A stretch of DNA of 64,000 nucleotides, taken from Jiangellales bacterium. GTDB taxonomy: Bacteria > Actinomycetota > Actinomycetes > Jiangellales > Jiangellaceae. This document shows positions 1 to 64,000 of the stretch, in pieces. The stretch covers positions 699,485 to 763,484 of the forward strand of contig JAUJNY010000001.1 of assembly GCA_030447955.1 (NCBI GenBank). The letters run 5' to 3'. Below the pieces are notes generated by a model. It did not search any database and had not been told where the DNA came from. It saw only the letters and a list, made by a program, of their open reading frames with translations. The position numbers and the translations under genes are program-made. How positions within the stretch are numbered: the first letter of the stretch is position 1; each line of letters starts with the position of its first letter.

Positions 1-568
1 CCCAGCGCTCGGGGAGCGAGCTCGTGCTCGTGCCCTCCGCGGAGCCCTGCGTGGCCGAGGTCGATCAGCGGCGCATCGAGCGCATCCTGCGCAACCTGGT
101 CGTCAACGCGATCGAGCACGGGGAGGGCCGCGAGGTTGTGGTGCAGGTGGCGGTGGACGCCCGTGCCGTGGCGGTGACCGTCCGCGACCACGGCATCGGG
201 TTGCGGCCGGGAGAGACCGCGCTGGTGTTCAACCGCTTCTGGCGGGCCGACCCGGCCCGCGCCCGGACCACCGGGGGCACCGGGCTGGGGCTCGCCATTG
301 CCTTGGAGGACGCCCGGCTGCACCACGGATGGCTGCAGGCCTGGGGGAGCCCGGCGCCGGCTCGCAGTTCCGGCTGACGCTGCCCCGCCGGGCCGGGGAC
401 GAGGTCAGCGCGTCGCCGTTGCCGCTCGTCCCGCCGGACGCCGGCAGCGAGACGGTCCTCGCCGCCGTCGGTGCGCCGTACCGGCGCTCGGGTCCTGAGC
501 CGGCGGGCCTGGGCGCCGCGCCCGACACCGCCGCCACCGCAACGGAGGAGGATGTCCGTGCCGGCTGA
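1..568 (+). CDS. mtrB: MtrB-type sensor histidine kinase, C-terminal part, frameshifted
   Basis: Membrane sensor kinase of the MtrAB two-component system, which controls cell-wall and division genes in actinobacteria. The 5' part lies outside the window. What remains is the HATPase_c domain: the N-box [10 protein letters not shown], the G1 box DHGIG, an F box and the G2 box [18 protein letters not shown]. The frame hits TGA at 375-377, but the expected C-terminus ([11 protein letters not shown]) continues in another frame to a TGA at 566-568. One G appears to be missing in the G run near 342-346. The end overlaps the lpqB start by 17 bp, the usual mtrB-lpqB coupling. The break is either a sequencing error or a mild C-terminal truncation; the catalytic domain is complete either way. 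Confidence 0.88.
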
Positions 569-2332
569 CCGGTACACCCGCGCCCGCGGGGCGGTGCTCA
601 CCGTCCTGGCGCTGCTCCTCGCCGTCCTGGCCGGGTGCGCGCAGATCCCCACGTCCGGCCCCGTCGAGGAGGGCGAGCCGGTCCGCCTCGAGGACCCCGC
701 CCCGTACGTCCGCGTGGTAGCGGTTCCTCCGCAGCGGGGTGACAGCCGGCTCGAGATCGTCCGTGGCTTCTTCGAGGCGATGGCCTCCTACTCTCCCGAC
801 TACCAGACCGCCCGGCTTTTCCTGGCCCCCCGAGTGCGCGACGCCTGGCGACCGCAGGCCGGTGTCACGGTGTACGACGGGTCGGCCGGGTCTGCCCGTC
901 GTCCGCACCGGCCGCCGGCACGTGCGGGTCTCCCGCCACAGGTCGCCACGATCCGACCGGGTGGTGCCTACGAGCGTGCCGAGCTCGGCAGCCGCATGCG
1001 GCTGGAGCTGACCTTGGCCAAGTTCAGGGGGAGTGGCGCATCACCATCCCCAAGGGCCTGGTGATGTCCGCGTACGACGTCAGCCGGGAGTACGTCGGCT
1101 ACAACCTCTACTTCTTCGACCCCTCGTACGAGGTGGTGGTCCCTGACCGGGTCTACCTCCCCGTCAACGCCAACACCGCGACGCTGCTGGTCCAGTCGTT
1201 GCTGGACGGCCCAAGCCGTTGGCTCGCCCCCGCCGTACGCACCGCGTTCCCCGACGGAACCCGACTGCAGGTCTCGAGCGCTCCGGTCGTGGACGGCCTG
1301 GTGCAGGTGCCGCTGTCCGCCGAGGCCGCCGGATCGACCGCGGCGGAGCGGGACGCGATGTCGGCGCAGCTGGTGTGGACGCTGCGACAGGTACCGGGGG
1401 TGACGGCCGTGCGGGTGAGCATCGACGGCGTACCGCTGCTGCGCTCGGGCGACGACAGCGGCGTGGTGACGGTCGACTCCTGGCAGCGCTATGACTCCGA
1501 ACTCCTGGGCGGCGATGCGCCGCCGTACGCGGTCCAGAAGGGCAGGGTCGGCAGGCTGACGAAGGGCGCCGTGGCCGCGGTGGAGGGCCCGCTCGGTGAC
1601 CGCTCGCCTCCACTGCGCTCAGTAGGCGCTGGCCTGGGGGGCGATGCGCCGCTGGCCGCGGTCAGCGCGGACGGGACCAAGGGTTGGCTCGCCGAGGCGG
1701 TGCCGCAGGCCCGGGCGCGCGTCGTCGTGAAGGGGAGGGACCTCGCCGCGCCGTCTTGGGACCGCACCGGGCTCGTCTGGTTCGTCGACCGCGGCGCCCG
1801 GCACCCGCTGCGAGTGTTCGCGGCCGGCGACCCGGGCGGCGGGCGCCGGGAGCGGATCCGCCGGTGGCCGATCCGGGTCCCCGACGGGCTGGCCGGCGCG
1901 GACGTGCGTGCGCTGCGGGTCTCACGGGATGGGGTGCGCGTGGCGATCGTCGTCTCCGCGGGCGGCACCGACCGGCTGCTCCTCGCAGCGGTGGTGCGAG
2001 ACGCTCCGCCAGAGGGGCGCCGCGCGCTGCGGCTGATCGGCCTGCGGACCATCTCGCTGCCCTTCACCTCGATCCGGGACGTGGTTTGGGCGGACCGTGA
2101 CCAGGTCGCGGTCCTGGCCCGTGCCCCGGGCGAGGAACCGCAGGTGTTCCTCGTCGAGGTGGCGGGTCCCGGCGTCGACTCACTTCGCGCGGTCGGTCGT
2201 CCAGTCAACCTGGCGGCCGCCCCGGAGCAGCCGTTCTTGCTGAGTGCGGCGGACGGCCTGCTGTACCGGCTGGACGACACGTTCGGCTGGCAGCCGGTCA
2301 CCGCGGGGACGGCTCCGGCCTACCCCGGGTAG
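552..2332 (+). CDS. lpqB: LpqB lipoprotein, GerMN plus beta-propeller, with three frame breaks
   Basis: LpqB is the lipoprotein partner of MtrB on the outer face of the membrane. ATG at 552 follows a GGAGGAG ribosome site at 544-550. A signal peptide ends in the lipobox LAGC with Cys29. A GerMN-like region follows (YFFDP near 1105, VYLPVNANT), then a C-terminal six-bladed-propeller-type region. Coding moves frame near 888-891 (one extra base), returns near 935-945 (one missing), and moves again near 1021 (one G missing, restoring KVQGEWR). The last part then runs uninterrupted to TAG at 2330-2332. The first two shifts compensate and would change only about 16 residues. With the mtrB break just upstream, local sequence error is the simplest explanation. 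Confidence 0.88.
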
Positions 2333-2441
2333 CCATCCCGCTGACCAGGCACCGTCCACAAACCAAGGCACGTAGGCGCGGCGTGCACAGGACGCACCCG
2401 CCGCCCACTCCGCGGGCCGCGCCTGGGACACCGTTGGCCGC

Positions 2442-3230
2442 ATGGCGACGAGCGAGACGTCGCGGCGCCCGGCGTCCTGGCTGCTCGGGCTCGGCGCGGC
2501 GGCGAGCGATCTGGTCGTGGCCAGTGGATGCGCCGGCTGCGCCGAGCCGGGAGGCGCGCTCTGCCCTGCGTGCGCGCGGCTGCTCGCCGCCGCGCCGACC
2601 CAGACCGAGCCCGATCCCGCACCGCTGGGGCTGCCGCCGCTCTGGGCGGTGGCTGCGTACGACGGACCGGTCCGCGATCTCCTGCTCGCGCACAAGGAGG
2701 GCGCCCGGCTGGCGTTGGGCCGACCGCTGGGGCGGGCGTTGGCGCGAGCCGTCGACGCGGTGGTGGATGCCGGCGGTCCGGGCCCCGCCGCGGCCACGGT
2801 CGGCGCCCCGCTGGCGCTGGTCCCGGTGCCGTCGCGACCAGGAGCCGCCCGGCGCCGGGGCCACAGCCCGCTGCTGCGGACCGCGCAGGTCGCGGCGGCG
2901 GTGCTGCGCTCCACGGGCAGGTCGGTGCGGGTGCTGCCGGCGCTCGCACACCGGCGCAGCGTCGACGACCAGGCGGGCCTCGACGCGGGGGCCCGGCGGG
3001 CCAACCTGCACCGGGCGCTGGCGGTGCCGGCCCACCTGCGCGGGCTGCTCGCCGGACCACTGACCGTGGTCCTCGTCGACGACGTCGTCACGACCGGCGC
3101 CACGTTGGCTGAGGCGGCCCGCGCCTTGCGGGCCGCGGGGGTTCCCCCGGCGGGGGCGGCGGTCATCGCCGCCACCGCGCGCCGAAGGTCCATCCCTCCC
3201 CCCGGGCGGCCGTACGGCGGTTGGCACTAG
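2442..3230 (+). CDS. comF: ComF family protein (phosphoribosyltransferase-like)
   Basis: 262-residue ComF/GntX-type protein. The N-terminus carries a four-cysteine zinc motif (C30-x2-C33, C41-x2-C44), and the C-terminal half carries the PRPP-loop signature VVLVDDVVTTGATL. In naturally transformable bacteria ComFC helps single-stranded DNA uptake; in other bacteria its role is unknown. ATG at 2442 is the only good start. The upstream 109 bp contain CGTCCACAA at 2353-2361 and GGGACACCGTTGGC at 2425-2438, which resemble sequences upstream of the SAF gene and the tad operon. hpf follows, as in many actinobacteria. Confidence 0.9.
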   Translation: MATSETSRRPASWLLGLGAAASDLVVASGCAGCAEPGGALCPACARLLAAAPTQTEPDPAPLGLPPLWAVAAYDGPVRDLLLAHKEGARLALGRPLGRALARAVDAVVDAGGPGPAAATVGAPLALVPVPSRPGAARRRGHSPLLRTAQVAAAVLRSTGRSVRVLPALAHRRSVDDQAGLDAGARRANLHRALAVPAHLRGLLAGPLTVVLVDDVVTTGATLAEAARALRAAGVPPAGAAVIAATARRRSIPPPGRPYGGWH

Positions 3231-3346
3231 CGTGCAGCCATGGCCACCCGGCCGTGCGACAGCAGGCCCGGGTGGTCTCCCGTCTGACCACCGAACGATC
3301 ACCAACCGATCGCGACCGGCATCGACCGGCAGAGTACGGAGGGGCC

Positions 3347-4000
3347 GTGGACGTCGTCGTGAAGGGTCACCACTGCGAGGTGACCGAGAGGTTCCGCCAG
3401 CACGTGGAGGACAAGCTCGCCCGGGTCGAGCGCCTCCAGCACAATGTCATCCGGATGGATGTCGAGGTGTCCCAGGAGTCCAATCCTCGACGATCGGAGC
3501 AGGCGGAGCGCATCCAGCTGACGATGCACTCCCGCGGTCCCGTCATCCGGGCTGAGGCGGCGGCCGGGGACCGGTACGCGGCTCTCGATCAGGCGGTGCA
3601 GCGGCTGGAGTCGCAGCTGCGCCGGGCCGCGGACCGTCGCCGGGTTCACCACGGCAGCCGGACGCCGCTGTCCGTCGCGGAGGCGACCGCGGCGGTCGCG
3701 GCCACCCTGGGGTCCGCGGACGGGGGCGGAGATCTCCAGGCGTCGCCGGACGGACCGGGGGACGTGACCCAGTCGGCCCCGGACGACACGCTCGGCGGGT
3801 TGCAGGTCGAGGGGGACGGACCGCTCGTCGTCCGGGAGAAGACGCACGAAGCGACCCCGATGAGCTTGGACCAGGCGTTGTACGAGATGGAGCTCGTCGG
3901 GCACGACTTCTACCTCTTCGTCGACGCCGAGAGTCGGATGCCGAGCGTGGTGTACCGCCGGCGGGGCTACGACTACGGCGTCATTCGGCTGGCTGTCTGA
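3347..4000 (+). CDS. hpf: Long-form ribosome hibernation promoting factor
   Basis: 217-residue long HPF that dimerises 70S ribosomes into 100S particles in stationary phase. The N-terminal S30AE domain begins MDVVVKGHHCEVTERF. A variable linker (about residues 115-160) precedes the C-terminal dimerisation domain (PMSLDQALYEMELVGHDFYLF to DYGVIRLAV). GTG at 3347 is chosen because it starts the S30AE fold and has ACGGAGG at 3336-3342. A longer reading from 3221 would add 42 non-conserved residues and overlap comF. The comF-hpf order upstream of secA is common in Actinobacteria. Confidence 0.93.
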   Translation: MDVVVKGHHCEVTERFRQHVEDKLARVERLQHNVIRMDVEVSQESNPRRSEQAERIQLTMHSRGPVIRAEAAAGDRYAALDQAVQRLESQLRRAADRRRVHHGSRTPLSVAEATAAVAATLGSADGGGDLQASPDGPGDVTQSAPDDTLGGLQVEGDGPLVVREKTHEATPMSLDQALYEMELVGHDFYLFVDAESRMPSVVYRRRGYDYGVIRLAV

Positions 4001-4055
4001 GCGCTGCCGCGGCGAATCTTGGCTCGTCGCTGCCCGGTGACACGATCTCGTACTA

Positions 4056-5282
4056 ATGGCGCCCGCTCACCTCTCCCTCGCGCAGGCCCGTCGCGTCGCG
4101 CTGGCCGCCCAGGGCTTCGCGGACCGGCCGCCGGGGCGTCCGGACGCGCGGTCGCTCACCCGGGTGCTCGGCCGGATCGGCCTGCTGCAGATCGACTCGG
4201 TCAACGTGCTGGCCCGCGCCCACTACCTGCCGCTGTTCACCCGGATCGGTCCGTACCCTCCTGGGCTGCTCGACCGGGCCAGCGCGCGGGCCCCGCGCCG
4301 GCTCTTCGAGTACTGGGCGCACGAGGCCTCGCTGCTGCCCGTGGCCACCCAGCCGCTGCTGCGCTGGCGGATGGCGCGCTGGCAGGCCGAGGCATGGGGC
4401 AGCATGCGCCGCATCGCCGCCGATCACCCGCAACTCGTGGCTGCCACCCTCGCGGAGCTCGGCGACCGCGGGCCGCTGACGGCGGCCGAGACCGAGCGTG
4501 CCCTGGCCCACGACGTCCCCCGGACCAAGGAGCACTGGGGCTGGAACTGGTCGCTGGTCAAGCAGGCCCTCGAGCACCTCTTCTGGGCCGGTCACGTCAC
4601 CTCCGCCGGGCGCACCAGCCAGTTCGAGCGCCGTTACGACTTGCCCGAGCGGGTCCTGCCCGCGGCGGTGGTCGCGACCCCCACCCCGCCGGAGGATGAG
4701 GCGATCCGGGCGCTGGTGGGCATCGCCGCCCGGGCGCACGGCGTCGCCACCATGGCGTGCCTGCGCGACTACTTCCGCCTCGACGTCGCGCCCACCCAGC
4801 GGGCAGTCGCCGAGCTCCTCGAGGCCGGCGATCTGACCCCGGTGGAGGTTCAGGGCTGGGCCCGCCCGGCCTACCTCCACCGCGACGCCCGGCTGCCACG
4901 GCGAGTCGCGGCCCGGGCGCTCGTCGGACCGTTCGACCCGCTGGTCTGGGAGCGCAAACGCACCGAGCGGCTGTTCGGCTTCCGCTACCGCCTGGAGATC
5001 TACGTCCCGGCCGCGCAACGGGTCCACGGCTACTACGTGCTGCCGTTCCTGCTCGGTGACCGGCTGGTGGCCCGAGTCGACCTCAAGGCCGACCGGCCTA
5101 CGGGGGTGCTGCTGGTCCAGGCGGCGTGGGCCGAGCCGGACGCACCGCCGGGCACCGCCGCAGAGCTTGCCGGCGAGCTCACCACGATGGCCGAGTGGCT
5201 CGGCCTGTCCGGGGTCGAGGTCGCTGGCCGTGGCGACCTGGCCCCCGCGCTCGCGGCTGCCCTTCGGCACCCAACGGCATAG
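4056..5282 (+). CDS. YcaQ-like winged-helix DNA glycosylase family protein
   Basis: 408-residue HTH_42 (YcaQ/AlkX) family protein. Enterobacterial YcaQ is a glycosylase that unhooks interstrand DNA crosslinks, using a Q-x-D motif. Here [12 protein letters not shown] supplies Q45-I46-D47 at the matching N-terminal position, and tandem winged-helix domains follow. The conserved [26 protein letters not shown] block lies near residues 288-315. Length is typical. The 3' neighbour starts 12 bp downstream and may be co-transcribed. Family assignment is firm; glycosylase activity is inferred from the motif. Confidence 0.8.
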
Positions 5283-5293
5283 GCTCGACGGTC

Positions 5294-5782
5294 GTGCCAC
5301 CAGCGTCGTCCCCGACCCGCAGCGCGACCCGCTCGGTCAGCGGCAGCGTCGTCGTCGAGGCACCGCCGGCCACGGTGTTCGAGCTGCTCGTGACACCGGC
5401 ACGTCACCGCGAGTTCGACGGCTCCGGCATGGTCGGCCAGCCGGTGGCCGGGCCGCAGCGGCTGCGCCTCGGCGCCCGCTTCGGGATGGCGATGCGCTAC
5501 CGCCCACCGCTGCGCTTCCCCTACCGCATCGTCAACGTCGTCGTGGAGTACGTCGAAGGCCGCCGGGTCGCCTGGCGCCATTTCTCCCGGCACGTGTGGC
5601 GCTACGAGCTGGAGCCGCTTGACGCCGGCAGCCGCACGCGTGTGACCGAGACCTTCGACTGGAACGGGGCGGTGTCGCCGCGGGCGATCGAGTGGCTGGG
5701 CTACCCGCGAGCCAACGCCCGCGCCATCGAGGCCACGCTGGCCCGCCTGCAGGCGCGTTTCGCCTCCACCCCGCCGGCCTGA
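5294..5782 (+). CDS. SRPBCC family protein
   Basis: 162-residue START/polyketide-cyclase fold (SRPBCC) protein. The N-terminal strand GSVVVEAPPATVFELLVTPARH and the C-terminal helix region (PRANARAIEATLARLQARF) are typical of small hydrophobic-ligand binders. GTG at 5294 lies 12 bp after the YcaQ-like gene; longer in-frame readings would overlap that gene and lack family similarity. Ligand and role are unknown. Confidence 0.72.
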   Translation: MPPASSPTRSATRSVSGSVVVEAPPATVFELLVTPARHREFDGSGMVGQPVAGPQRLRLGARFGMAMRYRPPLRFPYRIVNVVVEYVEGRRVAWRHFSRHVWRYELEPLDAGSRTRVTETFDWNGAVSPRAIEWLGYPRANARAIEATLARLQARFASTPPA

Positions 5783-5806
5783 TCCGGACCGCTGCAGCGC
5801 GACGGA

Positions 5807-6928
5807 TCAGCTCGCCGGCAGCAGGTCGGTGGCGAGGAGGTCGAAGCCGACGAGGTCGTCGTACGTCCCGTCCCCGAGCCGCTCGGCGGCCCGCTGCACG
5901 CCCGTACGGCGGAACCCCGCGCGCTCAGCAACCCGCTGGGAGGCCGCGTTGCCGGCCCCGGCGTACAGCGTGAGCCGGCGCAGTCCCATCCCGCCGTCCT
6001 TGGCGGGTACGAAGGCGTGCCGTGCCAGCAGGCCGACGGCCTCGGTGGCGAGGCCGCGTGCCCGGACGGAGGGGTGCGTCCAGTAGCCCACCTCCGCGGT
6101 ACCGGCATGGCGGTCGACGCCCATCAGGCTGAAGGCGCCGGCGAGCGCGTCACTGCCAGGGTCCGCAGCGGCCCAGTGCACCCCGCGCCCGGACGCGGGG
6201 TCCTCGCCGCGGGAGGCGATGTAGGCACGGGCCACATCCGGCGTGTACGGATCGGGCAGCTCGGACAGCCAGTGCCGGGTGCGCGGGTCACGACAGGCCT
6301 CGACTACACGCTCCGCGTCAGCCTCCTCCCAGCGGCGCAGCACCACTCGCGCCCCAGCGAGTGTCGGGACGTCGTACCAGGGATTCGCCGGCTTCCGGGG
6401 GTCGTCGCGGCGCAGCGACCCGACCCACCCGTCGTGGAGCTCACCGCGCTGGCGGCACAGGCCGCGCACGGTCCCCTCCACGCGGAACCCGACCCGCCAG
6501 GCGATCCGGCGCGACCCCCAGTTGCCGACCTGCGCCCGCCACAGCACGGTGTCGGTGTCGAGCCCGGAAAAGGCCCAGTCGACGAGCAGCCGCAGGGCCG
6601 CCACGCCCACTCCCCGGCCGCGGGCCGCCGGCGCGAGCCCGTACCCCACCTCGGGGGCCGATCCGCCGTCCAGACGCAGCCCGAACGAGCCGAGGAAGCG
6701 GTCGCTGCCCGCCTCGGCGACGGCCAGGTGCGCCCCTGTGCCGTCCCGCCAGGCGCTCGTCGTGATCTCGTGGACGAACGCCTCGGCGTCCGCCCGGGTG
6801 TACGGCACCGGCACGGTCGTCCAGCGCTGCATCTCGGGGTCCTGGCACTGCGCCAGCACCCCGTCGACGTCCGCGGCGCGCAGCGGGCGCAGCACGACGT
6901 GACCGTCGCTGAGCGTGGGTGGCTGCAC
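5807..6928 (-). CDS. Tandem GNAT N-acetyltransferase
   Basis: 373-residue protein made of two RimJ/RimL-type GNAT domains. Domain 1 (about 1-175) has [14 protein letters not shown] and the acetyl-CoA loop [17 protein letters not shown]. Domain 2 (about 190-365) has [14 protein letters not shown] and the loop [21 protein letters not shown] at 6928 is preceded on the minus strand by GGGGAGG at suitable spacing. It is transcribed divergently from secA. The substrate is unknown; this family usually acetylates protein N-termini or small molecules. Confidence 0.85.
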
Positions 6929-7091
6929 CGGCGCATCCTCCCCGGGCACGCTGGACCGAGGCGACCCGTTATCGCGGCGGCACCCGTACGATGGCGGCTC
7001 GGCGTGGCAATGCCGGTCGGTGCGCGACGCGCCGCCGCCGCCGACTCGCGTGTGCCCCGCGCCCGACCGCCGTTCCGGAGGAGCTGACCGC

Positions 7092-10091
<3,000 letters not shown>

Positions 10092-10135
10092 GGCGTCCGG
10101 CCCGGCGAGTCGGTCAAACCGCCGCGGCGACAGGT

Positions 10136-10819
10136 TCATACCAGCCGGAGCACCGTGCACTGCCAGCGGCCGTCCATTCCCTCCAACCGCAGGGCCATCG
10201 CCCGGACCCGTCCCCCGGTCTGGACGACAGCGGTCGCCTCCACGACACCGTCCACCGCCGGTTCACACAGGTGCACGGCTCGCAGACGGACGCGAGGGGA
10301 CCGCCGCTGGCGCGCCTCCGGCCGCCGGGCAAGCGCCAGTACCCGCGCCGACAGGTCGGCATAGACGGCATCGCTGGTCCAACGGAGCAACTGCTGGGGT
10401 GGGCGCTGCCCAGCCAAAACCTCAAGCACCGCCTGCACCAGGCGCACCGTCCAGGCCCGCGGCTCAGGCAGCTCGCTGCTCGGCGTAGGGCGGCGCGCCG
10501 TGAAGCCATCGTCGGCCTCGGCTGAGTGGACCCCAGGGTCGACGTCAGCGCCGTCGCCAACCCGTTGAGGCTGCCGTAGTGGGTGCGGGTCGGGCACGAG
10601 GCGTAGCTGCGCCGGCACCTCGGGCAGTACCGGCAGCCCGTTGCCCAGGCTGAAGGCCAGCGCTAGCGCGCCTTGAGTGTCCCCCTCAGGCGACGGGCGG
10701 CCAGTGTGCTCGTCGTCGTAGGGCGGAGCGCTAGGCGGCAACGGCAGCCGGCGAACGGCGGTGTGCGTCAGGTGGCGATCGAGGCCCGCCGAGGGGCCAG
10801 CTTTCGGTGGCGGAATCAT
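10136..10819 (-). CDS. Rv3235-family protein
   Basis: 227-residue protein of the actinobacterial Rv3235-like family. The N-terminal half is Pro-rich and variable. The conserved C-terminal part begins around PRAWTVRLVQAVLEVLAGQRPPQQLLRWTS and ends WQCTVLRLV. ATG at 10819 is preceded by GGAGGG. It lies 25 bp downstream of the LysM gene on the same strand, so it is probably in the same transcript. Function is unknown; the family sits near secA in many actinobacteria. Confidence 0.82.
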   Translation of the reverse strand: MIPPPKAGPSAGLDRHLTHTAVRRLPLPPSAPPYDDEHTGRPSPEGDTQGALALAFSLGNGLPVLPEVPAQLRLVPDPHPLRQPQRVGDGADVDPGVHSAEADDGFTARRPTPSSELPEPRAWTVRLVQAVLEVLAGQRPPQQLLRWTSDAVYADLSARVLALARRPEARQRRSPRVRLRAVHLCEPAVDGVVEATAVVQTGGRVRAMALRLEGMDGRWQCTVLRLV

Positions 10820-10844
10820 GCGGGACCCTCCGGGGATCGCGCGG

Positions 10845-11546
10845 TCAGGCACGGTCGGGATGAGGCGGGCGCAGCCGCATGCCGGGAAGGATGAGGTCCG
10901 GGTCGGACCCGATGACAAGACGGTTGGCCCGCCACCAGCGTGGCCACTCAGCGGCCACCTCAGATTCGGCGGCTCCGCGTCCGAGATGCCGGGCGGCGAT
11001 CTCCCACAGGGTGTCGCCGCGGCGTACCACCACCTCCTGCTCCCGCGGCTCCCGAGGCGTCGCGACCGGGCGGGGACCGAGCGTCACCCGCGCGACAGGC
11101 GGCTCGTTCGGCGCACCGAGCGCGGGTCGGCCAACCGGGGGGAGCCGCAGGCTCACCTCGCCCTGCGGCTGGGGGGACTCCGACGCCCACGCCGCGGGCA
11201 GCGCAGTCGTCACGGGAGCCACCACCACGGACAGGCCCAGCGCCACCCGGACGACCTCCTGCAGAGCCACCGGCGTCACCCGCTCGGCAAGGCGTCGGGC
11301 CAGCACACCGACCACGCCGGGCACCGCGGTCAAGACCGTGGCCGTGACCACGAGCACGACCCAGCCGAGCACCGCCCCGGCCGCGAGTGACGCGGCGAGA
11401 CCAAGCAGCATGTCGAAGTCGGCGGCGCCCGCCCGCGCGGCGGCCAGCGGAGCGGTGCTCGCCCAGCACAGCGCTACCGCACCAACGACTGCCCCCAGGT
11501 CGACGGCAGCCACGACGAACGGTCGCCACGTGGAGGCAGTGCGCAT
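10845..11546 (-). CDS. LysM-domain membrane protein
   Basis: 233-residue protein with two hydrophobic segments in the N-terminal half (about residues 8-35 and 45-80), a further hydrophobic stretch near 100-120, a Pro-rich linker, and a C-terminal LysM domain (VVVRRGDTLWEIAARHLG to LILPGMRL). LysM binds peptidoglycan. ATG at 11546 follows GAGGAG on the minus strand. It precedes the Rv3235-family gene and is divergent from the gene at 11680. Confidence 0.85.
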   Translation of the reverse strand: MRTASTWRPFVVAAVDLGAVVGAVALCWASTAPLAAARAGAADFDMLLGLAASLAAGAVLGWVVLVVTATVLTAVPGVVGVLARRLAERVTPVALQEVVRVALGLSVVVAPVTTALPAAWASESPQPQGEVSLRLPPVGRPALGAPNEPPVARVTLGPRPVATPREPREQEVVVRRGDTLWEIAARHLGRGAAESEVAAEWPRWWRANRLVIGSDPDLILPGMRLRPPHPDRA

Positions 11547-11679
11547 GCTGGCGTCTCCTCAGAAGTCTCGGTTTGGTTATGTTTGCTTATGACAGCCTGG
11601 GGACGCTCGGCGTCAAGGGCGGATCTGGAGTCGGGGATAACGTCGGCTCCGGCAGCACCCACTGAGAGAGGGCGCCCGA

Positions 11680-12234
11680 GTGCGATGGGAACGGCTTTTC
11701 GAGGATCTTGAGGCTCAGTTGAGCGCGGCAGAGCACGCCGAGCTGGCCGGGCAAGTGGCCGACCGCACTCGCCGGGAGGTGGCGCGCCTTCGCCTGGTGG
11801 ATCGACTGCGCAGCGCCGTAGGCCATCCACTCAGCGTCCAGTTGCGCGCCGGGGAGCCGGTGTCCGGTCGGCTGTCCGGAGTCGGCCCGGACTGGCTGCT
11901 GCTCGAGATTCCCGGCGGGCGCGAGGCGCTGGTGGTGCTGGCTTCGCTCACCGGCGTCCACGGGTTGGGTGCGCACTCGGCTGCTCCGGGGTCCGAGGGC
12001 CGGGTCGCTGCTCGGCTCGGGCTGCGCTACGCATTGGGTGGTATCGCCCGGGACCGAGCGCCGGTAGCGCTGACGCTGCTGGACGCCACCACGCTCACCG
12101 GGACCCTGGATCGGGTGGGAGCGGACTTCGTCGAGCTCGCCGAGCACCCCCTCGATGAGCCGCGTCGGCGGGGGGACGTGTTGGATGTGCGCACGATCCC
12201 GGTGGGCGGGATCTCGGTGGTTCTGCGTCACTGA
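11680..12234 (+). CDS. Conserved actinobacterial protein of unknown function
   Basis: 184-residue soluble protein. The start MRWERLFEDLEAQL is followed by a helical N-terminus (1-45) and then beta-rich segments (PLSVQLRAGEPVSGRLSGVG, VALTLLDATTLTGTLDRVG) that look like two Sm/SH3-like barrels. GTG at 11680 has GAGAGAGG upstream. No enzymatic motif is visible. It is convergent with the HTH gene, whose stop is 25 bp away. Confidence 0.7.
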   Translation: MRWERLFEDLEAQLSAAEHAELAGQVADRTRREVARLRLVDRLRSAVGHPLSVQLRAGEPVSGRLSGVGPDWLLLEIPGGREALVVLASLTGVHGLGAHSAAPGSEGRVAARLGLRYALGGIARDRAPVALTLLDATTLTGTLDRVGADFVELAEHPLDEPRRRGDVLDVRTIPVGGISVVLRH

Positions 12235-12258
12235 GTGCGCCGCGTGACCGGCGTCCGC

Positions 12259-12540
12259 TCAGCCGCCTTCTCGATCGACCGGCTGGAGCGGACCGCCCGG
12301 GTCGGGGATGTCGCCACCGGCGCGACCCAGGGGGTGGCCGGAAACGAAGTCGCGGGTCTCGCGGTAGAGCCGCTCGATGTAGTCCTCAAGGGCGGCCGCC
12401 TCGACCCGCCACTGCCCACGTCCCCCGATTTTGATGGCGGGCAGCTCGCCGTTGCGGACCAGGGCGTAGGCCTGGGCGGCAGAGATGTTCAGGGTCTCGG
12501 CGACGTCGGCGAGCGTGAGGAAGCGCGGCCCCGGGGTCAT
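12259..12540 (-). CDS. Excisionase/BldC-type helix-turn-helix protein
   Basis: 93-residue small DNA-binding protein. The MerR-like winged HTH (FLTLADVAETLNISAAQAYALVRNGELP, then a wing with GGRGQWRVE) covers residues 7-60, and a short hydrophilic tail follows. ATG at 12540 gives the compact domain; upstream in-frame codons run through the promoter region and are rejected. The gene is divergent from the SAF gene across a 209-bp region that holds a 26-bp tandem repeat, so it may control itself and that pair (inference). Confidence 0.85.
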   Translation of the reverse strand: MTPGPRFLTLADVAETLNISAAQAYALVRNGELPAIKIGGRGQWRVEAAALEDYIERLYRETRDFVSGHPLGRAGGDIPDPGGPLQPVDREGG

Positions 12541-12749
12541 GGCGGCGAGTGTGTCACCGCCGGATCGCAGCCTGTGGCCTTCGTCCACAACCGGAACCAA
12601 CGTGGCGAGCGCCCCAGAGTCGCTCGGTGTTGCTGTGGACGGAGTCCGCTCGGTGTTGCTGTGGACGGAGTCCGCTCGGGGATATCGCCTCGGCACCGTC
12701 CTGGGGCACACTTGGGCGCTTTCACCGCCGACCCGCGTGGGAGGGCTGC
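12541..12749. promoter_or_regulatory. Divergent control region between HTH gene and SAF gene
   Basis: 209 bp between the two starts. It contains CGTCCACAA at 12582-12590 with ACGTGGCG ten bases on (12600-12607), and two reverse copies of TCCACA (TGTGGA at 12634-12639 and 12660-12665) inside a tandem repeat. GGGAGGG at 12739-12745 is the ribosome site for the SAF gene. A very similar CGTCCACAA plus ACGTAGGCG arrangement lies upstream of comF. Confidence 0.5.
12621..12679. repeat. 26-bp tandem repeat, 2.3 copies
   Basis: Copies at 12621-12646 and 12647-12672 are identical, and a third is cut off after CGCTCGG at 12679. Each full unit carries GCTGTGGACGGAG, i.e. TCCACAGC on the other strand. 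A 26-bp period is about two and a half helical turns, so it could place a repeated protein site; it could equally be a chance slippage product. Confidence 0.9.
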
Positions 12750-13517
12750 GTGACCACTGCCCCGCCTCGGCCGTCCCGCTCGCCACTGCCATCCGGCGCA
12801 GCCGCCGCGTCGCTAGACCTGCCGTCCCCACCGGCCGGCCGCCTGGGGCGCCCTCGGTGGCTGGATGCCCGGCTCATTGCCGGGGTGCTGCTCGTCCTCG
12901 GCTCAGTCGCGCTCGGCAGCCGGGTGATCGCCGGCGCCGACGACACGGTGCCCGTGTGGGCGACGCGAGGTCCACTGGCGGCCGGCGTCGAGGTCCGCGC
13001 CGCTGACCTCGTCGAGCGGCACGTGTTGCTCAACGAGGGGCTCGACGCCTACGTCTCCGCTGAGGGAGGCGTGCCGGCGGGCTATGTCGCGCTGCGGGAC
13101 GTGGGCGCCGGCGAGCTTTTGCCGCGCGCCGCGATCGCGCCGGCCGCTGAGCTCGCCGTGGTCCGCTACGTCACGGTGACCGTTCCCGCGGCGGAGCTCC
13201 CGTACGGCGTCGGCGCCGGCTCCCACGTCGACGTGTGGATTGTTCCCGCTGAGCCGGTCGCGAGCGCGCCGCCGGGCTCGCCGCCTGGCTCGCCTGCGAG
13301 TGGTGGGGCGCAACGGCTGCTGGCCGGGGCGGGGGTCGCGGCACTGAGCAGCGAGAGCGGCGCCCTCGGTGTGTCGGGGAGCACCCGGGGCGTCGTCCTC
13401 GCGGTCGAGCAGGGCGACCTCAGCGACGCGGCGTACGAGTCGGTGATCGCCCGCCTGATCGCCGCCAACCGGGCCGGTCTGGTGTCGCTGGCGGCGCTGC
13501 CGGCCGGGTCGCGATGA
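12750..13517 (+). CDS. SAF-domain (CpaB/RcpC-like) protein
   Basis: 255-residue protein with a single N-terminal membrane segment (LIAGVLLVLGSVALGSRVI) and a periplasmic SAF domain (VWATRGPLAAGVEVRAADL to VALRDVGAGELLPRAAI). SAF proteins of the CpaB/RcpC type belong to Flp pilus assembly systems. GTG at 12750 follows GGGAGGG. The stop overlaps the next gene's ATG (ATGA), showing tight coupling with the CpaE-like ATPase. The main tad operon is 16 kb away. Confidence 0.82.
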   Translation: MTTAPPRPSRSPLPSGAAAASLDLPSPPAGRLGRPRWLDARLIAGVLLVLGSVALGSRVIAGADDTVPVWATRGPLAAGVEVRAADLVERHVLLNEGLDAYVSAEGGVPAGYVALRDVGAGELLPRAAIAPAAELAVVRYVTVTVPAAELPYGVGAGSHVDVWIVPAEPVASAPPGSPPGSPASGGAQRLLAGAGVAALSSESGALGVSGSTRGVVLAVEQGDLSDAAYESVIARLIAANRAGLVSLAALPAGSR

Positions 13518-14821
13518 GCGTCCCCGTCCTCACCGGTGTCACCGGCGCTCCCTGGGAGGCCCGCCTGGTCGCCGCGCTGGAACGCGCCGGGTCGGGGCTC
13601 ACGATCGTGCGCCGCTGCGTTGACCTCGCCGACCTGCTGGCGGCGGCAGCCTCCGGCCAGGCGCGTGCGGTGCTGGTGTCTGCGGACCTGCGGCGGCTGG
13701 ACCGGGAGGCCCTCGGCCGGCTGACGGCGGTGGGCGTCGCCGCCGTGGGCCTCGTCACTCCTGGCGACGAGGATGCCGAACGGCGGCTGCGGCAGCTGGG
13801 CCTGCGCCACGTGCTGCCTGCCGATGCCAGTCCTGCTGCGGTGGTCGCCGCGGTCCTGGACGCCGTAGGCGAAGGGGCACCTGGTCAGCACGCCGCCTGG
13901 GCCAATCCCCTGGAGGCGCTGCCGCACCTGTCCGACGGCGGCAGCGACGAGTCGGTTGACCTGGCGGCGGACGCGGGCTCCGGCCGGCTCGTCGCCGTCT
14001 GGGGTCCCACCGGCGCTCCCGGACGCACTACGGTCGCGCTCGGGTTGGCGAGCGAGGTGGCGGGGCTCGCGCGTCCCGCGATGATTGCTGACGCCGACAC
14101 CTACGGCGGCGTCGTCGCGCAGATGCTCGGGTTGCTTGACGAGTCCCCGGGTCTGGCCGCGGCGGCGCGTGCGGCTAACAACGGCCAGCTGGACCTGCCT
14201 GGTCTCGCCCGGCACGCCCGCCAGGTGCTGCCCCAACTGCGCGTCCTCACGGGGATCGCCCGTGCCGAACGCTGGACCGAGCTGCGTCCCGCGGCGCTCG
14301 AGGTGGTCTGGTCGCTCGCCCGCCGGCTGGTCGACGTGACCGTGGTCGACTGCGGTTTCTCCCTCGAGCAGGACGAGGAAATCAGCTACGACACCACCGC
14401 CCCCCGGCGCAACGGCGCCACGCTGCTCACGCTGGAGCGGGCCGACGTCGTCATCGCCGTCGGCACGGCCGACCCGGTGGGCATCCAGCGCCTTGTCCGC
14501 GGCTTGTCCGACCTCCGCGAGGCCGTGCCCGGCGCCGACACACGGGTGGTCGTCAACCGGCTGCGCCGCTCATCGATCGGGGGAGAGCCCGAGCAGCAGG
14601 TCCGCCAGACGCTGGCGCGCCATGCGGGCGTCACCAGGCTCAGGTTCGTCCCGTACGACCGTGCCGCCTGCGACGCCGCGGTCGTCCAGGGTCGGACGCT
14701 CGCCGAGGTCGCGAACGACTCCCCCGCCCGCCGGGCGATCGCGAACCTCGCCGCTGACCTCATCGGGGCGACCCGAGCCGATCGGCGGCGGCGGGATCGC
14801 CGCCCGCTCCTGGCGCGCTGA
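13514..14821 (+). CDS. CpaE-like MinD/ParA-family ATPase with altered P-loop
   Basis: 435-residue protein with an N-terminal receiver-like region (about 1-120) and a C-terminal MinD-type domain starting LVAVWGPTGAPGRTTVALGLA near residue 156. The P-loop reads GPTGAPGRTT: the signature lysine before the two threonines is arginine, so nucleotide hydrolysis is uncertain. Later motifs (DVTVVDCGFS, then RADVVIAVGTADPVGIQRL) fit the family. CpaE proteins help localise Flp pili. Coupled to the SAF gene by a 4-bp overlap. Confidence 0.8.
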   Translation: MSVPVLTGVTGAPWEARLVAALERAGSGLTIVRRCVDLADLLAAAASGQARAVLVSADLRRLDREALGRLTAVGVAAVGLVTPGDEDAERRLRQLGLRHVLPADASPAAVVAAVLDAVGEGAPGQHAAWANPLEALPHLSDGGSDESVDLAADAGSGRLVAVWGPTGAPGRTTVALGLASEVAGLARPAMIADADTYGGVVAQMLGLLDESPGLAAAARAANNGQLDLPGLARHARQVLPQLRVLTGIARAERWTELRPAALEVVWSLARRLVDVTVVDCGFSLEQDEEISYDTTAPRRNGATLLTLERADVVIAVGTADPVGIQRLVRGLSDLREAVPGADTRVVVNRLRRSSIGGEPEQQVRQTLARHAGVTRLRFVPYDRAACDAAVVQGRTLAEVANDSPARRAIANLAADLIGATRADRRRRDRRPLLAR

Positions 14822-14864
14822 GCGGTAGTCCCTTAGGGAACGAAGGCGCGCCGGCGGACGCGGC

Positions 14865-16235
14865 TCAGGCGGCGAACAGGAGGAGCAGCCCGCCGACGGT
14901 GTAACCGACCATCACGCCGAGCAGGGGCAGCTGCCCCAGCAGCGCGGACCGGCCGCGAAAGAGCCGCACCGAGCGGTCGTGCGCAGCCACCACCCCGACG
15001 ACGTGGCCGGTGACGACCGCCAGCACCTGCACGCTGGCGACCAGCGCGGGCATCGTCGCCAGGGTCTGGTCCACGCCTCGCCCGGCGATGCCGAGCCAGT
15101 CGGCGCCGCTGCTCAACGGGTCGGAGAGGTAGATCAGCGTGCGCTGTCCTTCCAGGACGAGCAGCGTGTAGTAGTGCGCGACCAGGTACCCCACGACGAT
15201 CGGGACCAGGGAGTGGGCGAACCCCGCCGGCAGGGACGTACGCCGAACGTCTGCGCCTCCACGGGGAATGCCATCGGTAACCCCACCGGCCAGCACGGTC
15301 GCAGCGGCGTACGTGGCGGCGACGAGCGCGACCATGCCAGCAAGCCCCACGGTTCCGGCCAGCGCCTCCGGCAGTGCCCCGCCCTGCGCCAGCCGCACCC
15401 ACACAGGCGCGGAGGAGAAGCTGTCGTAGGCGGTGGAACCAAGCAGCACGCACACCACGGCCACCAGTCCGGGCAGCGGCGGCACCCCGTCGAGCCCGGC
15501 CAGGGGGCTGCGCAGGACCAGTCGCCCGTCGCCGCGCCGGCCGAAGGGTGAGAGCCGGCCGAGCAACGTGGAGTAGACCTCGAACGGGTCGGCCCGGTCG
15601 AACCACCGGGACCCGAACACAGCTGCACCGACCAGGGTGAGGGCGAGGTAGCCGGCGAACCAGGCGCGGATCACCGGCAAGGTGACGTTGTCAGGAGCGA
15701 CGAGCTCGAGCCAGGTGAAGGCGAGCAGCACGAGCGCCGCCGGCCAGTGGCCGAGCCGCTCGGGGTAGTCCAGCAGCCCCCGCTCCGGATCGGCTCGCAG
15801 CGCCCGCGCGCCGAGCGCGTGCAGCGTGCGCAGCGGGTTGAGCCACCGCCACACCGGGCCGAGCAGCACCGAGGCCGGCACCAGCCCGATCCAGAACAGC
15901 ACGTACACCACCCCGGCGGTGGGGTTGGTCGCCAGGTCCGGTCCGAGCAGCGCACCGATGAGCGCGTACGCGGTGAGCAGCAGGCCGACTGCCTGCCCGA
16001 GCAAGGTCCACCACCGCGACGAGACGGCGGCCTGCACCGTTCCGGGCAGCGGGACGCCCGCGCTGGCCGCGTCGTAGCGCGGCCTCCGCCAGGCAAACGC
16101 CAGGACAGCGAAGGACACGAGCAGCGCCGCAGCTGCGCCCACCAGCACGTGCCCGAACGGGATCGGTAGGTCCTGGCGGCCACCGATGCCGTGGGCGAGA
16201 ACGCCGCCGGTCAACGCAGAGACCGCGAGCGTCAC
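14865..16235 (-). CDS. Polytopic membrane protein of unknown function
   Basis: 456-residue integral membrane protein with roughly ten to twelve hydrophobic segments. Conserved-looking loops are WRWLNPLRTLHALG, RADPFEVYSTLLGRLSPFGRR and GVTDGIPRGGADV. Family members are widespread in actinobacteria; some database entries call them fenitrothion hydrolase, a name I would not rely on. The start overlaps by 4 bp the end of the upstream cupredoxin-like lipoprotein gene, so the two are one operon. This suggests a metal- or redox-linked membrane role (inference). Confidence 0.72.
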   Translation of the reverse strand: MTLAVSALTGGVLAHGIGGRQDLPIPFGHVLVGAAAALLVSFAVLAFAWRRPRYDAASAGVPLPGTVQAAVSSRWWTLLGQAVGLLLTAYALIGALLGPDLATNPTAGVVYVLFWIGLVPASVLLGPVWRWLNPLRTLHALGARALRADPERGLLDYPERLGHWPAALVLLAFTWLELVAPDNVTLPVIRAWFAGYLALTLVGAAVFGSRWFDRADPFEVYSTLLGRLSPFGRRGDGRLVLRSPLAGLDGVPPLPGLVAVVCVLLGSTAYDSFSSAPVWVRLAQGGALPEALAGTVGLAGMVALVAATYAAATVLAGGVTDGIPRGGADVRRTSLPAGFAHSLVPIVVGYLVAHYYTLLVLEGQRTLIYLSDPLSSGADWLGIAGRGVDQTLATMPALVASVQVLAVVTGHVVGVVAAHDRSVRLFRGRSALLGQLPLLGVMVGYTVGGLLLLFAA

Positions 16236-16660
16236 CGCACCTCGAGCTGGACGAGCAGCAGGCCGCTCTCGTGCAGCTCCACGTCGAACAGCCCTGGGGT
16301 GTCCGCGGTCAGCTCCAGTGTCGTCTGACGGCCCGGCACCAGCTCGACCGATTGGTCGTAGCCATGCACGTGCAGCTCGTCCGCGGTGTCGCTGGTCACC
16401 GCGAGGCGCACCTGCTCCCCCAGCGCCACCTCGACCCGATCGGCGGCGACGCTGGCCTGCCCTTCGGCGACCTCGATCTCAACCAACTGAACGTCGGCGC
16501 CGTTGCCGGTCGGCGCTGCCGACGAGGTCGCTGGCGCCGGGTCGGAGATCGTCGTCCGCGCGTCGTCCCCGGCCGCGCAACCGGCGACCGGCACGCTCAG
16601 GCACCAGGCGAGGACCAGCGCGCCAAGCACTCCGGCCCTGCGCGGGAACGAGCGCAGCAC
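16232..16660 (-). CDS. Lipoprotein with cupredoxin-like fold
   Basis: 142-residue lipoprotein: signal segment and lipobox VAGC (Cys28), a Thr/Ser/Pro-rich linker, then a beta-sandwich (VEVALGEQVRLAVTSDTADELHVHGYDQSVEL to GLFDVELHESGLLLVQLEVR) that resembles cupredoxin_1 domains. His residues in LHVHGYD and LHES could bind metal, but a classical Cys-Met copper set is not obvious. GTG at 16660 follows AGGAGGA; a longer reading to 16816 is rejected because it lacks a signal sequence. Coupled to the downstream membrane protein. Confidence 0.78.
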   Translation of the reverse strand: MLRSFPRRAGVLGALVLAWCLSVPVAGCAAGDDARTTISDPAPATSSAAPTGNGADVQLVEIEVAEGQASVAADRVEVALGEQVRLAVTSDTADELHVHGYDQSVELVPGRQTTLELTADTPGLFDVELHESGLLLVQLEVR

Positions 16661-16795
16661 GGTCCTCCTCCTGCGTCGGCGGCGGCCGACATCTTCGCAG
16701 AGCCGGCGCGCCCGTCCGGAGCAGCGCCAGGCGTGCGGTACGCGGTTGCGTGCCACGATGGACGCCCCCGACCGCCGCCCTGAGGAGAGGACCGC

Positions 16796-17809
16796 ATGCC
16801 CGACCGGTCCGCTCAAGGCAGGCTTGATGTCGAGCGGCGGACCGGCTCGCGGCGCGGCCTCGTCCTCGGAGCCGGTGGCGTGCTCGGAGCGGCGTGGACG
16901 GTCGGCGCCCTCGCCGCCCTGGAGGAGGAGGTCGGGCTCGACCCCAGCCAGGCAGACGTCATCGTCGGCACCTCCGCCGGGTCAGTTGTTGCCGCCCTGC
17001 TCGCCCATGGCGTCCCCGTCAAGGACCTGCTCGCCCACCAACGCGGAGTGGCACCGCAGGTCGGTCCCCTCGCTGGGGTGTCCTTCGACTACGACACCGG
17101 CGTCGGCGGTGCGCTGCCCCCGCGGCCGCGCCTTGCGGTCGGTTCGAGCCGGATGCTCGTCCGCGGGGCACGCCACCCCCGGCGCATCCGACCACTTGCG
17201 CTGCTCTCCGCGGCGCTGCCGACCGGCAGCGGCTCCCTCGCCGGGCTCGCCGCCGTCCTCGACCAGGTCGTGCTCCCGGGCGGCGGCTGGCCCGAGGCCC
17301 CCAGCCTGCGGATCGTCGCCATGGACTACGACACGGGGACGCGCACCGTGTTCGGTGCTCCCGGTTCACCTGCCGTCACGGTGACCCAGGCCGTGCTCGC
17401 GTCGTGTGCCGTGCCGGGATGGTTCGCCCCCGTGCACCTCGCCGGACGCCGCTACGTCGACGCCGGTCCGGTCTCGGCCACCTCGCTCGACCTCGTCGCC
17501 GACCTCCGCCTGGACGAGGTGTACGCGCTGTCGCCCATGGTCTCCCGCGCCGTCGACCGGCCGGCCTCCTGGATGGCCAGGGCCGAGCGCCGCTGGCGCC
17601 GGCACGTCACCACCCGGGTGCTGCGCGACGCGGAGCTCGTCCGCGCCGGCGGGGCTCGGCTGACGCTGCTCGGGCCCGGGCCGGACGACCTGGCGGCCTT
17701 TGGCGCCAACCTCATGGACCCCCGGCGACGGCGCGCGGTGCTGGAGACGTCGCTGGTGTCCACCCGCGCTGCGCTGCGCCTGCTCCGGGAGGGGGAGCTG
17801 GCCGGCTGA
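16796..17809 (+). CDS. Patatin-like phospholipase family protein
   Basis: 337-residue patatin-fold acyl hydrolase. The oxyanion glycine-rich strand is GLVLGAGGVLGAAWTVGAL (21-39), the nucleophile elbow is GTSAGS with Ser60, and the catalytic Asp is in YVDAGPVS (Asp222). The motif reads D-A-G instead of the common D-G-G/A. ATG at 16796 follows GAGGAGAGG. A GC hairpin follows the stop. Substrate is unknown. Confidence 0.88.
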   Translation: MPDRSAQGRLDVERRTGSRRGLVLGAGGVLGAAWTVGALAALEEEVGLDPSQADVIVGTSAGSVVAALLAHGVPVKDLLAHQRGVAPQVGPLAGVSFDYDTGVGGALPPRPRLAVGSSRMLVRGARHPRRIRPLALLSAALPTGSGSLAGLAAVLDQVVLPGGGWPEAPSLRIVAMDYDTGTRTVFGAPGSPAVTVTQAVLASCAVPGWFAPVHLAGRRYVDAGPVSATSLDLVADLRLDEVYALSPMVSRAVDRPASWMARAERRWRRHVTTRVLRDAELVRAGGARLTLLGPGPDDLAAFGANLMDPRRRRAVLETSLVSTRAALRLLREGELAG

Positions 17810-17814
17810 GGCGC

Positions 17815-17833
17815 GGCCCCGGTCGGCGGGGCC
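17815..17833 (+). terminator. GC hairpin after patatin gene
   Basis: Perfect 7-bp stem (GGCCCCG / CGGGGCC) with a 5-base loop, 6 bp after the TGA. There is no T tract, as is usual in this GC-rich sequence. Confidence 0.5.
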
Positions 17834-18082
17834 CTCGCTCGACCACGAGCTCACCGAGATCAGTCACAGCGCCACCCGTTCTGGGTGATCCACAGGAGAT
17901 ATCGGCCGCCTGGGCGACCAGTTGGTCACGTGGAGCACCCGCGGGGATGCCCGGGTGCTTGATCCACGGGAGCGTACGGCCGTCCGGGCGACGCGCAGCT
18001 CATCCGGACGCGGCCCCCGCCCCCGGACCGGCGCCGGGACCGGTTGAGGCACGGTGGGAGACGTCGTGCCACGATGAGACTC
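17834..18082. other. Intergenic region with paired imperfect repeats and hairpin
   Basis: Two imperfect direct repeats start GATCCAC-x-GGAG at 17887 and 17961 and share CGGCCG and GGGCGAC over about 31 bp. Between and around them is an imperfect hairpin: CGTGG 17929-17933 plus AGCACCCG 17934-17941 against CGGGTGCT 17952-17959 plus CCACG 17964-17968. TCACGTGGA here also appears in the palindrome after the tad operon. No open frame with coding character was seen. The pruA promoter must be near 18040-18070. Confidence 0.55.
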
Positions 18083-19711
18083 ATGGACTCCATCGCGACG
18101 GTGCCCCCGCCGGTCAACGAGCCGGTCAAGTCCTACGTACCCGGTAGCCCCGAGCGTGCTGAGGTCAAGGCCCGGCTCGCCGAGCTGTCCGGGCAGCAGA
18201 CCGAGCTGCCCATGACCGTGGGCGGTGAGCAGCGGCCGGGCGGGGGCGAGGAGACGCCCGTCGTCATGCCTCACAACCACGCGCACGTCCTGGGCACCCT
18301 TCGTGGCGCCACCCAGGACGACGCCAAGGCCGCCGTGGCCGCGGCCCGGGACGCCGCGCCGGCGTGGCGGGCGCTGTCTTTCGAAGACCGGGCGGCGGTG
18401 TTCCTCAAGGCCGCCGAGCTGCTGGCCGGTCCCTGGCGGTCCACGCTCAACGCGTCCTCGATGCTTGGGCAGTCCAAGACGGTGTACCAGGCCGAGATCG
18501 ACGCCGCGTGCGAGCTCATCGACTTTTGGCGCTTCAACGTCCACTACGCGCGCCAGATCCTCTCCGAACAGCCGCCCGCACACTCACCGGGTGTGTGGAA
18601 CCGGATGGACCACCGGCCGCTCGAGGGCTTCGTCTACGCCGTCTCGCCGTTCAACTTCACCTCGATCGGCGGGAATCTGCCGACCGCGCCGGCGCTGATG
18701 GGCAACACCGTGCTGTGGAAGCCGGCGTCGACCCAGCAGCTCTCCGCGCACTTCACCATGCGGCTGCTGGAGGCCGCGGGCCTGCCGCCCGGGGTGATCA
18801 ACATGGTGACCGGTCACGGGGTGACCGTCTCCGAGGTGGCGCTCGCCGACCCGGACCTCGCGGGTATCCACTTCACCGGCTCCACCAAGACGTTCCAGCT
18901 GCTGTGGCGGACGGTGGGGGAGAACATCGCGGGCTACAGGTCCTACCCCCGGGTCGTCGGGGAGACCGGCGGCAAGGACTTCATCGTGGCCCATCCCAGC
19001 GCCGACCCCGACGCGTTGCGGGTGGCGATGATCCGGGGCGCCTTCGAGTACCAGGGGCAGAAGTGCTCGGCCGCGTCGCGGGCGTACGTCGCCCGCAGCG
19101 TCTGGTCACGGATGCGCGACGACCTGGTCGCCGAGACCGACGCGATCCCCATGGGGGACCCCGCCGACCTGTCGAACTTCATGGGTGCCGTAATCGATGA
19201 CCGTGCCTTCGCCAATCACAAGGAAGCGATCGACCGGGCCCACGCCACACCGTCCATCGAGGTCGTCGCCGGAGGGACGTACGACGACTCCGTGGGCTAC
19301 TTCGTGCGGCCCACGGTGCTCGAGTGCTCCGACCCGGATGACGACATCTTCCGTACCGAGTACTTCGGGCCGATCCTCAGCGTGCACGTGTACGACGACG
19401 GTGACTACGAGCGGGTGCTCACCCAGATGGAGAGCGTCTCGCCGTACGCCCTGACCGGCGCGATCTTCGCTCAGGACCGGGCGGCGGTCGCGCACGCCAC
19501 CGACGTGCTGCGGTTCGCGGCCGGCAACTTCTACATCAACGACAAGCCGACGGGCGCCGTGGTGGGGCAGCAGCCGTTCGGGGGAGCGCGCGCCAGCGGG
19601 ACCAACGACAAGGCCGGGGCGGCGCAGAACCTCCAGCGCTGGACCAGCACCCGGTCGATCAAGGAGACCTTCGTCCCCGCGACCGATCACCGCTACCCGC
19701 ACATGGCCTGA
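18083..19711 (+). CDS. pruA: L-glutamate gamma-semialdehyde dehydrogenase
   Basis: 542-residue class 4 aldehyde dehydrogenase that oxidises glutamate-5-semialdehyde (from proline or arginine breakdown) to glutamate with NAD+. The active-site Cys is in GQKCSAASRAYV (about Cys328), the general base Glu is in VGETGGKDF (about Glu294), and SPFNFTSIGGNL is the cofactor-site segment. ATG at 18083 gives MDSIATVPPPVNEP, matching the usual PruA start; an ATG at 18074 adds three residues and is also possible. No proline dehydrogenase gene is adjacent. Confidence 0.95.
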   Translation: MDSIATVPPPVNEPVKSYVPGSPERAEVKARLAELSGQQTELPMTVGGEQRPGGGEETPVVMPHNHAHVLGTLRGATQDDAKAAVAAARDAAPAWRALSFEDRAAVFLKAAELLAGPWRSTLNASSMLGQSKTVYQAEIDAACELIDFWRFNVHYARQILSEQPPAHSPGVWNRMDHRPLEGFVYAVSPFNFTSIGGNLPTAPALMGNTVLWKPASTQQLSAHFTMRLLEAAGLPPGVINMVTGHGVTVSEVALADPDLAGIHFTGSTKTFQLLWRTVGENIAGYRSYPRVVGETGGKDFIVAHPSADPDALRVAMIRGAFEYQGQKCSAASRAYVARSVWSRMRDDLVAETDAIPMGDPADLSNFMGAVIDDRAFANHKEAIDRAHATPSIEVVAGGTYDDSVGYFVRPTVLECSDPDDDIFRTEYFGPILSVHVYDDGDYERVLTQMESVSPYALTGAIFAQDRAAVAHATDVLRFAAGNFYINDKPTGAVVGQQPFGGARASGTNDKAGAAQNLQRWTSTRSIKETFVPATDHRYPHMA

Positions 19712-19742
19712 CCGCGGCCCCTGCCGGTCGGCGCTGTCAGGG

Positions 19743-20669
19743 TCAATCGACGCCACAGGCGCGGTCGATGACCGCGCGCATGCGATGCTGAACGGGCTCG
19801 GGGGGGACCAGGACGACGGTCGCGGCCGGCGTACGCCCGTCCCGCACGTAGGCCTCGAGCAGGAACGTCTGCTTGCTCTCCGCGAGGGCGTGACCGTCGC
19901 AGCGCCCGGACGAGGTGACCTCAACCGGCAGTGAGGCCTTCCGACTCGACGCAGGCATCCGCAGCAGCGGGGGCCGCACCGACCCGAGCGGGTCGACGTC
20001 GAGCAGGACGCTGCCGAGGAACCCGGTGACCCGCACCGGGCGGTTCGAGCCCAGCCGGGTCAGCTCGACCGTGCCCCGCAGCGCCGGATCCTGCTCGGTG
20101 CCGGCCCGCTCCCAGTGCCGCCCGAACCGTACGTCCACCGCCCGGGCGAGCGCGCGCGAGCGGCACTCTGCCAGCCACACAGGCGCGAGCAAGTCACGGG
20201 CGTCGCTGAACCGCACCCGGACGCGGCGCGCACTTTCGTCGGCCAGCTGCACCCGCAGCTGTGCGCTCCCGCGCGACCTCGGTGGACGAGTCGAGTCCGC
20301 GCAGCGCGCCCGGCCGATCGGCACCGGCAGGTCTACGGTTCGCCCCGGCTCGAGGACGACGTCGTCGCGGGTGTAGCGCTGAGTGCGCCACCCCGGCCAG
20401 AGCACCCGCACCCGGTCGATGTGGACAGGGTGCGGACCTGCGTTGGTGACCTGGACCTGCACCACGCCGTTCGTGACGTCCTGGGAGTACCGGGTCAGTG
20501 TCGCGGCCAGCGCCGGGGACCACGCCGCTGTCGAGGGCGACGTCGCCGCGGGCGCGTCTGGGGCCGATCCGGGCTTGCCGGTGCACCCGGTCAGGACGGC
20601 CAGGACGGCCAGGACGAGCGCCGCGGCGGCGAGGCGTTGCCGCCGCCCCGCGCGGCCGAGCCGGGTCAT
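19743..20669 (-). CDS. Putative lipoprotein, function unknown
   Basis: 308-residue predicted lipoprotein: twin-basic start, hydrophobic core and lipobox LTGC at about residue 29, then a Ser/Thr/Ala-rich spacer. The rest is beta-rich (GVVQVQVTNAGPHPVHIDRVRVLWPGW), like a secreted immunoglobulin- or CARDB-type fold. It overlaps the end of the DUF2505 gene by 4 bp and is convergent with pruA. No function is recognised. Confidence 0.72.
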   Translation of the reverse strand: MTRLGRAGRRQRLAAAALVLAVLAVLTGCTGKPGSAPDAPAATSPSTAAWSPALAATLTRYSQDVTNGVVQVQVTNAGPHPVHIDRVRVLWPGWRTQRYTRDDVVLEPGRTVDLPVPIGRARCADSTRPPRSRGSAQLRVQLADESARRVRVRFSDARDLLAPVWLAECRSRALARAVDVRFGRHWERAGTEQDPALRGTVELTRLGSNRPVRVTGFLGSVLLDVDPLGSVRPPLLRMPASSRKASLPVEVTSSGRCDGHALAESKQTFLLEAYVRDGRTPAATVVLVPPEPVQHRMRAVIDRACGVD

Positions 20670-21163
20670 CGCCTGAGCCGATTCCTCGCCAGCCGGTCCT
20701 GCGTCTCGAACGCATGGCGTACGGCCTGCTCGGCGGCCTGCTCGATCCGCCGTCCGACGATCGGCACGGCCGCCTTTACCTCTCCCTGCAGGGCGTAGCG
20801 GGTCGCCCCGCCACTGGGGGTCAGCTCGACCGTGCCGCGCACCTGGACCGGGGCTCTGGCGATCTCCACGCCGACCGCACCGGAGCGCGACCCGTCCGGT
20901 GCCGCCGGTCCCCAGGTAGTGGTCTGCACGACGTCGACGGAGTCCCCGACCATGGCGCGGACGAAGTCGGGCCCCCGCGGGGGCATCACCAGGTGGAGTC
21001 GGGTCCGTACGTTGCCCTGCTCGCGCTCGACGCTGATGTCGTGCGAGCGGGCGCCGCTCGCCTGGGCCACCTCCTCGAGGAAGCTCTCGTCGGTCAGGAG
21101 GGCGAAGACGGTGGCGGGGTCGGAGGGGTAGGTCGTGTCCTGGCGCAGCTCCATGATGCTCAT
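20666..21163 (-). CDS. DUF2505 (SRPBCC-like) protein
   Basis: 165-residue DUF2505 protein of the START-like superfamily, frequent in actinobacteria. It opens MELRQDTTYPSDPATVFALLTDESFLEEV and ends in a helix (AAEQAVRHAFETQDRLARN). ATG at 21163 or 21154 is possible; GGCAGG abuts the first and is 9 bp from the second. It is divergent from kynA, with only 33 bp between starts, and its end overlaps the downstream lipoprotein gene. Confidence 0.8.
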   Translation of the reverse strand: MSIMELRQDTTYPSDPATVFALLTDESFLEEVAQASGARSHDISVEREQGNVRTRLHLVMPPRGPDFVRAMVGDSVDVVQTTTWGPAAPDGSRSGAVGVEIARAPVQVRGTVELTPSGGATRYALQGEVKAAVPIVGRRIEQAAEQAVRHAFETQDRLARNRLRR

Positions 21164-21196
21164 CCTGCCGGGTGCCCCGACGCGTACGCTGCCGGC

Positions 21197-22054
21197 GTGG
21201 GCGACAACGGCGGCCGGGCGGGCGGTACGAGCCTGCGGACCGCGTCCGGACGGCCAGCCCCGCGGCGGGGCGAGGCGGTGCACTTCGGCGAGGAGGGTGC
21301 CCGGCTCACGTACGGCTCCTACCTGCGGCTGCCCCAGCTGCTCGACCAGCAGCGCCCCGAGTCCGACCCGCCCGCGCACGACGAGCTGCTGTTCATCACC
21401 GTCCACCAGGTGTACGAGCTGTGGTTCCAGCTGCTGTTGCACGAGGTGACGGCCGCCCGTGACGCGATGGTGGACGGGCGGCTGTGGTGGGCCAAGCACC
21501 TGCTAACCCGGATGCACGAGGTTCAGCGCGTGCTGATCGAGCAGATCGGCGTGCTGGAGACCATGACCCCGCAGGACTTCCTGGAGTTCCGAGAGCACCT
21601 GTCTCCGGCCAGCGGTTTCCAGTCGGTGCAGTTCCGTGAGCTGGAGTTCGTGTCGGGGGCCAAGGACCCCGGTTTTCTTGAGCGCTTCCGCGGGATCACC
21701 GACGAGGAGCGGACCCGGCTGAACCGCCGGCTCGCCGAGCCGACGCTGTGGGACGCGTTTCGCCAGGTGCTGCGTGACCGCGGGCTGGCGGCCGAGGACG
21801 ACGCCGCGGTGCTCACGACGCTGCGCGAGGTGGCCGCCGACCGCGCAGCGCACGGCGAGGTGTGGGACCTCGCGGAGGCGCTGCTCGAGCACGACGCGCT
21901 GGCCGCTCGCTGGCGGGCCCGCCACGTCACCATGGTCGAGCGGATGATCGGCACCAAGACCGGCACCGGCGGTTCCTCAGGCGCTGCTTATCTGCGCGGG
22001 CGGCTCGACCTGCACTACTACCCCTTGCTGTGGGAGCTGCGCTCGACGCTGTGA
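21197..22054 (+). CDS. kynA: Tryptophan 2,3-dioxygenase
   Basis: 285-residue heme dioxygenase that converts L-tryptophan to N-formylkynurenine. Diagnostic segments are LTYGSYLRLPQLLDQQ, HDELLFITVHQVYELWFQLLLHE (substrate pocket), SPASGFQSVQFRELEF, and the C-terminal RARHVTMVERMIGTKTGTGGSSG with the heme-ligand His. GTG at 21197 lacks a ribosome site; TACGCT at 21185-21190 could be a -10 box of a leaderless transcript. GTG at 21278 is an alternative that removes 27 non-conserved residues. No kynureninase or formamidase gene is next to it. Confidence 0.94.
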   Translation: MGDNGGRAGGTSLRTASGRPAPRRGEAVHFGEEGARLTYGSYLRLPQLLDQQRPESDPPAHDELLFITVHQVYELWFQLLLHEVTAARDAMVDGRLWWAKHLLTRMHEVQRVLIEQIGVLETMTPQDFLEFREHLSPASGFQSVQFRELEFVSGAKDPGFLERFRGITDEERTRLNRRLAEPTLWDAFRQVLRDRGLAAEDDAAVLTTLREVAADRAAHGEVWDLAEALLEHDALAARWRARHVTMVERMIGTKTGTGGSSGAAYLRGRLDLHYYPLLWELRSTL

Positions 22055-22126
22055 GGTCGTACGAGCGCGCCGCGGTGACGCCGTACGCCCGCTGTCGTCC
22101 GGTAATGCGCGCGACGGCGCGGCGCT

Positions 22127-22159
22127 GCGCTGAAACACTTCCCCGGTCCCCTTCAGCGC
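22127..22159. promoter_or_regulatory. Inverted repeat upstream of rtcB
   Basis: Perfect 8-bp arms GCGCTGAA (22127-22134) and TTCAGCGC (22152-22159) are separated by 17 bases, ending 16 bp before the rtcB ATG. This could be an operator or a leader hairpin. ACGAAAGG at 22161-22168 is the ribosome site. Confidence 0.45.
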
Positions 22160-22175
22160 CACGAAAGGCCGTCTC

Positions 22176-23375
22176 ATGAGCAGGGCCGCGGCCCCCACGG
22201 GTCGCCAGCACCCGAGCCGCCGGGTCGCCGATCGGCTGCTCAGCTGGGCCTCGGTGATCGACGCGGCGACGCTTGCCCAGGCCGAGACGACGGCGAGCCT
22301 GCCCTTCATCTACCCGCACGTCGCTCTCATGCCGGACGCCCACCTCGGCAAGGGCGCCACCGTCGGGTCGGTGATCCCCACCCTTGCGGCCATCATCCCG
22401 GCCGCCGTAGGGGTGGACATCGGCTGCGGCATGATCGCCCTACGCACCCAGCTGGAGCGCGACGACCTGTCCGGGCGCGACCTGCGCGCGCTCCGGCTCA
22501 GCATCGAGGCAGCCGTACCGACGTCCGCCGGTGCGCACAACACCACGCTCTCGCCGAGCGCCGAGCGGCGCGCGCACGACCTCGAGGATCGGGCGGAGGA
22601 GGACTACACCCGATTTGCCGCCAACTGGCGCCTTCAGCTGGGCACGTTGGGCTCGGGCAACCACTTCATCGAGGTGAGTTTCGACGAGGAGGACGCCGTG
22701 TGGTTGTTCCTCCACTCCGGCTCCCGCGGCGTCGGCAACAAGATCGCCCAACACCACATCAAGGTCGCGCAGCGGCTCATGAACCAGTACTGGGTGAGCC
22801 TGCCCGACCCCGACCTCGCCTACCTGGCCGAAGGGACCGACGAGTTCTCCGCGTACATCCGCGACCTGCGCTGGGCGCAGCATTTCGCCCTGCTCAACCG
22901 CGAGGAGATGATGGACCGGGTCACCGCCTGCGTGGAGGCCTGGGTCGGTGAGCCGGTGGTCGAGCGCCAGCGGATCAACTGCCACCACAACTTCACCGAA
23001 CGGGAGAGGCACTTCGGCAAGGACGTGTGGCTCTCCCGCAAGGGCGCGATCAAGGCGACGACCGGTACACCGGGGGTGATCCCGGGTTCCATGGGGACGG
23101 CGAGCTACGTGGTGGTCGGCAAGGGCAACGCCTTGGCGCTGCACTCCTCGCCGCATGGTGCTGGACGCAGCCACTCCCGTTCCGCCGCTCGCCGCAAGTT
23201 CACCGCCGCGCAGCTCCGCGAGTCCATGCGGGGGATCGAGTACCGCGACACGACCGCCTTCCTGGACGAGATCCCCGCCGCCTACAAGGACATCGACCAG
23301 GTGATGGCCGACGCCACCGACCTCGTCGAGGTCCGCCACACACTGCGCCAGCTCGTCAACGTCAAGGGCGACTGA
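22176..23375 (+). CDS. rtcB: RtcB-type RNA ligase
   Basis: 399-residue RtcB, a GTP- and manganese-dependent ligase that joins 2',3'-cyclic phosphate (or 3'-phosphate) and 5'-OH RNA ends. Seen: the metal-binding Cys in GVDIGCGM (Cys84), the PDAHLGKGATVGSVIP motif, GTLGSGNHFIEV, and the guanylylation His in SPHGAGR (His327). Length is typical. No RtcA or archease gene is adjacent. It is flanked on both sides by inverted repeats. Confidence 0.93.
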   Translation: MSRAAAPTGRQHPSRRVADRLLSWASVIDAATLAQAETTASLPFIYPHVALMPDAHLGKGATVGSVIPTLAAIIPAAVGVDIGCGMIALRTQLERDDLSGRDLRALRLSIEAAVPTSAGAHNTTLSPSAERRAHDLEDRAEEDYTRFAANWRLQLGTLGSGNHFIEVSFDEEDAVWLFLHSGSRGVGNKIAQHHIKVAQRLMNQYWVSLPDPDLAYLAEGTDEFSAYIRDLRWAQHFALLNREEMMDRVTACVEAWVGEPVVERQRINCHHNFTERERHFGKDVWLSRKGAIKATTGTPGVIPGSMGTASYVVVGKGNALALHSSPHGAGRSHSRSAARRKFTAAQLRESMRGIEYRDTTAFLDEIPAAYKDIDQVMADATDLVEVRHTLRQLVNVKGD

Positions 23376-23395
23376 GCCGGCCCCCCGGCGGTTGG

Positions 23396-23455
23396 GAAGA
23401 TCGTCGGGTAGCGCCTCCGGGTCCAGCCCGCGGGCGGGGACACCCGACAATCTTC
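23396..23455. repeat. Long inverted repeat between rtcB and gdh
   Basis: 14-bp arms GAAGATCGTCGGGT (23396-23409) and ACCCGACAATCTTC (23442-23455) pair at 13 of 14 positions around a 32-base loop. There is no T tract. It may end the rtcB transcript or be a gdh control site; the gdh ATG is 91 bp further on. Confidence 0.6.
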
Positions 23456-23546
23456 ACGACCGGGGAGTACGCGGCTACCGCCCGGTTAGGGTCGAGGCAA
23501 GGCCGTACGACGGTGCGGCGCCACCCGGATCCAGGGGCTGAGGGCC

Positions 23547-26500
23547 ATGCGCAACCGGCTGGAGGACGCCAAGTCCGACCTGCTCGCCGAGGCCGCCGCG
23601 ATTGTGGAGCACCACCGCGGCGCCCAGCCGCCCCCCGGCCGCGAGGACGCCGAGGCGCTGCTGCGCCGCTACTACCGCCACGTGGCGCCGGAGGACCTGG
23701 TCGGGCGGGACCCGGTCGACGTGTACGGCGCGGCGATGTCGCAGCGTCAGCTGGCCGAGCGTCGTCCGCAGGGCACCGCCAACGTACGGGCGTACGTCCC
23801 CACCCTCGACGAGCACGGGTGGGCTTCCGGTCACACCGTCGTCGAAGTGGTCACCGACGACATGCCCTTCCTCGTCGACTCGGTGACGATGGAACTGTCC
23901 CGCCAGGACCGCGGCCTCCACCTCGTCATCCACCCGCAGCTCGTCGTACGCCGCGACCTGGCCGGAGACCTCATCGAGGTCTGCGACATCTCCGGAGCCG
24001 ATGCGGCCCTGGCCGAGTACGACGACGCGGTCGTCGAGTCGTGGATGCACGTCGAGATCGACCGGGAGAGCGACCCCGAGGCGCTGCGGGCAATCGAGCA
24101 GGACCTGCAGCGGGTGCTCCGCGACGTCCGGGAGGCGGTGGAGGACTGGGACAAGATGCGCCAGCGGACGCTCGACCTGGCCGACGAGATTGCTGCCACG
24201 GCGTTCCCACTGCCCGCCGAGGAGGTCTCCGAGGCCGAGGAGCTGATGCGCTGGCTCGCCGACGAGCACTTCACGTTCCTCGGCTACCGGGAGTACGCGC
24301 TGGAGTCGGTGGACGGCGAGGACGCCCTGCGGGCGGTCACCGGCTCGGGGCTGGGCATCCTGCGCTCCGACCAGGACCTGTCCGACTCCTTCGCCAAGCT
24401 GCCGCCGGTGGTGCGCAGCCGGGCGCGTGAGAAGCGGTTGCTCGTCCTCACCAAGGCCAACTCCCGGGCAACGGTGCATCGCCCCACCTACCTCGACTAC
24501 GTGGGCGTCAAGGCCTTCGACCAGACCGGTGAGGTCGTGGGGGAGCGGCGCTTCCTCGGGCTGCTCAGCTCGGCCGCGTACACCGAGAGCGTCCTGCGCA
24601 TCCCCGTCCTGCGCCGCAAGGTCGTCGCCGTGCTCGCCAAGGCCGGGTTCACCCCGACCAGCCACAGCGGCAAGGACCTGCAGCAGATCCTCGAGACGTA
24701 TCCGCGCGACGAGCTGTTCCAGATCTCCGCCGAGGACATGACCGCGATCGCGACCGCGGTGATGCACCTCCAGGAGCGCCGCCAGCTGCGCCTCTTCGTC
24801 CGGCCGGACGACTACGGGCGCTTCGTGTCCTGCCTGGTGTTCCTGCCCCGGGACCGGTTCAACACCGACGTACGGATGCGCATGCAGGACATCCTGCTGC
24901 GTGCCACCGGTGGCGCGTCGGTCGACTACACGGCCCGGGTGAGCGAGTCGGTGCTCGCCCGGCTGCACTTCGTCATCCGCATGGCGCCCGGTCAGGAGCT
25001 GCCCGAGGTCGACGTCGCCGAGCTCGAGGACACCCTCGCCGCCGCCACCCGCCGCTGGAGCGACGACTTCGCCGACGCGCTGGCTCAACTGGTGGGGGAG
25101 GAGGAGGCCGCGCGGCTGATGCGCCGCTACGGCAAGGCGTTCCCGGAGGCGTACAAGGAGGACTTCCCCGCACCCATGGCCATCGCCGACCTGCGCCGGC
25201 TCGAGGCGCTGCAGGGGGACGAGCTCGGCATCAACCTCTACCAGCCGCTCGGCGCGACGGCGACCGAGCGGCGCCTCAAGCTGTACCGCAGCGGCCGCGA
25301 GGTCTCGCTGTCCGACGTCCTGCCGCGGCTGTCGCAGATGGGTGTCGAGGTGGTCGACGAGCGTCCGTACGAGCTGGTCGCCGCGGATGGTGCGCGCAGC
25401 TGGGTCTACGACTTCGGCCTGCACTACGGCCACGCGCCGGAGGAGCCTGCCGAGCACCTCAAGGAGCTGTTCCAGGACGCCTTCGCCGCCGTGTGGCGGG
25501 GGGACGCCGAGAGCGACGGGTTCAACGCGCTGGTGCTGCGAGCCGGATTGCCCTGGCGAGAGGTGAGCGTGCTGCGCGCGTACGCGAAGTACCTGCGGCA
25601 GGCCGGCACGACGTTCTCCCAGGACTACCTGGAGGACAGCCTGGTCGCCAACACCGACATCGTCGCGATGCTGGTCGAGCTCTTCGCCACCCGCCTCGAC
25701 CCCGACCGCTTCGTCGACGACCCGGACGCGCGGGCGGCCGCCGCTGAGGAGGTCAGCGCGCGGGTCGTACGGGCGCTGGACGACGTCGCCAGCCTCGACC
25801 AGGACCGCATCCTGCGCTCGTTCCTGGGGCTCGTGCTGGCGACGCTGCGCACCAACTTCTACCAGCCGGACGCGGACGGCGCGCTCAAGCCGTACGTGTC
25901 GTTCAAGCTCGACCCTGCCGCCCTCCCCGACCTGCCTCGTCCCCGGCCGCGCTACGAGATCTGGGTGTACGCGCCGCGGGTCGAGGGCGTCCACCTGCGC
26001 TTCGGCGCGGTCGCGCGGGGTGGGCTGCGCTGGTCGGACCGCCGCGAGGACTTCCGTACCGAGGTGCTCGGCCTGGTCAAGGCCCAGGCGGTGAAGAACT
26101 CCGTCATCGTCCCCGTCGGGGCCAAGGGCGGCTTCGTCGCCAAGCAGCTGCCCCCGCTGGCGGAGGGACGCGAGGCGTGGCTGGCCGAGGGAGTCGAGAG
26201 CTACCAGACCTTCATCCACGGGCTGCTCGACCTGACCGACAACCGGGTGGAGCGCGACGGCGGCTTCGCAGTCGAACCACCGCCGCGGGTGGTCCGCCAC
26301 GACGGCGACGACCCCTACCTCGTGGTCGCCGCCGACAAGGGCACCGCGACGTTCTCCGACATCGCCAACGGGATCAGCGCGGAGTACGGCTTCTGGCTCG
26401 GCGACGCGTTCGCCTCCGGCGGCTCGGCCGGCTATGACCACAAGGCGATGGGCATCACCGCCCGCGGCGCCTGGGAGTCGGTCAAGCGCCACTTCCGGGA

Positions 26501-28439
26501 GATGGGCCGGGACTGCCAGAGCGAGGACTTCACCTGCGTCGGTGTGGGGGACATGTCCGGTGACGTGTTCGGCAACGGGATGCTGCTATCCCGCCACATC
26601 CGCCTTGTTGCCGCGTTCGACCATCGCCACGTGTTCCTCGACCCTGACCCGGACGCGGAGGCCTCGTGGGCCGAGCGCAAGCGGCTGTTCGAGCTGCCCC
26701 GCTCGTCCTGGCAGGACTACGACGCCGCGCTCATCTCCGCGGGCGGGGGCGTCTACCCCCGTACTGCCAAGGCGATCCCGGTGAGCGCCGAGGTCCGCCG
26801 AGCGCTCGGCATCGCCGCCGAGGTGTCGTCGATGACGCCGGCCGAGCTCATGCACGCGATCCTCGCCGCGCCCGTCGACCTGCTGTGGAACGGCGGCATC
26901 GGCACCTACGTCAAGGCTTCCACCGAGAGCCACGCCGACGTGGGCGATCGGGCCAACGACGCGTTGCGGGTCGACGGCGCCGAGCTGCGTTGCGCCTGCG
27001 TCGGTGAGGGCGGCAACCTGGGCCTCACCCAGCTGGGGCGTGTCGAGTACGCGCTGAACGACGGGCGCATCTGCACCGACGCCATCGACAACTCCGCCGG
27101 CGTGGACACCTCCGACCACGAGGTCAACATCAAGATCCTGCTGGACCGGGTGGTACGGGCCGAGGACCTCACCCGCAAGCAGCGCGACGAGCTGCTGGTG
27201 GAGATGACCGACGAGGTCGCCGAGCTTGTGCTCGCCGACAACCGGGGCCAGAACGTCGCGCTGGCGAGCGCGCTGGCGCAGGCGTCGAGCCTGGTGCACG
27301 TGCACAAGGCCTTCATCCGCCAGCTCGAGCACGACGGTCGCCTGGACCGGGCGCTGGAGTACCTGCCGAGCGACCGGCAGCTGCTCGAGCGCCAGCAGCA
27401 GGGCGCCGGGCTCACCGCCCCGGAGTTCGCCGTGCTGCTCGCCTACACCAAGAATCTGATGTACGCGGAGCTGGTCGAGACGTCGCTGCCGGATGACGAG
27501 TACCTGCGCACCGAGCTGCACGGCTACTTCCCCCGGCCGATCCGCGAGCGTTACCCCGACCAGATCGACGAGCACCCGCTGCGCCGGGAGATCATCACGA
27601 CGCGCGTGGTCAACAACCTGGTCAACAACGCAGGAACCACCTACGCCTACCGGCTGGCCATCGAGACCGGCGCGAGCCTGGAGGACCTGGCCCGGGCCCA
27701 CACCGTGGCCCGGGTGGCCTTCGTCGCCCAGCAGCTGTGGGCGACGATCGAGGCGCTGGAGGGCCACGTAGCGGCGGACGTACTGACCCGGATGCGGCTT
27801 GAGGTCCGCACGATCGTCGAGCGCGCGAGCCGTTGGCTGGTGACCAACCGCCGCCCGCCAATCGACATCGGCGCGCAGGTCGAGCTCTTCGCCGAGCCGG
27901 TGGCCCGGGTGATGGAGGAGCTGCCGGCGGTGCTGTGTGGGCGCGAGCTGGCGCTGTTCGAGGAGCGCCGCGACAACCTGCTCGGCGCGGGTGTGCCAAA
28001 GGAGGTGGCGGTGCGGGTAGCCGCGCTGCCACCGGCGTACGCCTCGCTGGGGATCGTCGAGGTGCACACGGCCACCGGCGCCGACCTGCACGAGGTGGCG
28101 CGGGTGCACTTCAAGCTGGGGGAGCGGCTGTGGTTGGGCCGGCTGCTGGAGCGAATCGTCGCGCTGCCCCGGCAGGACCGCTGGCAGACCATGGCTCGGG
28201 CGGCGCTGCGCGACGACCTGCACGCCGTGCACGCCGCGCTCACCGCCCAGGTGCTCACCGACACCGAGGCGGACCCAGAGGCCGAGCAGCGCGTCGACGC
28301 CTGGATGGAGCAGGACGCCGTGGTCGTCGCTCGGGCCGCGCAGACCCTCGCCGACATCGTGGATGGGGACCAGCACGACCTCGCCCGGCTATCCGTCGGT
28401 CTGCGCGTGGTGCGCACCCTGCTGCGCTCCCTCGGCTGA
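23547..28439 (+). CDS. gdh: NAD-specific glutamate dehydrogenase, large (about 180 kDa) type
   Basis: 1630-residue L_180-class NAD-glutamate dehydrogenase that deaminates glutamate to 2-oxoglutarate. An N-terminal regulatory region with ACT-like segments (to about residue 700) precedes the catalytic domain, where RGGLRWSDRREDFRTEVLGLVKAQ and KNSVIVPVGAKGGF lie near 826-862, followed by the Rossmann part (GVGDMSGDVFGNGMLLS). The C-terminal helical domain is complete. ATG at 23547 is the first conserved start. It may link pruA and amino-acid breakdown in the window to the TCA cycle. Confidence 0.96.
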   Translation: MRNRLEDAKSDLLAEAAAIVEHHRGAQPPPGREDAEALLRRYYRHVAPEDLVGRDPVDVYGAAMSQRQLAERRPQGTANVRAYVPTLDEHGWASGHTVVEVVTDDMPFLVDSVTMELSRQDRGLHLVIHPQLVVRRDLAGDLIEVCDISGADAALAEYDDAVVESWMHVEIDRESDPEALRAIEQDLQRVLRDVREAVEDWDKMRQRTLDLADEIAATAFPLPAEEVSEAEELMRWLADEHFTFLGYREYALESVDGEDALRAVTGSGLGILRSDQDLSDSFAKLPPVVRSRAREKRLLVLTKANSRATVHRPTYLDYVGVKAFDQTGEVVGERRFLGLLSSAAYTESVLRIPVLRRKVVAVLAKAGFTPTSHSGKDLQQILETYPRDELFQISAEDMTAIATAVMHLQERRQLRLFVRPDDYGRFVSCLVFLPRDRFNTDVRMRMQDILLRATGGASVDYTARVSESVLARLHFVIRMAPGQELPEVDVAELEDTLAAATRRWSDDFADALAQLVGEEEAARLMRRYGKAFPEAYKEDFPAPMAIADLRRLEALQGDELGINLYQPLGATATERRLKLYRSGREVSLSDVLPRLSQMGVEVVDERPYELVAADGARSWVYDFGLHYGHAPEEPAEHLKELFQDAFAAVWRGDAESDGFNALVLRAGLPWREVSVLRAYAKYLRQAGTTFSQDYLEDSLVANTDIVAMLVELFATRLDPDRFVDDPDARAAAAEEVSARVVRALDDVASLDQDRILRSFLGLVLATLRTNFYQPDADGALKPYVSFKLDPAALPDLPRPRPRYEIWVYAPRVEGVHLRFGAVARGGLRWSDRREDFRTEVLGLVKAQAVKNSVIVPVGAKGGFVAKQLPPLAEGREAWLAEGVESYQTFIHGLLDLTDNRVERDGGFAVEPPPRVVRHDGDDPYLVVAADKGTATFSDIANGISAEYGFWLGDAFASGGSAGYDHKAMGITARGAWESVKRHFREMGRDCQSEDFTCVGVGDMSGDVFGNGMLLSRHIRLVAAFDHRHVFLDPDPDAEASWAERKRLFELPRSSWQDYDAALISAGGGVYPRTAKAIPVSAEVRRALGIAAEVSSMTPAELMHAILAAPVDLLWNGGIGTYVKASTESHADVGDRANDALRVDGAELRCACVGEGGNLGLTQLGRVEYALNDGRICTDAIDNSAGVDTSDHEVNIKILLDRVVRAEDLTRKQRDELLVEMTDEVAELVLADNRGQNVALASALAQASSLVHVHKAFIRQLEHDGRLDRALEYLPSDRQLLERQQQGAGLTAPEFAVLLAYTKNLMYAELVETSLPDDEYLRTELHGYFPRPIRERYPDQIDEHPLRREIITTRVVNNLVNNAGTTYAYRLAIETGASLEDLARAHTVARVAFVAQQLWATIEALEGHVAADVLTRMRLEVRTIVERASRWLVTNRRPPIDIGAQVELFAEPVARVMEELPAVLCGRELALFEERRDNLLGAGVPKEVAVRVAALPPAYASLGIVEVHTATGADLHEVARVHFKLGERLWLGRLLERIVALPRQDRWQTMARAALRDDLHAVHAALTAQVLTDTEADPEAEQRVDAWMEQDAVVVARAAQTLADIVDGDQHDLARLSVGLRVVRTLLRSLG

Positions 28440-28505
28440 GGGTCGACGCCTTCACCGAAGAACCTCGTCCACAGCCACGCTTACCCGTTCGCCGAGACGA
28501 TCGAG

Positions 28506-28523
28506 CGCGCGGGGCAACGCGCG
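28506..28523. terminator. Hairpin between convergent genes
   Basis: Perfect 6-bp stem CGCGCG / CGCGCG with loop GGGCAA, midway between the convergent gdh stop and the end of the gene at 28534. No T tract. Confidence 0.4.
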
Positions 28524-28533
28524 TGCGCTAGGG

Positions 28534-28869
28534 CTACGCCGCGGACGGCGGAAGTCGGTGCTCGAGCACGGTGACCCGACCGCCGATATTGGCGACGGCG
28601 TCATGCAGGGTGTCCAGCCGGGTCTCCACGCGGTCAAGCCGGGTCTCGACTCGATCTAGCCGGGTGTCCACGCGGTCCAGTCGGGTGTCCACCCGGTCGA
28701 ACCGACTGTCGACCTCGTCGAAGCGACGGTTCATGTCGCTGCGCAGCTCCCCGAAGCGCAAGTTGACGTCATCGAAGCGCTTGCCGAGCAGCGACACGAC
28801 GAAATAGATCGCTCCCAGCGCGACAGCGGTGATGCTCGTCAGCCACCCCAGGTAGGCGGCCAAGTCCAT
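28534..28869 (-). CDS. Small membrane-anchored coiled-coil protein
   Basis: 111-residue protein: N-terminal membrane segment (WLTSITAVALGAIYFVVSLLG), then a long coiled coil built of heptads reading R-V-D/E-T-R-L-D, repeated about five times (residues 52-87). The DNA shows matching 21-bp near-repeats. ATG at 28869. The architecture resembles small hemolysin-XhlA-like or DUF1640-like coiled coils, but no function can be assigned. The heptad number probably varies between strains because of the repeat. Confidence 0.72.
   Translation of the reverse strand: MDLAAYLGWLTSITAVALGAIYFVVSLLGKRFDDVNLRFGELRSDMNRRFDEVDSRFDRVDTRLDRVDTRLDRVETRLDRVETRLDTLHDAVANIGGRVTVLEHRLPPSAA
28608..28712. repeat. 21-bp in-frame near-repeats encoding heptads
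   Basis: About five degenerate 21-base units with a shared core GGGTxTCxACxCGxTCxAGxC, each coding a seven-residue coiled-coil heptad of the gene at 28534. Confidence 0.75.
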
Positions 28870-29168
28870 GTCCGCACGCTACTCCTCCCGCCCGTGAGCG
28901 ACCGTTCGACGACTGCCGCGGGGATGCCCCTGCGCCAACAGTCTGGCGACTCTGAAGTGACGCCGGATTCCTCATCCACAGGGCCGCTCGCCTCCGGTGC
29001 GGGTCCCTTCAGCAACAAAGGCAGCAGGTGACGCAGCAGGCGCAAGGTCGGCGCAAATGCCTGTGGATGAGGCCTTTCCGTGCCGGGACACCGGTGGCAC
29101 ACTGACGCCGACTTTCCGCCCGTACCCGCCCTTCCGGTCCCTTGCCTACCGTCACGGGGGCGCCCACG
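28870..29168. promoter_or_regulatory. Upstream region of the tad operon with 13-bp inverted repeat
   Basis: CCTCATCCACAGG at 28970-28982 and its exact reverse complement CCTGTGGATGAGG at 29060-29072 face each other across 77 bases. GGGACACCGGTGGC at 29085-29098 differs at one position from a 14-mer just before comF. GGGGG before the tadA ATG (29156-29160) may act as ribosome site. The inverted pair resembles DnaA-box-like TCCACA elements but there are only two, so an origin is unlikely. No gene was seen here. Confidence 0.5.
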
Positions 29169-30428
29169 ATGACCGCCGTCGACCTGATCGACACCGAAGT
29201 GCGCGAGATCGTCCGCCAGCAGGGCCTCGACCCCGCAGCCGAGCCCGCTGCGGTCCGGCGGATCGTCGACCAGGTGATCACTGCGTACGACGAACGCAGC
29301 CTGTCGGTGGCATTGCCGGCCCTTGGTGACGTCGGCGCAGCCGCCCGCCAGGTCCTCGACGCGGTGTCCGGACTGGGGCCGTTGCAGCGCTACCTGGACG
29401 ACCCGAGCGTGGAAGAGGTGTGGATCAACGAGCCGAGCCGTGTGTTCGTGGCGCGTCACGGACGGAGTGAGCTGACCACCACGATCCTCACCGCCGAAGA
29501 CGTGCGCGACCTCGTCGAACGCATGCTCAAGTCGTCCGGTCGACGCGTCGATGTCTCCACCCCGTTCGTCGACGCGATGCTGCCTGACGGCTCCCGCCTG
29601 CACGTAGCGATCCCGGATGTCACCCGGACGCACTGGGCCATCAACATCCGCAAGTTCGTCGTCCGCGCGAGCACGCTCGACGAGCTCGTCTGTTTCGGGA
29701 CGCTCACCACGTCGGCAGCCCGCTTCCTCGACGCGTGCGTCGCGGCCGGTCTCAACGTGTTGGTAGCCGGAGGTACGCAGGCCGGCAAGACCACCCTGCT
29801 CAACTGCCTGGCCGCGGCGATACCTGCCCGAGAACGCGTCGTCACCTGCGAGGAGGTCTTCGAGCTGCAGCTCCCGCTGCCGGACGTTGTCGCGCTCCAG
29901 ACCCGGCAACCGAACCTCGAGGGAGTCGGCCACATCAGCCTGCGCCACCTCGTCAAGGAAGCACTCCGGATGCGTCCCTCGCGGATCATCGTCGGTGAGG
30001 TTCGCCAACAGGAGTGTCTCGATCTCCTGATCGCGCTCAACTCGGGGTTGCCGGGGATGTGCACGATCCCCGCCAACTCCGCGCGGGAAGCCGTCACCAA
30101 GATGTGCACGCTTCCTTTGCTCGCCGGGGAGAACATCGGCTCCCGGTTCGTCGTCCCCACGGTGGCCGGCTGTGTCGATGTCGTCGTCCACCTGGCGACC
30201 GATATCGACGGCACCCGGCGAGTCCGGGAGATCGCGGCGGTCCCCGGGCGGGTCGAAGGCGACGTCGTCGAGATCGAGCCGGTCTTCGCGCAGCACAACG
30301 GCCGGCTGGTACGCGCCGATGGCTACCCCCCGCATGCTGAACGGTTTGCGCGCGCCGGTATCGACCTGGCCGACCTGCTGAGTGAGCGGGGCAACGTCCG
30401 TGAACTGGCCACCGAGGGCGCGGCCTGA
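29169..30428 (+). CDS. tadA: TadA/CpaF pilus assembly ATPase
   Basis: 419-residue secretion ATPase that powers Flp (type IVb) pilus assembly in the cytoplasm. The N-terminal domain is followed by GLGPLQRYLDDPSVEEVWINEP, the Walker A GGTQAGKTT (about 201-209), and the Walker B SRIIVGEVR (about 272-280). ATG at 29169 is chosen; a TTG at 29142 is possible but poorer. The stop overlaps the tadB ATG (TGATG). First gene of the operon. Confidence 0.93.
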   Translation: MTAVDLIDTEVREIVRQQGLDPAAEPAAVRRIVDQVITAYDERSLSVALPALGDVGAAARQVLDAVSGLGPLQRYLDDPSVEEVWINEPSRVFVARHGRSELTTTILTAEDVRDLVERMLKSSGRRVDVSTPFVDAMLPDGSRLHVAIPDVTRTHWAINIRKFVVRASTLDELVCFGTLTTSAARFLDACVAAGLNVLVAGGTQAGKTTLLNCLAAAIPARERVVTCEEVFELQLPLPDVVALQTRQPNLEGVGHISLRHLVKEALRMRPSRIIVGEVRQQECLDLLIALNSGLPGMCTIPANSAREAVTKMCTLPLLAGENIGSRFVVPTVAGCVDVVVHLATDIDGTRRVREIAAVPGRVEGDVVEIEPVFAQHNGRLVRADGYPPHAERFARAGIDLADLLSERGNVRELATEGAA

Positions 30429-31287
30429 TGGGCGCCCTGGTCGGGCTGCTGGCAGGCCTCGGCCTGCTTTTGATCTGGCAGGCGCTGTCTGGCCCTAGCT
30501 CACCTCGTGAGCGGACCACTCCCACGCTGCGCGAACGGATGGCCGGCTGATTGCGCGGGCCGGCATCGAGTCGGTCACTCCCGCTGGCCTGTTGTCCTGC
30601 TGCCTTGCCTCCGGTGTCGTCGCGGGGCTCGTGTTCCTCGCCCTGGCGCGCACGTGGACCGTCGCGCTGGCCTTTGCCGCCTTCGCGGCGTACGCGCCCG
30701 TGGCGCTCGTCCGCCGTCGGGCGAGGCTCCGCCGCGACGAGTTGCGCGACCTGTGGCCCGACGTCGTGGACAACCTCGCCTCGGCGGTGCGTGCCGGGCT
30801 GTCGTTGCCGGAGGCGCTGACGCAGGTGGGCGTTCGCGGGCCGGTCCCGCTGCGGCGGCCGTTCGCCCGGTTCGGCGAGGACTACCGCGCCACCGGGCGG
30901 TTCTCCGACTGCCTCGACCGGCTCAAAGCCCAGCTCGCTGATCCCGTCGCCGACCGCATCGTGGAGTCGCTCCGGCTCGCCCGCGAGGTCGGCGGCACCG
31001 ACCTGGGCCGGCTGTTGCGCACGCTGTCCGCCTTCCTCCGCGAGGACGCCCGTACGCGGGCGGAGCTGGAGACCCGGCAGGGTTGGACGGTCAACGCGGC
31101 CCGACTTGCCGTCGCCGCCCCCTGGGTCTTGCTGGGGATGCTCTCCGTACGGACCGAGGCGGTGCAGGCGTACGACTCCGGCCCCGGTGTCATCGTCCTC
31201 GGTTTAGGTGCGGCGGTCTGCGTGGTGGCGTACCGGCTCATGCTCCGGCTGGGCCGGTTGCCCGAGGAGCAGCGGGTCCTGCGATGA
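30428..31287 (+). CDS. tadB: TadB pilus assembly protein, frameshifted near the N-terminus
   Basis: Type II secretion F-domain inner-membrane protein. It begins MGALVGLLAGLGLLLIW at 30428 and stops at TGA 30548-30550, but the TadB sequence resumes at once in another frame (RLIARAGIESVTPAG) and runs to 31287. One missing base in the GCC-GG stretch near 30543 would join them into about 286 residues. The second part has no ATG or GTG start, so a separate gene is unlikely. The F domain (LWPDVVDNLASAVRAGLSLPEAL) and a C-terminal membrane segment are intact. The tadC ATG overlaps its stop. Confidence 0.85.
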
Positions 31288-32237
31288 CGCCTGCCCCGAC
31301 GTCCGCGCTCGGCGCTCTGCTGGGGCTGGTCGTCGCGACCGGCGTCCTGGTCAGCGTGTCGCGGGTGCCCGCGTTCCGGCGGCCGACTCTCGAGGACCGC
31401 GTCGGCCCGTACCTGCGCGACACCCACTCACCGCTGCGGCTGGCGCTGTTGACCCGGACGCCCCTGTCGCCGTTTCCCACCCTCGAACGCCTCCTCGAGC
31501 CATACGTCGCGAGCACGGCCGACCTGCTCGACCGGATCCTGGGCGGCAGCTCCTCGGTCCGGCGCCGCCTGGAGCAGGCCGGCAGCACGATCAGCGTGCG
31601 GGCGTTCCGCGTCGAGCAGCTGGTGTGGGGCGCGGTGGCCCTCGGCGCGTCCATCGTGATCGGGCTGCTGCTGATCAGCAACGGCACGGTGCAGTCGCCC
31701 CTGGCCCTCGTCGTGCTCTGCGTCCTCGCCAGCATCGGCGGGGTGCTTGCACGCGACCAGCGGCTCACCCGCCAGGTTCGGGACCGCGAGGCCCGGATGA
31801 TGGCGGAGTTCCCGACCATCGCCGACCTGCTGGCGCTCAGCGTGGCGGCGGGTGAGGGGGCGGTCGGTGCGCTCGAGCGGGTGGCGCGGGTCAGCCACGG
31901 GGAGCTGTCGCGTGAGTTGCGGCGCACTCTCGCCGAGGCACGGACAGGCGCTTCCCTGGTGGTCGCGCTGGAGGGCGTCGCCGAGCGGACGAGCCTCCCG
32001 GCGCTGTCCCGCTTCGTTGACGGCGTCGCCGTCGCGGTCGAACGCGGCACCCCGCTCGCTGACGTCCTGCGCGCGCAGGCCGCGGACGTCCGCGAGGTGG
32101 GCAAGCGCGCCCTGCTCGAGGCGGGCGGGCGCAAGGAGATCGCGATGATGGTCCCGGTGGTCTTCTTCGTCCTGCCGGTGACCGTCCTGTTCGCCCTGTT
32201 TCCCGGCTTTGTCAATCTCACCCTCGCTGTGCCGTAG
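31284..32237 (+). CDS. tadC: TadC pilus assembly protein
   Basis: 317-residue second F-domain membrane protein, the usual TadB partner in the inner-membrane platform. An N-terminal membrane segment precedes a cytosolic domain (FPTIADLLALSVAAGEGAVGALERV) and the C-terminal segment MMVPVVFFVLPVTVLFALFPG. ATG at 31284 overlaps the tadB stop (ATGA). Confidence 0.92.
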   Translation: MTPAPTSALGALLGLVVATGVLVSVSRVPAFRRPTLEDRVGPYLRDTHSPLRLALLTRTPLSPFPTLERLLEPYVASTADLLDRILGGSSSVRRRLEQAGSTISVRAFRVEQLVWGAVALGASIVIGLLLISNGTVQSPLALVVLCVLASIGGVLARDQRLTRQVRDREARMMAEFPTIADLLALSVAAGEGAVGALERVARVSHGELSRELRRTLAEARTGASLVVALEGVAERTSLPALSRFVDGVAVAVERGTPLADVLRAQAADVREVGKRALLEAGGRKEIAMMVPVVFFVLPVTVLFALFPGFVNLTLAVP

Positions 32238-32272
32238 GCCGCAGCAAGCGGCCTGGACAAAAGGAGACCCGC

Positions 32273-32470
32273 ATGATTTCGACCATGGTGGCTGTGCTGC
32301 TGGCGCTGACGGCCCGACTTCGCTCGCGGATCGCAGACGATCGAGGCGACGTTCCCGGCTGGGTGCTGATCACGATCATGACCGCCGGCATCGTCTCGGT
32401 GCTGTGGGGCATCGCCGGTGACACCCTGGCGAGCATGCTGAGCAGCGCGCTGAGCAGCGTCGCGCCCTGA
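32273..32470 (+). CDS. Flp-type pilin (major pilus subunit candidate)
   Basis: 65-residue prepilin-like protein with a basic leader, then DRGDVPGWVLITIMTAGIV, a membrane segment and a short amphipathic tail (ASMLSSALSSV). The position after tadC and the size match actinobacterial Flp pilins, though the classical G-x-x-x-x-E-Y processing motif is not clear. AAAGGAGA lies 10 bp before the ATG. The prepilin peptidase (TadV) gene is not in the window. Confidence 0.82.
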   Translation: MISTMVAVLLALTARLRSRIADDRGDVPGWVLITIMTAGIVSVLWGIAGDTLASMLSSALSSVAP

Positions 32471-32925
32471 CCGGCACACCGGCGACCGACACCCCGGCGA
32501 CCGGTACCCCGGCGACCGACACCCCGGCGACGGGCGCTGCGGGCGCGCGGCGCGAACTCGAGCGCGGCGCGGCCGTCGTTGAGTTCGTCCTCGTCTCCAT
32601 CCTGCTTGTCATCTTGTTCCTCGGGGTGGTGCAGGTAGGAGTGGCGCTGCACGTGCGCAACACGCTGGTGGCTTGCGCTGCCGAGGGAGCTCGCTACGGC
32701 GCCAACGGCGACCGCGGGCCGGCGGATGCGCAGGCCCGTACCCAGGAGCTGATCCGCGCTGCCCTGGCCGACACCTACGCCGACGACGTCTCCGCCGGGC
32801 TCGTCCTCGAGGGTGGGGTGCCGCTGATGACGGTCCGGGTGCGCGCGGCGCTGCCGATGCTGGGGCCGCTCGGACCCGCTGGAGCCCTGACCGTCGAAGG
32901 TCACGCAGTCGAGGAGGCGCCGTGA
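32467..32925 (+). CDS. TadE-like pseudopilin, start codon uncertain
   Basis: TadE-type protein whose core is clear: ERGAAVVEFVLVSILLVILFLGVVQ, then NTLVACAAEGARYG and a C-terminal beta region. The frame is open back to a TGA at 32419 but contains no ATG or GTG before the membrane segment. CTG at 32467, overlapping the flp TGA (CTGA), is the only position giving a whole protein (152 residues) and would be translationally coupled; a base error hiding a normal start is as likely. A Thr-Pro-Ala repeat makes up residues 2-22. The stop overlaps the next GTG (GTGA). Confidence 0.72.
   Translation: MTGTPATDTPATGTPATDTPATGAAGARRELERGAAVVEFVLVSILLVILFLGVVQVGVALHVRNTLVACAAEGARYGANGDRGPADAQARTQELIRAALADTYADDVSAGLVLEGGVPLMTVRVRAALPMLGPLGPAGALTVEGHAVEEAP
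32473..32535 (+). repeat. 15-bp tandem repeat coding T-P-A-T-G/D
   Basis: Four 15-base units (core ACCCCGGCGACCG) sit between the flp stop and the TadE membrane segment and encode T-P-A-T-D/T-P-A-T-G pentapeptides. Such a repeat can gain or lose units and keep the frame. Confidence 0.85.
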
Positions 32926-33377
32926 GCTACTACCGGCGCAGCCGAGGGGTCACGCCGCACCGCGACGATGGCGAGCGTGGCAGCGCGATCGTCGAGTTCT
33001 TCTGGCTCGGCATCCTGCTGCTCGTCCCGCTGGTCTACCTGCTGCTCAGCGGCTTCGCGGTGCAGAGCGCGGCATACGGCGTCACCCAGGCGGCCCGTGA
33101 GGCTGGCCGCATGTACGCCCTCGAGGGCGACACCGGCGCGGCGACGTACGCCGCTCACGTTGCCCTGCATGACCAAGGCGTTGACCCGGGGTCGGTCGTG
33201 GTTCAGATCGGCTGCGCGCAGTCCCCGTGCTTCGCGCCCGGCAACGAGGTCACGGTGCGGGTCAGCACCACGGTGCGACTTCCGTTCCTGCCTGCGGTGT
33301 TCGCCGACATGGCCAACGCCGCCATTCCCGTCGAGGGCGTGCACACCGTGACCGTCGACCGGTTCCGGGAGCTGTAA
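32922..33377 (+). CDS. TadE/TadF-like pilus protein
   Basis: 151-residue TadE/F-family protein with the signature DDGERGSAIVEFFWLGILLLVPLVYLLL near residues 15-42, then SAAYGVTQAAREAGRMYA and a beta-rich extracellular domain with a CAQSPC cysteine pair. GTG at 32922 overlaps the previous stop. Minor pilin or assembly role by family. Confidence 0.87.
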   Translation: MSYYRRSRGVTPHRDDGERGSAIVEFFWLGILLLVPLVYLLLSGFAVQSAAYGVTQAAREAGRMYALEGDTGAATYAAHVALHDQGVDPGSVVVQIGCAQSPCFAPGNEVTVRVSTTVRLPFLPAVFADMANAAIPVEGVHTVTVDRFREL

Positions 33378-33847
33378 TGCTCCGGCGGCTGCGCAGAGCC
33401 CGCCTGCGTGGTGATGACAGCGGTCAGGTCCTCGTCCTCGTCATCGGGCTGGCCGTGATCGCTGCGCTGCTGGTGACCGTCGTGATCGACGCCTCCAAGG
33501 CCTTCCTCTTTCGGCGCTCGTTGTCGGCATGGGCCGACGGCGCAGCGCTGACCGCTGCGCAGAGCATCTCCGAGCCCGCGGTGTACGGCCCCGGTGGCGG
33601 TGACACCCTGCCGCTCTCGCAGGCCGGCGCGCAGGCCGCGGTGGCCGACTATGTCGCTCACAACGACCTCGGCGGGCGCTACGACGCCTTCGCCGTGACC
33701 GGGGTGGTGGTCGAGCCGGACACCGGCACCGTGACCGTCGCCTTCTCGGCCCGGGTGGCGCTGCCCTTCGTCAACGTGGTGTCCGACGACTATGCAGCCG
33801 GCGTGCCGATCACGGCGACGGCGGCGGCGACCGCCCCGCTTGAGTAG
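33377..33847 (+). CDS. TadG-like (pilus assembly) protein
   Basis: 156-residue protein: DDSGQVLVLVIGLAVIAALLVTVVIDASKAFLFRRSLSAWADGAALTAAQ is the TadG-type N-terminal membrane anchor with D-x-A-D-x-A-A-L-like processing region. The C-terminal part is a short beta domain without the von Willebrand-like segment of longer TadG. ATG at 33377 overlaps the previous TAA. Last gene of the operon. Confidence 0.85.
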   Translation: MLRRLRRARLRGDDSGQVLVLVIGLAVIAALLVTVVIDASKAFLFRRSLSAWADGAALTAAQSISEPAVYGPGGGDTLPLSQAGAQAAVADYVAHNDLGGRYDAFAVTGVVVEPDTGTVTVAFSARVALPFVNVVSDDYAAGVPITATAAATAPLE

Positions 33848-33887
33848 GCATGCGGCTTCGGTGTTCGACGACGGCGCCAAGCCATGG

Positions 33888-33933
33888 TCCACGTGACGAG
33901 GTGGTCGTTATGGCGACCGTTTCGTCACGTGGA
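33888..33933. terminator. Palindrome at the end of the tad operon
   Basis: Outer arms TCCACGTGACGA (33888-33899) and TCGTCACGTGGA (33922-33933) are perfect complements, and an inner stem GGTCG / CGACC (33903-33907, 33914-33918) caps a TTATGG loop. It lies 41 bp after the last tad stop. It is probably a bidirectional transcription barrier; the symmetric CACGTG could also bind a protein. Confidence 0.55.
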
Positions 33934-34039
33934 TCAGCGGAGGTTGGGCGCTTCGATGCACGTACGCGCCACGGCGGCGCACGTAAGCGCCCCCGCGGCA
34001 CCCCGAGCTGCGTGACCGTACGGGTCTGACGCTGTCACG

Positions 34040-34045
34040 TACCCT
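34040..34045 (+). promoter_or_regulatory. -10 box of leaderless prfB
   Basis: TACCCT ends 8 bases before the prfB GTG, and no ribosome site is present, as expected for a leaderless mRNA. Confidence 0.55.
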
Positions 34046-34053
34046 CTCCAAAC

Positions 34054-35193
34054 GTGGCGGCTCGCGACTACGACACCGAGATCGCCGCCCTGCAACGCAC
34101 GCTGGAGGGCATCGAGGCGGTCCTCGACCCGGCCTCGCTGCGGGCCCAGGCGGCCGAGCTCGAGCGGCAGGCATCCGTTCCCGACCTGTGGGACGACCCC
34201 ACGCAGGCACAGGACGTGACCAGCAGGCTCTCCCGGGTGCAGAGCGACCTGCGTCGCGTCGAGGAGCTGCGCCGCCGGGTCGACGACCTGCCGGTGCTCG
34301 TCGAGCTGGCCCGCGACGAGGACGACAGCGTCCAGGCCGCTGACACGCTGCGTGAGGCGGACGTCGAGCTCGACGCCGTCGCCAAGGCGCTCTCCGAGCT
34401 CGAGGTCCGCACGCTGCTCGCCGGCGAGTACGACCCGCGCGACGCCCTGCTCACGATCCGCGCCGAGGCCGGGGGGGTCGACGCCGCCGACTTCGCCGAG
34501 ATGCTGCTGCGCATGTACGTCCGCTGGGCCGAGCGCCACGGCCACCCGGTGGACATCCTCGACACCTCCTACGCGGAGGAGGCGGGGCTCAAGTCGGCGA
34601 CCTTCGCGATCAAGGCCCCGTACGCGTACGGCACCCTCTCGGTCGAACAGGGCACTCACCGCCTGGTGCGGATCAGCCCCTTCGACAACCAGGGCCGCCG
34701 GCAGACCTCCTTCGCCGGGGTGGAGGTGCTGCCGGTCACCGAGCAGACCGACCACATCGAGATCCCCGACGCCGACATCCGCGTCGACGTGTTCCGCTCC
34801 TCCGGTCCGGGCGGGCAGAGCGTCAACACCACTGACTCGGCGGTGCGCATCACTCACGTGCCCACGGGAATCGTCGTGTCCTGCCAGAACGAGAAAAGCC
34901 AGATCCAGAATCGCGCTGCCGCCATGCGGGTGCTCCAGGCGCGGTTGCTGGCACGCCGTCGGGAGGAGGAGCGGGCCGAGATGGACGCGCTCAAGGGTGA
35001 CTCCGGCGGGTCGTGGGGCAACCAGATGCGCTCCTACGTGCTGCACCCCTACCAGATGGTCAAGGACCTGCGCACCGAGGTCGAGACGGGCAGTCCGCAG
35101 GCCGTCTTCGACGGTGACATCGACGACTTTCTCGACGCCGGCATCCGTTGGCGCAAGCAACAGGAGACCGCGGGGGCCATGCTGTCGTCGTGA
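34054..35193 (+). CDS. prfB: Peptide chain release factor 2
   Basis: 379-residue RF2 that ends translation at UGA and UAA. The stop-codon reading tripeptide SPF is at 208-210, and the peptidyl-hydrolysis motif GGQ is at 253-255 ([19 protein letters not shown]). The frame is uninterrupted: the autoregulatory frameshift of E. coli prfB is absent. GTG at 34054 gives [14 protein letters not shown]. It heads a prfB-ftsE-ftsX-M23-smpB-ssrA block. Confidence 0.96.
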
Positions 35194-35200
35194 GGTCCCG

Positions 35201-35890
35201 GTGATCCGTTTCGAGCGCGTGAGCAAGGTCTACCAGGCCGCGGTCCGCCCCGCCTTGGCCGACGTCGACCTCGACGTGGCCGAGGGCGAGTTCCTCTTCC
35301 TCGTCGGCCCCTCCGGCTCGGGCAAGTCGACCTGCCTGCGGCTGGTGCTGCGCGAGGCACGGCCCAGCTCGGGCCGGGTCGAGGTCGCGGGCCAGGACCT
35401 CGCCCGGCTCTCCAGCTGGAAGGTGCCACGCTTGCGCCGCCGGATCGGCACGGTCTTCCAGGACTTCCGGTTGCTGCCCGACAAGACCGTCTTCGCCAAC
35501 GTCGCCTTCGCCCAGCAGGTCATCGGCAAGTCGCGTTCAGCCATCAGGCGCGACGTCCCGGCCGTCCTCGAGCTGGTCGGCCTGGACGGCAAGGAACGCC
35601 GGCTGCCGCACCAGCTCTCCGGTGGCGAGCAGCAGCGGGTGGCCATCGCGCGCGCCTTCGTCAACCGTCCGATGATTCTCATCGCCGACGAGCCGACTGG
35701 GAACCTCGACCCGGCCACCTCCGTCGGCATCATGAAGCTGCTCGACCGGATCAACCGCACCGGCACCACCGTGGTCATGGCCACCCACGACTCCACCATC
35801 GTCGACCAGATGCGCAAGCGTGTCGTCGAGCTCGACGGCGGCCGGCTCGTCCGCGACCAGTCGCGCGGCGTGTACGGCTACTCGCGCTGA
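35201..35890 (+). CDS. ftsE: Cell division ATP-binding protein FtsE
   Basis: 229-residue ABC ATPase that partners FtsX at the division site and controls cell-wall hydrolysis. Walker [10 protein letters not shown] (36-44), signature [14 protein letters not shown], Walker [12 protein letters not shown], and the FtsE-typical Q-loop [22 protein letters not shown] at 35201 gives [11 protein letters not shown]. Confidence 0.96.
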
Positions 35891-35919
35891 CCCCCTCCCC
35901 AGCCAGTTTCGGGACCCGT

Positions 35920-36822
35920 ATGCGACTCCAGTACGTCCTCTCCGACGTGGCCGTGGGGCTGCGCCGCAACCTGGTGATGACGGTGGCGGTGGTCATTACG
36001 GTCATGGTGTCCCTCGCGCTGCTCGGCACCGCCTTGCTCATGCGCGCGCAGACCGACGTGATGAAGGGCTACTGGTACGACAAGATCGAGATCTCGGTGT
36101 TCCTGTGCAACCGGTACGCCACGGGGCCCGGCTGCGCGCAGGGGCAGGTCACCCCCGAGCAGCGGGACCTCATCCTGGAGACCCTTGAGTCCAGCCCCGA
36201 GGTGCAGACCGTCTACTACGAGTCCCAGCAGGAGGCGCACGAGCGCTTCCAGGAACAGTTCAGCGAGTCGACCTCCGAGTTCGTCCGCCCTGAGCAGCTG
36301 CCGGAGTCGTACCGGATCAAGCTGGTGGATCCCGAGCAGTCACAGCCGGTGGTGAGCACGGTGAGCCGGCTGCCGGGCGTCGTCGCGGTCGAGGACCAAC
36401 GCCAGACCCTGGAGAAGTTCTTCCAGCTGCTGACTCGGCTCCAGATCGCGGCGCTCGTCGTCGCCGGGGCGCAGGTGCTGGTCGCCGTGCTGCTCATCAG
36501 CAACACCATCAGGGTGGCGGCGTTCACGCGCCGCCGGGAGACCGGGATCATGCGGCTGGTAGGAGCGTCCCGCTTCTACATCCAGCTGCCGTTCGTGCTC
36601 GAGGCGGCGATCGCCGGCCTGCTGGGCGCCCTCCTCGCGTCCGGTGCCCTCGCGCTGTTCGAGTTCTTCGTCGTGCGACGGGTCCTCGTGCCGTCGATCC
36701 AGTTCACCGCTTGGGTGGACTGGGATCACGTTGTGCAAATCATCCCTGTACTCATAGTAACCGGCGTGGGAATGTCCGCCGCAGCGTCGATAATTACTTT
36801 GCGGAAATATCTCAGGGTGTGA
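35920..36822 (+). CDS. ftsX: Cell division protein FtsX
   Basis: 300-residue FtsX with four membrane segments: one near the N-terminus, three at the C-terminus (ALVVAGAQVLVAVLLISNTIRVAAFTRRRETGIMRLVGAS). The extracellular domain (about 45-165) contains a Cys pair in FLCNRYATGPGC, as in actinobacterial FtsX that binds M23/NlpC hydrolases. The last 30 codons are unusually AT-rich for this sequence (ATA, GTA, AAA, TAT), which may reflect an embedded promoter for the next gene. Confidence 0.95.
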   Translation: MRLQYVLSDVAVGLRRNLVMTVAVVITVMVSLALLGTALLMRAQTDVMKGYWYDKIEISVFLCNRYATGPGCAQGQVTPEQRDLILETLESSPEVQTVYYESQQEAHERFQEQFSESTSEFVRPEQLPESYRIKLVDPEQSQPVVSTVSRLPGVVAVEDQRQTLEKFFQLLTRLQIAALVVAGAQVLVAVLLISNTIRVAAFTRRRETGIMRLVGASRFYIQLPFVLEAAIAGLLGALLASGALALFEFFVVRRVLVPSIQFTAWVDWDHVVQIIPVLIVTGVGMSAAASIITLRKYLRV

Positions 36823-36833
36823 ACCGGGTCGGT

Positions 36834-36839
36834 TACCCT
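36834..36839 (+). promoter_or_regulatory. Candidate -10 box for the M23 gene
   Basis: TACCCT, 12 bp past the ftsX stop, in an AT-rich stretch. GTG of the M23 gene is 54 bp downstream with AAGGAG at 36883-36888. Confidence 0.35.
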
Positions 36840-36892
36840 CGCTTGTCGTAGGTGCCGACTTCCCCCTCGGGTACCGACGTCCAAGGAGCTGT

Positions 36893-38869
36893 GTGCTCGT
36901 GCGTCTCACCGCTCGACGCGTACGGTCTACGACCATACCGTCCCCGTCCGACCCTTCGGCTGGGCGTGGCCGCGCGCAGGCGCCGCTGCGTCGTCGCCTC
37001 GTGCTGCCGGCGCTGTGCGCGACAGTGGTAGGAACGCTTTCGCCGCTCCCGGCCGGGGCCGAGGATCCGGCTGCGGGTGATCCGGAGCGACGTCAGCAGC
37101 AGATCGAGCGCCGGGTCCACTCAGCGGCGGACGCTCTCGACTCCTCGACCGCGGCGCTCGCGGAGGCGACCAGGCTGTTCCGGGAGGCAAAGGGTCAGCT
37201 GCCGGCCGCTCGGGACGCGGTCGCCGCCGCCCGAGCCGAACTCGCCGCCGCCCGGCTCCAGGCCGCCGCCGCCCGCGAAAGCGTCATCGCGGCCGAGCAG
37301 GCCGTGACCGACGCCGCGGCGGAGGTGGCCCAGGTCCGTGCACGGATCGCCCGCAAGCAGGACCAGATGGGCCAGCTGGCGACTCAGGCGTACATGCAGG
37401 GCTCACTCTCCGGCGTCGTGGGCGTGCTCGACGCTCAGTCGCCCACCGACTTCACGCATCGGGTGGCGGCGGTGGAGACGGTGCTGGCCTCCGAGGACAG
37501 CATCGTCGCCGACCTGGCAGCCGAGCGGGCGACGCTCATCGCCGAGCGGGCGCGACTCGTCGCGGCGCAGGCCGCTGCCGAGCAGCGACGGGCCGAGGCC
37601 GCTGCCGCGCTCCAGCGCGCTCGCGAGCTGGAGGCGCAGACCGGTGCTGCCCAGCAGGCGGTGAGATATTTGGTCGACCAGCGCCGCGCCGCGGTCGATG
37701 CTGCGGTCCAGGCCAAGGCCGCCGACGCGCGCCGCTACGCAGCGCTGGAGCGGGAGCGGGAACGGATCGAGGACGTGCTGCGGGAGCGGGCTCGGCTGGC
37801 GCGGCTGGAGGCCGCCCGGCTGGCCCGGCTGCAGGCTCAGCGCGAGGCGGCCCGGGAGGCGGCCAAGCAGGCCGCCCCAGAGGCGGAGCCCGAAGCTGAC
37901 CGCCAGCCAGAGCGACTGGCCGAGCAGCAGGCGGCGGCGGAGCGGGCGGCGCGCCGGCGCGCCCGCGCGGCGGCGCGGGCGGCGGCGCGGCAGGCGGCGG
38001 CGGAGCGGGAGGCGCGGCGGGAGGCTCGTGCCTCCGCGCGGGAAGCCGCTCGCGCGGCCGCAGCGGAGCAGCGGGCGCGTCAGGCTGCCCGCGAGCAGGC
38101 TCGCGCCGCCCGGCAGGAGGCACGCCAGCAGGCGGCCGACGAGGCAGCTCGGGAGGCCGCCGAGCGTGCCGCTGAGCAGGCGGCTCGGGAGGAGGCCCGG
38201 CGCGCAGCTCGGCGGGAGGCTCAGGCGGCCGCTCGCGAAGCGGCGCGGGAGGCCGTGGCGGAGGCGCAAGCCCGGCGCGAGGCGCAGCGAGCCGCCCGGG
38301 AGGCCCGGGCGGCTGCTGCCGAGGCAGCTGCCGAGCGGGAGGCGCGCCAGGCAGCCCGGGAAGCCGCTCGGCAGGCAAGGCTCGCCGCCCAGGAGGCTGC
38401 CGCGGAGGCGGCTGCTGAAGCGGCGGCCGCGGCCGCAGCGGCCGCGCAGGCGGCCAAGGACCAGGAGTCCGACGCGGTCCTCGACTATCCGATTGCCGAC
38501 GCCTACATCACCTCCGAGTTCGGCATGCGGGTGCACCCGATCACCGGGGAGTACAAGCTGCACGACGGCACCGACTTCGGCGCCGCCTGCGGCACTCCGA
38601 TCTACGCCGCGGCGTCCGGGACCGTGCTGTGGGCCAGCGAGCAGGGGGGCTACGGCAACCAGGTGCTCGTCGAGCACGGCATGCTCGACGGCGTCGCGCT
38701 CTCCACGTCGTACAGCCACCTAGAGGGCTACGCGGTGGGCAGCGGCGAGTACGTCGAGGACGGCGAGCTGCTCGGCTACGTCGGGACCACGGGCTACTCC
38801 ACCGGCTGCCACCTCCATCTCATGGTCTACGTCGACGGGTCCGTGGACGACCCCATGGACTGGCTCTAG
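36893..38869 (+). CDS. Secreted M23 peptidase with long coiled coil (FtsEX partner candidate)
   Basis: 658-residue EnvC-like protein: signal peptide ending LPAGA-E near residue 56, a coiled coil (about 60-310), an extreme Ala/Arg/Glu-rich helix (about 320-520), and a C-terminal M23 LytM domain (DYPIADAYITSEFGMRVHPITG, zinc motif H-D-G-T-D-F, later HLHLMVY). The family cleaves peptidoglycan cross-bridges. Its place directly after ftsEX, with a coiled coil as in EnvC and RipC, implies activation by FtsEX (inference). GTG at 36893 or 36899. Confidence 0.9.
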   Translation: MLVRLTARRVRSTTIPSPSDPSAGRGRAQAPLRRRLVLPALCATVVGTLSPLPAGAEDPAAGDPERRQQQIERRVHSAADALDSSTAALAEATRLFREAKGQLPAARDAVAAARAELAAARLQAAAARESVIAAEQAVTDAAAEVAQVRARIARKQDQMGQLATQAYMQGSLSGVVGVLDAQSPTDFTHRVAAVETVLASEDSIVADLAAERATLIAERARLVAAQAAAEQRRAEAAAALQRARELEAQTGAAQQAVRYLVDQRRAAVDAAVQAKAADARRYAALERERERIEDVLRERARLARLEAARLARLQAQREAAREAAKQAAPEAEPEADRQPERLAEQQAAAERAARRRARAAARAAARQAAAEREARREARASAREAARAAAAEQRARQAAREQARAARQEARQQAADEAAREAAERAAEQAAREEARRAARREAQAAAREAAREAVAEAQARREAQRAAREARAAAAEAAAEREARQAAREAARQARLAAQEAAAEAAAEAAAAAAAAAQAAKDQESDAVLDYPIADAYITSEFGMRVHPITGEYKLHDGTDFGAACGTPIYAAASGTVLWASEQGGYGNQVLVEHGMLDGVALSTSYSHLEGYAVGSGEYVEDGELLGYVGTTGYSTGCHLHLMVYVDGSVDDPMDWL

Positions 38870-38878
38870 CCTCCTCGG

Positions 38879-39364
38879 GTGGCACGTGAACGCGGGCGCA
38901 AGGTCGTCGCCCAGAACCGCAAGGCGCGTCACGACTACCACCTTGAGGACACGTACGAGGCCGGGTTGGTCCTCACCGGCACGGAGGTCAAGTCGTTGCG
39001 CGCCGGCCGGGCGTCCATCGTCGACGGCTTCGCTCAGGTTCGCGACGGCGAGGCGTGGCTGCACAACGTGCACATCCCCGAGTACACCGAAGGCACCTGG
39101 ACCAACCACGAGCCGCGGCGGACCCGCAAGCTGCTGCTGCGCAAGGACGAGATCTCCCGCCTGATCGGCAAGACCCAGGAGAAGGGGCTGACACTGGTCC
39201 CGCTCGCGCTGTACTTCAAGGACGGGTACGCCAAGGTCGAGGTCGCGCTCGCCCGCGGCAAGAAGACCTACGACAAGCGTCATGCCCTCGCTGAGCGGCA
39301 GGCCCGGCGGGAGGCCGACCGGGCGGTCGCCGCCGTACGCCGCCGCCGCGCGCCGGACGGGTGA
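38879..39364 (+). CDS. smpB: SsrA-binding protein SmpB
   Basis: 161-residue SmpB, the protein partner of tmRNA in rescuing stalled ribosomes. The start [33 protein letters not shown] and [32 protein letters not shown] are diagnostic. A basic C-terminal tail is present. GTG at 38879. The tmRNA gene is 1.1 kb downstream. Confidence 0.96.
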
Positions 39365-39445
39365 CCGACCGCGGCTCCCCACGGCGTCGCCGCTCGCGGC
39401 ACGCCGCGCGGCGAGGTCCGGGGACAGAGCCGGGACGACTCCGTC

Positions 39446-40372
39446 ATGAGAGCGATGGACGCTGAGCCGCTTCGGTGGTCCGGACGTGCTCGAGCTGTCC
39501 GAGCTTCCCGACCCGCCCGTTGGTGCGGACACCGTGCTCGTCCGGGCCCGCGCCGCCGGGGTCAACCCGGTCGATGCCAAGGTGCGCGCGGGGGCGCTGG
39601 AGCAGGCCTTGCCGCACCACTTCCCCCTGGTCCCCGGCTGGGACGTGGCGGGAGTCGGGAGGCGGTCGGGGCCGGAGTCTTTGAGTTCGCCGTCGGGGAC
39701 GGGGTCGTGGGGTACGTCCTGCGCGACCACATCCAGCACGGCACGTACGCCGAGCTGGTGCCCGCACCGGTCCGCACCGTCGTCACCCGGCCGCGGAGCT
39801 GCTCCTGGGAGGAGGCGGCCGGGCTGCCGCTGGCGGGCCTGACCGCCTGGCAGGCCCTGCGCGCGGCCACCGTTACCGAGGGCGACGTGCTGCTGGTCAA
39901 CGCCGCGGCCGGTGGGGTCGGCCACCTCGCCGTGCAGATCGCGCAGGCCTCCGGCGCTCGGGTCATCGGGACTGCCAGCGAGGCCAACTTCGAGTTCCTC
40001 CGCGGCCTCGGCGCCGAGCCGGTCGCATACGGCGAGGGCCTGGTGGAGGCGGTACGCGAACTCGCCCCCGGCGGCGTCCACGCGGCGCTGGACATGGCCG
40101 GGGGCGACTCACTCGCGGCGGCGGCCGAGCTCGTCCGCGACCCCGACCGACTGGTGTCGGTGATCGATCCAGAGGCGGTACGCAAGACCGGCGGGCGCTA
40201 CGTCTTCGTCCGGCCGGACCGCAACGACCTCGCCAGCCTGGTGCGCCTCGTCGAGGACGGGCGAGTGCGGGTGGAGGTGTCCTCGACGCTCCCGCTGGAG
40301 CAGGCAGCGCAGGCCCATCGCCGTATCGAGGAAGGGCACGGCCGCGGCAAGGTGGTTCTGACACTGGCCTGA
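39446..40372 (+). CDS. Zinc-type quinone oxidoreductase, two compensating frame breaks
   Basis: MDR-family NADPH:quinone oxidoreductase-like protein (about 308 residues) with a GroES-like N-terminal domain and Rossmann domain (LLVNAAAGGVGHLAVQIAQASGARVIGTAS). The ATG at 39446 begins in one frame, coding moves after about 39466 (one extra C) into the frame of FGGPDVLELSELPDPPVG, and returns near 39658 (one base missing, restoring VVEAVGAGVFEF). The rest is intact to 40372. As the two shifts cancel, the gene is probably whole in reality. It interrupts smpB and ssrA. Confidence 0.82.
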   Translation: MRAMDAEPLRWSGRARAVRASRPARWCGHRARPGPRRRGQPGRCQGARGGAGAGLAAPLPPGPRLGRGGSREAVGAGVFEFAVGDGVVGYVLRDHIQHGTYAELVPAPVRTVVTRPRSCSWEEAAGLPLAGLTAWQALRAATVTEGDVLLVNAAAGGVGHLAVQIAQASGARVIGTASEANFEFLRGLGAEPVAYGEGLVEAVRELAPGGVHAALDMAGGDSLAAAAELVRDPDRLVSVIDPEAVRKTGGRYVFVRPDRNDLASLVRLVEDGRVRVEVSSTLPLEQAAQAHRRIEEGHGRGKVVLTLA

Positions 40373-40450
40373 CCTGGCGCCGGCGGCGCCGTGTCGGGGA
40401 TCCGGTGTAGCCTCCATGGCGCGTCGTCGAGGCGACGTGACAACTGCACA

Positions 40451-40817
40451 GGGGGTGAACGGTTTCGACTTCGGACGTCGAGACAGGGGAAGCGGGCCGA
40501 GGAGGCCGCGTGATCTCGCAAACCATCGTGGCAACGTGATAAGTGCCAACGCTAAGCGCACTGACTTCGCCCTCGCCGCCTGAGGCTAGGTAACGGAGTC
40601 TGTCGGCCCGGGGACGCCTTCGACCCGGTGACCGGCATCAGCTAGAAGGCTTTACGTCGGGCCCCGGCCGCGGGGACCCGCCGGACACCAAACAGCGGCT
40701 GAGCCCGGCGGCGACTTGCCTGCGTGATCGCCGGGGCTGAGAAACCCGCAGCAGGCTGCGCCCGGAGAAGCCCTGTCAAGGTGCCGAAGGACGCGGGTTC
40801 GATTCCCGCCACCTCCA
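40451..40817 (+). ncRNA. ssrA: Transfer-messenger RNA
   Basis: One-piece tmRNA. The 5' end GGGGGTG (40451-40457) pairs with CACCTCC (40810-40816) to form the acceptor stem, with discriminator A at 40817; CCA is not encoded. The 5' half has TGAACGGTTTCGACTTCG and the 3' half the T-arm GGGTTCGATTCCCGCC. The tag frame starts at GCC 40545 and reads ANAKRTDFALAA, stopping at TGA 40581-40583. Pseudoknot-type stems fill 40590-40770. Works with SmpB encoded just upstream. Confidence 0.95.
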
Positions 40818-40872
40818 CTGCTCGCCGCTGCGCCTGCATCCCAGCCCGGATTCCCCTGGCTATGGTGCGGCC

Positions 40873-42066
40873 ATGCGCCTCCCCCCGCTGCACTGGCGTC
40901 AGCGCGCGCTCATCGCGCTGCCGCTGCTCGCAGCGGCGGTGGCCGCAGTCATCCTGCTCGTGGGCGGCGTCAAGCCCACCGACCTCGAGATCTACCGCTG
41001 GGGCGGCGGCCTGCTGCTGTCCGGGGAAAGCCTGTACGCCGGCGTCAACGCCGAGCGAGGCCTGGCGTTCACCTACCCGCCGTTCGCCGCCGTGCTCTTC
41101 ACCGCGCTCGCCGTAGTCCCGCTCTCGCTCGCGGGCATCGGGTGGGCCGCGCTCTCCGTCGCGGCCGCGACCCGGACCTGCGTGCTGCTGGGCCGCCGCC
41201 TCGGCACAGACTCCGGGCAGGTGGCGGTGGCGACCGCCGCGTTGCTCGGCTGCCTGGCCGTGTGGGAGCCGACGTCGGCGACCCTCAGCTACGGCCAGAT
41301 CAACTTCTTTCTGCTCTGGCTCGTGGTCGAAGACCGGTTCGGGTCGGTGCCGGAACGCTTCGGTGGTGCCCTCACCGGCGTCGCCGCCGGCATCAAGGTG
41401 GTGCCGGGCATCTTCATCGCGTACGACCTGGTGACCGGACGTCGCCGCCACGCGGCCGTCGCGACCTGCTCTTTCCTGGCCACCGTCGTAGTGAGCGCCG
41501 CGGTCGCCCTTCCCGACACCTTGCGCTACTGGTCGGTGCTCGTCTTCGACGCTCCCCGCACCGGCGGCCCCTGGTACAGCGGCAACCAGAGCGTCCTCGG
41601 CGCGCTAGCCCGGTTGAGCGGGCAGTGGCCGTCCACCCCGGTCTGGGTCGCAATCTGTGCCACGCTCACCGGGCTGGGCCTGACCGTGGCGGCGCGCTGG
41701 CATCGGCGTGGCTACCCGGTGCTGGGGGCCGGGTTGACCGCGCTCGTCATGCTGCTGGCGGCGCCGATCACCTGGAGCCATCACTGGGTGTGGGCGCTGC
41801 TCCTGGTGGCCGGTGTGGTCGAGGCCCGCCGGGAGGGGCTGAGGGCTGCGATGATCGTTGCCGCGTCGGTGATCGTCCTCTCCTCGCGGCTGATCTGGGC
41901 GCCGCCGCACGGCCATGACTGGGAACTGGACCATTCCCCCGGTGAGGCGCTCCTCGCCAACCTGTACGTGCTCCTCGGCCTCGGCGTGCTGCTGGCGGTG
42001 AGCGTATCGACGCTCGGCTCGAGCGAGCGCCGCGCGCGTCGGCCGTCGCTGACATCGACCAGCTGA
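40873..42066 (+). CDS. GT87-type (DUF2029) membrane glycosyltransferase
   Basis: 397-residue polytopic protein with about nine membrane segments. The loop DLEIYRWGGGLLLSGESLYAG and the segment FTYPPFAAVLF carry the acidic and aromatic residues of the GT87 polyprenyl-phosphate-mannose alpha-mannosyltransferases; SYGQINFFLLWLV and AAGIKVVPGIF are also typical. ATG at 40873. It probably adds mannose to envelope glycolipids (family inference). Confidence 0.83.
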   Translation: MRLPPLHWRQRALIALPLLAAAVAAVILLVGGVKPTDLEIYRWGGGLLLSGESLYAGVNAERGLAFTYPPFAAVLFTALAVVPLSLAGIGWAALSVAAATRTCVLLGRRLGTDSGQVAVATAALLGCLAVWEPTSATLSYGQINFFLLWLVVEDRFGSVPERFGGALTGVAAGIKVVPGIFIAYDLVTGRRRHAAVATCSFLATVVVSAAVALPDTLRYWSVLVFDAPRTGGPWYSGNQSVLGALARLSGQWPSTPVWVAICATLTGLGLTVAARWHRRGYPVLGAGLTALVMLLAAPITWSHHWVWALLLVAGVVEARREGLRAAMIVAASVIVLSSRLIWAPPHGHDWELDHSPGEALLANLYVLLGLGVLLAVSVSTLGSSERRARRPSLTSTS

Positions 42067-42096
42067 GCCGGCAGCTGAGCGGAGGGCGCGCGCCGG

Positions 42097-42865
42097 ATGG
42101 AGCTGACCAACCAGGGATCCCTCGTCGCTGGTCTGGTCGTCACCGCCGTGCTCGTCGCACTGCACCTGCTCGCCTCGCGGTTGCGGGAGCTGCCCGGCGT
42201 GCCCGACACCGCGCTCGGCTCCTTCGGCGGCGGCCTGGCGGTGGCGTACGTCTTCCTGCACCTGCTGCCGGAGCTGGCCGAGGGCAACGAGGGCGTGGCC
42301 GAAGCGCTCGAGGACGCCGTGGAGGTCACGCCGCTGCTCGACCTCGGCATCTTCGTCGTCGCGCTGGGCGGCTTCTGGGTCTTCTACGTCCTCGAACGGC
42401 TCGCCGCCCGCGGGGACCACCGCGCACCGTGCCGGGGAGGGCTCCGCGGCGAGCTTCGCCGTGCACCTGGCCGGCTTCGCCGTCTACAACGCGCTGATCA
42501 CCTACACGATGCCACTGCGTTTTCGTACCGGTGTGGCGTTCGCGGTGCTCTTCACCGTCGCGATAGGGCTGCACTTCGTCCTCACTGACCGCACCCTGGC
42601 CGAGCACTACGGCGCCCGCTTCGGGCGGCCGGCGCGTCTGATCCTCGCTGGTGCGCTCGTCCTGGGATGGGTGCTTGCCCTGGCTGCGGCGCCGACGCGG
42701 ACACTGCTGGTCAGCCTGGTCAGTGCCTTTCTGGGCGGCAGCATCCTGCTCAACGTGTTCAAGGAGGAGCTGCCCACCGACCGGCGCAGCAGTCTGGTGT
42801 GGTTTACCGTCGGCCTGGTGCTGTACGGAGTCCTCCTCGCGCTGACCACCGCACTGGCCGAGTAG
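42097..42865 (+). CDS. Polytopic membrane protein, one frame break
   Basis: About 256 residues with eight hydrophobic segments if one extra base near 42410-42440 is removed. The first part (MELTNQGSLVAGLVVTAVLV to FYVLERLAARGD) and the second (GEGSAASFAVHLAGFAVYNALITYTM to ALTTALAE) each continue naturally across the break. FLHLLPELAEGNEGV and the helix layout recall ZIP metal transporters, but the match is weak. ATG at 42097. Function unassigned. Confidence 0.65.
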
Positions 42866-42891
42866 GGGCTCCTGACGCCCGTTCGGCGCCC

Positions 42892-43002
42892 GTCACTGCT
42901 GTGACGGAAGTGAATCAGGTCATGAAATCGCCAAGTCGGCTCACGCCGGGGTCGCCTCGCCAATGCTGTACGAGTAGTGACCAGTCTGTGACTTATCGTC
43001 AC
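42892..43002. promoter_or_regulatory. GTCAC/GTGAC repeat elements upstream of cell-wall gene
   Basis: GTCAC-TGCT-GTGAC at 42892-42905, and GTGAC at 42977 and 42988 (11-bp period) followed by GTCAC at 42998-43002, all within 131 bp of the start. Direct GTCAC-type repeats one helical turn apart are typical of OmpR-family sites such as MtrA, which controls cell-wall hydrolase genes in actinobacteria. This is a candidate only. Confidence 0.4.
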
Positions 43003-43022
43003 CCCAGCGTGGAGATACCTTC

Positions 43023-44366
43023 GTGACCAGACTTCTGCGTACTCCCCTCGGCAGCGGACGGGTCGGGCGGCTGCTGGCCGCGCTCGCCCTCGCCGGCCTC
43101 GTCGCCGGAACCGCGCCGGCCGTCTCCCATACGCCCGCCAGCGCGGGCGTGGACGGCCCGGCACCCGCCGCGACGCTCCCCGCCGGCATCGAGACCTTCG
43201 CCCCCTACGTCGGCCAAGGCTCGTGCGACCCGATCGCCAAGCGGGGAATGGTGCGGCTGGCCAACCTGCTGATCGACTACTACGGCGGGGGCAGCTACGG
43301 CATCGTGCGCGCTTGTGCGATCGGCGGGCAGAGCGAGCACAAGGAAGGCCGCGCCTTCGACTGGAAGCTCAACTACTTCGACAGCGCCGACCGAGCCCGC
43401 GCCGAGCGCTTCCTGTCCTGGCTGCTCGCGCCGGGGCCGGACGGCGTGGTCGGCGGCATGGCGCGCCGGTTGGGCATCCAGTACGTGATCTGGAACAAGA
43501 AGATCTGGTCCTCCTCCCGCTACGACGAGGGCTGGCGGGACTACTACGGCTCGAGCGCCCACCAGGACCACATCCACATCTCGCTGTCCTGGGCGGGTGC
43601 GCTGGCCCGCACCTCGTTCTGGACCGGCAAGGTGGCGCACGACGACTACGGGCCCTGCGCCGTCTACGCGGGGGACCCCGCGGTCATCCGTACGACCTAC
43701 AACCGCAACCCGTGCCCCGAGCCGAGCCCGGCGCCATACACGGTGAACCGGTCGATGATCTGGTACGGCAGCGCCGGCGACGACGTCGAGCACGCCCAGC
43801 GGGAGCTGGGCATCTACGCCGACGGCAGCTTCGGTCCGGTGACCCGCCAGGCGGTCATCGACTTCCAGCGCGCTCGCGGGTTGCCGGTGACCGGAGCGGT
43901 GGACGCGATCACCTGGGCCAAGCTGGACCCGTCCACGGTGGTCAGCGTCAACGGCGAAGAGGCGCCGGCGGAGACTCCGCTGCTCGCCAGGGGCTCCACC
44001 GGTGATGACGTCAAGCGCCTGCAGAAGCAGCTGGGCATGCCGCGCTCGATTCGTGACGGGGTCTTCGGTCCCGTCACCGAGGGATACGTGATCGACTTCC
44101 AACGCACGGTGGGGATCCGCGTCACCGGGACGAGCACCCGGGCGACGTGGAAGGCACTGCAGCCGGTGAGCGGCACCATGCTCTACCCCGGCGACAGCGG
44201 TGACGCGGTGCTGCTCCTCCAGCGTCGGCTCAACCTGCCGCTGCGCTTCCGCACCGGCTTCTTCGGCCGGGTGACCGCCGACGCCCTGGTTGCCTTCAAG
44301 GCACGTCACAACCTGCCCGAGTGGGCGGTGGCGGGCAAGTCGGTCCGTGCCTGGCTGCGCATGTGA
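43023..44366 (+). CDS. Secreted peptidoglycan-binding protein with three PG_binding_1 domains
   Basis: 447-residue exported protein: signal peptide (to about residue 41), a domain resembling the ARB_07466-type C-terminal fold (QSEHKEGRAFDWKLNYFD and HQDHIHISLSW, zinc-peptidase-like His/Asp), then three PG_binding_1 repeats (GDDVEHAQRELGIY, GDDVKRLQKQLG, GDAVLLLQRRLN). GTG at 43023. It probably binds or trims cell wall. Two Cys pairs (CDP, CAI; CAVY, CPEP) may form disulfides. Confidence 0.85.
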   Translation: MTRLLRTPLGSGRVGRLLAALALAGLVAGTAPAVSHTPASAGVDGPAPAATLPAGIETFAPYVGQGSCDPIAKRGMVRLANLLIDYYGGGSYGIVRACAIGGQSEHKEGRAFDWKLNYFDSADRARAERFLSWLLAPGPDGVVGGMARRLGIQYVIWNKKIWSSSRYDEGWRDYYGSSAHQDHIHISLSWAGALARTSFWTGKVAHDDYGPCAVYAGDPAVIRTTYNRNPCPEPSPAPYTVNRSMIWYGSAGDDVEHAQRELGIYADGSFGPVTRQAVIDFQRARGLPVTGAVDAITWAKLDPSTVVSVNGEEAPAETPLLARGSTGDDVKRLQKQLGMPRSIRDGVFGPVTEGYVIDFQRTVGIRVTGTSTRATWKALQPVSGTMLYPGDSGDAVLLLQRRLNLPLRFRTGFFGRVTADALVAFKARHNLPEWAVAGKSVRAWLRM

Positions 44367-44384
44367 GTGAGGCACTGGGGCCGC

Positions 44385-45350
44385 TCAGCCGACGGCGGTC
44401 AGCTCGGCCGCCGTCGGCGGGTCGGCTCCCGACCGCCCGCAGGTGAGCGCGGCGACAAGCCCCGCGCGATCCAGCACGGCGGTAAGCGTCGTCTCGTCGA
44501 GCGCGTCGAGCCGCTCACGCGCCGGGCGCCCCAGCAGGTCGGCAAGGCGCAGACCGTCGAGCAGGCCGGCGGTGAAGGCGTCGCCCGCACCTACGGTGTC
44601 CACGACACCGACCGGCCGCGCGGGGACGGTCACGGTCGTGCCGCCCGCGCTCACCGCGTACGCCCCACTCTCACCGCGGGTGAGGACGACAAGAGCCGGT
44701 CCGAGACCTGCCCACGTCCGGACGACGTCCGTCGGCTGCTCCCCGGGAGCCAGCCAGTGCAGGTCCTCCTCCGAGGCCTTGACCACGTCGGCCAGCGCGA
44801 CCAGCTCCTCCACCAGCCGGCGAGCCTCCGGCGGGCGGCCCAGCAGCGCCGGCCGCACGTTGGGGTCGACCACGATGGTGAGCGCGCCGCGTTCCCGCTC
44901 GCGGCGCAGCAGCGAGCGGAGGACCGAGGCCCCCGGCTCGAGCGCGACGGCGAGGGACCCGGTGCACAGGGCGGTCGCGGCCGCCGGGAGCTCGCCGGGC
45001 AGCTCCTCCGGCCGCCACTGCCAGTCCGCGGTGCCTTGGACGTAGAAGTCGTAAGCCGCCGCACCCTCACCGTCCACGCTGACCACCGCCAGGGTCGTGG
45101 GCTCCTGCGCCACCCGGGCGAAGGTCAGGCCAACGCCGTTCGCGTCGAGGTGGGCGCGCAGCAGCCGGCCGAAGCCGTCCGCCGCCAACCGGGCGAGCAG
45201 CTCCACCGGCGCACCCAGCCTGGCCAGCCCGACCGCGACGTTGGCCGGGCTGCCGCCGGGCATCGCGGTGTACCGGGCGCGGTCGGCCACGGGGGCCGGC
45301 CCCTCGTCGGCCACCAGGTCGACCAGCGCCTCCCCTGCCACAATGATCAC
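44385..45350 (-). CDS. PfkB-family sugar kinase (fructokinase-like)
   Basis: 321-residue ribokinase-family kinase. N-terminal signature VAGEALVDLVADEG and GGSPANVAVGLARLG bind sugar; C-terminal GVVDTVGAGDAFTAGLLDGLR holds the anion hole and catalytic Asp. GTG at 45350 gives MIIVAGEALVD. Substrate is likely fructose or a similar sugar. Divergent from the malic enzyme gene. Confidence 0.88.
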   Translation of the reverse strand: MIIVAGEALVDLVADEGPAPVADRARYTAMPGGSPANVAVGLARLGAPVELLARLAADGFGRLLRAHLDANGVGLTFARVAQEPTTLAVVSVDGEGAAAYDFYVQGTADWQWRPEELPGELPAAATALCTGSLAVALEPGASVLRSLLRRERERGALTIVVDPNVRPALLGRPPEARRLVEELVALADVVKASEEDLHWLAPGEQPTDVVRTWAGLGPALVVLTRGESGAYAVSAGGTTVTVPARPVGVVDTVGAGDAFTAGLLDGLRLADLLGRPARERLDALDETTLTAVLDRAGLVAALTCGRSGADPPTAAELTAVG

Positions 45351-45425
45351 GCCGACACCGTACGCAGGCGTGGCATCCCCCAGCGCCACCAGCGCCGCCT
45401 TGTCCCGAGCTGAAGGAGCCGCGCG

Positions 45426-46829
45426 ATGGCCGCCGTGCCCAGCGTCTCGTACTCGATCACCGTCCGCCTCGAGGTGCCGGCCCGGGCCAACGCGGTGAGC
45501 CAGCTGACCACGGCGGTGGAGGCCCGAGGCGGCGTGGTGACCGCCCTCGACGTGACGGGCTCCGCCGCCGACCGCATCCAGGTGGACGTCACCTGCGCCG
45601 CGACGGACACCAGCCACGCCGACGCGTTGGTGGAGGCGCTGCGCACGGTCCCCGGCGCGGACATCGGCAAGGTGTCCGACCGCACCTTCCTGCTGCACCT
45701 CGGCGGCAAGCTTGAGGTGGTCTCGCGGGTGCCCATCCGCAACCGCGACGACCTGTCGATGGCGTACACCCCGGGCGTGGCTCGCATCTGCCAGGCGATC
45801 GCGGCGAATCCGGACGACGCCCGCCGGCTGACCATCAAGCGCAACACGGTTGCCGTCGTCACCGACGGCTCGGCGGTGCTGGGACTGGGCAACCTGGGCG
45901 CCCTGGCCGCACTTCCCGTGATGGAGGGCAAGGCGGCGCTGTTCAAGCGGTTTGCCGCCATCGACGCGTTCCCCATCTGCCTGGACACCCAGGACAGCGA
46001 CGAGATCGTCGCGGCCGTACGGGCGATCGCGCCGGTCTTCGCCGGGATCAACCTCGAGGACATCTCGGCCCCGCGCTGCTTCGAGATCGAGCAGCGGCTG
46101 CGCGAGATGCTGGACATCCCGGTCTTCCACGACGACCAGCACGGCACGGCGATCGTCGTCCTCGCCGCGCTGGTCAACGCGCTCAAGGTGGTCGCCAAGG
46201 CACTGCCGGGCGTACGGATCGTCATGTCGGGGGCCGGAGCCGCCGGTCGGGCGATCGCCCAGCTGCTTCTCGCCGCCGGAGCCGACGACATCGTCGTGGC
46301 CGACCGCAGCGGGGTGCTGCACCGCGAGCGCGCCGACCTCTCCGCCGGTCGCCAGCAGTGGTTCCTCGACCACACCAACCCGCGCGGTGTCACGGGCAGC
46401 CTGCGGGAGGCGCTGGCCGGCGCCGATGTCTTCATCGGGGTGTCCGGGCCCAACATCCTCGATGGAGCGGCCGTGGCGAGCATGGCCGCCGAGTCCATCG
46501 TCTTCGCCCTGGCCAACCCCGACCCGGAGGTCGACCCGGTGGCCGCTGCCGAGCACGCGACAGTGGTCGCCACCGGCCGCAGCGACTACCCCAACCAGAT
46601 CAACAACGTGCTCGCGTTCCCCGGCGTCTTCCGCGGCCTGCTGGACGCCCAGAGCCGGTCGGTGACCACGGAGATGCTGCTCGCGGCGGCTCACGCCCTC
46701 GCCGCGGTGGTCAGCGACGAGGAGCGCAACCCCGCCTACGTCGTCCCGAGCGTCTTCCACCCAGGCGTCGCGGAGACGGTGGCCGCCTCGGTACGGGAGA
46801 CGGCAGTGCTCGCACGCGCCGGCAACTAA
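45426..46829 (+). CDS. NAD-type malic enzyme with N-terminal ACT domain
   Basis: 467-residue malic enzyme converting malate to pyruvate and CO2. An N-terminal ACT-like domain ([20 protein letters not shown], residues 6-85) suggests amino-acid control. The malic domain has [17 protein letters not shown] and the metal-binding FHDDQHGTA, and the Rossmann fold has GAGAAGRAI. Its TAA stop (46827-46829) lies inside the iron box of the next operon. Confidence 0.94.
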
Positions 46830-46845
46830 GGTTAGGCAACCCTTA
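46827..46845 (+). promoter_or_regulatory. DtxR/IdeR-type iron box
   Basis: TAAGGTTAGGCAACCCTTA matches the DtxR/IdeR consensus TTAGGTTAGGCTAACCTAA at 15 of 19 positions and keeps the TAAGG / CCTTA symmetry. It overlaps the malic enzyme stop and lies 42 bp before the fbpA ATG, so iron-loaded regulator would repress the Fbp operon. Confidence 0.8.
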
Positions 46846-46887
46846 CAGTGGACGGTCGTCGTCGTCGACCGCCCGCTTGGAGCCCCA

Positions 46888-47943
46888 ATGCCTGTCCGGA
46901 GATCGTCCCCGCACCGGGGGCCGGTCCTCCGCCGCGCCGTAGTCGGCGGTGCCTGCGCCGTCGCCCTCATCGGGGTGTCCGGCTGCGGCCTGCTCGGCGA
47001 CGGCCTCGACGAGAGCAAGCTCGTCGTCTATTCCGGGCGCTCCGAGGAGCTGGTCCAGCCGATCATCGACGACTTCACCCAGGCCAGCGGCATCGAGGTC
47101 GCGGTGCGCTACGGAGACACCGCTGAGCTCGCCGCCCAGCTGGTCGAGGAGGGCGACCAGACCGCCGCCGACGTCTACTTCGCCCAGGACGCCGGCGCCC
47201 TCGGGTCGTTGAGCGAGGCCGGGTTGCTCGCCGAGCTGCCGCAGCGGACGCTCAGCGCCGTACCGGCCCGCTTCCGCTCCTCCGACGGCACCTGGGTCGG
47301 CACCAGCGGACGGGCAAGGGTCATGGTCTACGACCCCAGCCAGCTGAGTCTCTCCGCGGTGCCGGACAGCGTCTTCGAGCTCACCGACCCGCGGTGGAAC
47401 GGCAAGGTCGGCATCGCGCCCACCAACGCCTCCTTCCAGGCGTTCGTCACCGCCATGCGGGTCCTCGACGGGGACGAGCAGGCCCGGGCCTGGCTGGAAG
47501 GGCTGGCCGTGAACGACGTGCAGACCTTCGACAACAACATCTTGGTGCTCAACGCCGCGGAGGACGGCCTGATCAGCGTGGGGCTGATCAACCACTACTA
47601 CTGGTACCAGCAGGTCGCCGAGGAGGGCCTGGCAGCGGTCCCCGCCCGGCTCAAGTTCCTCGACAGCGACGACCCCGGCGCCCTCGTCAACGTCGCCGGC
47701 GCGGGGGTCCTGCAGCCCACCGACCGTGAGGCCGACGCGCAACGTTTCGTCGAGTTCCTGCTCTCCCGCGAGGCGCAGCGCTTCTTCAGCGAGCAGGACA
47801 AGGAGTACCCCCTCATCAAGGGGGTTCCGCTCGCCGAGGGGCTGCCCCCGCTGAGCCGCCTGGAGACCCCGCGCATCGACCTCTCCGACCTCGACTCCCT
47901 CGACGAGACGATCCAGATGATCGAGGAGGCCGGCCTCCTCTGA
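46888..47943 (+). CDS. fbpA: Ferric iron ABC transporter, substrate-binding lipoprotein
   Basis: 351-residue FbpA-type binding protein. Lipobox VSGC gives Cys33; [20 protein letters not shown] is the family start and [10 protein letters not shown] contains the paired tyrosines that bind Fe3+. First gene of an Fbp operon, behind a DtxR/IdeR box. ATG at 46888. Confidence 0.93.
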
Positions 47944-47956
47944 GCGCCGGTTGACC

Positions 47957-49612
47957 ATGACCATGACCTCGAGCGCGACCGCTGACGAGAGCACAGTTCC
48001 GGCCACCCCACCGGGCCGGAGCACTCGAGCCGCCCGGCCGCCGTTGGCCCTACTGGTTCCCGCCGTGGTGACCGCGGCGCTCGCCCTGCTCCCGCTGGGC
48101 TACCTCGGCGTACGCGCCTTCGACCACGGGGTCGGCGAGGTGGTGGACGTGCTGTGGCGCGACCGGACGCTGCGTCTGGTGCTTCGCAGCCTGGGCCTCG
48201 CGGCGGCGGTGACGGCAGCAGCACTGGTCGTCGGGGTGTCCCTGGCCTGGCTGACCACCAGAGCCTGGCTGCCCGGCCGCCGGACATGGGCGGTGCTCGC
48301 CTCGCTGCCGCTGGCGGTGCCGTCCTATGTCGCGGCCTACGCGTGGGTCGCCGCGTTCCCGCGCATCCCCTCCTTCGTCGGCGCCCTGCTCGTGCTCACG
48401 CTGTGCTGCTACCCGTACGTGCTGCTCCCCGTGGCGGCGGCTCTGCAGCGAGCCGACCCGGCGCTGGAGGAGGTCTCCGCGGCCCTCGGCCGTGGCCGGC
48501 TGTCCACCTTCCTCACGGTGACGCTGGCGCAGGTACGGGCGGCCGCGGCAGCCGGCGCCCTGCTGGTGGCGCTGTACGTGCTCAGTGACTTCGGCGCGGT
48601 GGCGATCCTGCGTTTCGACGCCTTCACCCGGGTGATCTACGCGTCGTACCGCTCCAGCTTCGATGGGGTCACCGCGGCGGTCCTGGGCAGCGTCCTCGTG
48701 CTCGTCACGGTGGCGATCGTCGCGGCCGAGGGACGCAGCCGCGGCCGAGCGCAGCAGGCCCGCATCGGTGCCGGCGCTCCCCGGCGCGGCGCACCGGTGC
48801 GGCTGGGCACCGTCGGCACCGCCGGTGCGCTGGCCTGGTGCGCGCTGGTGGTGGGACTGGGCATCGGAGTGCCGCTGGCGAGCCTGGGCTACTGGCTGGC
48901 GCGCGGCAGCTCCGCCGGGCTGCAGCTCGGTGAGCTGGCGATCGCGGCGGGCGCCACCGTCATCGTCTCGGCGCTGGGGGCGCTGGCCACCACGCTGCTC
49001 GCCGTGCCGGTCGGCGTGCTCGCGGCGCGCTACCGCGGCAGCGGCGTACGGCTGGTCGAGCAGGCCGCGTACGCCGGGCACGCGCTGCCCGGCATCGTCG
49101 TGGCGCTCTCGCTGGTGTTCTTCGCGGTCCGCTTCGCCTATCCGATCTACCAACAGGTCCCGCTCCTCGTGATCGCCTACGCGGTGCTCTTCCTGCCCGC
49201 TGCCGTGGGAGCGGTACGGGCGTCGGTGGCGCTGTCCCCGCCGGTGCTGGAGGAGGTGGCCCGCTCGTTGGGGCGCCGGCCCCTGCAGGTGCTGCGCGAT
49301 GTCACCCTCCCGGTCGCCGGGCCGGGGGTCGCTGCCGGCGCTGCGCTGGTCTTCCTCACCTGCATGAAGGAGCTGCCCGCGACATTGCTGTTGCGACCGA
49401 CCGGCATGGAGACGCTGGCCACCGAGCTGTGGGGCCAGACTCAGGTCGGCGCCTACGCCGCCGCGGCACCGTACGCAGCCGCCCTCGTGCTGCTCGCTGC
49501 CGTCCCGACGTACCTGCTCTCCCGGCAATCCGGCGGGGAGGTCCGGCCGGTCGGGACAGCCGGCCGGGGAGTGCGCGCGGCGGAGCCCCACGTGGGAGGG
49601 GCGGGGCGGTGA
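47957..49612 (+). CDS. fbpB: Ferric iron ABC transporter, fused two-domain permease
   Basis: 551-residue FbpB-type permease with two binding-protein-dependent membrane domains in tandem, twelve membrane segments, each with an EAA-like loop (EEVSAALGRGRLSTF and EEVARSLGRRPLQVL). ATG at 47957; 47963 or TTG 47951 are possible. The stop overlaps the fbpC GTG (GTGA). Confidence 0.93.
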   Translation: MTMTSSATADESTVPATPPGRSTRAARPPLALLVPAVVTAALALLPLGYLGVRAFDHGVGEVVDVLWRDRTLRLVLRSLGLAAAVTAAALVVGVSLAWLTTRAWLPGRRTWAVLASLPLAVPSYVAAYAWVAAFPRIPSFVGALLVLTLCCYPYVLLPVAAALQRADPALEEVSAALGRGRLSTFLTVTLAQVRAAAAAGALLVALYVLSDFGAVAILRFDAFTRVIYASYRSSFDGVTAAVLGSVLVLVTVAIVAAEGRSRGRAQQARIGAGAPRRGAPVRLGTVGTAGALAWCALVVGLGIGVPLASLGYWLARGSSAGLQLGELAIAAGATVIVSALGALATTLLAVPVGVLAARYRGSGVRLVEQAAYAGHALPGIVVALSLVFFAVRFAYPIYQQVPLLVIAYAVLFLPAAVGAVRASVALSPPVLEEVARSLGRRPLQVLRDVTLPVAGPGVAAGAALVFLTCMKELPATLLLRPTGMETLATELWGQTQVGAYAAAAPYAAALVLLAAVPTYLLSRQSGGEVRPVGTAGRGVRAAEPHVGGAGR

Positions 49613-50673
49613 GCACTCTGCTCGTCCGCGGCCTGGAGAAGGCTTACGGCTCCGGCCGCGACACGGTTCCCGTCCTGCGCGGGGTCAATCTCGAGGTCCC
49701 CGCGGGTTCGCTCACGGCCGTGCTCGGCCCGTCCGGGTGTGGCAAGACGACGCTGCTGCGCGTGATCGCCGGCTTCGAGAGCGCCGACATCGGCGTGTTG
49801 TCCCTCGACGGGCGGGTGGTGTCCGCGCCGGGCACCCACGTCGCGCCCGAACGCCGCCGCGTCGGCGTGGTGCCGCAAGAGGGTGCCCTCTTCCCGCACC
49901 TGACGGTGGCCGGCAACGTCGGCTTCGGGTTGTCCCGGGCCTCCCGCCGCGGCGGTCGGGTCGGCGAGGTGCTCGACCTGGTGGGGTTGCGTGGCTTCGG
50001 CGACCGGATGCCGCACGAGCTGTCCGGAGGCCAGCAGCAACGGGTCGCGCTCGCCCGCGCGCTGGCTCCCGGCCCCGCGCTCGTCCTGCTCGACGAGCCG
50101 TTCGCAGCCCTGGACACGGGGCTGCGTGCCATGGTGCGGGAGGAGGTCCGCCGCGCGTTGCGCGCCGCGGGCGCCACCGCCGTGCTCGTGACCCATGACC
50201 AGGAGGAGGCTCTCTCCGTGGCCGACCAGGTAGCCGTGCTGAGCCGGGGCCGGATCGCCCAGGCGGCGGCCCCCGCTCGGCTCTACCGCGAGCCGGTCGA
50301 CCTCGACGTGGCGACCTTCGTCGGCGACGCGGTCGTGCTGGACGCCGTCGCCTGCGGCCGGCACGCCGACACCCCGCTGGGACGCCTGCCCCTGCGCGGG
50401 GCGGTGCCGTCGGGGCCGGGACGGGCGGTCCTGCGCCCCGAGCAGGTACAGCTGGTACGCCCCGGTAGCGGCGTCGCCGCCGTCGTCACCGGGACCACCT
50501 TCTACGGGCACGACGCCGTCGTGCGGCTGCGGATCCCCGGCCCGGGGGACGATATTGACGTGGCCGCCCGCCGGCAGGGCGCGCCGGAGGGCCTGCAGGC
50601 CGGCGACGCCGTGGGTCTGCTGGTGCACGGTGAGGCGTCCTTCTTCCCCCAGCCCGCGGCGGGTGTTCGATGA
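49609..50673 (+). CDS. fbpC: Ferric iron ABC transporter, ATP-binding protein
   Basis: 354-residue ABC ATPase with Walker A GPSGCGKTT, signature LSGGQQQRVALARAL, Walker B VLLDEPFAALD, and a C-terminal TOBE-like domain (about 265-350). GTG at 49609 overlaps the permease stop. It completes the Fbp operon. Confidence 0.93.
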   Translation: MSTLLVRGLEKAYGSGRDTVPVLRGVNLEVPAGSLTAVLGPSGCGKTTLLRVIAGFESADIGVLSLDGRVVSAPGTHVAPERRRVGVVPQEGALFPHLTVAGNVGFGLSRASRRGGRVGEVLDLVGLRGFGDRMPHELSGGQQQRVALARALAPGPALVLLDEPFAALDTGLRAMVREEVRRALRAAGATAVLVTHDQEEALSVADQVAVLSRGRIAQAAAPARLYREPVDLDVATFVGDAVVLDAVACGRHADTPLGRLPLRGAVPSGPGRAVLRPEQVQLVRPGSGVAAVVTGTTFYGHDAVVRLRIPGPGDDIDVAARRQGAPEGLQAGDAVGLLVHGEASFFPQPAAGVR

Positions 50674-50677
50674 GGCC

Positions 50678-51235
50678 ATGAGCGATTCACGGCATGCCAC
50701 CCGGCTGCTCGTCGCCACCCCGTCGATGCGGGACCCCAACTTCGAGCGCAGCGTCGTGCTGCTGCTTCAGCACGGGGACGATGGCGCGCTGGGGGTAGTG
50801 ATCAACCGGCCCACCCGGCTGCCGGTGACCGACGTGCTGCCGATGTGGCAGCCGGTGGTGAGCTCCCCGGATGTCGTCTTCCAAGGCGGGCCGGTGTCGC
50901 TGGACAGCGCGCTCGGCCTCGTCGCGCTCCGTAATGGCACGGAGCCGGTCGGCACCCGACCCATCGGCGGCTCCCTGGCGCTCATCGACCTCGACACCCC
51001 TCCCGAGATCGTCGAGGCCGCCGTAGGCGACATGCGGATCTTCGCCGGCTACGCGGGCTGGGACTCCGACCAGTTGGAGAGCGAGGTCGCCCAAGGGGCG
51101 TGGTACGTCGTGGACGCCGCGCCACACGACGCCTTCAGCGGGGCTCCAGAGGACCTGTGGCGAGCCGTCCTGCGTCGTCAAGGCGGCACGTTGGCGATGG
51201 TGGCGACCTTTCCGGACGACCCCTCGCTCAACTGA
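50678..51235 (+). CDS. YqgE/AlgH family protein
   Basis: 185-residue YqgE/AlgH protein. MSDSRHATRLLVATPSMRDPNFERSVVLLLQHGDDGALGVVINRPT and FAGYAGWDSDQLESEVAQGAW are the family signatures. ATG at 50678, 4 bp after the fbpC stop, so it may be read from the same transcript. Function is not settled. Confidence 0.93.
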   Translation: MSDSRHATRLLVATPSMRDPNFERSVVLLLQHGDDGALGVVINRPTRLPVTDVLPMWQPVVSSPDVVFQGGPVSLDSALGLVALRNGTEPVGTRPIGGSLALIDLDTPPEIVEAAVGDMRIFAGYAGWDSDQLESEVAQGAWYVVDAAPHDAFSGAPEDLWRAVLRRQGGTLAMVATFPDDPSLN

Positions 51236-51270
51236 AAGAGCCTCGGGCTGGGCGCGTATCCTCGGCTGCG

Positions 51271-51555
51271 ATGACTACCGAGCTGAGCCCGGGGACGAGC
51301 ACCGTCGAGGAAACCCGGCCACGCACCTCCAGCGGGGACGACGGCGACCACGAGCGCTTCTCGCACTACGTCCCCAAGCACCTGCTGATGCAGGCGATGG
51401 TGGAGGGCACCCCCGTCCGCGCGCTGTGCGGCAAGCTGTGGGTGCCCTCCCGCGACCCCCAGCGCTTCCCCGTCTGCCCCGAGTGCAGGGAGCGCTGGGA
51501 GAGCCTCGGCGGCGGGGGCGGCGCCGACGGGGACGGCGACGACTCCACCCGATAG
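51271..51555 (+). CDS. DUF3039 protein
   Basis: 94-residue actinobacterial DUF3039 protein with a conserved core FSHYVPKHLLMQAMVEGTPVRALCGKLWVPSRDPQRFPVCPECRE: two Cys pairs (C..C-x2-C) suggest a zinc site. Acidic, Gly-rich ends. ATG at 51271 has TATCCT 9-14 bp upstream and no ribosome site, so it may be leaderless. Function is unknown. Confidence 0.9.
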   Translation: MTTELSPGTSTVEETRPRTSSGDDGDHERFSHYVPKHLLMQAMVEGTPVRALCGKLWVPSRDPQRFPVCPECRERWESLGGGGGADGDGDDSTR

Positions 51556-51681
51556 GCGTCACCGCTCACCTACCGAGTACCGAATCTTTACTCTCCGTCA
51601 CTTCCGCCGCGGGTGTACGCCGGGTACGGTCTCGCGCACGGCGGGCCACCCCGCGCGTCACCTTCCTCGAGGAGCTCTCGC

Positions 51682-52698
51682 ATGCGGCTGAACATCGGGC
51701 AGCGGATCGCCGGTACACCTCACTCTCGGCCGCTGCGGCGCCTGGGCACGCTCGCGGTCGCCACCGGCGCTGTCCTGGCGATGGTGCCGGGGACCGTCAC
51801 GACCGCCGTGGCCGCGCCGCTCTCCGACGCCGCCACCCGCTGCGCGGACGGCTCCGCGGGCGCCCGCTCCACCGCTCCCGGTGTGCGTGACGGGGCCGAG
51901 CTCACCCGCCTCCAGGCCAAGACGATGGAGGCACGGTTCAAGGCCGACCTGCGGCTGGCCCTCGAGCGGCAGGCGAGAATCAACCCCGGCAGTGAGCCGG
52001 CGACCACCTCGGCGCTGGCCGCGACCACGATCCCGGTGTACGTGCACATCATCCGCAAGGACACGACGACCGCCGGCGGTAACGTGCCGCAGGAATGGAT
52101 CACCTCGCAGATCAACGTCCTCAACAACTCCTTCGCCGGCACGACGGGTGGTGCGGCGACCGCCTTCTCGTTCAACCTCGTCTCGATCGACCGGACCACC
52201 AACGCCCAATGGTTCGACCTGCGCCAGGGCAGCCGCAACGAAAAGCGCATGAAGTCGACGCTGCGCCAGGGCGGCAGCGGTGCGCTCAACATCTACACGG
52301 CCAACCTGGCCAACAACCTGCTCGGCTGGGCGACCTTCCCGTCCTCCTACGCGGGCAACCCGAGCCAGGACGGCGTCGTCGTCCACTACCAGTCGCTGCC
52401 CGGCGGCGGGTTCGGCAACTACAACGAGGGCGACACCGGGACCCACGAGGTCGGCCACTGGATCGGGCTCTACCACACCTTCCAGGGCGGCTGCACCGCA
52501 CCGGGCGACTACGTCGCGGACACCGCGTACGAAGGCTCCGCGGCGTACGAGTGCCCGACCGGCCGGGACACCTGCACCAGCACCGGCCTCGACCCGATCA
52601 CCAACTTCATGGACTACACCTACGACAGCTGCATGAACCAGTTCACCGCCGGCCAGGCCCAGCGCATGGCCGACCAGTGGACCGCCTACCGCAGCTGA
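51682..52698 (+). CDS. Secreted M43-type zinc metalloprotease
   Basis: 338-residue exported metalloprotease. A signal peptide ends AVAA near residue 45, and a propeptide-like region follows. The catalytic domain starts near TIPVYVHIIRKD; zinc motif HEVGHWIGLYH has His255, His259 and His265, and the Met-turn is NFMDYTYDSCMNQFT. Four cysteines fit the pappalysin/cytophagalysin (M43) pattern. ATG at 51682 follows GAGGAG. A hairpin follows the stop. Confidence 0.9.
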   Translation: MRLNIGQRIAGTPHSRPLRRLGTLAVATGAVLAMVPGTVTTAVAAPLSDAATRCADGSAGARSTAPGVRDGAELTRLQAKTMEARFKADLRLALERQARINPGSEPATTSALAATTIPVYVHIIRKDTTTAGGNVPQEWITSQINVLNNSFAGTTGGAATAFSFNLVSIDRTTNAQWFDLRQGSRNEKRMKSTLRQGGSGALNIYTANLANNLLGWATFPSSYAGNPSQDGVVVHYQSLPGGGFGNYNEGDTGTHEVGHWIGLYHTFQGGCTAPGDYVADTAYEGSAAYECPTGRDTCTSTGLDPITNFMDYTYDSCMNQFTAGQAQRMADQWTAYRS

Positions 52699-52711
52699 GG
52701 CGAAGCTGCTC

Positions 52712-52752
52712 GCGGGCCCGGCACGGAGGACGTCCCCCGGCGCCGGGCCCGC
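52712..52752 (+). terminator. Strong GC hairpin after the M43 protease
   Basis: Perfect 11-bp arms GCGGGCCCGGC (52712-52722) and GCCGGGCCCGC (52742-52752) with a 19-base loop, 14 bp after the stop. Confidence 0.6.
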
Positions 52753-52770
52753 GACCAGCGCGAATACCTG

Positions 52771-52776
52771 TAACCT
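52771..52776 (+). promoter_or_regulatory. -10 box of the small secreted protein
   Basis: TAACCT, 32 bp before the GTG at 52808; AGGAGAGA at 52796-52803 is a good ribosome site. Confidence 0.4.
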
Positions 52777-52807
52777 GGGGCTCCTCATACAGATCAGGAG
52801 AGAGCCT

Positions 52808-52993
52808 GTGCGCCTCACCCCATCCCGCCGAAGCGTCCGCGTGTTCGGCTCGGCGCTTGCTGGCGCCGCGTTCCTGGCTATGGCCGTCACGCCCAGCGCG
52901 TCGGCGGTCTTTCTGGGCATCTCGAACAGTTCCCACCCCACGGTGGACGCCTGCCAGAACCCCAACACCGTCGGCGCCGGCATGGCCTGGTGA
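52808..52993 (+). CDS. Tiny secreted protein, 61 residues
   Basis: Signal peptide with cleavage predicted after ASA (residue 33), leaving a 28-residue mature peptide FLGISNSSHPTVDACQNPN... ending GAGMAW, with one cysteine. It has its own promoter elements and strong ribosome site, so it is likely real. No family is recognised; a pheromone, toxin-like peptide or wall-associated peptide are options without evidence. It lies between an exported protease and transhydrogenase. Confidence 0.65.
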   Translation: MRLTPSRRSVRVFGSALAGAAFLAMAVTPSASAVFLGISNSSHPTVDACQNPNTVGAGMAW

Positions 52994-53026
52994 ACGAGCA
53001 GCCAACGATCAGCTAGCTGACAGCGG

Positions 53027-54433
53027 TCAGGCCGAGAAGCGTTCGACCGTTCGCATCTTGTTCGTCACGTCAAGCGCTGCGACTTTGTACGCCTCGGACA
53101 GCGTGGGGTAGTTGAAGACGGTGTTGACGAGGTAGTCGACGGTGCCGCCGCAGCCCATGACCGCCTGACCGATGTGCACGAGGTCGGTGGCCCCAGTGCC
53201 GAAGACATGCACGCCGAGCAGCTGGCGGGTCTGCGTCGACACCAGGAGCTTGAGCATGCCGTAGGGGTCCCCGACGATCTGGCCGCGGGCGAGCTCGCGG
53301 TAGCGGGCGACCCCCACCTCGTACGGCACCGATTCACCGGTCAGTTCCGACTCGGTGCACCCGCAGTACGACGCCTCCGGAATCGTGTAGATGCCGATCG
53401 GCTGCAGCGCGGTCAGCTCTGCAGCCGGCTCCCCGAACGCATGGTGGGCGGCCAGCCGCCCCTGGTCCATGCTCGTCGACGCCAGGGCGGGAAACCCGAT
53501 CACGTCCCCGACGGCGTAGATGTGCTCCACCTCGGTCCGGTAGTGCTTGTCCACTGAGATGCGGCCACGCTGGTCAGCGCTCAGCCCGGCTTTGTCGAGG
53601 GCGAGGTCCTCGGTCGCGCCCTGCCGTCCGGCGGAGTACATGACGGTCTCCGCGGGGATGCGCTTGCCCGACGCCAGCGCGGTCACCGTGCCCGCAACAC
53701 CGGTCTCGACCTGCTTCACCTCCTCCCCGAACCGGAAGGTCACCGCGAGGTCACGCAGGTGGAACTTGAGCGACTCGACGATCTCCGGATCGCAGAACTC
53801 CAGCATCTGGTCGCGCTTCTCGACGACCGTGACCCGGCTGCCCAGGGCGGCGAACATCGACGCGTACTCGATGCCGATGACTCCGGCGCCGACCACGACC
53901 ATCGTGTCCGGGATCTTCTCGAGCCCGAGCACTCCGTCGGAGTCGACCACGCGGAAGTTGTCGAACTGCACGTGCGGCGGACGGGCGGGTCGGGTGCCGG
54001 TGGCGATGACGACCTTGTCGGCGCTGACGGTTCCGTGCTCGCCACGCTCGGACCCGTCGACCGCGATCGTGTGCGGGTCGGTGAAGCGTCCGGTACCGGC
54101 CAGGAGCTCGACGTGGTTGCGCAGCAGCTGTGCCCGGACAACCTCGATTTCCCGACCCACGACGTGCTTGGTGTGGGCGAGCAGGTCCTGGACGGTGATG
54201 TCCTGCTTGACCCGGTAGCTCGCGCCGTACACCTCCCGCTGGGAGCGGCCGGTGAGGTAGAGCACGGCCTCGCGCAAGGTCTTTGAGGGGATCGTGCCGG
54301 TGTTAACACACACGCCGCCGACCATGTCCCGCCGGTCGACGATGCAGACGCGCTTGCCCAGCTTGGCCGCCGCGATCGCCGCCTTCTGCCCGCCTGGTCC
54401 GGATCCCAGCACGACGAGGTCGTAGTCCGTCAT
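53027..54433 (-). CDS. sthA: Soluble pyridine nucleotide transhydrogenase
   Basis: 468-residue flavoprotein balancing NADH and NADPH. FAD motif [21 protein letters not shown], the segment [18 protein letters not shown] in which the second redox cysteine of the family is Thr as in SthA, the NAD motif [16 protein letters not shown], and the C-terminal dimer domain ([29 protein letters not shown]). ATG at 54433. Confidence 0.93.
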
Positions 54434-54540
54434 GCGCGCAGCCTTACCCGCCCGTCCCCGAGTGGACGCTCCGGTACGGGACACGCTGGCGTGTCGAGCC
54501 CGGACCGTCCACTCGATCGTGCGGCGGGGACACTGGGCGG

Positions 54541-55173
54541 ATGAGCGGGGAGACGTCGCAGACCCTCGACCGCGGGCTGCTGGTGCTGGAGCTGCTCGCC
54601 GAGGAGACCGGGGGCCTCGGCGTCACCGAGCTCGCCCGCCGGCTGCGCGTCAACCGCACCGTGGTCTACCGGTTGCTGACCACGCTCGAGGAGCACGGCC
54701 TCGTGCGCCGCGACGGCTCCGGGCAGGCCCGGCTCGGGTTGGGGGTGCTGCAGCTGTCCCGGCGGGTGCAGCCGCTGCTGCGCCAGGCTGCGACACCGGT
54801 GCTGCGGGCGCTGGCGGAGGACGTCGGCGCGACCAGCCACCTCACCCTGGCCGACGGCGACGAAGCGCTGGCGGTCGCCGTTGTGGAGCCGACCTGGACG
54901 GACTTCCACGTCGCCTACCGGGTCGGCTCCCGGCACCCGCTGGACCGGGGCGCCGCTGGTCGGGCCATCCTTGCCGGCCGGACGGGCGACGGTTCGCCGC
55001 AGCGGACGAGCGGTGAGCTGCAGCCGGGGGCGTACGGCATCGCCGCGGCCGTTCTCGGGGTGCCCGCCGTCGAGGCGAGCGTCGGCGTCGTCGCGCTCGC
55101 CGACCTCGACGATGAGGTGGTAAGCGCTGCTGTGCTCCGCGCCGCCGCGGAGGTGGCCGGCCGGCTGAGCTGA
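54541..55173 (+). CDS. IclR-family transcription regulator
   Basis: 210-residue IclR protein: winged HTH ([49 protein letters not shown], residues 7-55) and a slightly short effector domain ([22 protein letters not shown] to [10 protein letters not shown]). It stands beside the homogentisate genes, and IclR proteins often control aromatic pathways, so it may regulate them. ATG at 54541, no clear ribosome site. Confidence 0.88.
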
Positions 55174-55219
55174 GCCGTCCCCGCCGCACAATCCTCCGCC
55201 CCCGGAGCGTCCCCGCTGC

Positions 55220-55576
55220 TCACTGGTCGCGGGCGGTGAGAACGCAAAACTCGTTGCCCTCCGGGTCGGCGAGCACCACCCAGGGCTGCTCGCCCTGACC
55301 GACGTCGACCCGCCGTGCGCCCAGCCGCTCCAGCCGGGCGACCTCGGCGTCCTGGTCGTCGGGGTTGAGGTCGATGTGCAGCCGGTTCTTCACCGTCTTG
55401 CCCTCCGGCACCGGCACGAAGACCAGCCCGGGACCGGGGTCATCATCGTCTTTCGCGACGGCGACCTCGTCGGAGGCCTCGTAGACGATCTGGTAGTCGA
55501 GCACCTGCGCCCACCAGCGCCCGAGCGCGGCGGGGTCACGGGAGTCGATCACGACGGTGTACCAGCGGCTGGCCAT
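55220..55576 (-). CDS. VOC (glyoxalase-like) family protein
   Basis: 118-residue single VOC module (WYTVVIDSRDPAALGRWWAQVLDYQ to WVVLADPEGNEFCVLTA). Metal-ligand positions include His in RLHIDLNP and Glu in GNEFCVL. ATG at 55576. Function is unknown; HppD next door uses the same fold but this is a separate small protein. Confidence 0.85.
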   Translation of the reverse strand: MASRWYTVVIDSRDPAALGRWWAQVLDYQIVYEASDEVAVAKDDDDPGPGLVFVPVPEGKTVKNRLHIDLNPDDQDAEVARLERLGARRVDVGQGEQPWVVLADPEGNEFCVLTARDQ

Positions 55577-55578
55577 GA

Positions 55579-57399
<1,821 letters not shown>

Positions 57400-57406
57400 G
57401 CTCCCG

Positions 57407-58624
<1,218 letters not shown>

Positions 58625-58625
58625 G

Positions 58626-59516
58626 TCACTCCTCCGTCAGCAGGCCCAAGGTGCGGAGGTCCTCGACCGGCTCGCTGACGCTGCAGCTGCCGAAGGAGCG
58701 AACCAGCCGCCGGGTCCGGACCGCTTCCTCGGTGGACAGGGCTCGGGCCCCGGCGGCCAGGCCGGGCGCGTCGCGGACGGCCAGCACCGCGCCGACGTCA
58801 GCTCCGCTGCCACCGTCGGTCGCGGCGGCCGCCGCCAGCAGCAGGTTGAGGTAGCCGTGCCGCTCCAGTCCGGTGGCCGGCTCGGTGTGCCGCACCGCCT
58901 GGTGCAGGCCAGCCGTGCACTTCAGCGGCACATCCAGCTGGTGGCAGGCGAGCAGGAACTCGGCGACGTCCTGCTCGGGAGGAAAGGCGGCGGCGCTCGG
59001 CCCTCCGGTGCGCAGCTTGGCCTGGTGGCCGGATGCCGCGACGGCCGCGAGAGCCGCTCGTCCAGCTGCGGTGGGAGGAAGCTCCACGGAGACGACGACC
59101 GCGTCGCTGCTCTCGCCGGGCTGTTGGGTACCTGCGGCCAGGGCCGCCTCGAGGTCGGCGAGCGTCTGGGCTGCCGTGTCGGCGAGCGGCTCACCGCGCA
59201 CGGCCAGCTCGACTCCGCGCAGCGCCGTCCGGCTGTCGGCGGCGACAGCGGCCATTGCGTCCGGGAGCCCGCCGGTGCCGGTGTCGGCGACGACGCTCAC
59301 CTCCAGTGGCTCTCGCCCGGAGCCGGTGTCCAGCACGTCGGTCAGCTCGTCCAGGCGCGAGGCCGGGCACAGGAACGGCCCCACCAGGTCGGCGTACCAC
59401 GCGGTGCGGTGCCCAGCGTGCGCGGACACCGCGACGGTCATCGGTGCCTCCGCCGGCGGAAAGAGAGCAGCATCGTCGACGAGTGACGTGAAGAGGTGGT
59501 GTAGGGCCGTTGACAC
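58626..59516 (-). CDS. Uncharacterised protein of the homogentisate cluster
   Basis: 296-residue soluble protein with alternating helix-strand character of a TIM-barrel. Conserved-looking motifs are DDAALFPPAEAPM, KLRTGG (182-187), FPPEQDVAEFLLACHQ and VPLKCTAGLHQAVRH (216-230), then HGYLNLLLA. No family with known function is recognised. GTG at 59516. It is tightly linked to fahA (1-bp gap) and divergent from hmgA, so it belongs to tyrosine breakdown. The maleylacetoacetate isomerase step is the one activity not otherwise seen here. Confidence 0.75.
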   Translation of the reverse strand: MSTALHHLFTSLVDDAALFPPAEAPMTVAVSAHAGHRTAWYADLVGPFLCPASRLDELTDVLDTGSGREPLEVSVVADTGTGGLPDAMAAVAADSRTALRGVELAVRGEPLADTAAQTLADLEAALAAGTQQPGESSDAVVVSVELPPTAAGRAALAAVAASGHQAKLRTGGPSAAAFPPEQDVAEFLLACHQLDVPLKCTAGLHQAVRHTEPATGLERHGYLNLLLAAAAATDGGSGADVGAVLAVRDAPGLAAGARALSTEEAVRTRRLVRSFGSCSVSEPVEDLRTLGLLTEE

Positions 59517-59585
59517 GACGCGGACTGTAGCGCAGGGTGCGGCTTAAGCGGACACGTACGTTCGGTTATCGGACGAGGAGGGCCC

Positions 59586-60794
59586 ATGGCCTACTACCGC
59601 GCGGTCGGGGACGTCCCACCCAAGCGGCACACTCAGCACCGTCGGTCCGACGGTGGTCTGTACGCCGAGGAGCTCATGGGGGAGGAGGGCTTCTCCTCCG
59701 ACTCCGCTCTGCTTTACCACCGCGGCAACCCCTCCGCGATCGTGGACTCCCGGCCGTGGGACTTGCCCGACCTGACGACCGTGCCCAACCACCCGCTCAA
59801 GCCCCGGCACCTGCGCCTGCACGACCTGTTCCCCGGGGAGGAGTGGAAGGCGGCGGACGTCGTCACCGGGCGCCGGCTCGTGCTCGGCAATGCCGACGTC
59901 CGCATCAGCTACGTCGTCGCCGGCGAGGCCTCACCGCACTACCGCAACGCGGTGGGCGACGAGTGCGTGTACGTCGAGTCGGGCGCAGCCGTCGTAGAGA
60001 CCGTCTTCGGTCCGCTGGCCGCCCGCCAGGGCGACTATGTCGTGCTGCCGCGGGCCACCGTGCACCGTTGGCTCCCGTCCGGTGAGGAGCCGCTGCGCGC
60101 GTACGTCATCGAGGCCAACTCGCACATCACCCCGCCCAAGCGCTACCTCTCGAGGTACGGGCAGTTCCTCGAGCACGCGCCCTACTGCGAGCGTGACCTC
60201 ACCGCGCCGAGCGAGCCTGCCCTCGTCGACGGGCGCGACGTTGAGGTCTGGACCAAGCACCGCGGGCGCGGGCCGGCCGGGCTCGCGGGCAGCGTCGTGG
60301 TCTACCCGACCCACCCCTTCGACGTGGTCGGTTGGGACGGCTGCCTCTACCCGTACACGTTCAACGTCGCTGACTTCGAGCCGATCACCGGCCGCGTGCA
60401 CCAGCCGCCTCCGGTGCACCAGGTCTTTGAGGCGGGCAACTTCGTGATCTGCAACTTCGTGCCGCGCAAGGTCGACTACCACCCGCTGGCGGTACCGGTG
60501 CCGTACTACCACTCGAACGTCGACAGCGACGAGGTCATGTTCTACTGCGGCGGCGACTACGAGGCTCGCCAGGGTTCGGGGATAACGCCGGGGTCGATCT
60601 CGCTGCACCCGGGCGGGCACTCCCACGGCCCGCAGCCCGGGGCGGTCGAGCGCAGCCTGGGCAAGGACTACTTCGACGAGCTCGCCGTGATGGTCGACAC
60701 CTTCCGCCCGCTCGACTTGGGGGAAGGTGGCGTGGCCTGCGACGACGGGGCCTATGCGTGGACGTGGAGCGGGCGCGGTCCGGAGCCGCGGTAG
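59586..60794 (+). CDS. hmgA: Homogentisate 1,2-dioxygenase
   Basis: 402-residue bacterial-type HGD that opens the homogentisate ring. Key segments are LVLGNADVRISYVVAGEASPHYRNAVGDECVYVESG, PPPVHQVFEAGNFVICNF, and YYHSNVDSDEVMFYCGGDYEARQGSGITPGSISLHPGGHSHGPQPG with His and Glu iron ligands. ATG at 59586. Its last 11 codons and stop lie in a segment that is repeated once just downstream. Confidence 0.94.
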   Translation: MAYYRAVGDVPPKRHTQHRRSDGGLYAEELMGEEGFSSDSALLYHRGNPSAIVDSRPWDLPDLTTVPNHPLKPRHLRLHDLFPGEEWKAADVVTGRRLVLGNADVRISYVVAGEASPHYRNAVGDECVYVESGAAVVETVFGPLAARQGDYVVLPRATVHRWLPSGEEPLRAYVIEANSHITPPKRYLSRYGQFLEHAPYCERDLTAPSEPALVDGRDVEVWTKHRGRGPAGLAGSVVVYPTHPFDVVGWDGCLYPYTFNVADFEPITGRVHQPPPVHQVFEAGNFVICNFVPRKVDYHPLAVPVPYYHSNVDSDEVMFYCGGDYEARQGSGITPGSISLHPGGHSHGPQPGAVERSLGKDYFDELAVMVDTFRPLDLGEGGVACDDGAYAWTWSGRGPEPR

Positions 60795-60879
60795 CGGCGG
60801 AGGACGCGGCCCGCGACCAACGGGGTGGAGCGGGCGCGGGCCGGAGCCGCGGTAGCGGTGGAGGGACGCGGCCGCGACC
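60764..60879 (+). repeat. Tandem duplication of the hmgA 3' end
   Basis: A 55-bp block (60764-60818) covering the last hmgA codons and stop recurs at 60825-60879 with about four differences, including TCC to GCC at the codon region and one indel. Period 61 bp. Confidence 0.85.
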
Positions 60880-61188
60880 CTGAAACAGGTGGGGTAACCG
60901 GGACCGTAGAGACGCCAACCGGTGACTTTCCGGCTGGGTCTAGTCACGCAACGAGGTACTTTCTGAATCCCCAATCTCGCGCGCGACAAGGCTCCGAAGC
61001 AGCAGTGGCGTACCCCGCTTGCAAAGGAGGGCCGGGGTCGCGCGTCGGCGTCCAACTGGGGCGCGGTCGGGGCGACCTAGCGACGTCCCGGTTTCCCCGC
61101 CACCCAGCACGTCGCACCGTGACGCTGCGCCGAAAGATCCCGTCGACGCAGACGTCGTGGCCCGTCGACTTCGTCGAGAGGACTTGCA
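60880..61188. other. Intergenic region before DUF4331 gene
   Basis: 309 bp with no coding frame of typical character and no RNA recognised. It has some less GC-rich patches (for example AGGTACTTTCTGAATCCCC near 60953) that may hold the promoter, and an AAAGGAGG at 61023-61030 with no start codon in range. Confidence 0.4.
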
Positions 61189-62688
61189 ATGCCACGATCT
61201 CCAGGCCTGCCGCGCCGCGCCACCGCGCTGCTCGCAGCCGGCGCACTCCTCACCGGTGGCGGTCTCGCCGCCGCCGGACCCCTCGGCGCTAACGCGTCGA
61301 GCCACCGGGAGGCACCGAACACCCTCGCAATCCCGCAGTACGACAACACCGATGTGTACGCCTTCGTCAGCCCGGACAAGCCGGGCAAGGTCACGCTGAT
61401 CGGCAACTGGTACCCCTTCGAGGAGCCGGCCGGCGGTCCCAACTTCTACCCGTTCGCCAACGATGCCCGCTACATCTTCAAGATTGACAATGACGGGGAC
61501 GCGAACGCGGATATCAATTACCGCTTTATGTTCCAAGACCACTTCCGCACCAAGAACACCTTCCTCTACAACACCGGTGTGGTAACCAGTCTTGACGACC
61601 CGGACCTGAACTTCCGCCAGACCTACACTCTCAGCCGCAAGATCCGGGGCGAGGGGTGGCAGCTGCTCAACCGTGGAAAGGTCGCCCCGTCGTACGTCGG
61701 CGAGGCGTCGATGCCCAACTACGCCGCCCTGAGCAACGCGGCTATCGACACCTACGGCCCCGAGGGCCACCGGTCCAAGTCCTTCGCCGGCCAGGCTGAC
61801 GACTCCTTCTTCCTCGACCTGCGGCTCTTTGACCTGCTCTACGGCGGTGACCTCTCCGAGGTCGGCGACGACACCCTCGCCGGGTTCAACGTCAACACCA
61901 TCGCCATGCAGGTGCCCAAGCGGTTTCTGACGGCTGGCGCACCAAAGCATGACCCCGTCATCGGGGTGTGGTCGACCACGACCAAGGAGGCCGCGAACGG
62001 TCGCTACCGGCAGGTATCGCGGCTGGGCAACCCGCTCGTCAACGAGGTGGTCATCCCGCTCAAGGACAAGGTTCGTTTCAACCAGTCCTACCCGCGCAAC
62101 GACGCCATGTTCCTCAAGTACGTGACCGATCCGGAGGTTCCGGAGCTCATCGAGGCGATCTACGGCATCGAGGCACCGCCGACGCCGCGGAACGACCTCG
62201 TCGCTGTGTTCCTCACCGGGATCAAGGGGCTAAACCAGCCCCAGAACGTACGCCCCAGCGAGCAGCTGCGGCTCAACGTGAACATCCCACCGTCCGACAA
62301 CCCCCACCGGCTCGGGGTGCTCGGCGGCGACAACGCCGGGTACCCGAACGGCCGGCGGCTGACTGACGACGTCCTCGACATCGCGCTGCAGGTGCTCGAG
62401 GGGGAGCTGGTCGGATCCCCGAACGATCTCGGGGACGCGGTCAACGTCAACGACAAGCAGTTCCGCGGCACGTTCCCCTACGTCGCGCTGCCGCACTCCG
62501 GCTCGTCGGAGCAGCCGCACCACGCGAGCGGGTACACCGCTCTCACCGGTGGCGCCGCACCAGACGCGTCGACCTCGACGGGATCCTCCTCGGCACTCAC
62601 CGTGCCGGTGACCCTCGTCGGGTTCGGTCTGCTGCTGCTCGCCGCAGGCGGCGTGCTGGCTCGTCGGCCCCGGCTGACGACAGCCTGA
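61189..62688 (+). CDS. DUF4331 secreted, C-terminally anchored protein
   Basis: 499-residue DUF4331 protein. Signal peptide (to about residue 35), conserved start ASSHREAPNTLAIPQYDNTDVYAFVSPDKPGKVTLIGNW, repeated beta-rich body, and a C-terminal membrane segment (ALTVPVTLVGFGLLLLAAGGVLARR) with basic stop. The family is unassigned biochemically. ATG at 61189. The TPR gene follows after a strong hairpin. Confidence 0.9.
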   Translation: MPRSPGLPRRATALLAAGALLTGGGLAAAGPLGANASSHREAPNTLAIPQYDNTDVYAFVSPDKPGKVTLIGNWYPFEEPAGGPNFYPFANDARYIFKIDNDGDANADINYRFMFQDHFRTKNTFLYNTGVVTSLDDPDLNFRQTYTLSRKIRGEGWQLLNRGKVAPSYVGEASMPNYAALSNAAIDTYGPEGHRSKSFAGQADDSFFLDLRLFDLLYGGDLSEVGDDTLAGFNVNTIAMQVPKRFLTAGAPKHDPVIGVWSTTTKEAANGRYRQVSRLGNPLVNEVVIPLKDKVRFNQSYPRNDAMFLKYVTDPEVPELIEAIYGIEAPPTPRNDLVAVFLTGIKGLNQPQNVRPSEQLRLNVNIPPSDNPHRLGVLGGDNAGYPNGRRLTDDVLDIALQVLEGELVGSPNDLGDAVNVNDKQFRGTFPYVALPHSGSSEQPHHASGYTALTGGAAPDASTSTGSSSALTVPVTLVGFGLLLLAAGGVLARRPRLTTA

Positions 62689-62702
62689 GTCATAAAGGTT
62701 CG

Positions 62703-62737
62703 GTGTCCCGGCCGCGGTGAACCCGCGGCCGGGACAC
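62703..62737 (+). terminator. Perfect 15-bp hairpin between DUF4331 and TPR genes
   Basis: Arms GTGTCCCGGCCGCGG and CCGCGGCCGGGACAC pair fully around TGAAC. It may be a terminator or an attenuator that lowers expression of the TPR gene. Confidence 0.65.
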
Positions 62738-62756
62738 CGGCCCGAAAGGTCGCCCA

Positions 62757-64000
62757 TTGCGTAAGGTCGTCGTCCTGCTCGTCCTCGCCGTCGCGTTCTT
62801 CGCGGCGGGCGCGGTCGGGATCGGCGGCCTGCGCAGCACCGGCGACGCCCCGGCCACCACCACGGTCGATCCTGCGGCGTTGGCCGGTGTCGATGAGGTT
62901 CGGCTCGAGCAGAGCATCGCCACCCTGCAGCAGCACCTGGCCGAGCAGCCGCGTGACGCTCGCGGGTGGGCCACACTGGGCCTCGCCTACGTCGAGCAGG
63001 CACGCCGCGGCGGCGACGCCTCGCTCTACCCCAAGGCAGGACGTTCCCTGCGGGAGTCCCTGCAGGTGCAACCCACCGACAACGACGTCGCCCTCGCCGG
63101 GATGGCGGCGCTCGCCGGTGCTCGCCACAACTTCACCGCAGCGCTGCGCTGGTCAGAGCGGGCGCTCGCGGTCAACCCCTTCCAGCCGCAGGCGTTGCAG
63201 CTGCGCACGGATGCGCTGGTCGAGCTCGGCCGCTACCGCAGCGCGCAGCACGCGGCCCGGCGCGCCGACTCCGTACGGCCCAGCACCGGCACCTTCAGCA
63301 GGCTCGCCTACCTCGCCGAACTCCGTGGTCACCACGCAGAGGCGCGCAGCCTGCTGACCCGCGCCGCCGGCAATCTGCAGGCAGGCGCCGACATCGCATT
63401 CCTCAACTTCCATCTGGCGGAGCTTGCCCGCCGTGACGGTGACTTCCGAGCAGCCTCCGCGGCGCTCACCGCCGCCCGGCGCGCCTCCCCACAGTCCCCG
63501 CTCGTCCTGATCGGTGCGGCCCGGCTGGCGGTCGCCCGCGGCGACGTCGAGCAGGCACTGCGCCGCTACTCAGCGGCGGTCGACCTCCTCCCGTTGACCG
63601 AGTACCTCGTCGAGTACGGCGAGCTCGCGCTCGCCACCGGGCGCCCCGCTCTAGCGCGGGCGCAGTTCGCGGTCGCCCGCGCCGCCGCGCAGCTCGCGCG
63701 CTCCGGTGGAGTCGCCGTCGACCTCGAGACCGCGCTGTTCGAAGCCGACCACGGCGACCCCGCCCGGGCGCTCGCCGCGGCCCGGAGCGAGTGGCGGCGC
63801 CGCCACAGCCTGTTCGTCGCGGATGCGCTCGGGTGGGCGCTGCACGCGGCTGGTCGTGACGCGCAGGCACTGCCGTACGCCCGTCGGGCCACCGCGCTCG
63901 GCACCCGCGACCCACGGCTGCTCTACCACCGCGGCGCGATCGAGCACGCGCTGGGCCGCACCGGGCCCGCCGAGCGACACCTGCGCGCCGCCCTAGCCGC
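62757..64000 (+). CDS. Membrane-anchored TPR protein, 3' end outside window
   Basis: Open frame of at least 414 residues: N-terminal membrane segment (VVVLLVLAVAFFAAGAVGIGGL), then repeated helical tetratricopeptide units (RGWATLGLAYVEQAR, FTAALRWSERALAVNPFQPQAL, LLYHRGAIEHALGRTGPAERHL) to the window end. TTG at 62757 has CGAAAGG upstream. It is linked to the DUF4331 gene, separated by the hairpin. TPRs bind partner proteins; the partner is unknown. Confidence 0.8.
   Translation, partial: MRKVVVLLVLAVAFFAAGAVGIGGLRSTGDAPATTTVDPAALAGVDEVRLEQSIATLQQHLAEQPRDARGWATLGLAYVEQARRGGDASLYPKAGRSLRESLQVQPTDNDVALAGMAALAGARHNFTAALRWSERALAVNPFQPQALQLRTDALVELGRYRSAQHAARRADSVRPSTGTFSRLAYLAELRGHHAEARSLLTRAAGNLQAGADIAFLNFHLAELARRDGDFRAASAALTAARRASPQSPLVLIGAARLAVARGDVEQALRRYSAAVDLLPLTEYLVEYGELALATGRPALARAQFAVARAAAQLARSGGVAVDLETALFEADHGDPARALAAARSEWRRRHSLFVADALGWALHAAGRDAQALPYARRATALGTRDPRLLYHRGAIEHALGRTGPAERHLRAALA

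Follow-up and report, generated by a model that had tools for sequence, protein, structure and literature searches.

How maleylacetoacetate is isomerised in glutathione-free bacteria appears to be unanswered in the literature that we searched. MaiA, the zeta-class glutathione transferase (TIGR01262) that catalyses this step, requires glutathione (PMC10950700). The only Streptomyces pathway scheme that we found draws "MAAI" without naming a gene (PMC11012174), and no description of a glutathione-independent maleylacetoacetate isomerase was found in the open-licence literature searched. This question is raised by the window, a stretch of 64,000 nucleotides from a Jiangellales bacterium (contig JAUJNY010000001.1, positions 699,485 to 763,484), in which the gene at 58626-59516 on the minus strand, labelled X here, lies inside a homogentisate cluster. 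The genes in and around this cluster are as follows.

55612 to 56091, minus strand, start approximate: Lrp/AsnC-type regulator (PF01037, PF13412), divergent from hppD.
56200 to 57399, plus strand, start approximate: hppD, 4-hydroxyphenylpyruvate dioxygenase (TIGR01263, 419 bits, cut-off 277).
57407 to 58624, minus strand: fahA, fumarylacetoacetase (TIGR01266, 455 bits, cut-off 375; PF01557 and PF09298).
58626 to 59516, minus strand: X, an ORF with a GTG start encoding an uncharacterised protein of 296 aa, proposed here as a glutathione-independent maleylacetoacetate isomerase.
59586 to 60794, plus strand: hmgA, homogentisate 1,2-dioxygenase (HgmA_N and HgmA_C above the Pfam cut-off; TIGR01015, 59 bits, cut-off 511).
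61189 to 62688, downstream of hmgA: DUF4331 protein (PF14224, 511 bits).

A first-pass annotation of this DNA had described X as lying 1 bp from fahA and divergent from hmgA, in a cluster with hppD, hmgA, and fahA; the ORF and its coordinates confirmed the arrangement, and Pfam and NCBIfam matches confirmed the three genes. The GTG start codon of fahA (58624) occurs 1 bp past the TGA stop codon of X, with fahA downstream of X, and a Shine-Dalgarno-like GGAGGAG run overlaps the X stop codon. This spacing and the position of the run indicate that X and fahA are probably translationally coupled. On the other side, hmgA starts at 59586 on the strand opposite to X, leaving a 69-bp intergenic stretch between the two genes, while hppD and the Lrp/AsnC-type regulator lie beyond fahA as seen from X. 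FAH and HPPD of the window are clear equivalogs, both scoring above the cut-offs of TIGR01266 and TIGR01263. At 402 aa, the window HmgA represents a short and divergent subfamily, scoring far under the TIGR01015 cut-off; this subfamily accompanies X in most clusters and also occurs without X in genomes G300 and G046 and in Nocardia farcinica.

X is a real gene and not a chance ORF, since it is carried by 43 of 99 related genomes at 38-51% identity (the window's own row excluded). Relatives also turned up on another 22 named contigs from actinobacteria and on 24 plasmids, among them plasmids of Priestia and Kovacikia minuta, and the family thus spans at least three phyla, namely Actinomycetota, Bacillota (Priestia), and Cyanobacteria, the last represented by one cyanobacterium (Kovacikia). 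The 68 family sequences formed 30 groups at 50% identity, so that the X-fahA pattern is not one clone repeatedly counted. No sequence homology of X to any enzyme was found in the databases searched: X had no match in Pfam or NCBIfam, even at E ≤ 10, no PHROG match, and no sequence relative in the PDB, and a 52-sequence X profile searched against Pfam, NCBIfam, PHROG, and PDB sequences returned nothing specific. Likewise, no relative of X was detected in the viral contigs searched.

Gene order was strikingly constant with respect to fahA, as in 63 of the 63 loci holding both genes X directly preceded fahA and was read in the same direction. Among these loci hmgA varied in both position and strand, sharing the strand of X in 19 and lying on the other strand in 41. 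Priestia has the order hppD-X-fahA-aminotransferase-hmgA, Kovacikia carries hmgA and hppD on one strand and X-fahA on the other, and Rhodococcus plasmids carry cupin/HmgA-X-fahA with CoA transferases nearby, which is in keeping with acetoacetate use. X was apart from fahA in genomes G332 and G333, both of which have HmgA and FAH elsewhere. In the sampled proteobacterial clusters, maiA adjoins or is near fahA/hmgA in several though not all cases, often at the position corresponding to that of X, and no gene annotated like X was present in these same clusters.

The co-occurrence of X with the pathway was examined in a sample of 247 Actinomycetota genomes, with FAH and maiA scored at profile cut-off. 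FAH was above cut-off in 27 of the 247 genomes and X was present in 14, not counting the borderline genome G101, whose weak X match (E = 6e-4) was dropped because it vanished on re-search with a better query. Thirteen of the 14 X-positive genomes carried FAH (Fisher p = 1.8e-13, with the shared ancestry of genomes ignored), and in the 14th X lies at a contig edge with hmgA 1.8 kb away. A true maiA above cut-off was found in none of the 247 genomes; none was detected in any X-bearing genome or record of a second set either, where two proteobacterial plasmids, the positive controls, matched maiA at about 254-258 bits. No maiA was found in the window's own genome, which is 82% complete. The absence of maiA noted by the first-pass annotation therefore holds in the window genome, at this completeness, and throughout the phylum sample, and the association of X with hmgA/fahA in maiA-less genomes that it had proposed to look for was indeed observed. 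A wide occurrence of X outside tyrosine clusters was also looked for, and X was instead confined to pathway-bearing genomes.

Conservation within the family was then examined; counting starts with the GTG-encoded first residue as 1, which puts residue numbers one above those of alignment A1 and the structure model. Without exception, the 66 full-length relatives share Asp14, Ala16, Phe19, Pro20, Pro21, Glu145, Lys167, Arg169, Pro179, Thr201, Gly203, Leu204, His205, Gly221, Gly276, Cys278, and Pro283. The K-x-R-x-G-G and T-A-G-L-H motifs pointed out in the first reading are thus real and belong to the family core, given that Lys167, Arg169, Thr201, Gly203, Leu204, and His205 are among these residues. 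The segments concerned map to the window as follows.

59454 to 59477, minus strand: DDAALFPP signature, where beta-strand 1 of the barrel ends (alignment and model).
59010 to 59018, minus strand: codons of Lys167-Leu168-Arg169 (KLRTGG motif, beta-strand 6), the proposed catalytic/substrate-binding pair Lys167 and Arg169, from their invariance in 66/66 and the model.
58890 to 58922, minus strand: Lys199 to Arg209 (KCTAGLHQAVR), strand 7 and the following loop, with invariant Thr201, Gly203, Leu204, and His205.
58683 to 58685, minus strand: codon of Cys278 (GSCS motif), just after beta-strand 8, invariant in 66/66 and proposed as the internal nucleophile replacing glutathione.

AlphaFold2, run on the 52-sequence alignment, predicted eight strands in TIM-barrel order (pLDDT 95.4, pTM 0.92). 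In this model Glu145 closes strand 5, strand 6 bears both Lys167 and Arg169, strand 7 bears Thr201, and Cys278 comes directly past strand 8, and the invariant Lys167, Arg169, His205, and Cys278 are found at or near the strand ends of the predicted barrel, where the active sites of TIM-barrel enzymes sit. Two divergent X copies (G150, locus L077; G317, locus L097) lack Lys167, His205, and Cys278 but retain much else, and both are still beside fahA in the cluster. The joint loss of the three residues in these two decayed copies suggests that Lys167, His205, and Cys278 act together. These copies are possibly pseudoenzymes or decaying genes; within genus g177, X is intact in G241, decayed in G317, and absent in G309.

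Based on genomic context and the predicted structure, we consider it reasonably probable that X catalyses the cis-trans isomerisation of maleylacetoacetate with no need of glutathione or mycothiol, at the step that links homogentisate dioxygenase to fumarylacetoacetase. The inferred pathway step would be that of MaiA, whose gene likewise is near fahA/hmgA in sampled Proteobacteria. The two proteins, however, show no sequence relation, X having no maiA or GST profile match at E ≤ 10, and MaiA has a GST fold, with a thioredoxin-like N-domain and a helical C-domain, whereas the X model is an eight-stranded TIM barrel. It should be stressed that genomic context alone cannot tell isomerisation apart from some other reaction at that stage of the pathway.

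In one such alternative, X would not perform the main isomerisation but would protect FAH by dealing with by-products or off-route intermediates of homogentisate breakdown, for example a lactone, a quinone-acetate adduct, or products of the succinylacetoacetate type. The distribution of X among FAH-positive genomes bears on this explanation. Of the 27 genomes with FAH, 14 carry neither X, whose absence was confirmed on re-checking, nor a true maiA, indicating that the maleylacetoacetate step is manageable without X. Eight of these 14 belong to one streptomycete-like genus, in which HmgA was remote or unmatched with the window HmgA as query. In G300 hmgA abuts fahA with no X, Nocardia farcinica retains the HmgA subfamily of the X clusters without X, and G253 carries FAH and HmgA with no X, maiA, or TIGR03083 protein. 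Gene calling around hmgA/fahA of X-negative genomes revealed nothing recognisable as a replacement isomerase. These genomes may use an unknown isomerase, spontaneous thiol-catalysed isomerisation, or an FAH able to take the cis isomer as substrate. X is thus a common solution to the step without being universal or obligatory. That several FAH-positive genomes do without X is what would be expected of an accessory enzyme, and the two X copies decayed in place fit a protective role as well; both observations count against the isomerase role proposed above, the decayed copies having stayed in the cluster despite losing presumed catalytic residues. Nevertheless, the strict coupling of X to fahA across three phyla, and the lack of any other gene in the X clusters that fills the isomerase step, make the side-product explanation unlikely.

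X could instead be an aldolase or hydrolase that uses Lys167 as a Schiff base and cleaves the ring-opened product directly, bypassing isomerisation. Foldseek provided some ground for this, since the best PDB neighbours of the X model were TIM barrels, mostly Schiff-base aldolases of the DERA (2-deoxyribose-5-phosphate aldolase) type, and class I DERA-type aldolases carry their Schiff-base lysine on strand 6, the strand on which Lys167 lies in the X model. These matches were weak, however, with a best E value of 1.2e-3, TM scores of 0.47-0.54 by query, and rmsd of 6-7 Å, and no PDB entry matched the model at E ≤ 0.001. At the sequence level, DERA homology was rejected by profile comparison with two DERA sequence sets (hhalign probability < 1%), and X had no match to Pfam DeoC. 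X, as modelled, and DERA are alike in the TIM barrel and the conserved strand-6 lysine, but differ in motifs and in genomic context. Moreover, an intact FAH directly downstream of X, as found in every locus holding both genes, would be redundant if X itself cleaved the ring-opened product. We regard direct cleavage by X as improbable.

An actinobacterial replacement of a glutathione-dependent isomerase is known from the chemically parallel gentisate pathway, as a mycothiol-dependent isomerase is clustered with a ring-cleavage dioxygenase and an FAH-family hydrolase in Rhodococcus nagIKL (PMC3937715). By analogy with this maleylpyruvate isomerase, X might be a mycothiol-dependent isomerase, and the first-pass annotation had indeed considered mycothiol in connection with X. 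However, X is of another family and fold than NagL/Ncgl2918 (MDMPI/DinB, TIGR03083): profile searches found no relation to the DinB and MDMPI families and no TIGR03083 match, and the X model is a barrel. The MDMPI fold, by comparison, is the DinB helical bundle. TIGR03083 paralogues occurred in 23 of the 25 genomes searched, regardless of whether X was present, and MDMPI paralogues were thus rejected as an explanation of the X pattern.

The distribution of the mycothiol biosynthesis marker MshC was also considered. Scores above the MshC cut-off (485) were confined to genomes belonging to the same class as the window genome. In the window genome (82% complete), G140, and G207 the matches were weak, at about 272-294 bits versus the cut-off of 485, and we infer that such matches represent cysteinyl-tRNA synthetase. 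G207 has intact X, HmgA, and FAH, its MshC match being the one at about 272 bits, and no TIGR03083 match. The X family further occurs in Priestia and in a cyanobacterium; Bacillota use bacillithiol and cyanobacteria use glutathione. X is thus found in organisms with no detected mycothiol genes, in contrast to the mycothiol-using NagL/Ncgl2918, and it has an invariant cysteine of its own. While the assignment of X to the homogentisate pathway is supported by comparative genomics, through its tie to fahA in maiA-less genomes, a role of mycothiol finds no support in these data, and a mycothiol-dependent X is very unlikely. Because the family works across thiol regimes and keeps an invariant cysteine, the simplest reading would be that X supplies its own thiol.

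It is similarly very doubtful that X is a non-catalytic FAH partner, such as an assembly factor or allosteric regulator, for although the invariable adjacency and likely translational coupling to fahA would suit such a role, the complete barrel with invariant Lys, Arg, His, Cys, Asp, and Glu at or near the strand ends looks catalytic, and X is separated from fahA in G332 and G333.

If X is a maleylacetoacetate isomerase, it probably uses its own cysteine as the nucleophile and so appears to carry in its chain what MaiA takes from glutathione. The following residue-level mechanism, patterned on the chemistry of MaiA, in which a thiolate adds to the cis enone and leaves once the enolate has rotated, is tentative. 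Cys278 would attack maleylacetoacetate at its cis double bond, like glutathione in MaiA, while Lys167 on strand 6 would activate the C4 ketone as an iminium or electrostatically. Arg169 and Arg209 may bind the carboxylates, His205 may serve as the acid/base, and these residues together with Lys167 would stabilise an enolate or enamine. Rotation about C2-C3 would then be followed by departure of the cysteine, and the resulting fumarylacetoacetate would pass to FAH. Maleate cis-trans isomerase of the Asp/Glu racemase superfamily, a cofactor-free enzyme with a protein cysteine as nucleophile, offers a precedent for this mechanism, but it is of another family, absent from the Pfam matches of X and from the 50 Foldseek matches listed.

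The evidence leaves evenly balanced the broader proposition that X founds a new TIM-barrel enzyme family of maleylacetoacetate isomerases with a built-in cysteine and lysine, which need no low-molecular-weight thiol and take the place of MaiA both in glutathione-poor Actinomycetota and Bacillota and in at least one cyanobacterium. Should it be true, X would carry out a known enzyme activity with an unrelated protein, probably without a cofactor, and would be a second, non-homologous solution to the maleylacetoacetate step; annotators could complete the homogentisate pathway in many actinobacteria, and a cofactor-free cis-trans isomerase might find biocatalytic use. As the family bears no Pfam or NCBIfam name and would act one step upstream of fumarylacetoacetase, the question is testable with one purified protein.

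A few loci may point to uses of X beyond homogentisate. Two Streptomyces plasmid loci (L073 and L213) carry the X-fahA pair with no hmgA nearby, possibly for use with another ring-cleavage product; in L213, an aromatic-ring-hydroxylating dioxygenase gene is found downstream of the pair. In locus L122 of genome G330, X (7776-8654) is away from hmgA/fahA and directly follows what looks by eye like an FAD-dependent monooxygenase; X may there take part in a peripheral route for aromatics.
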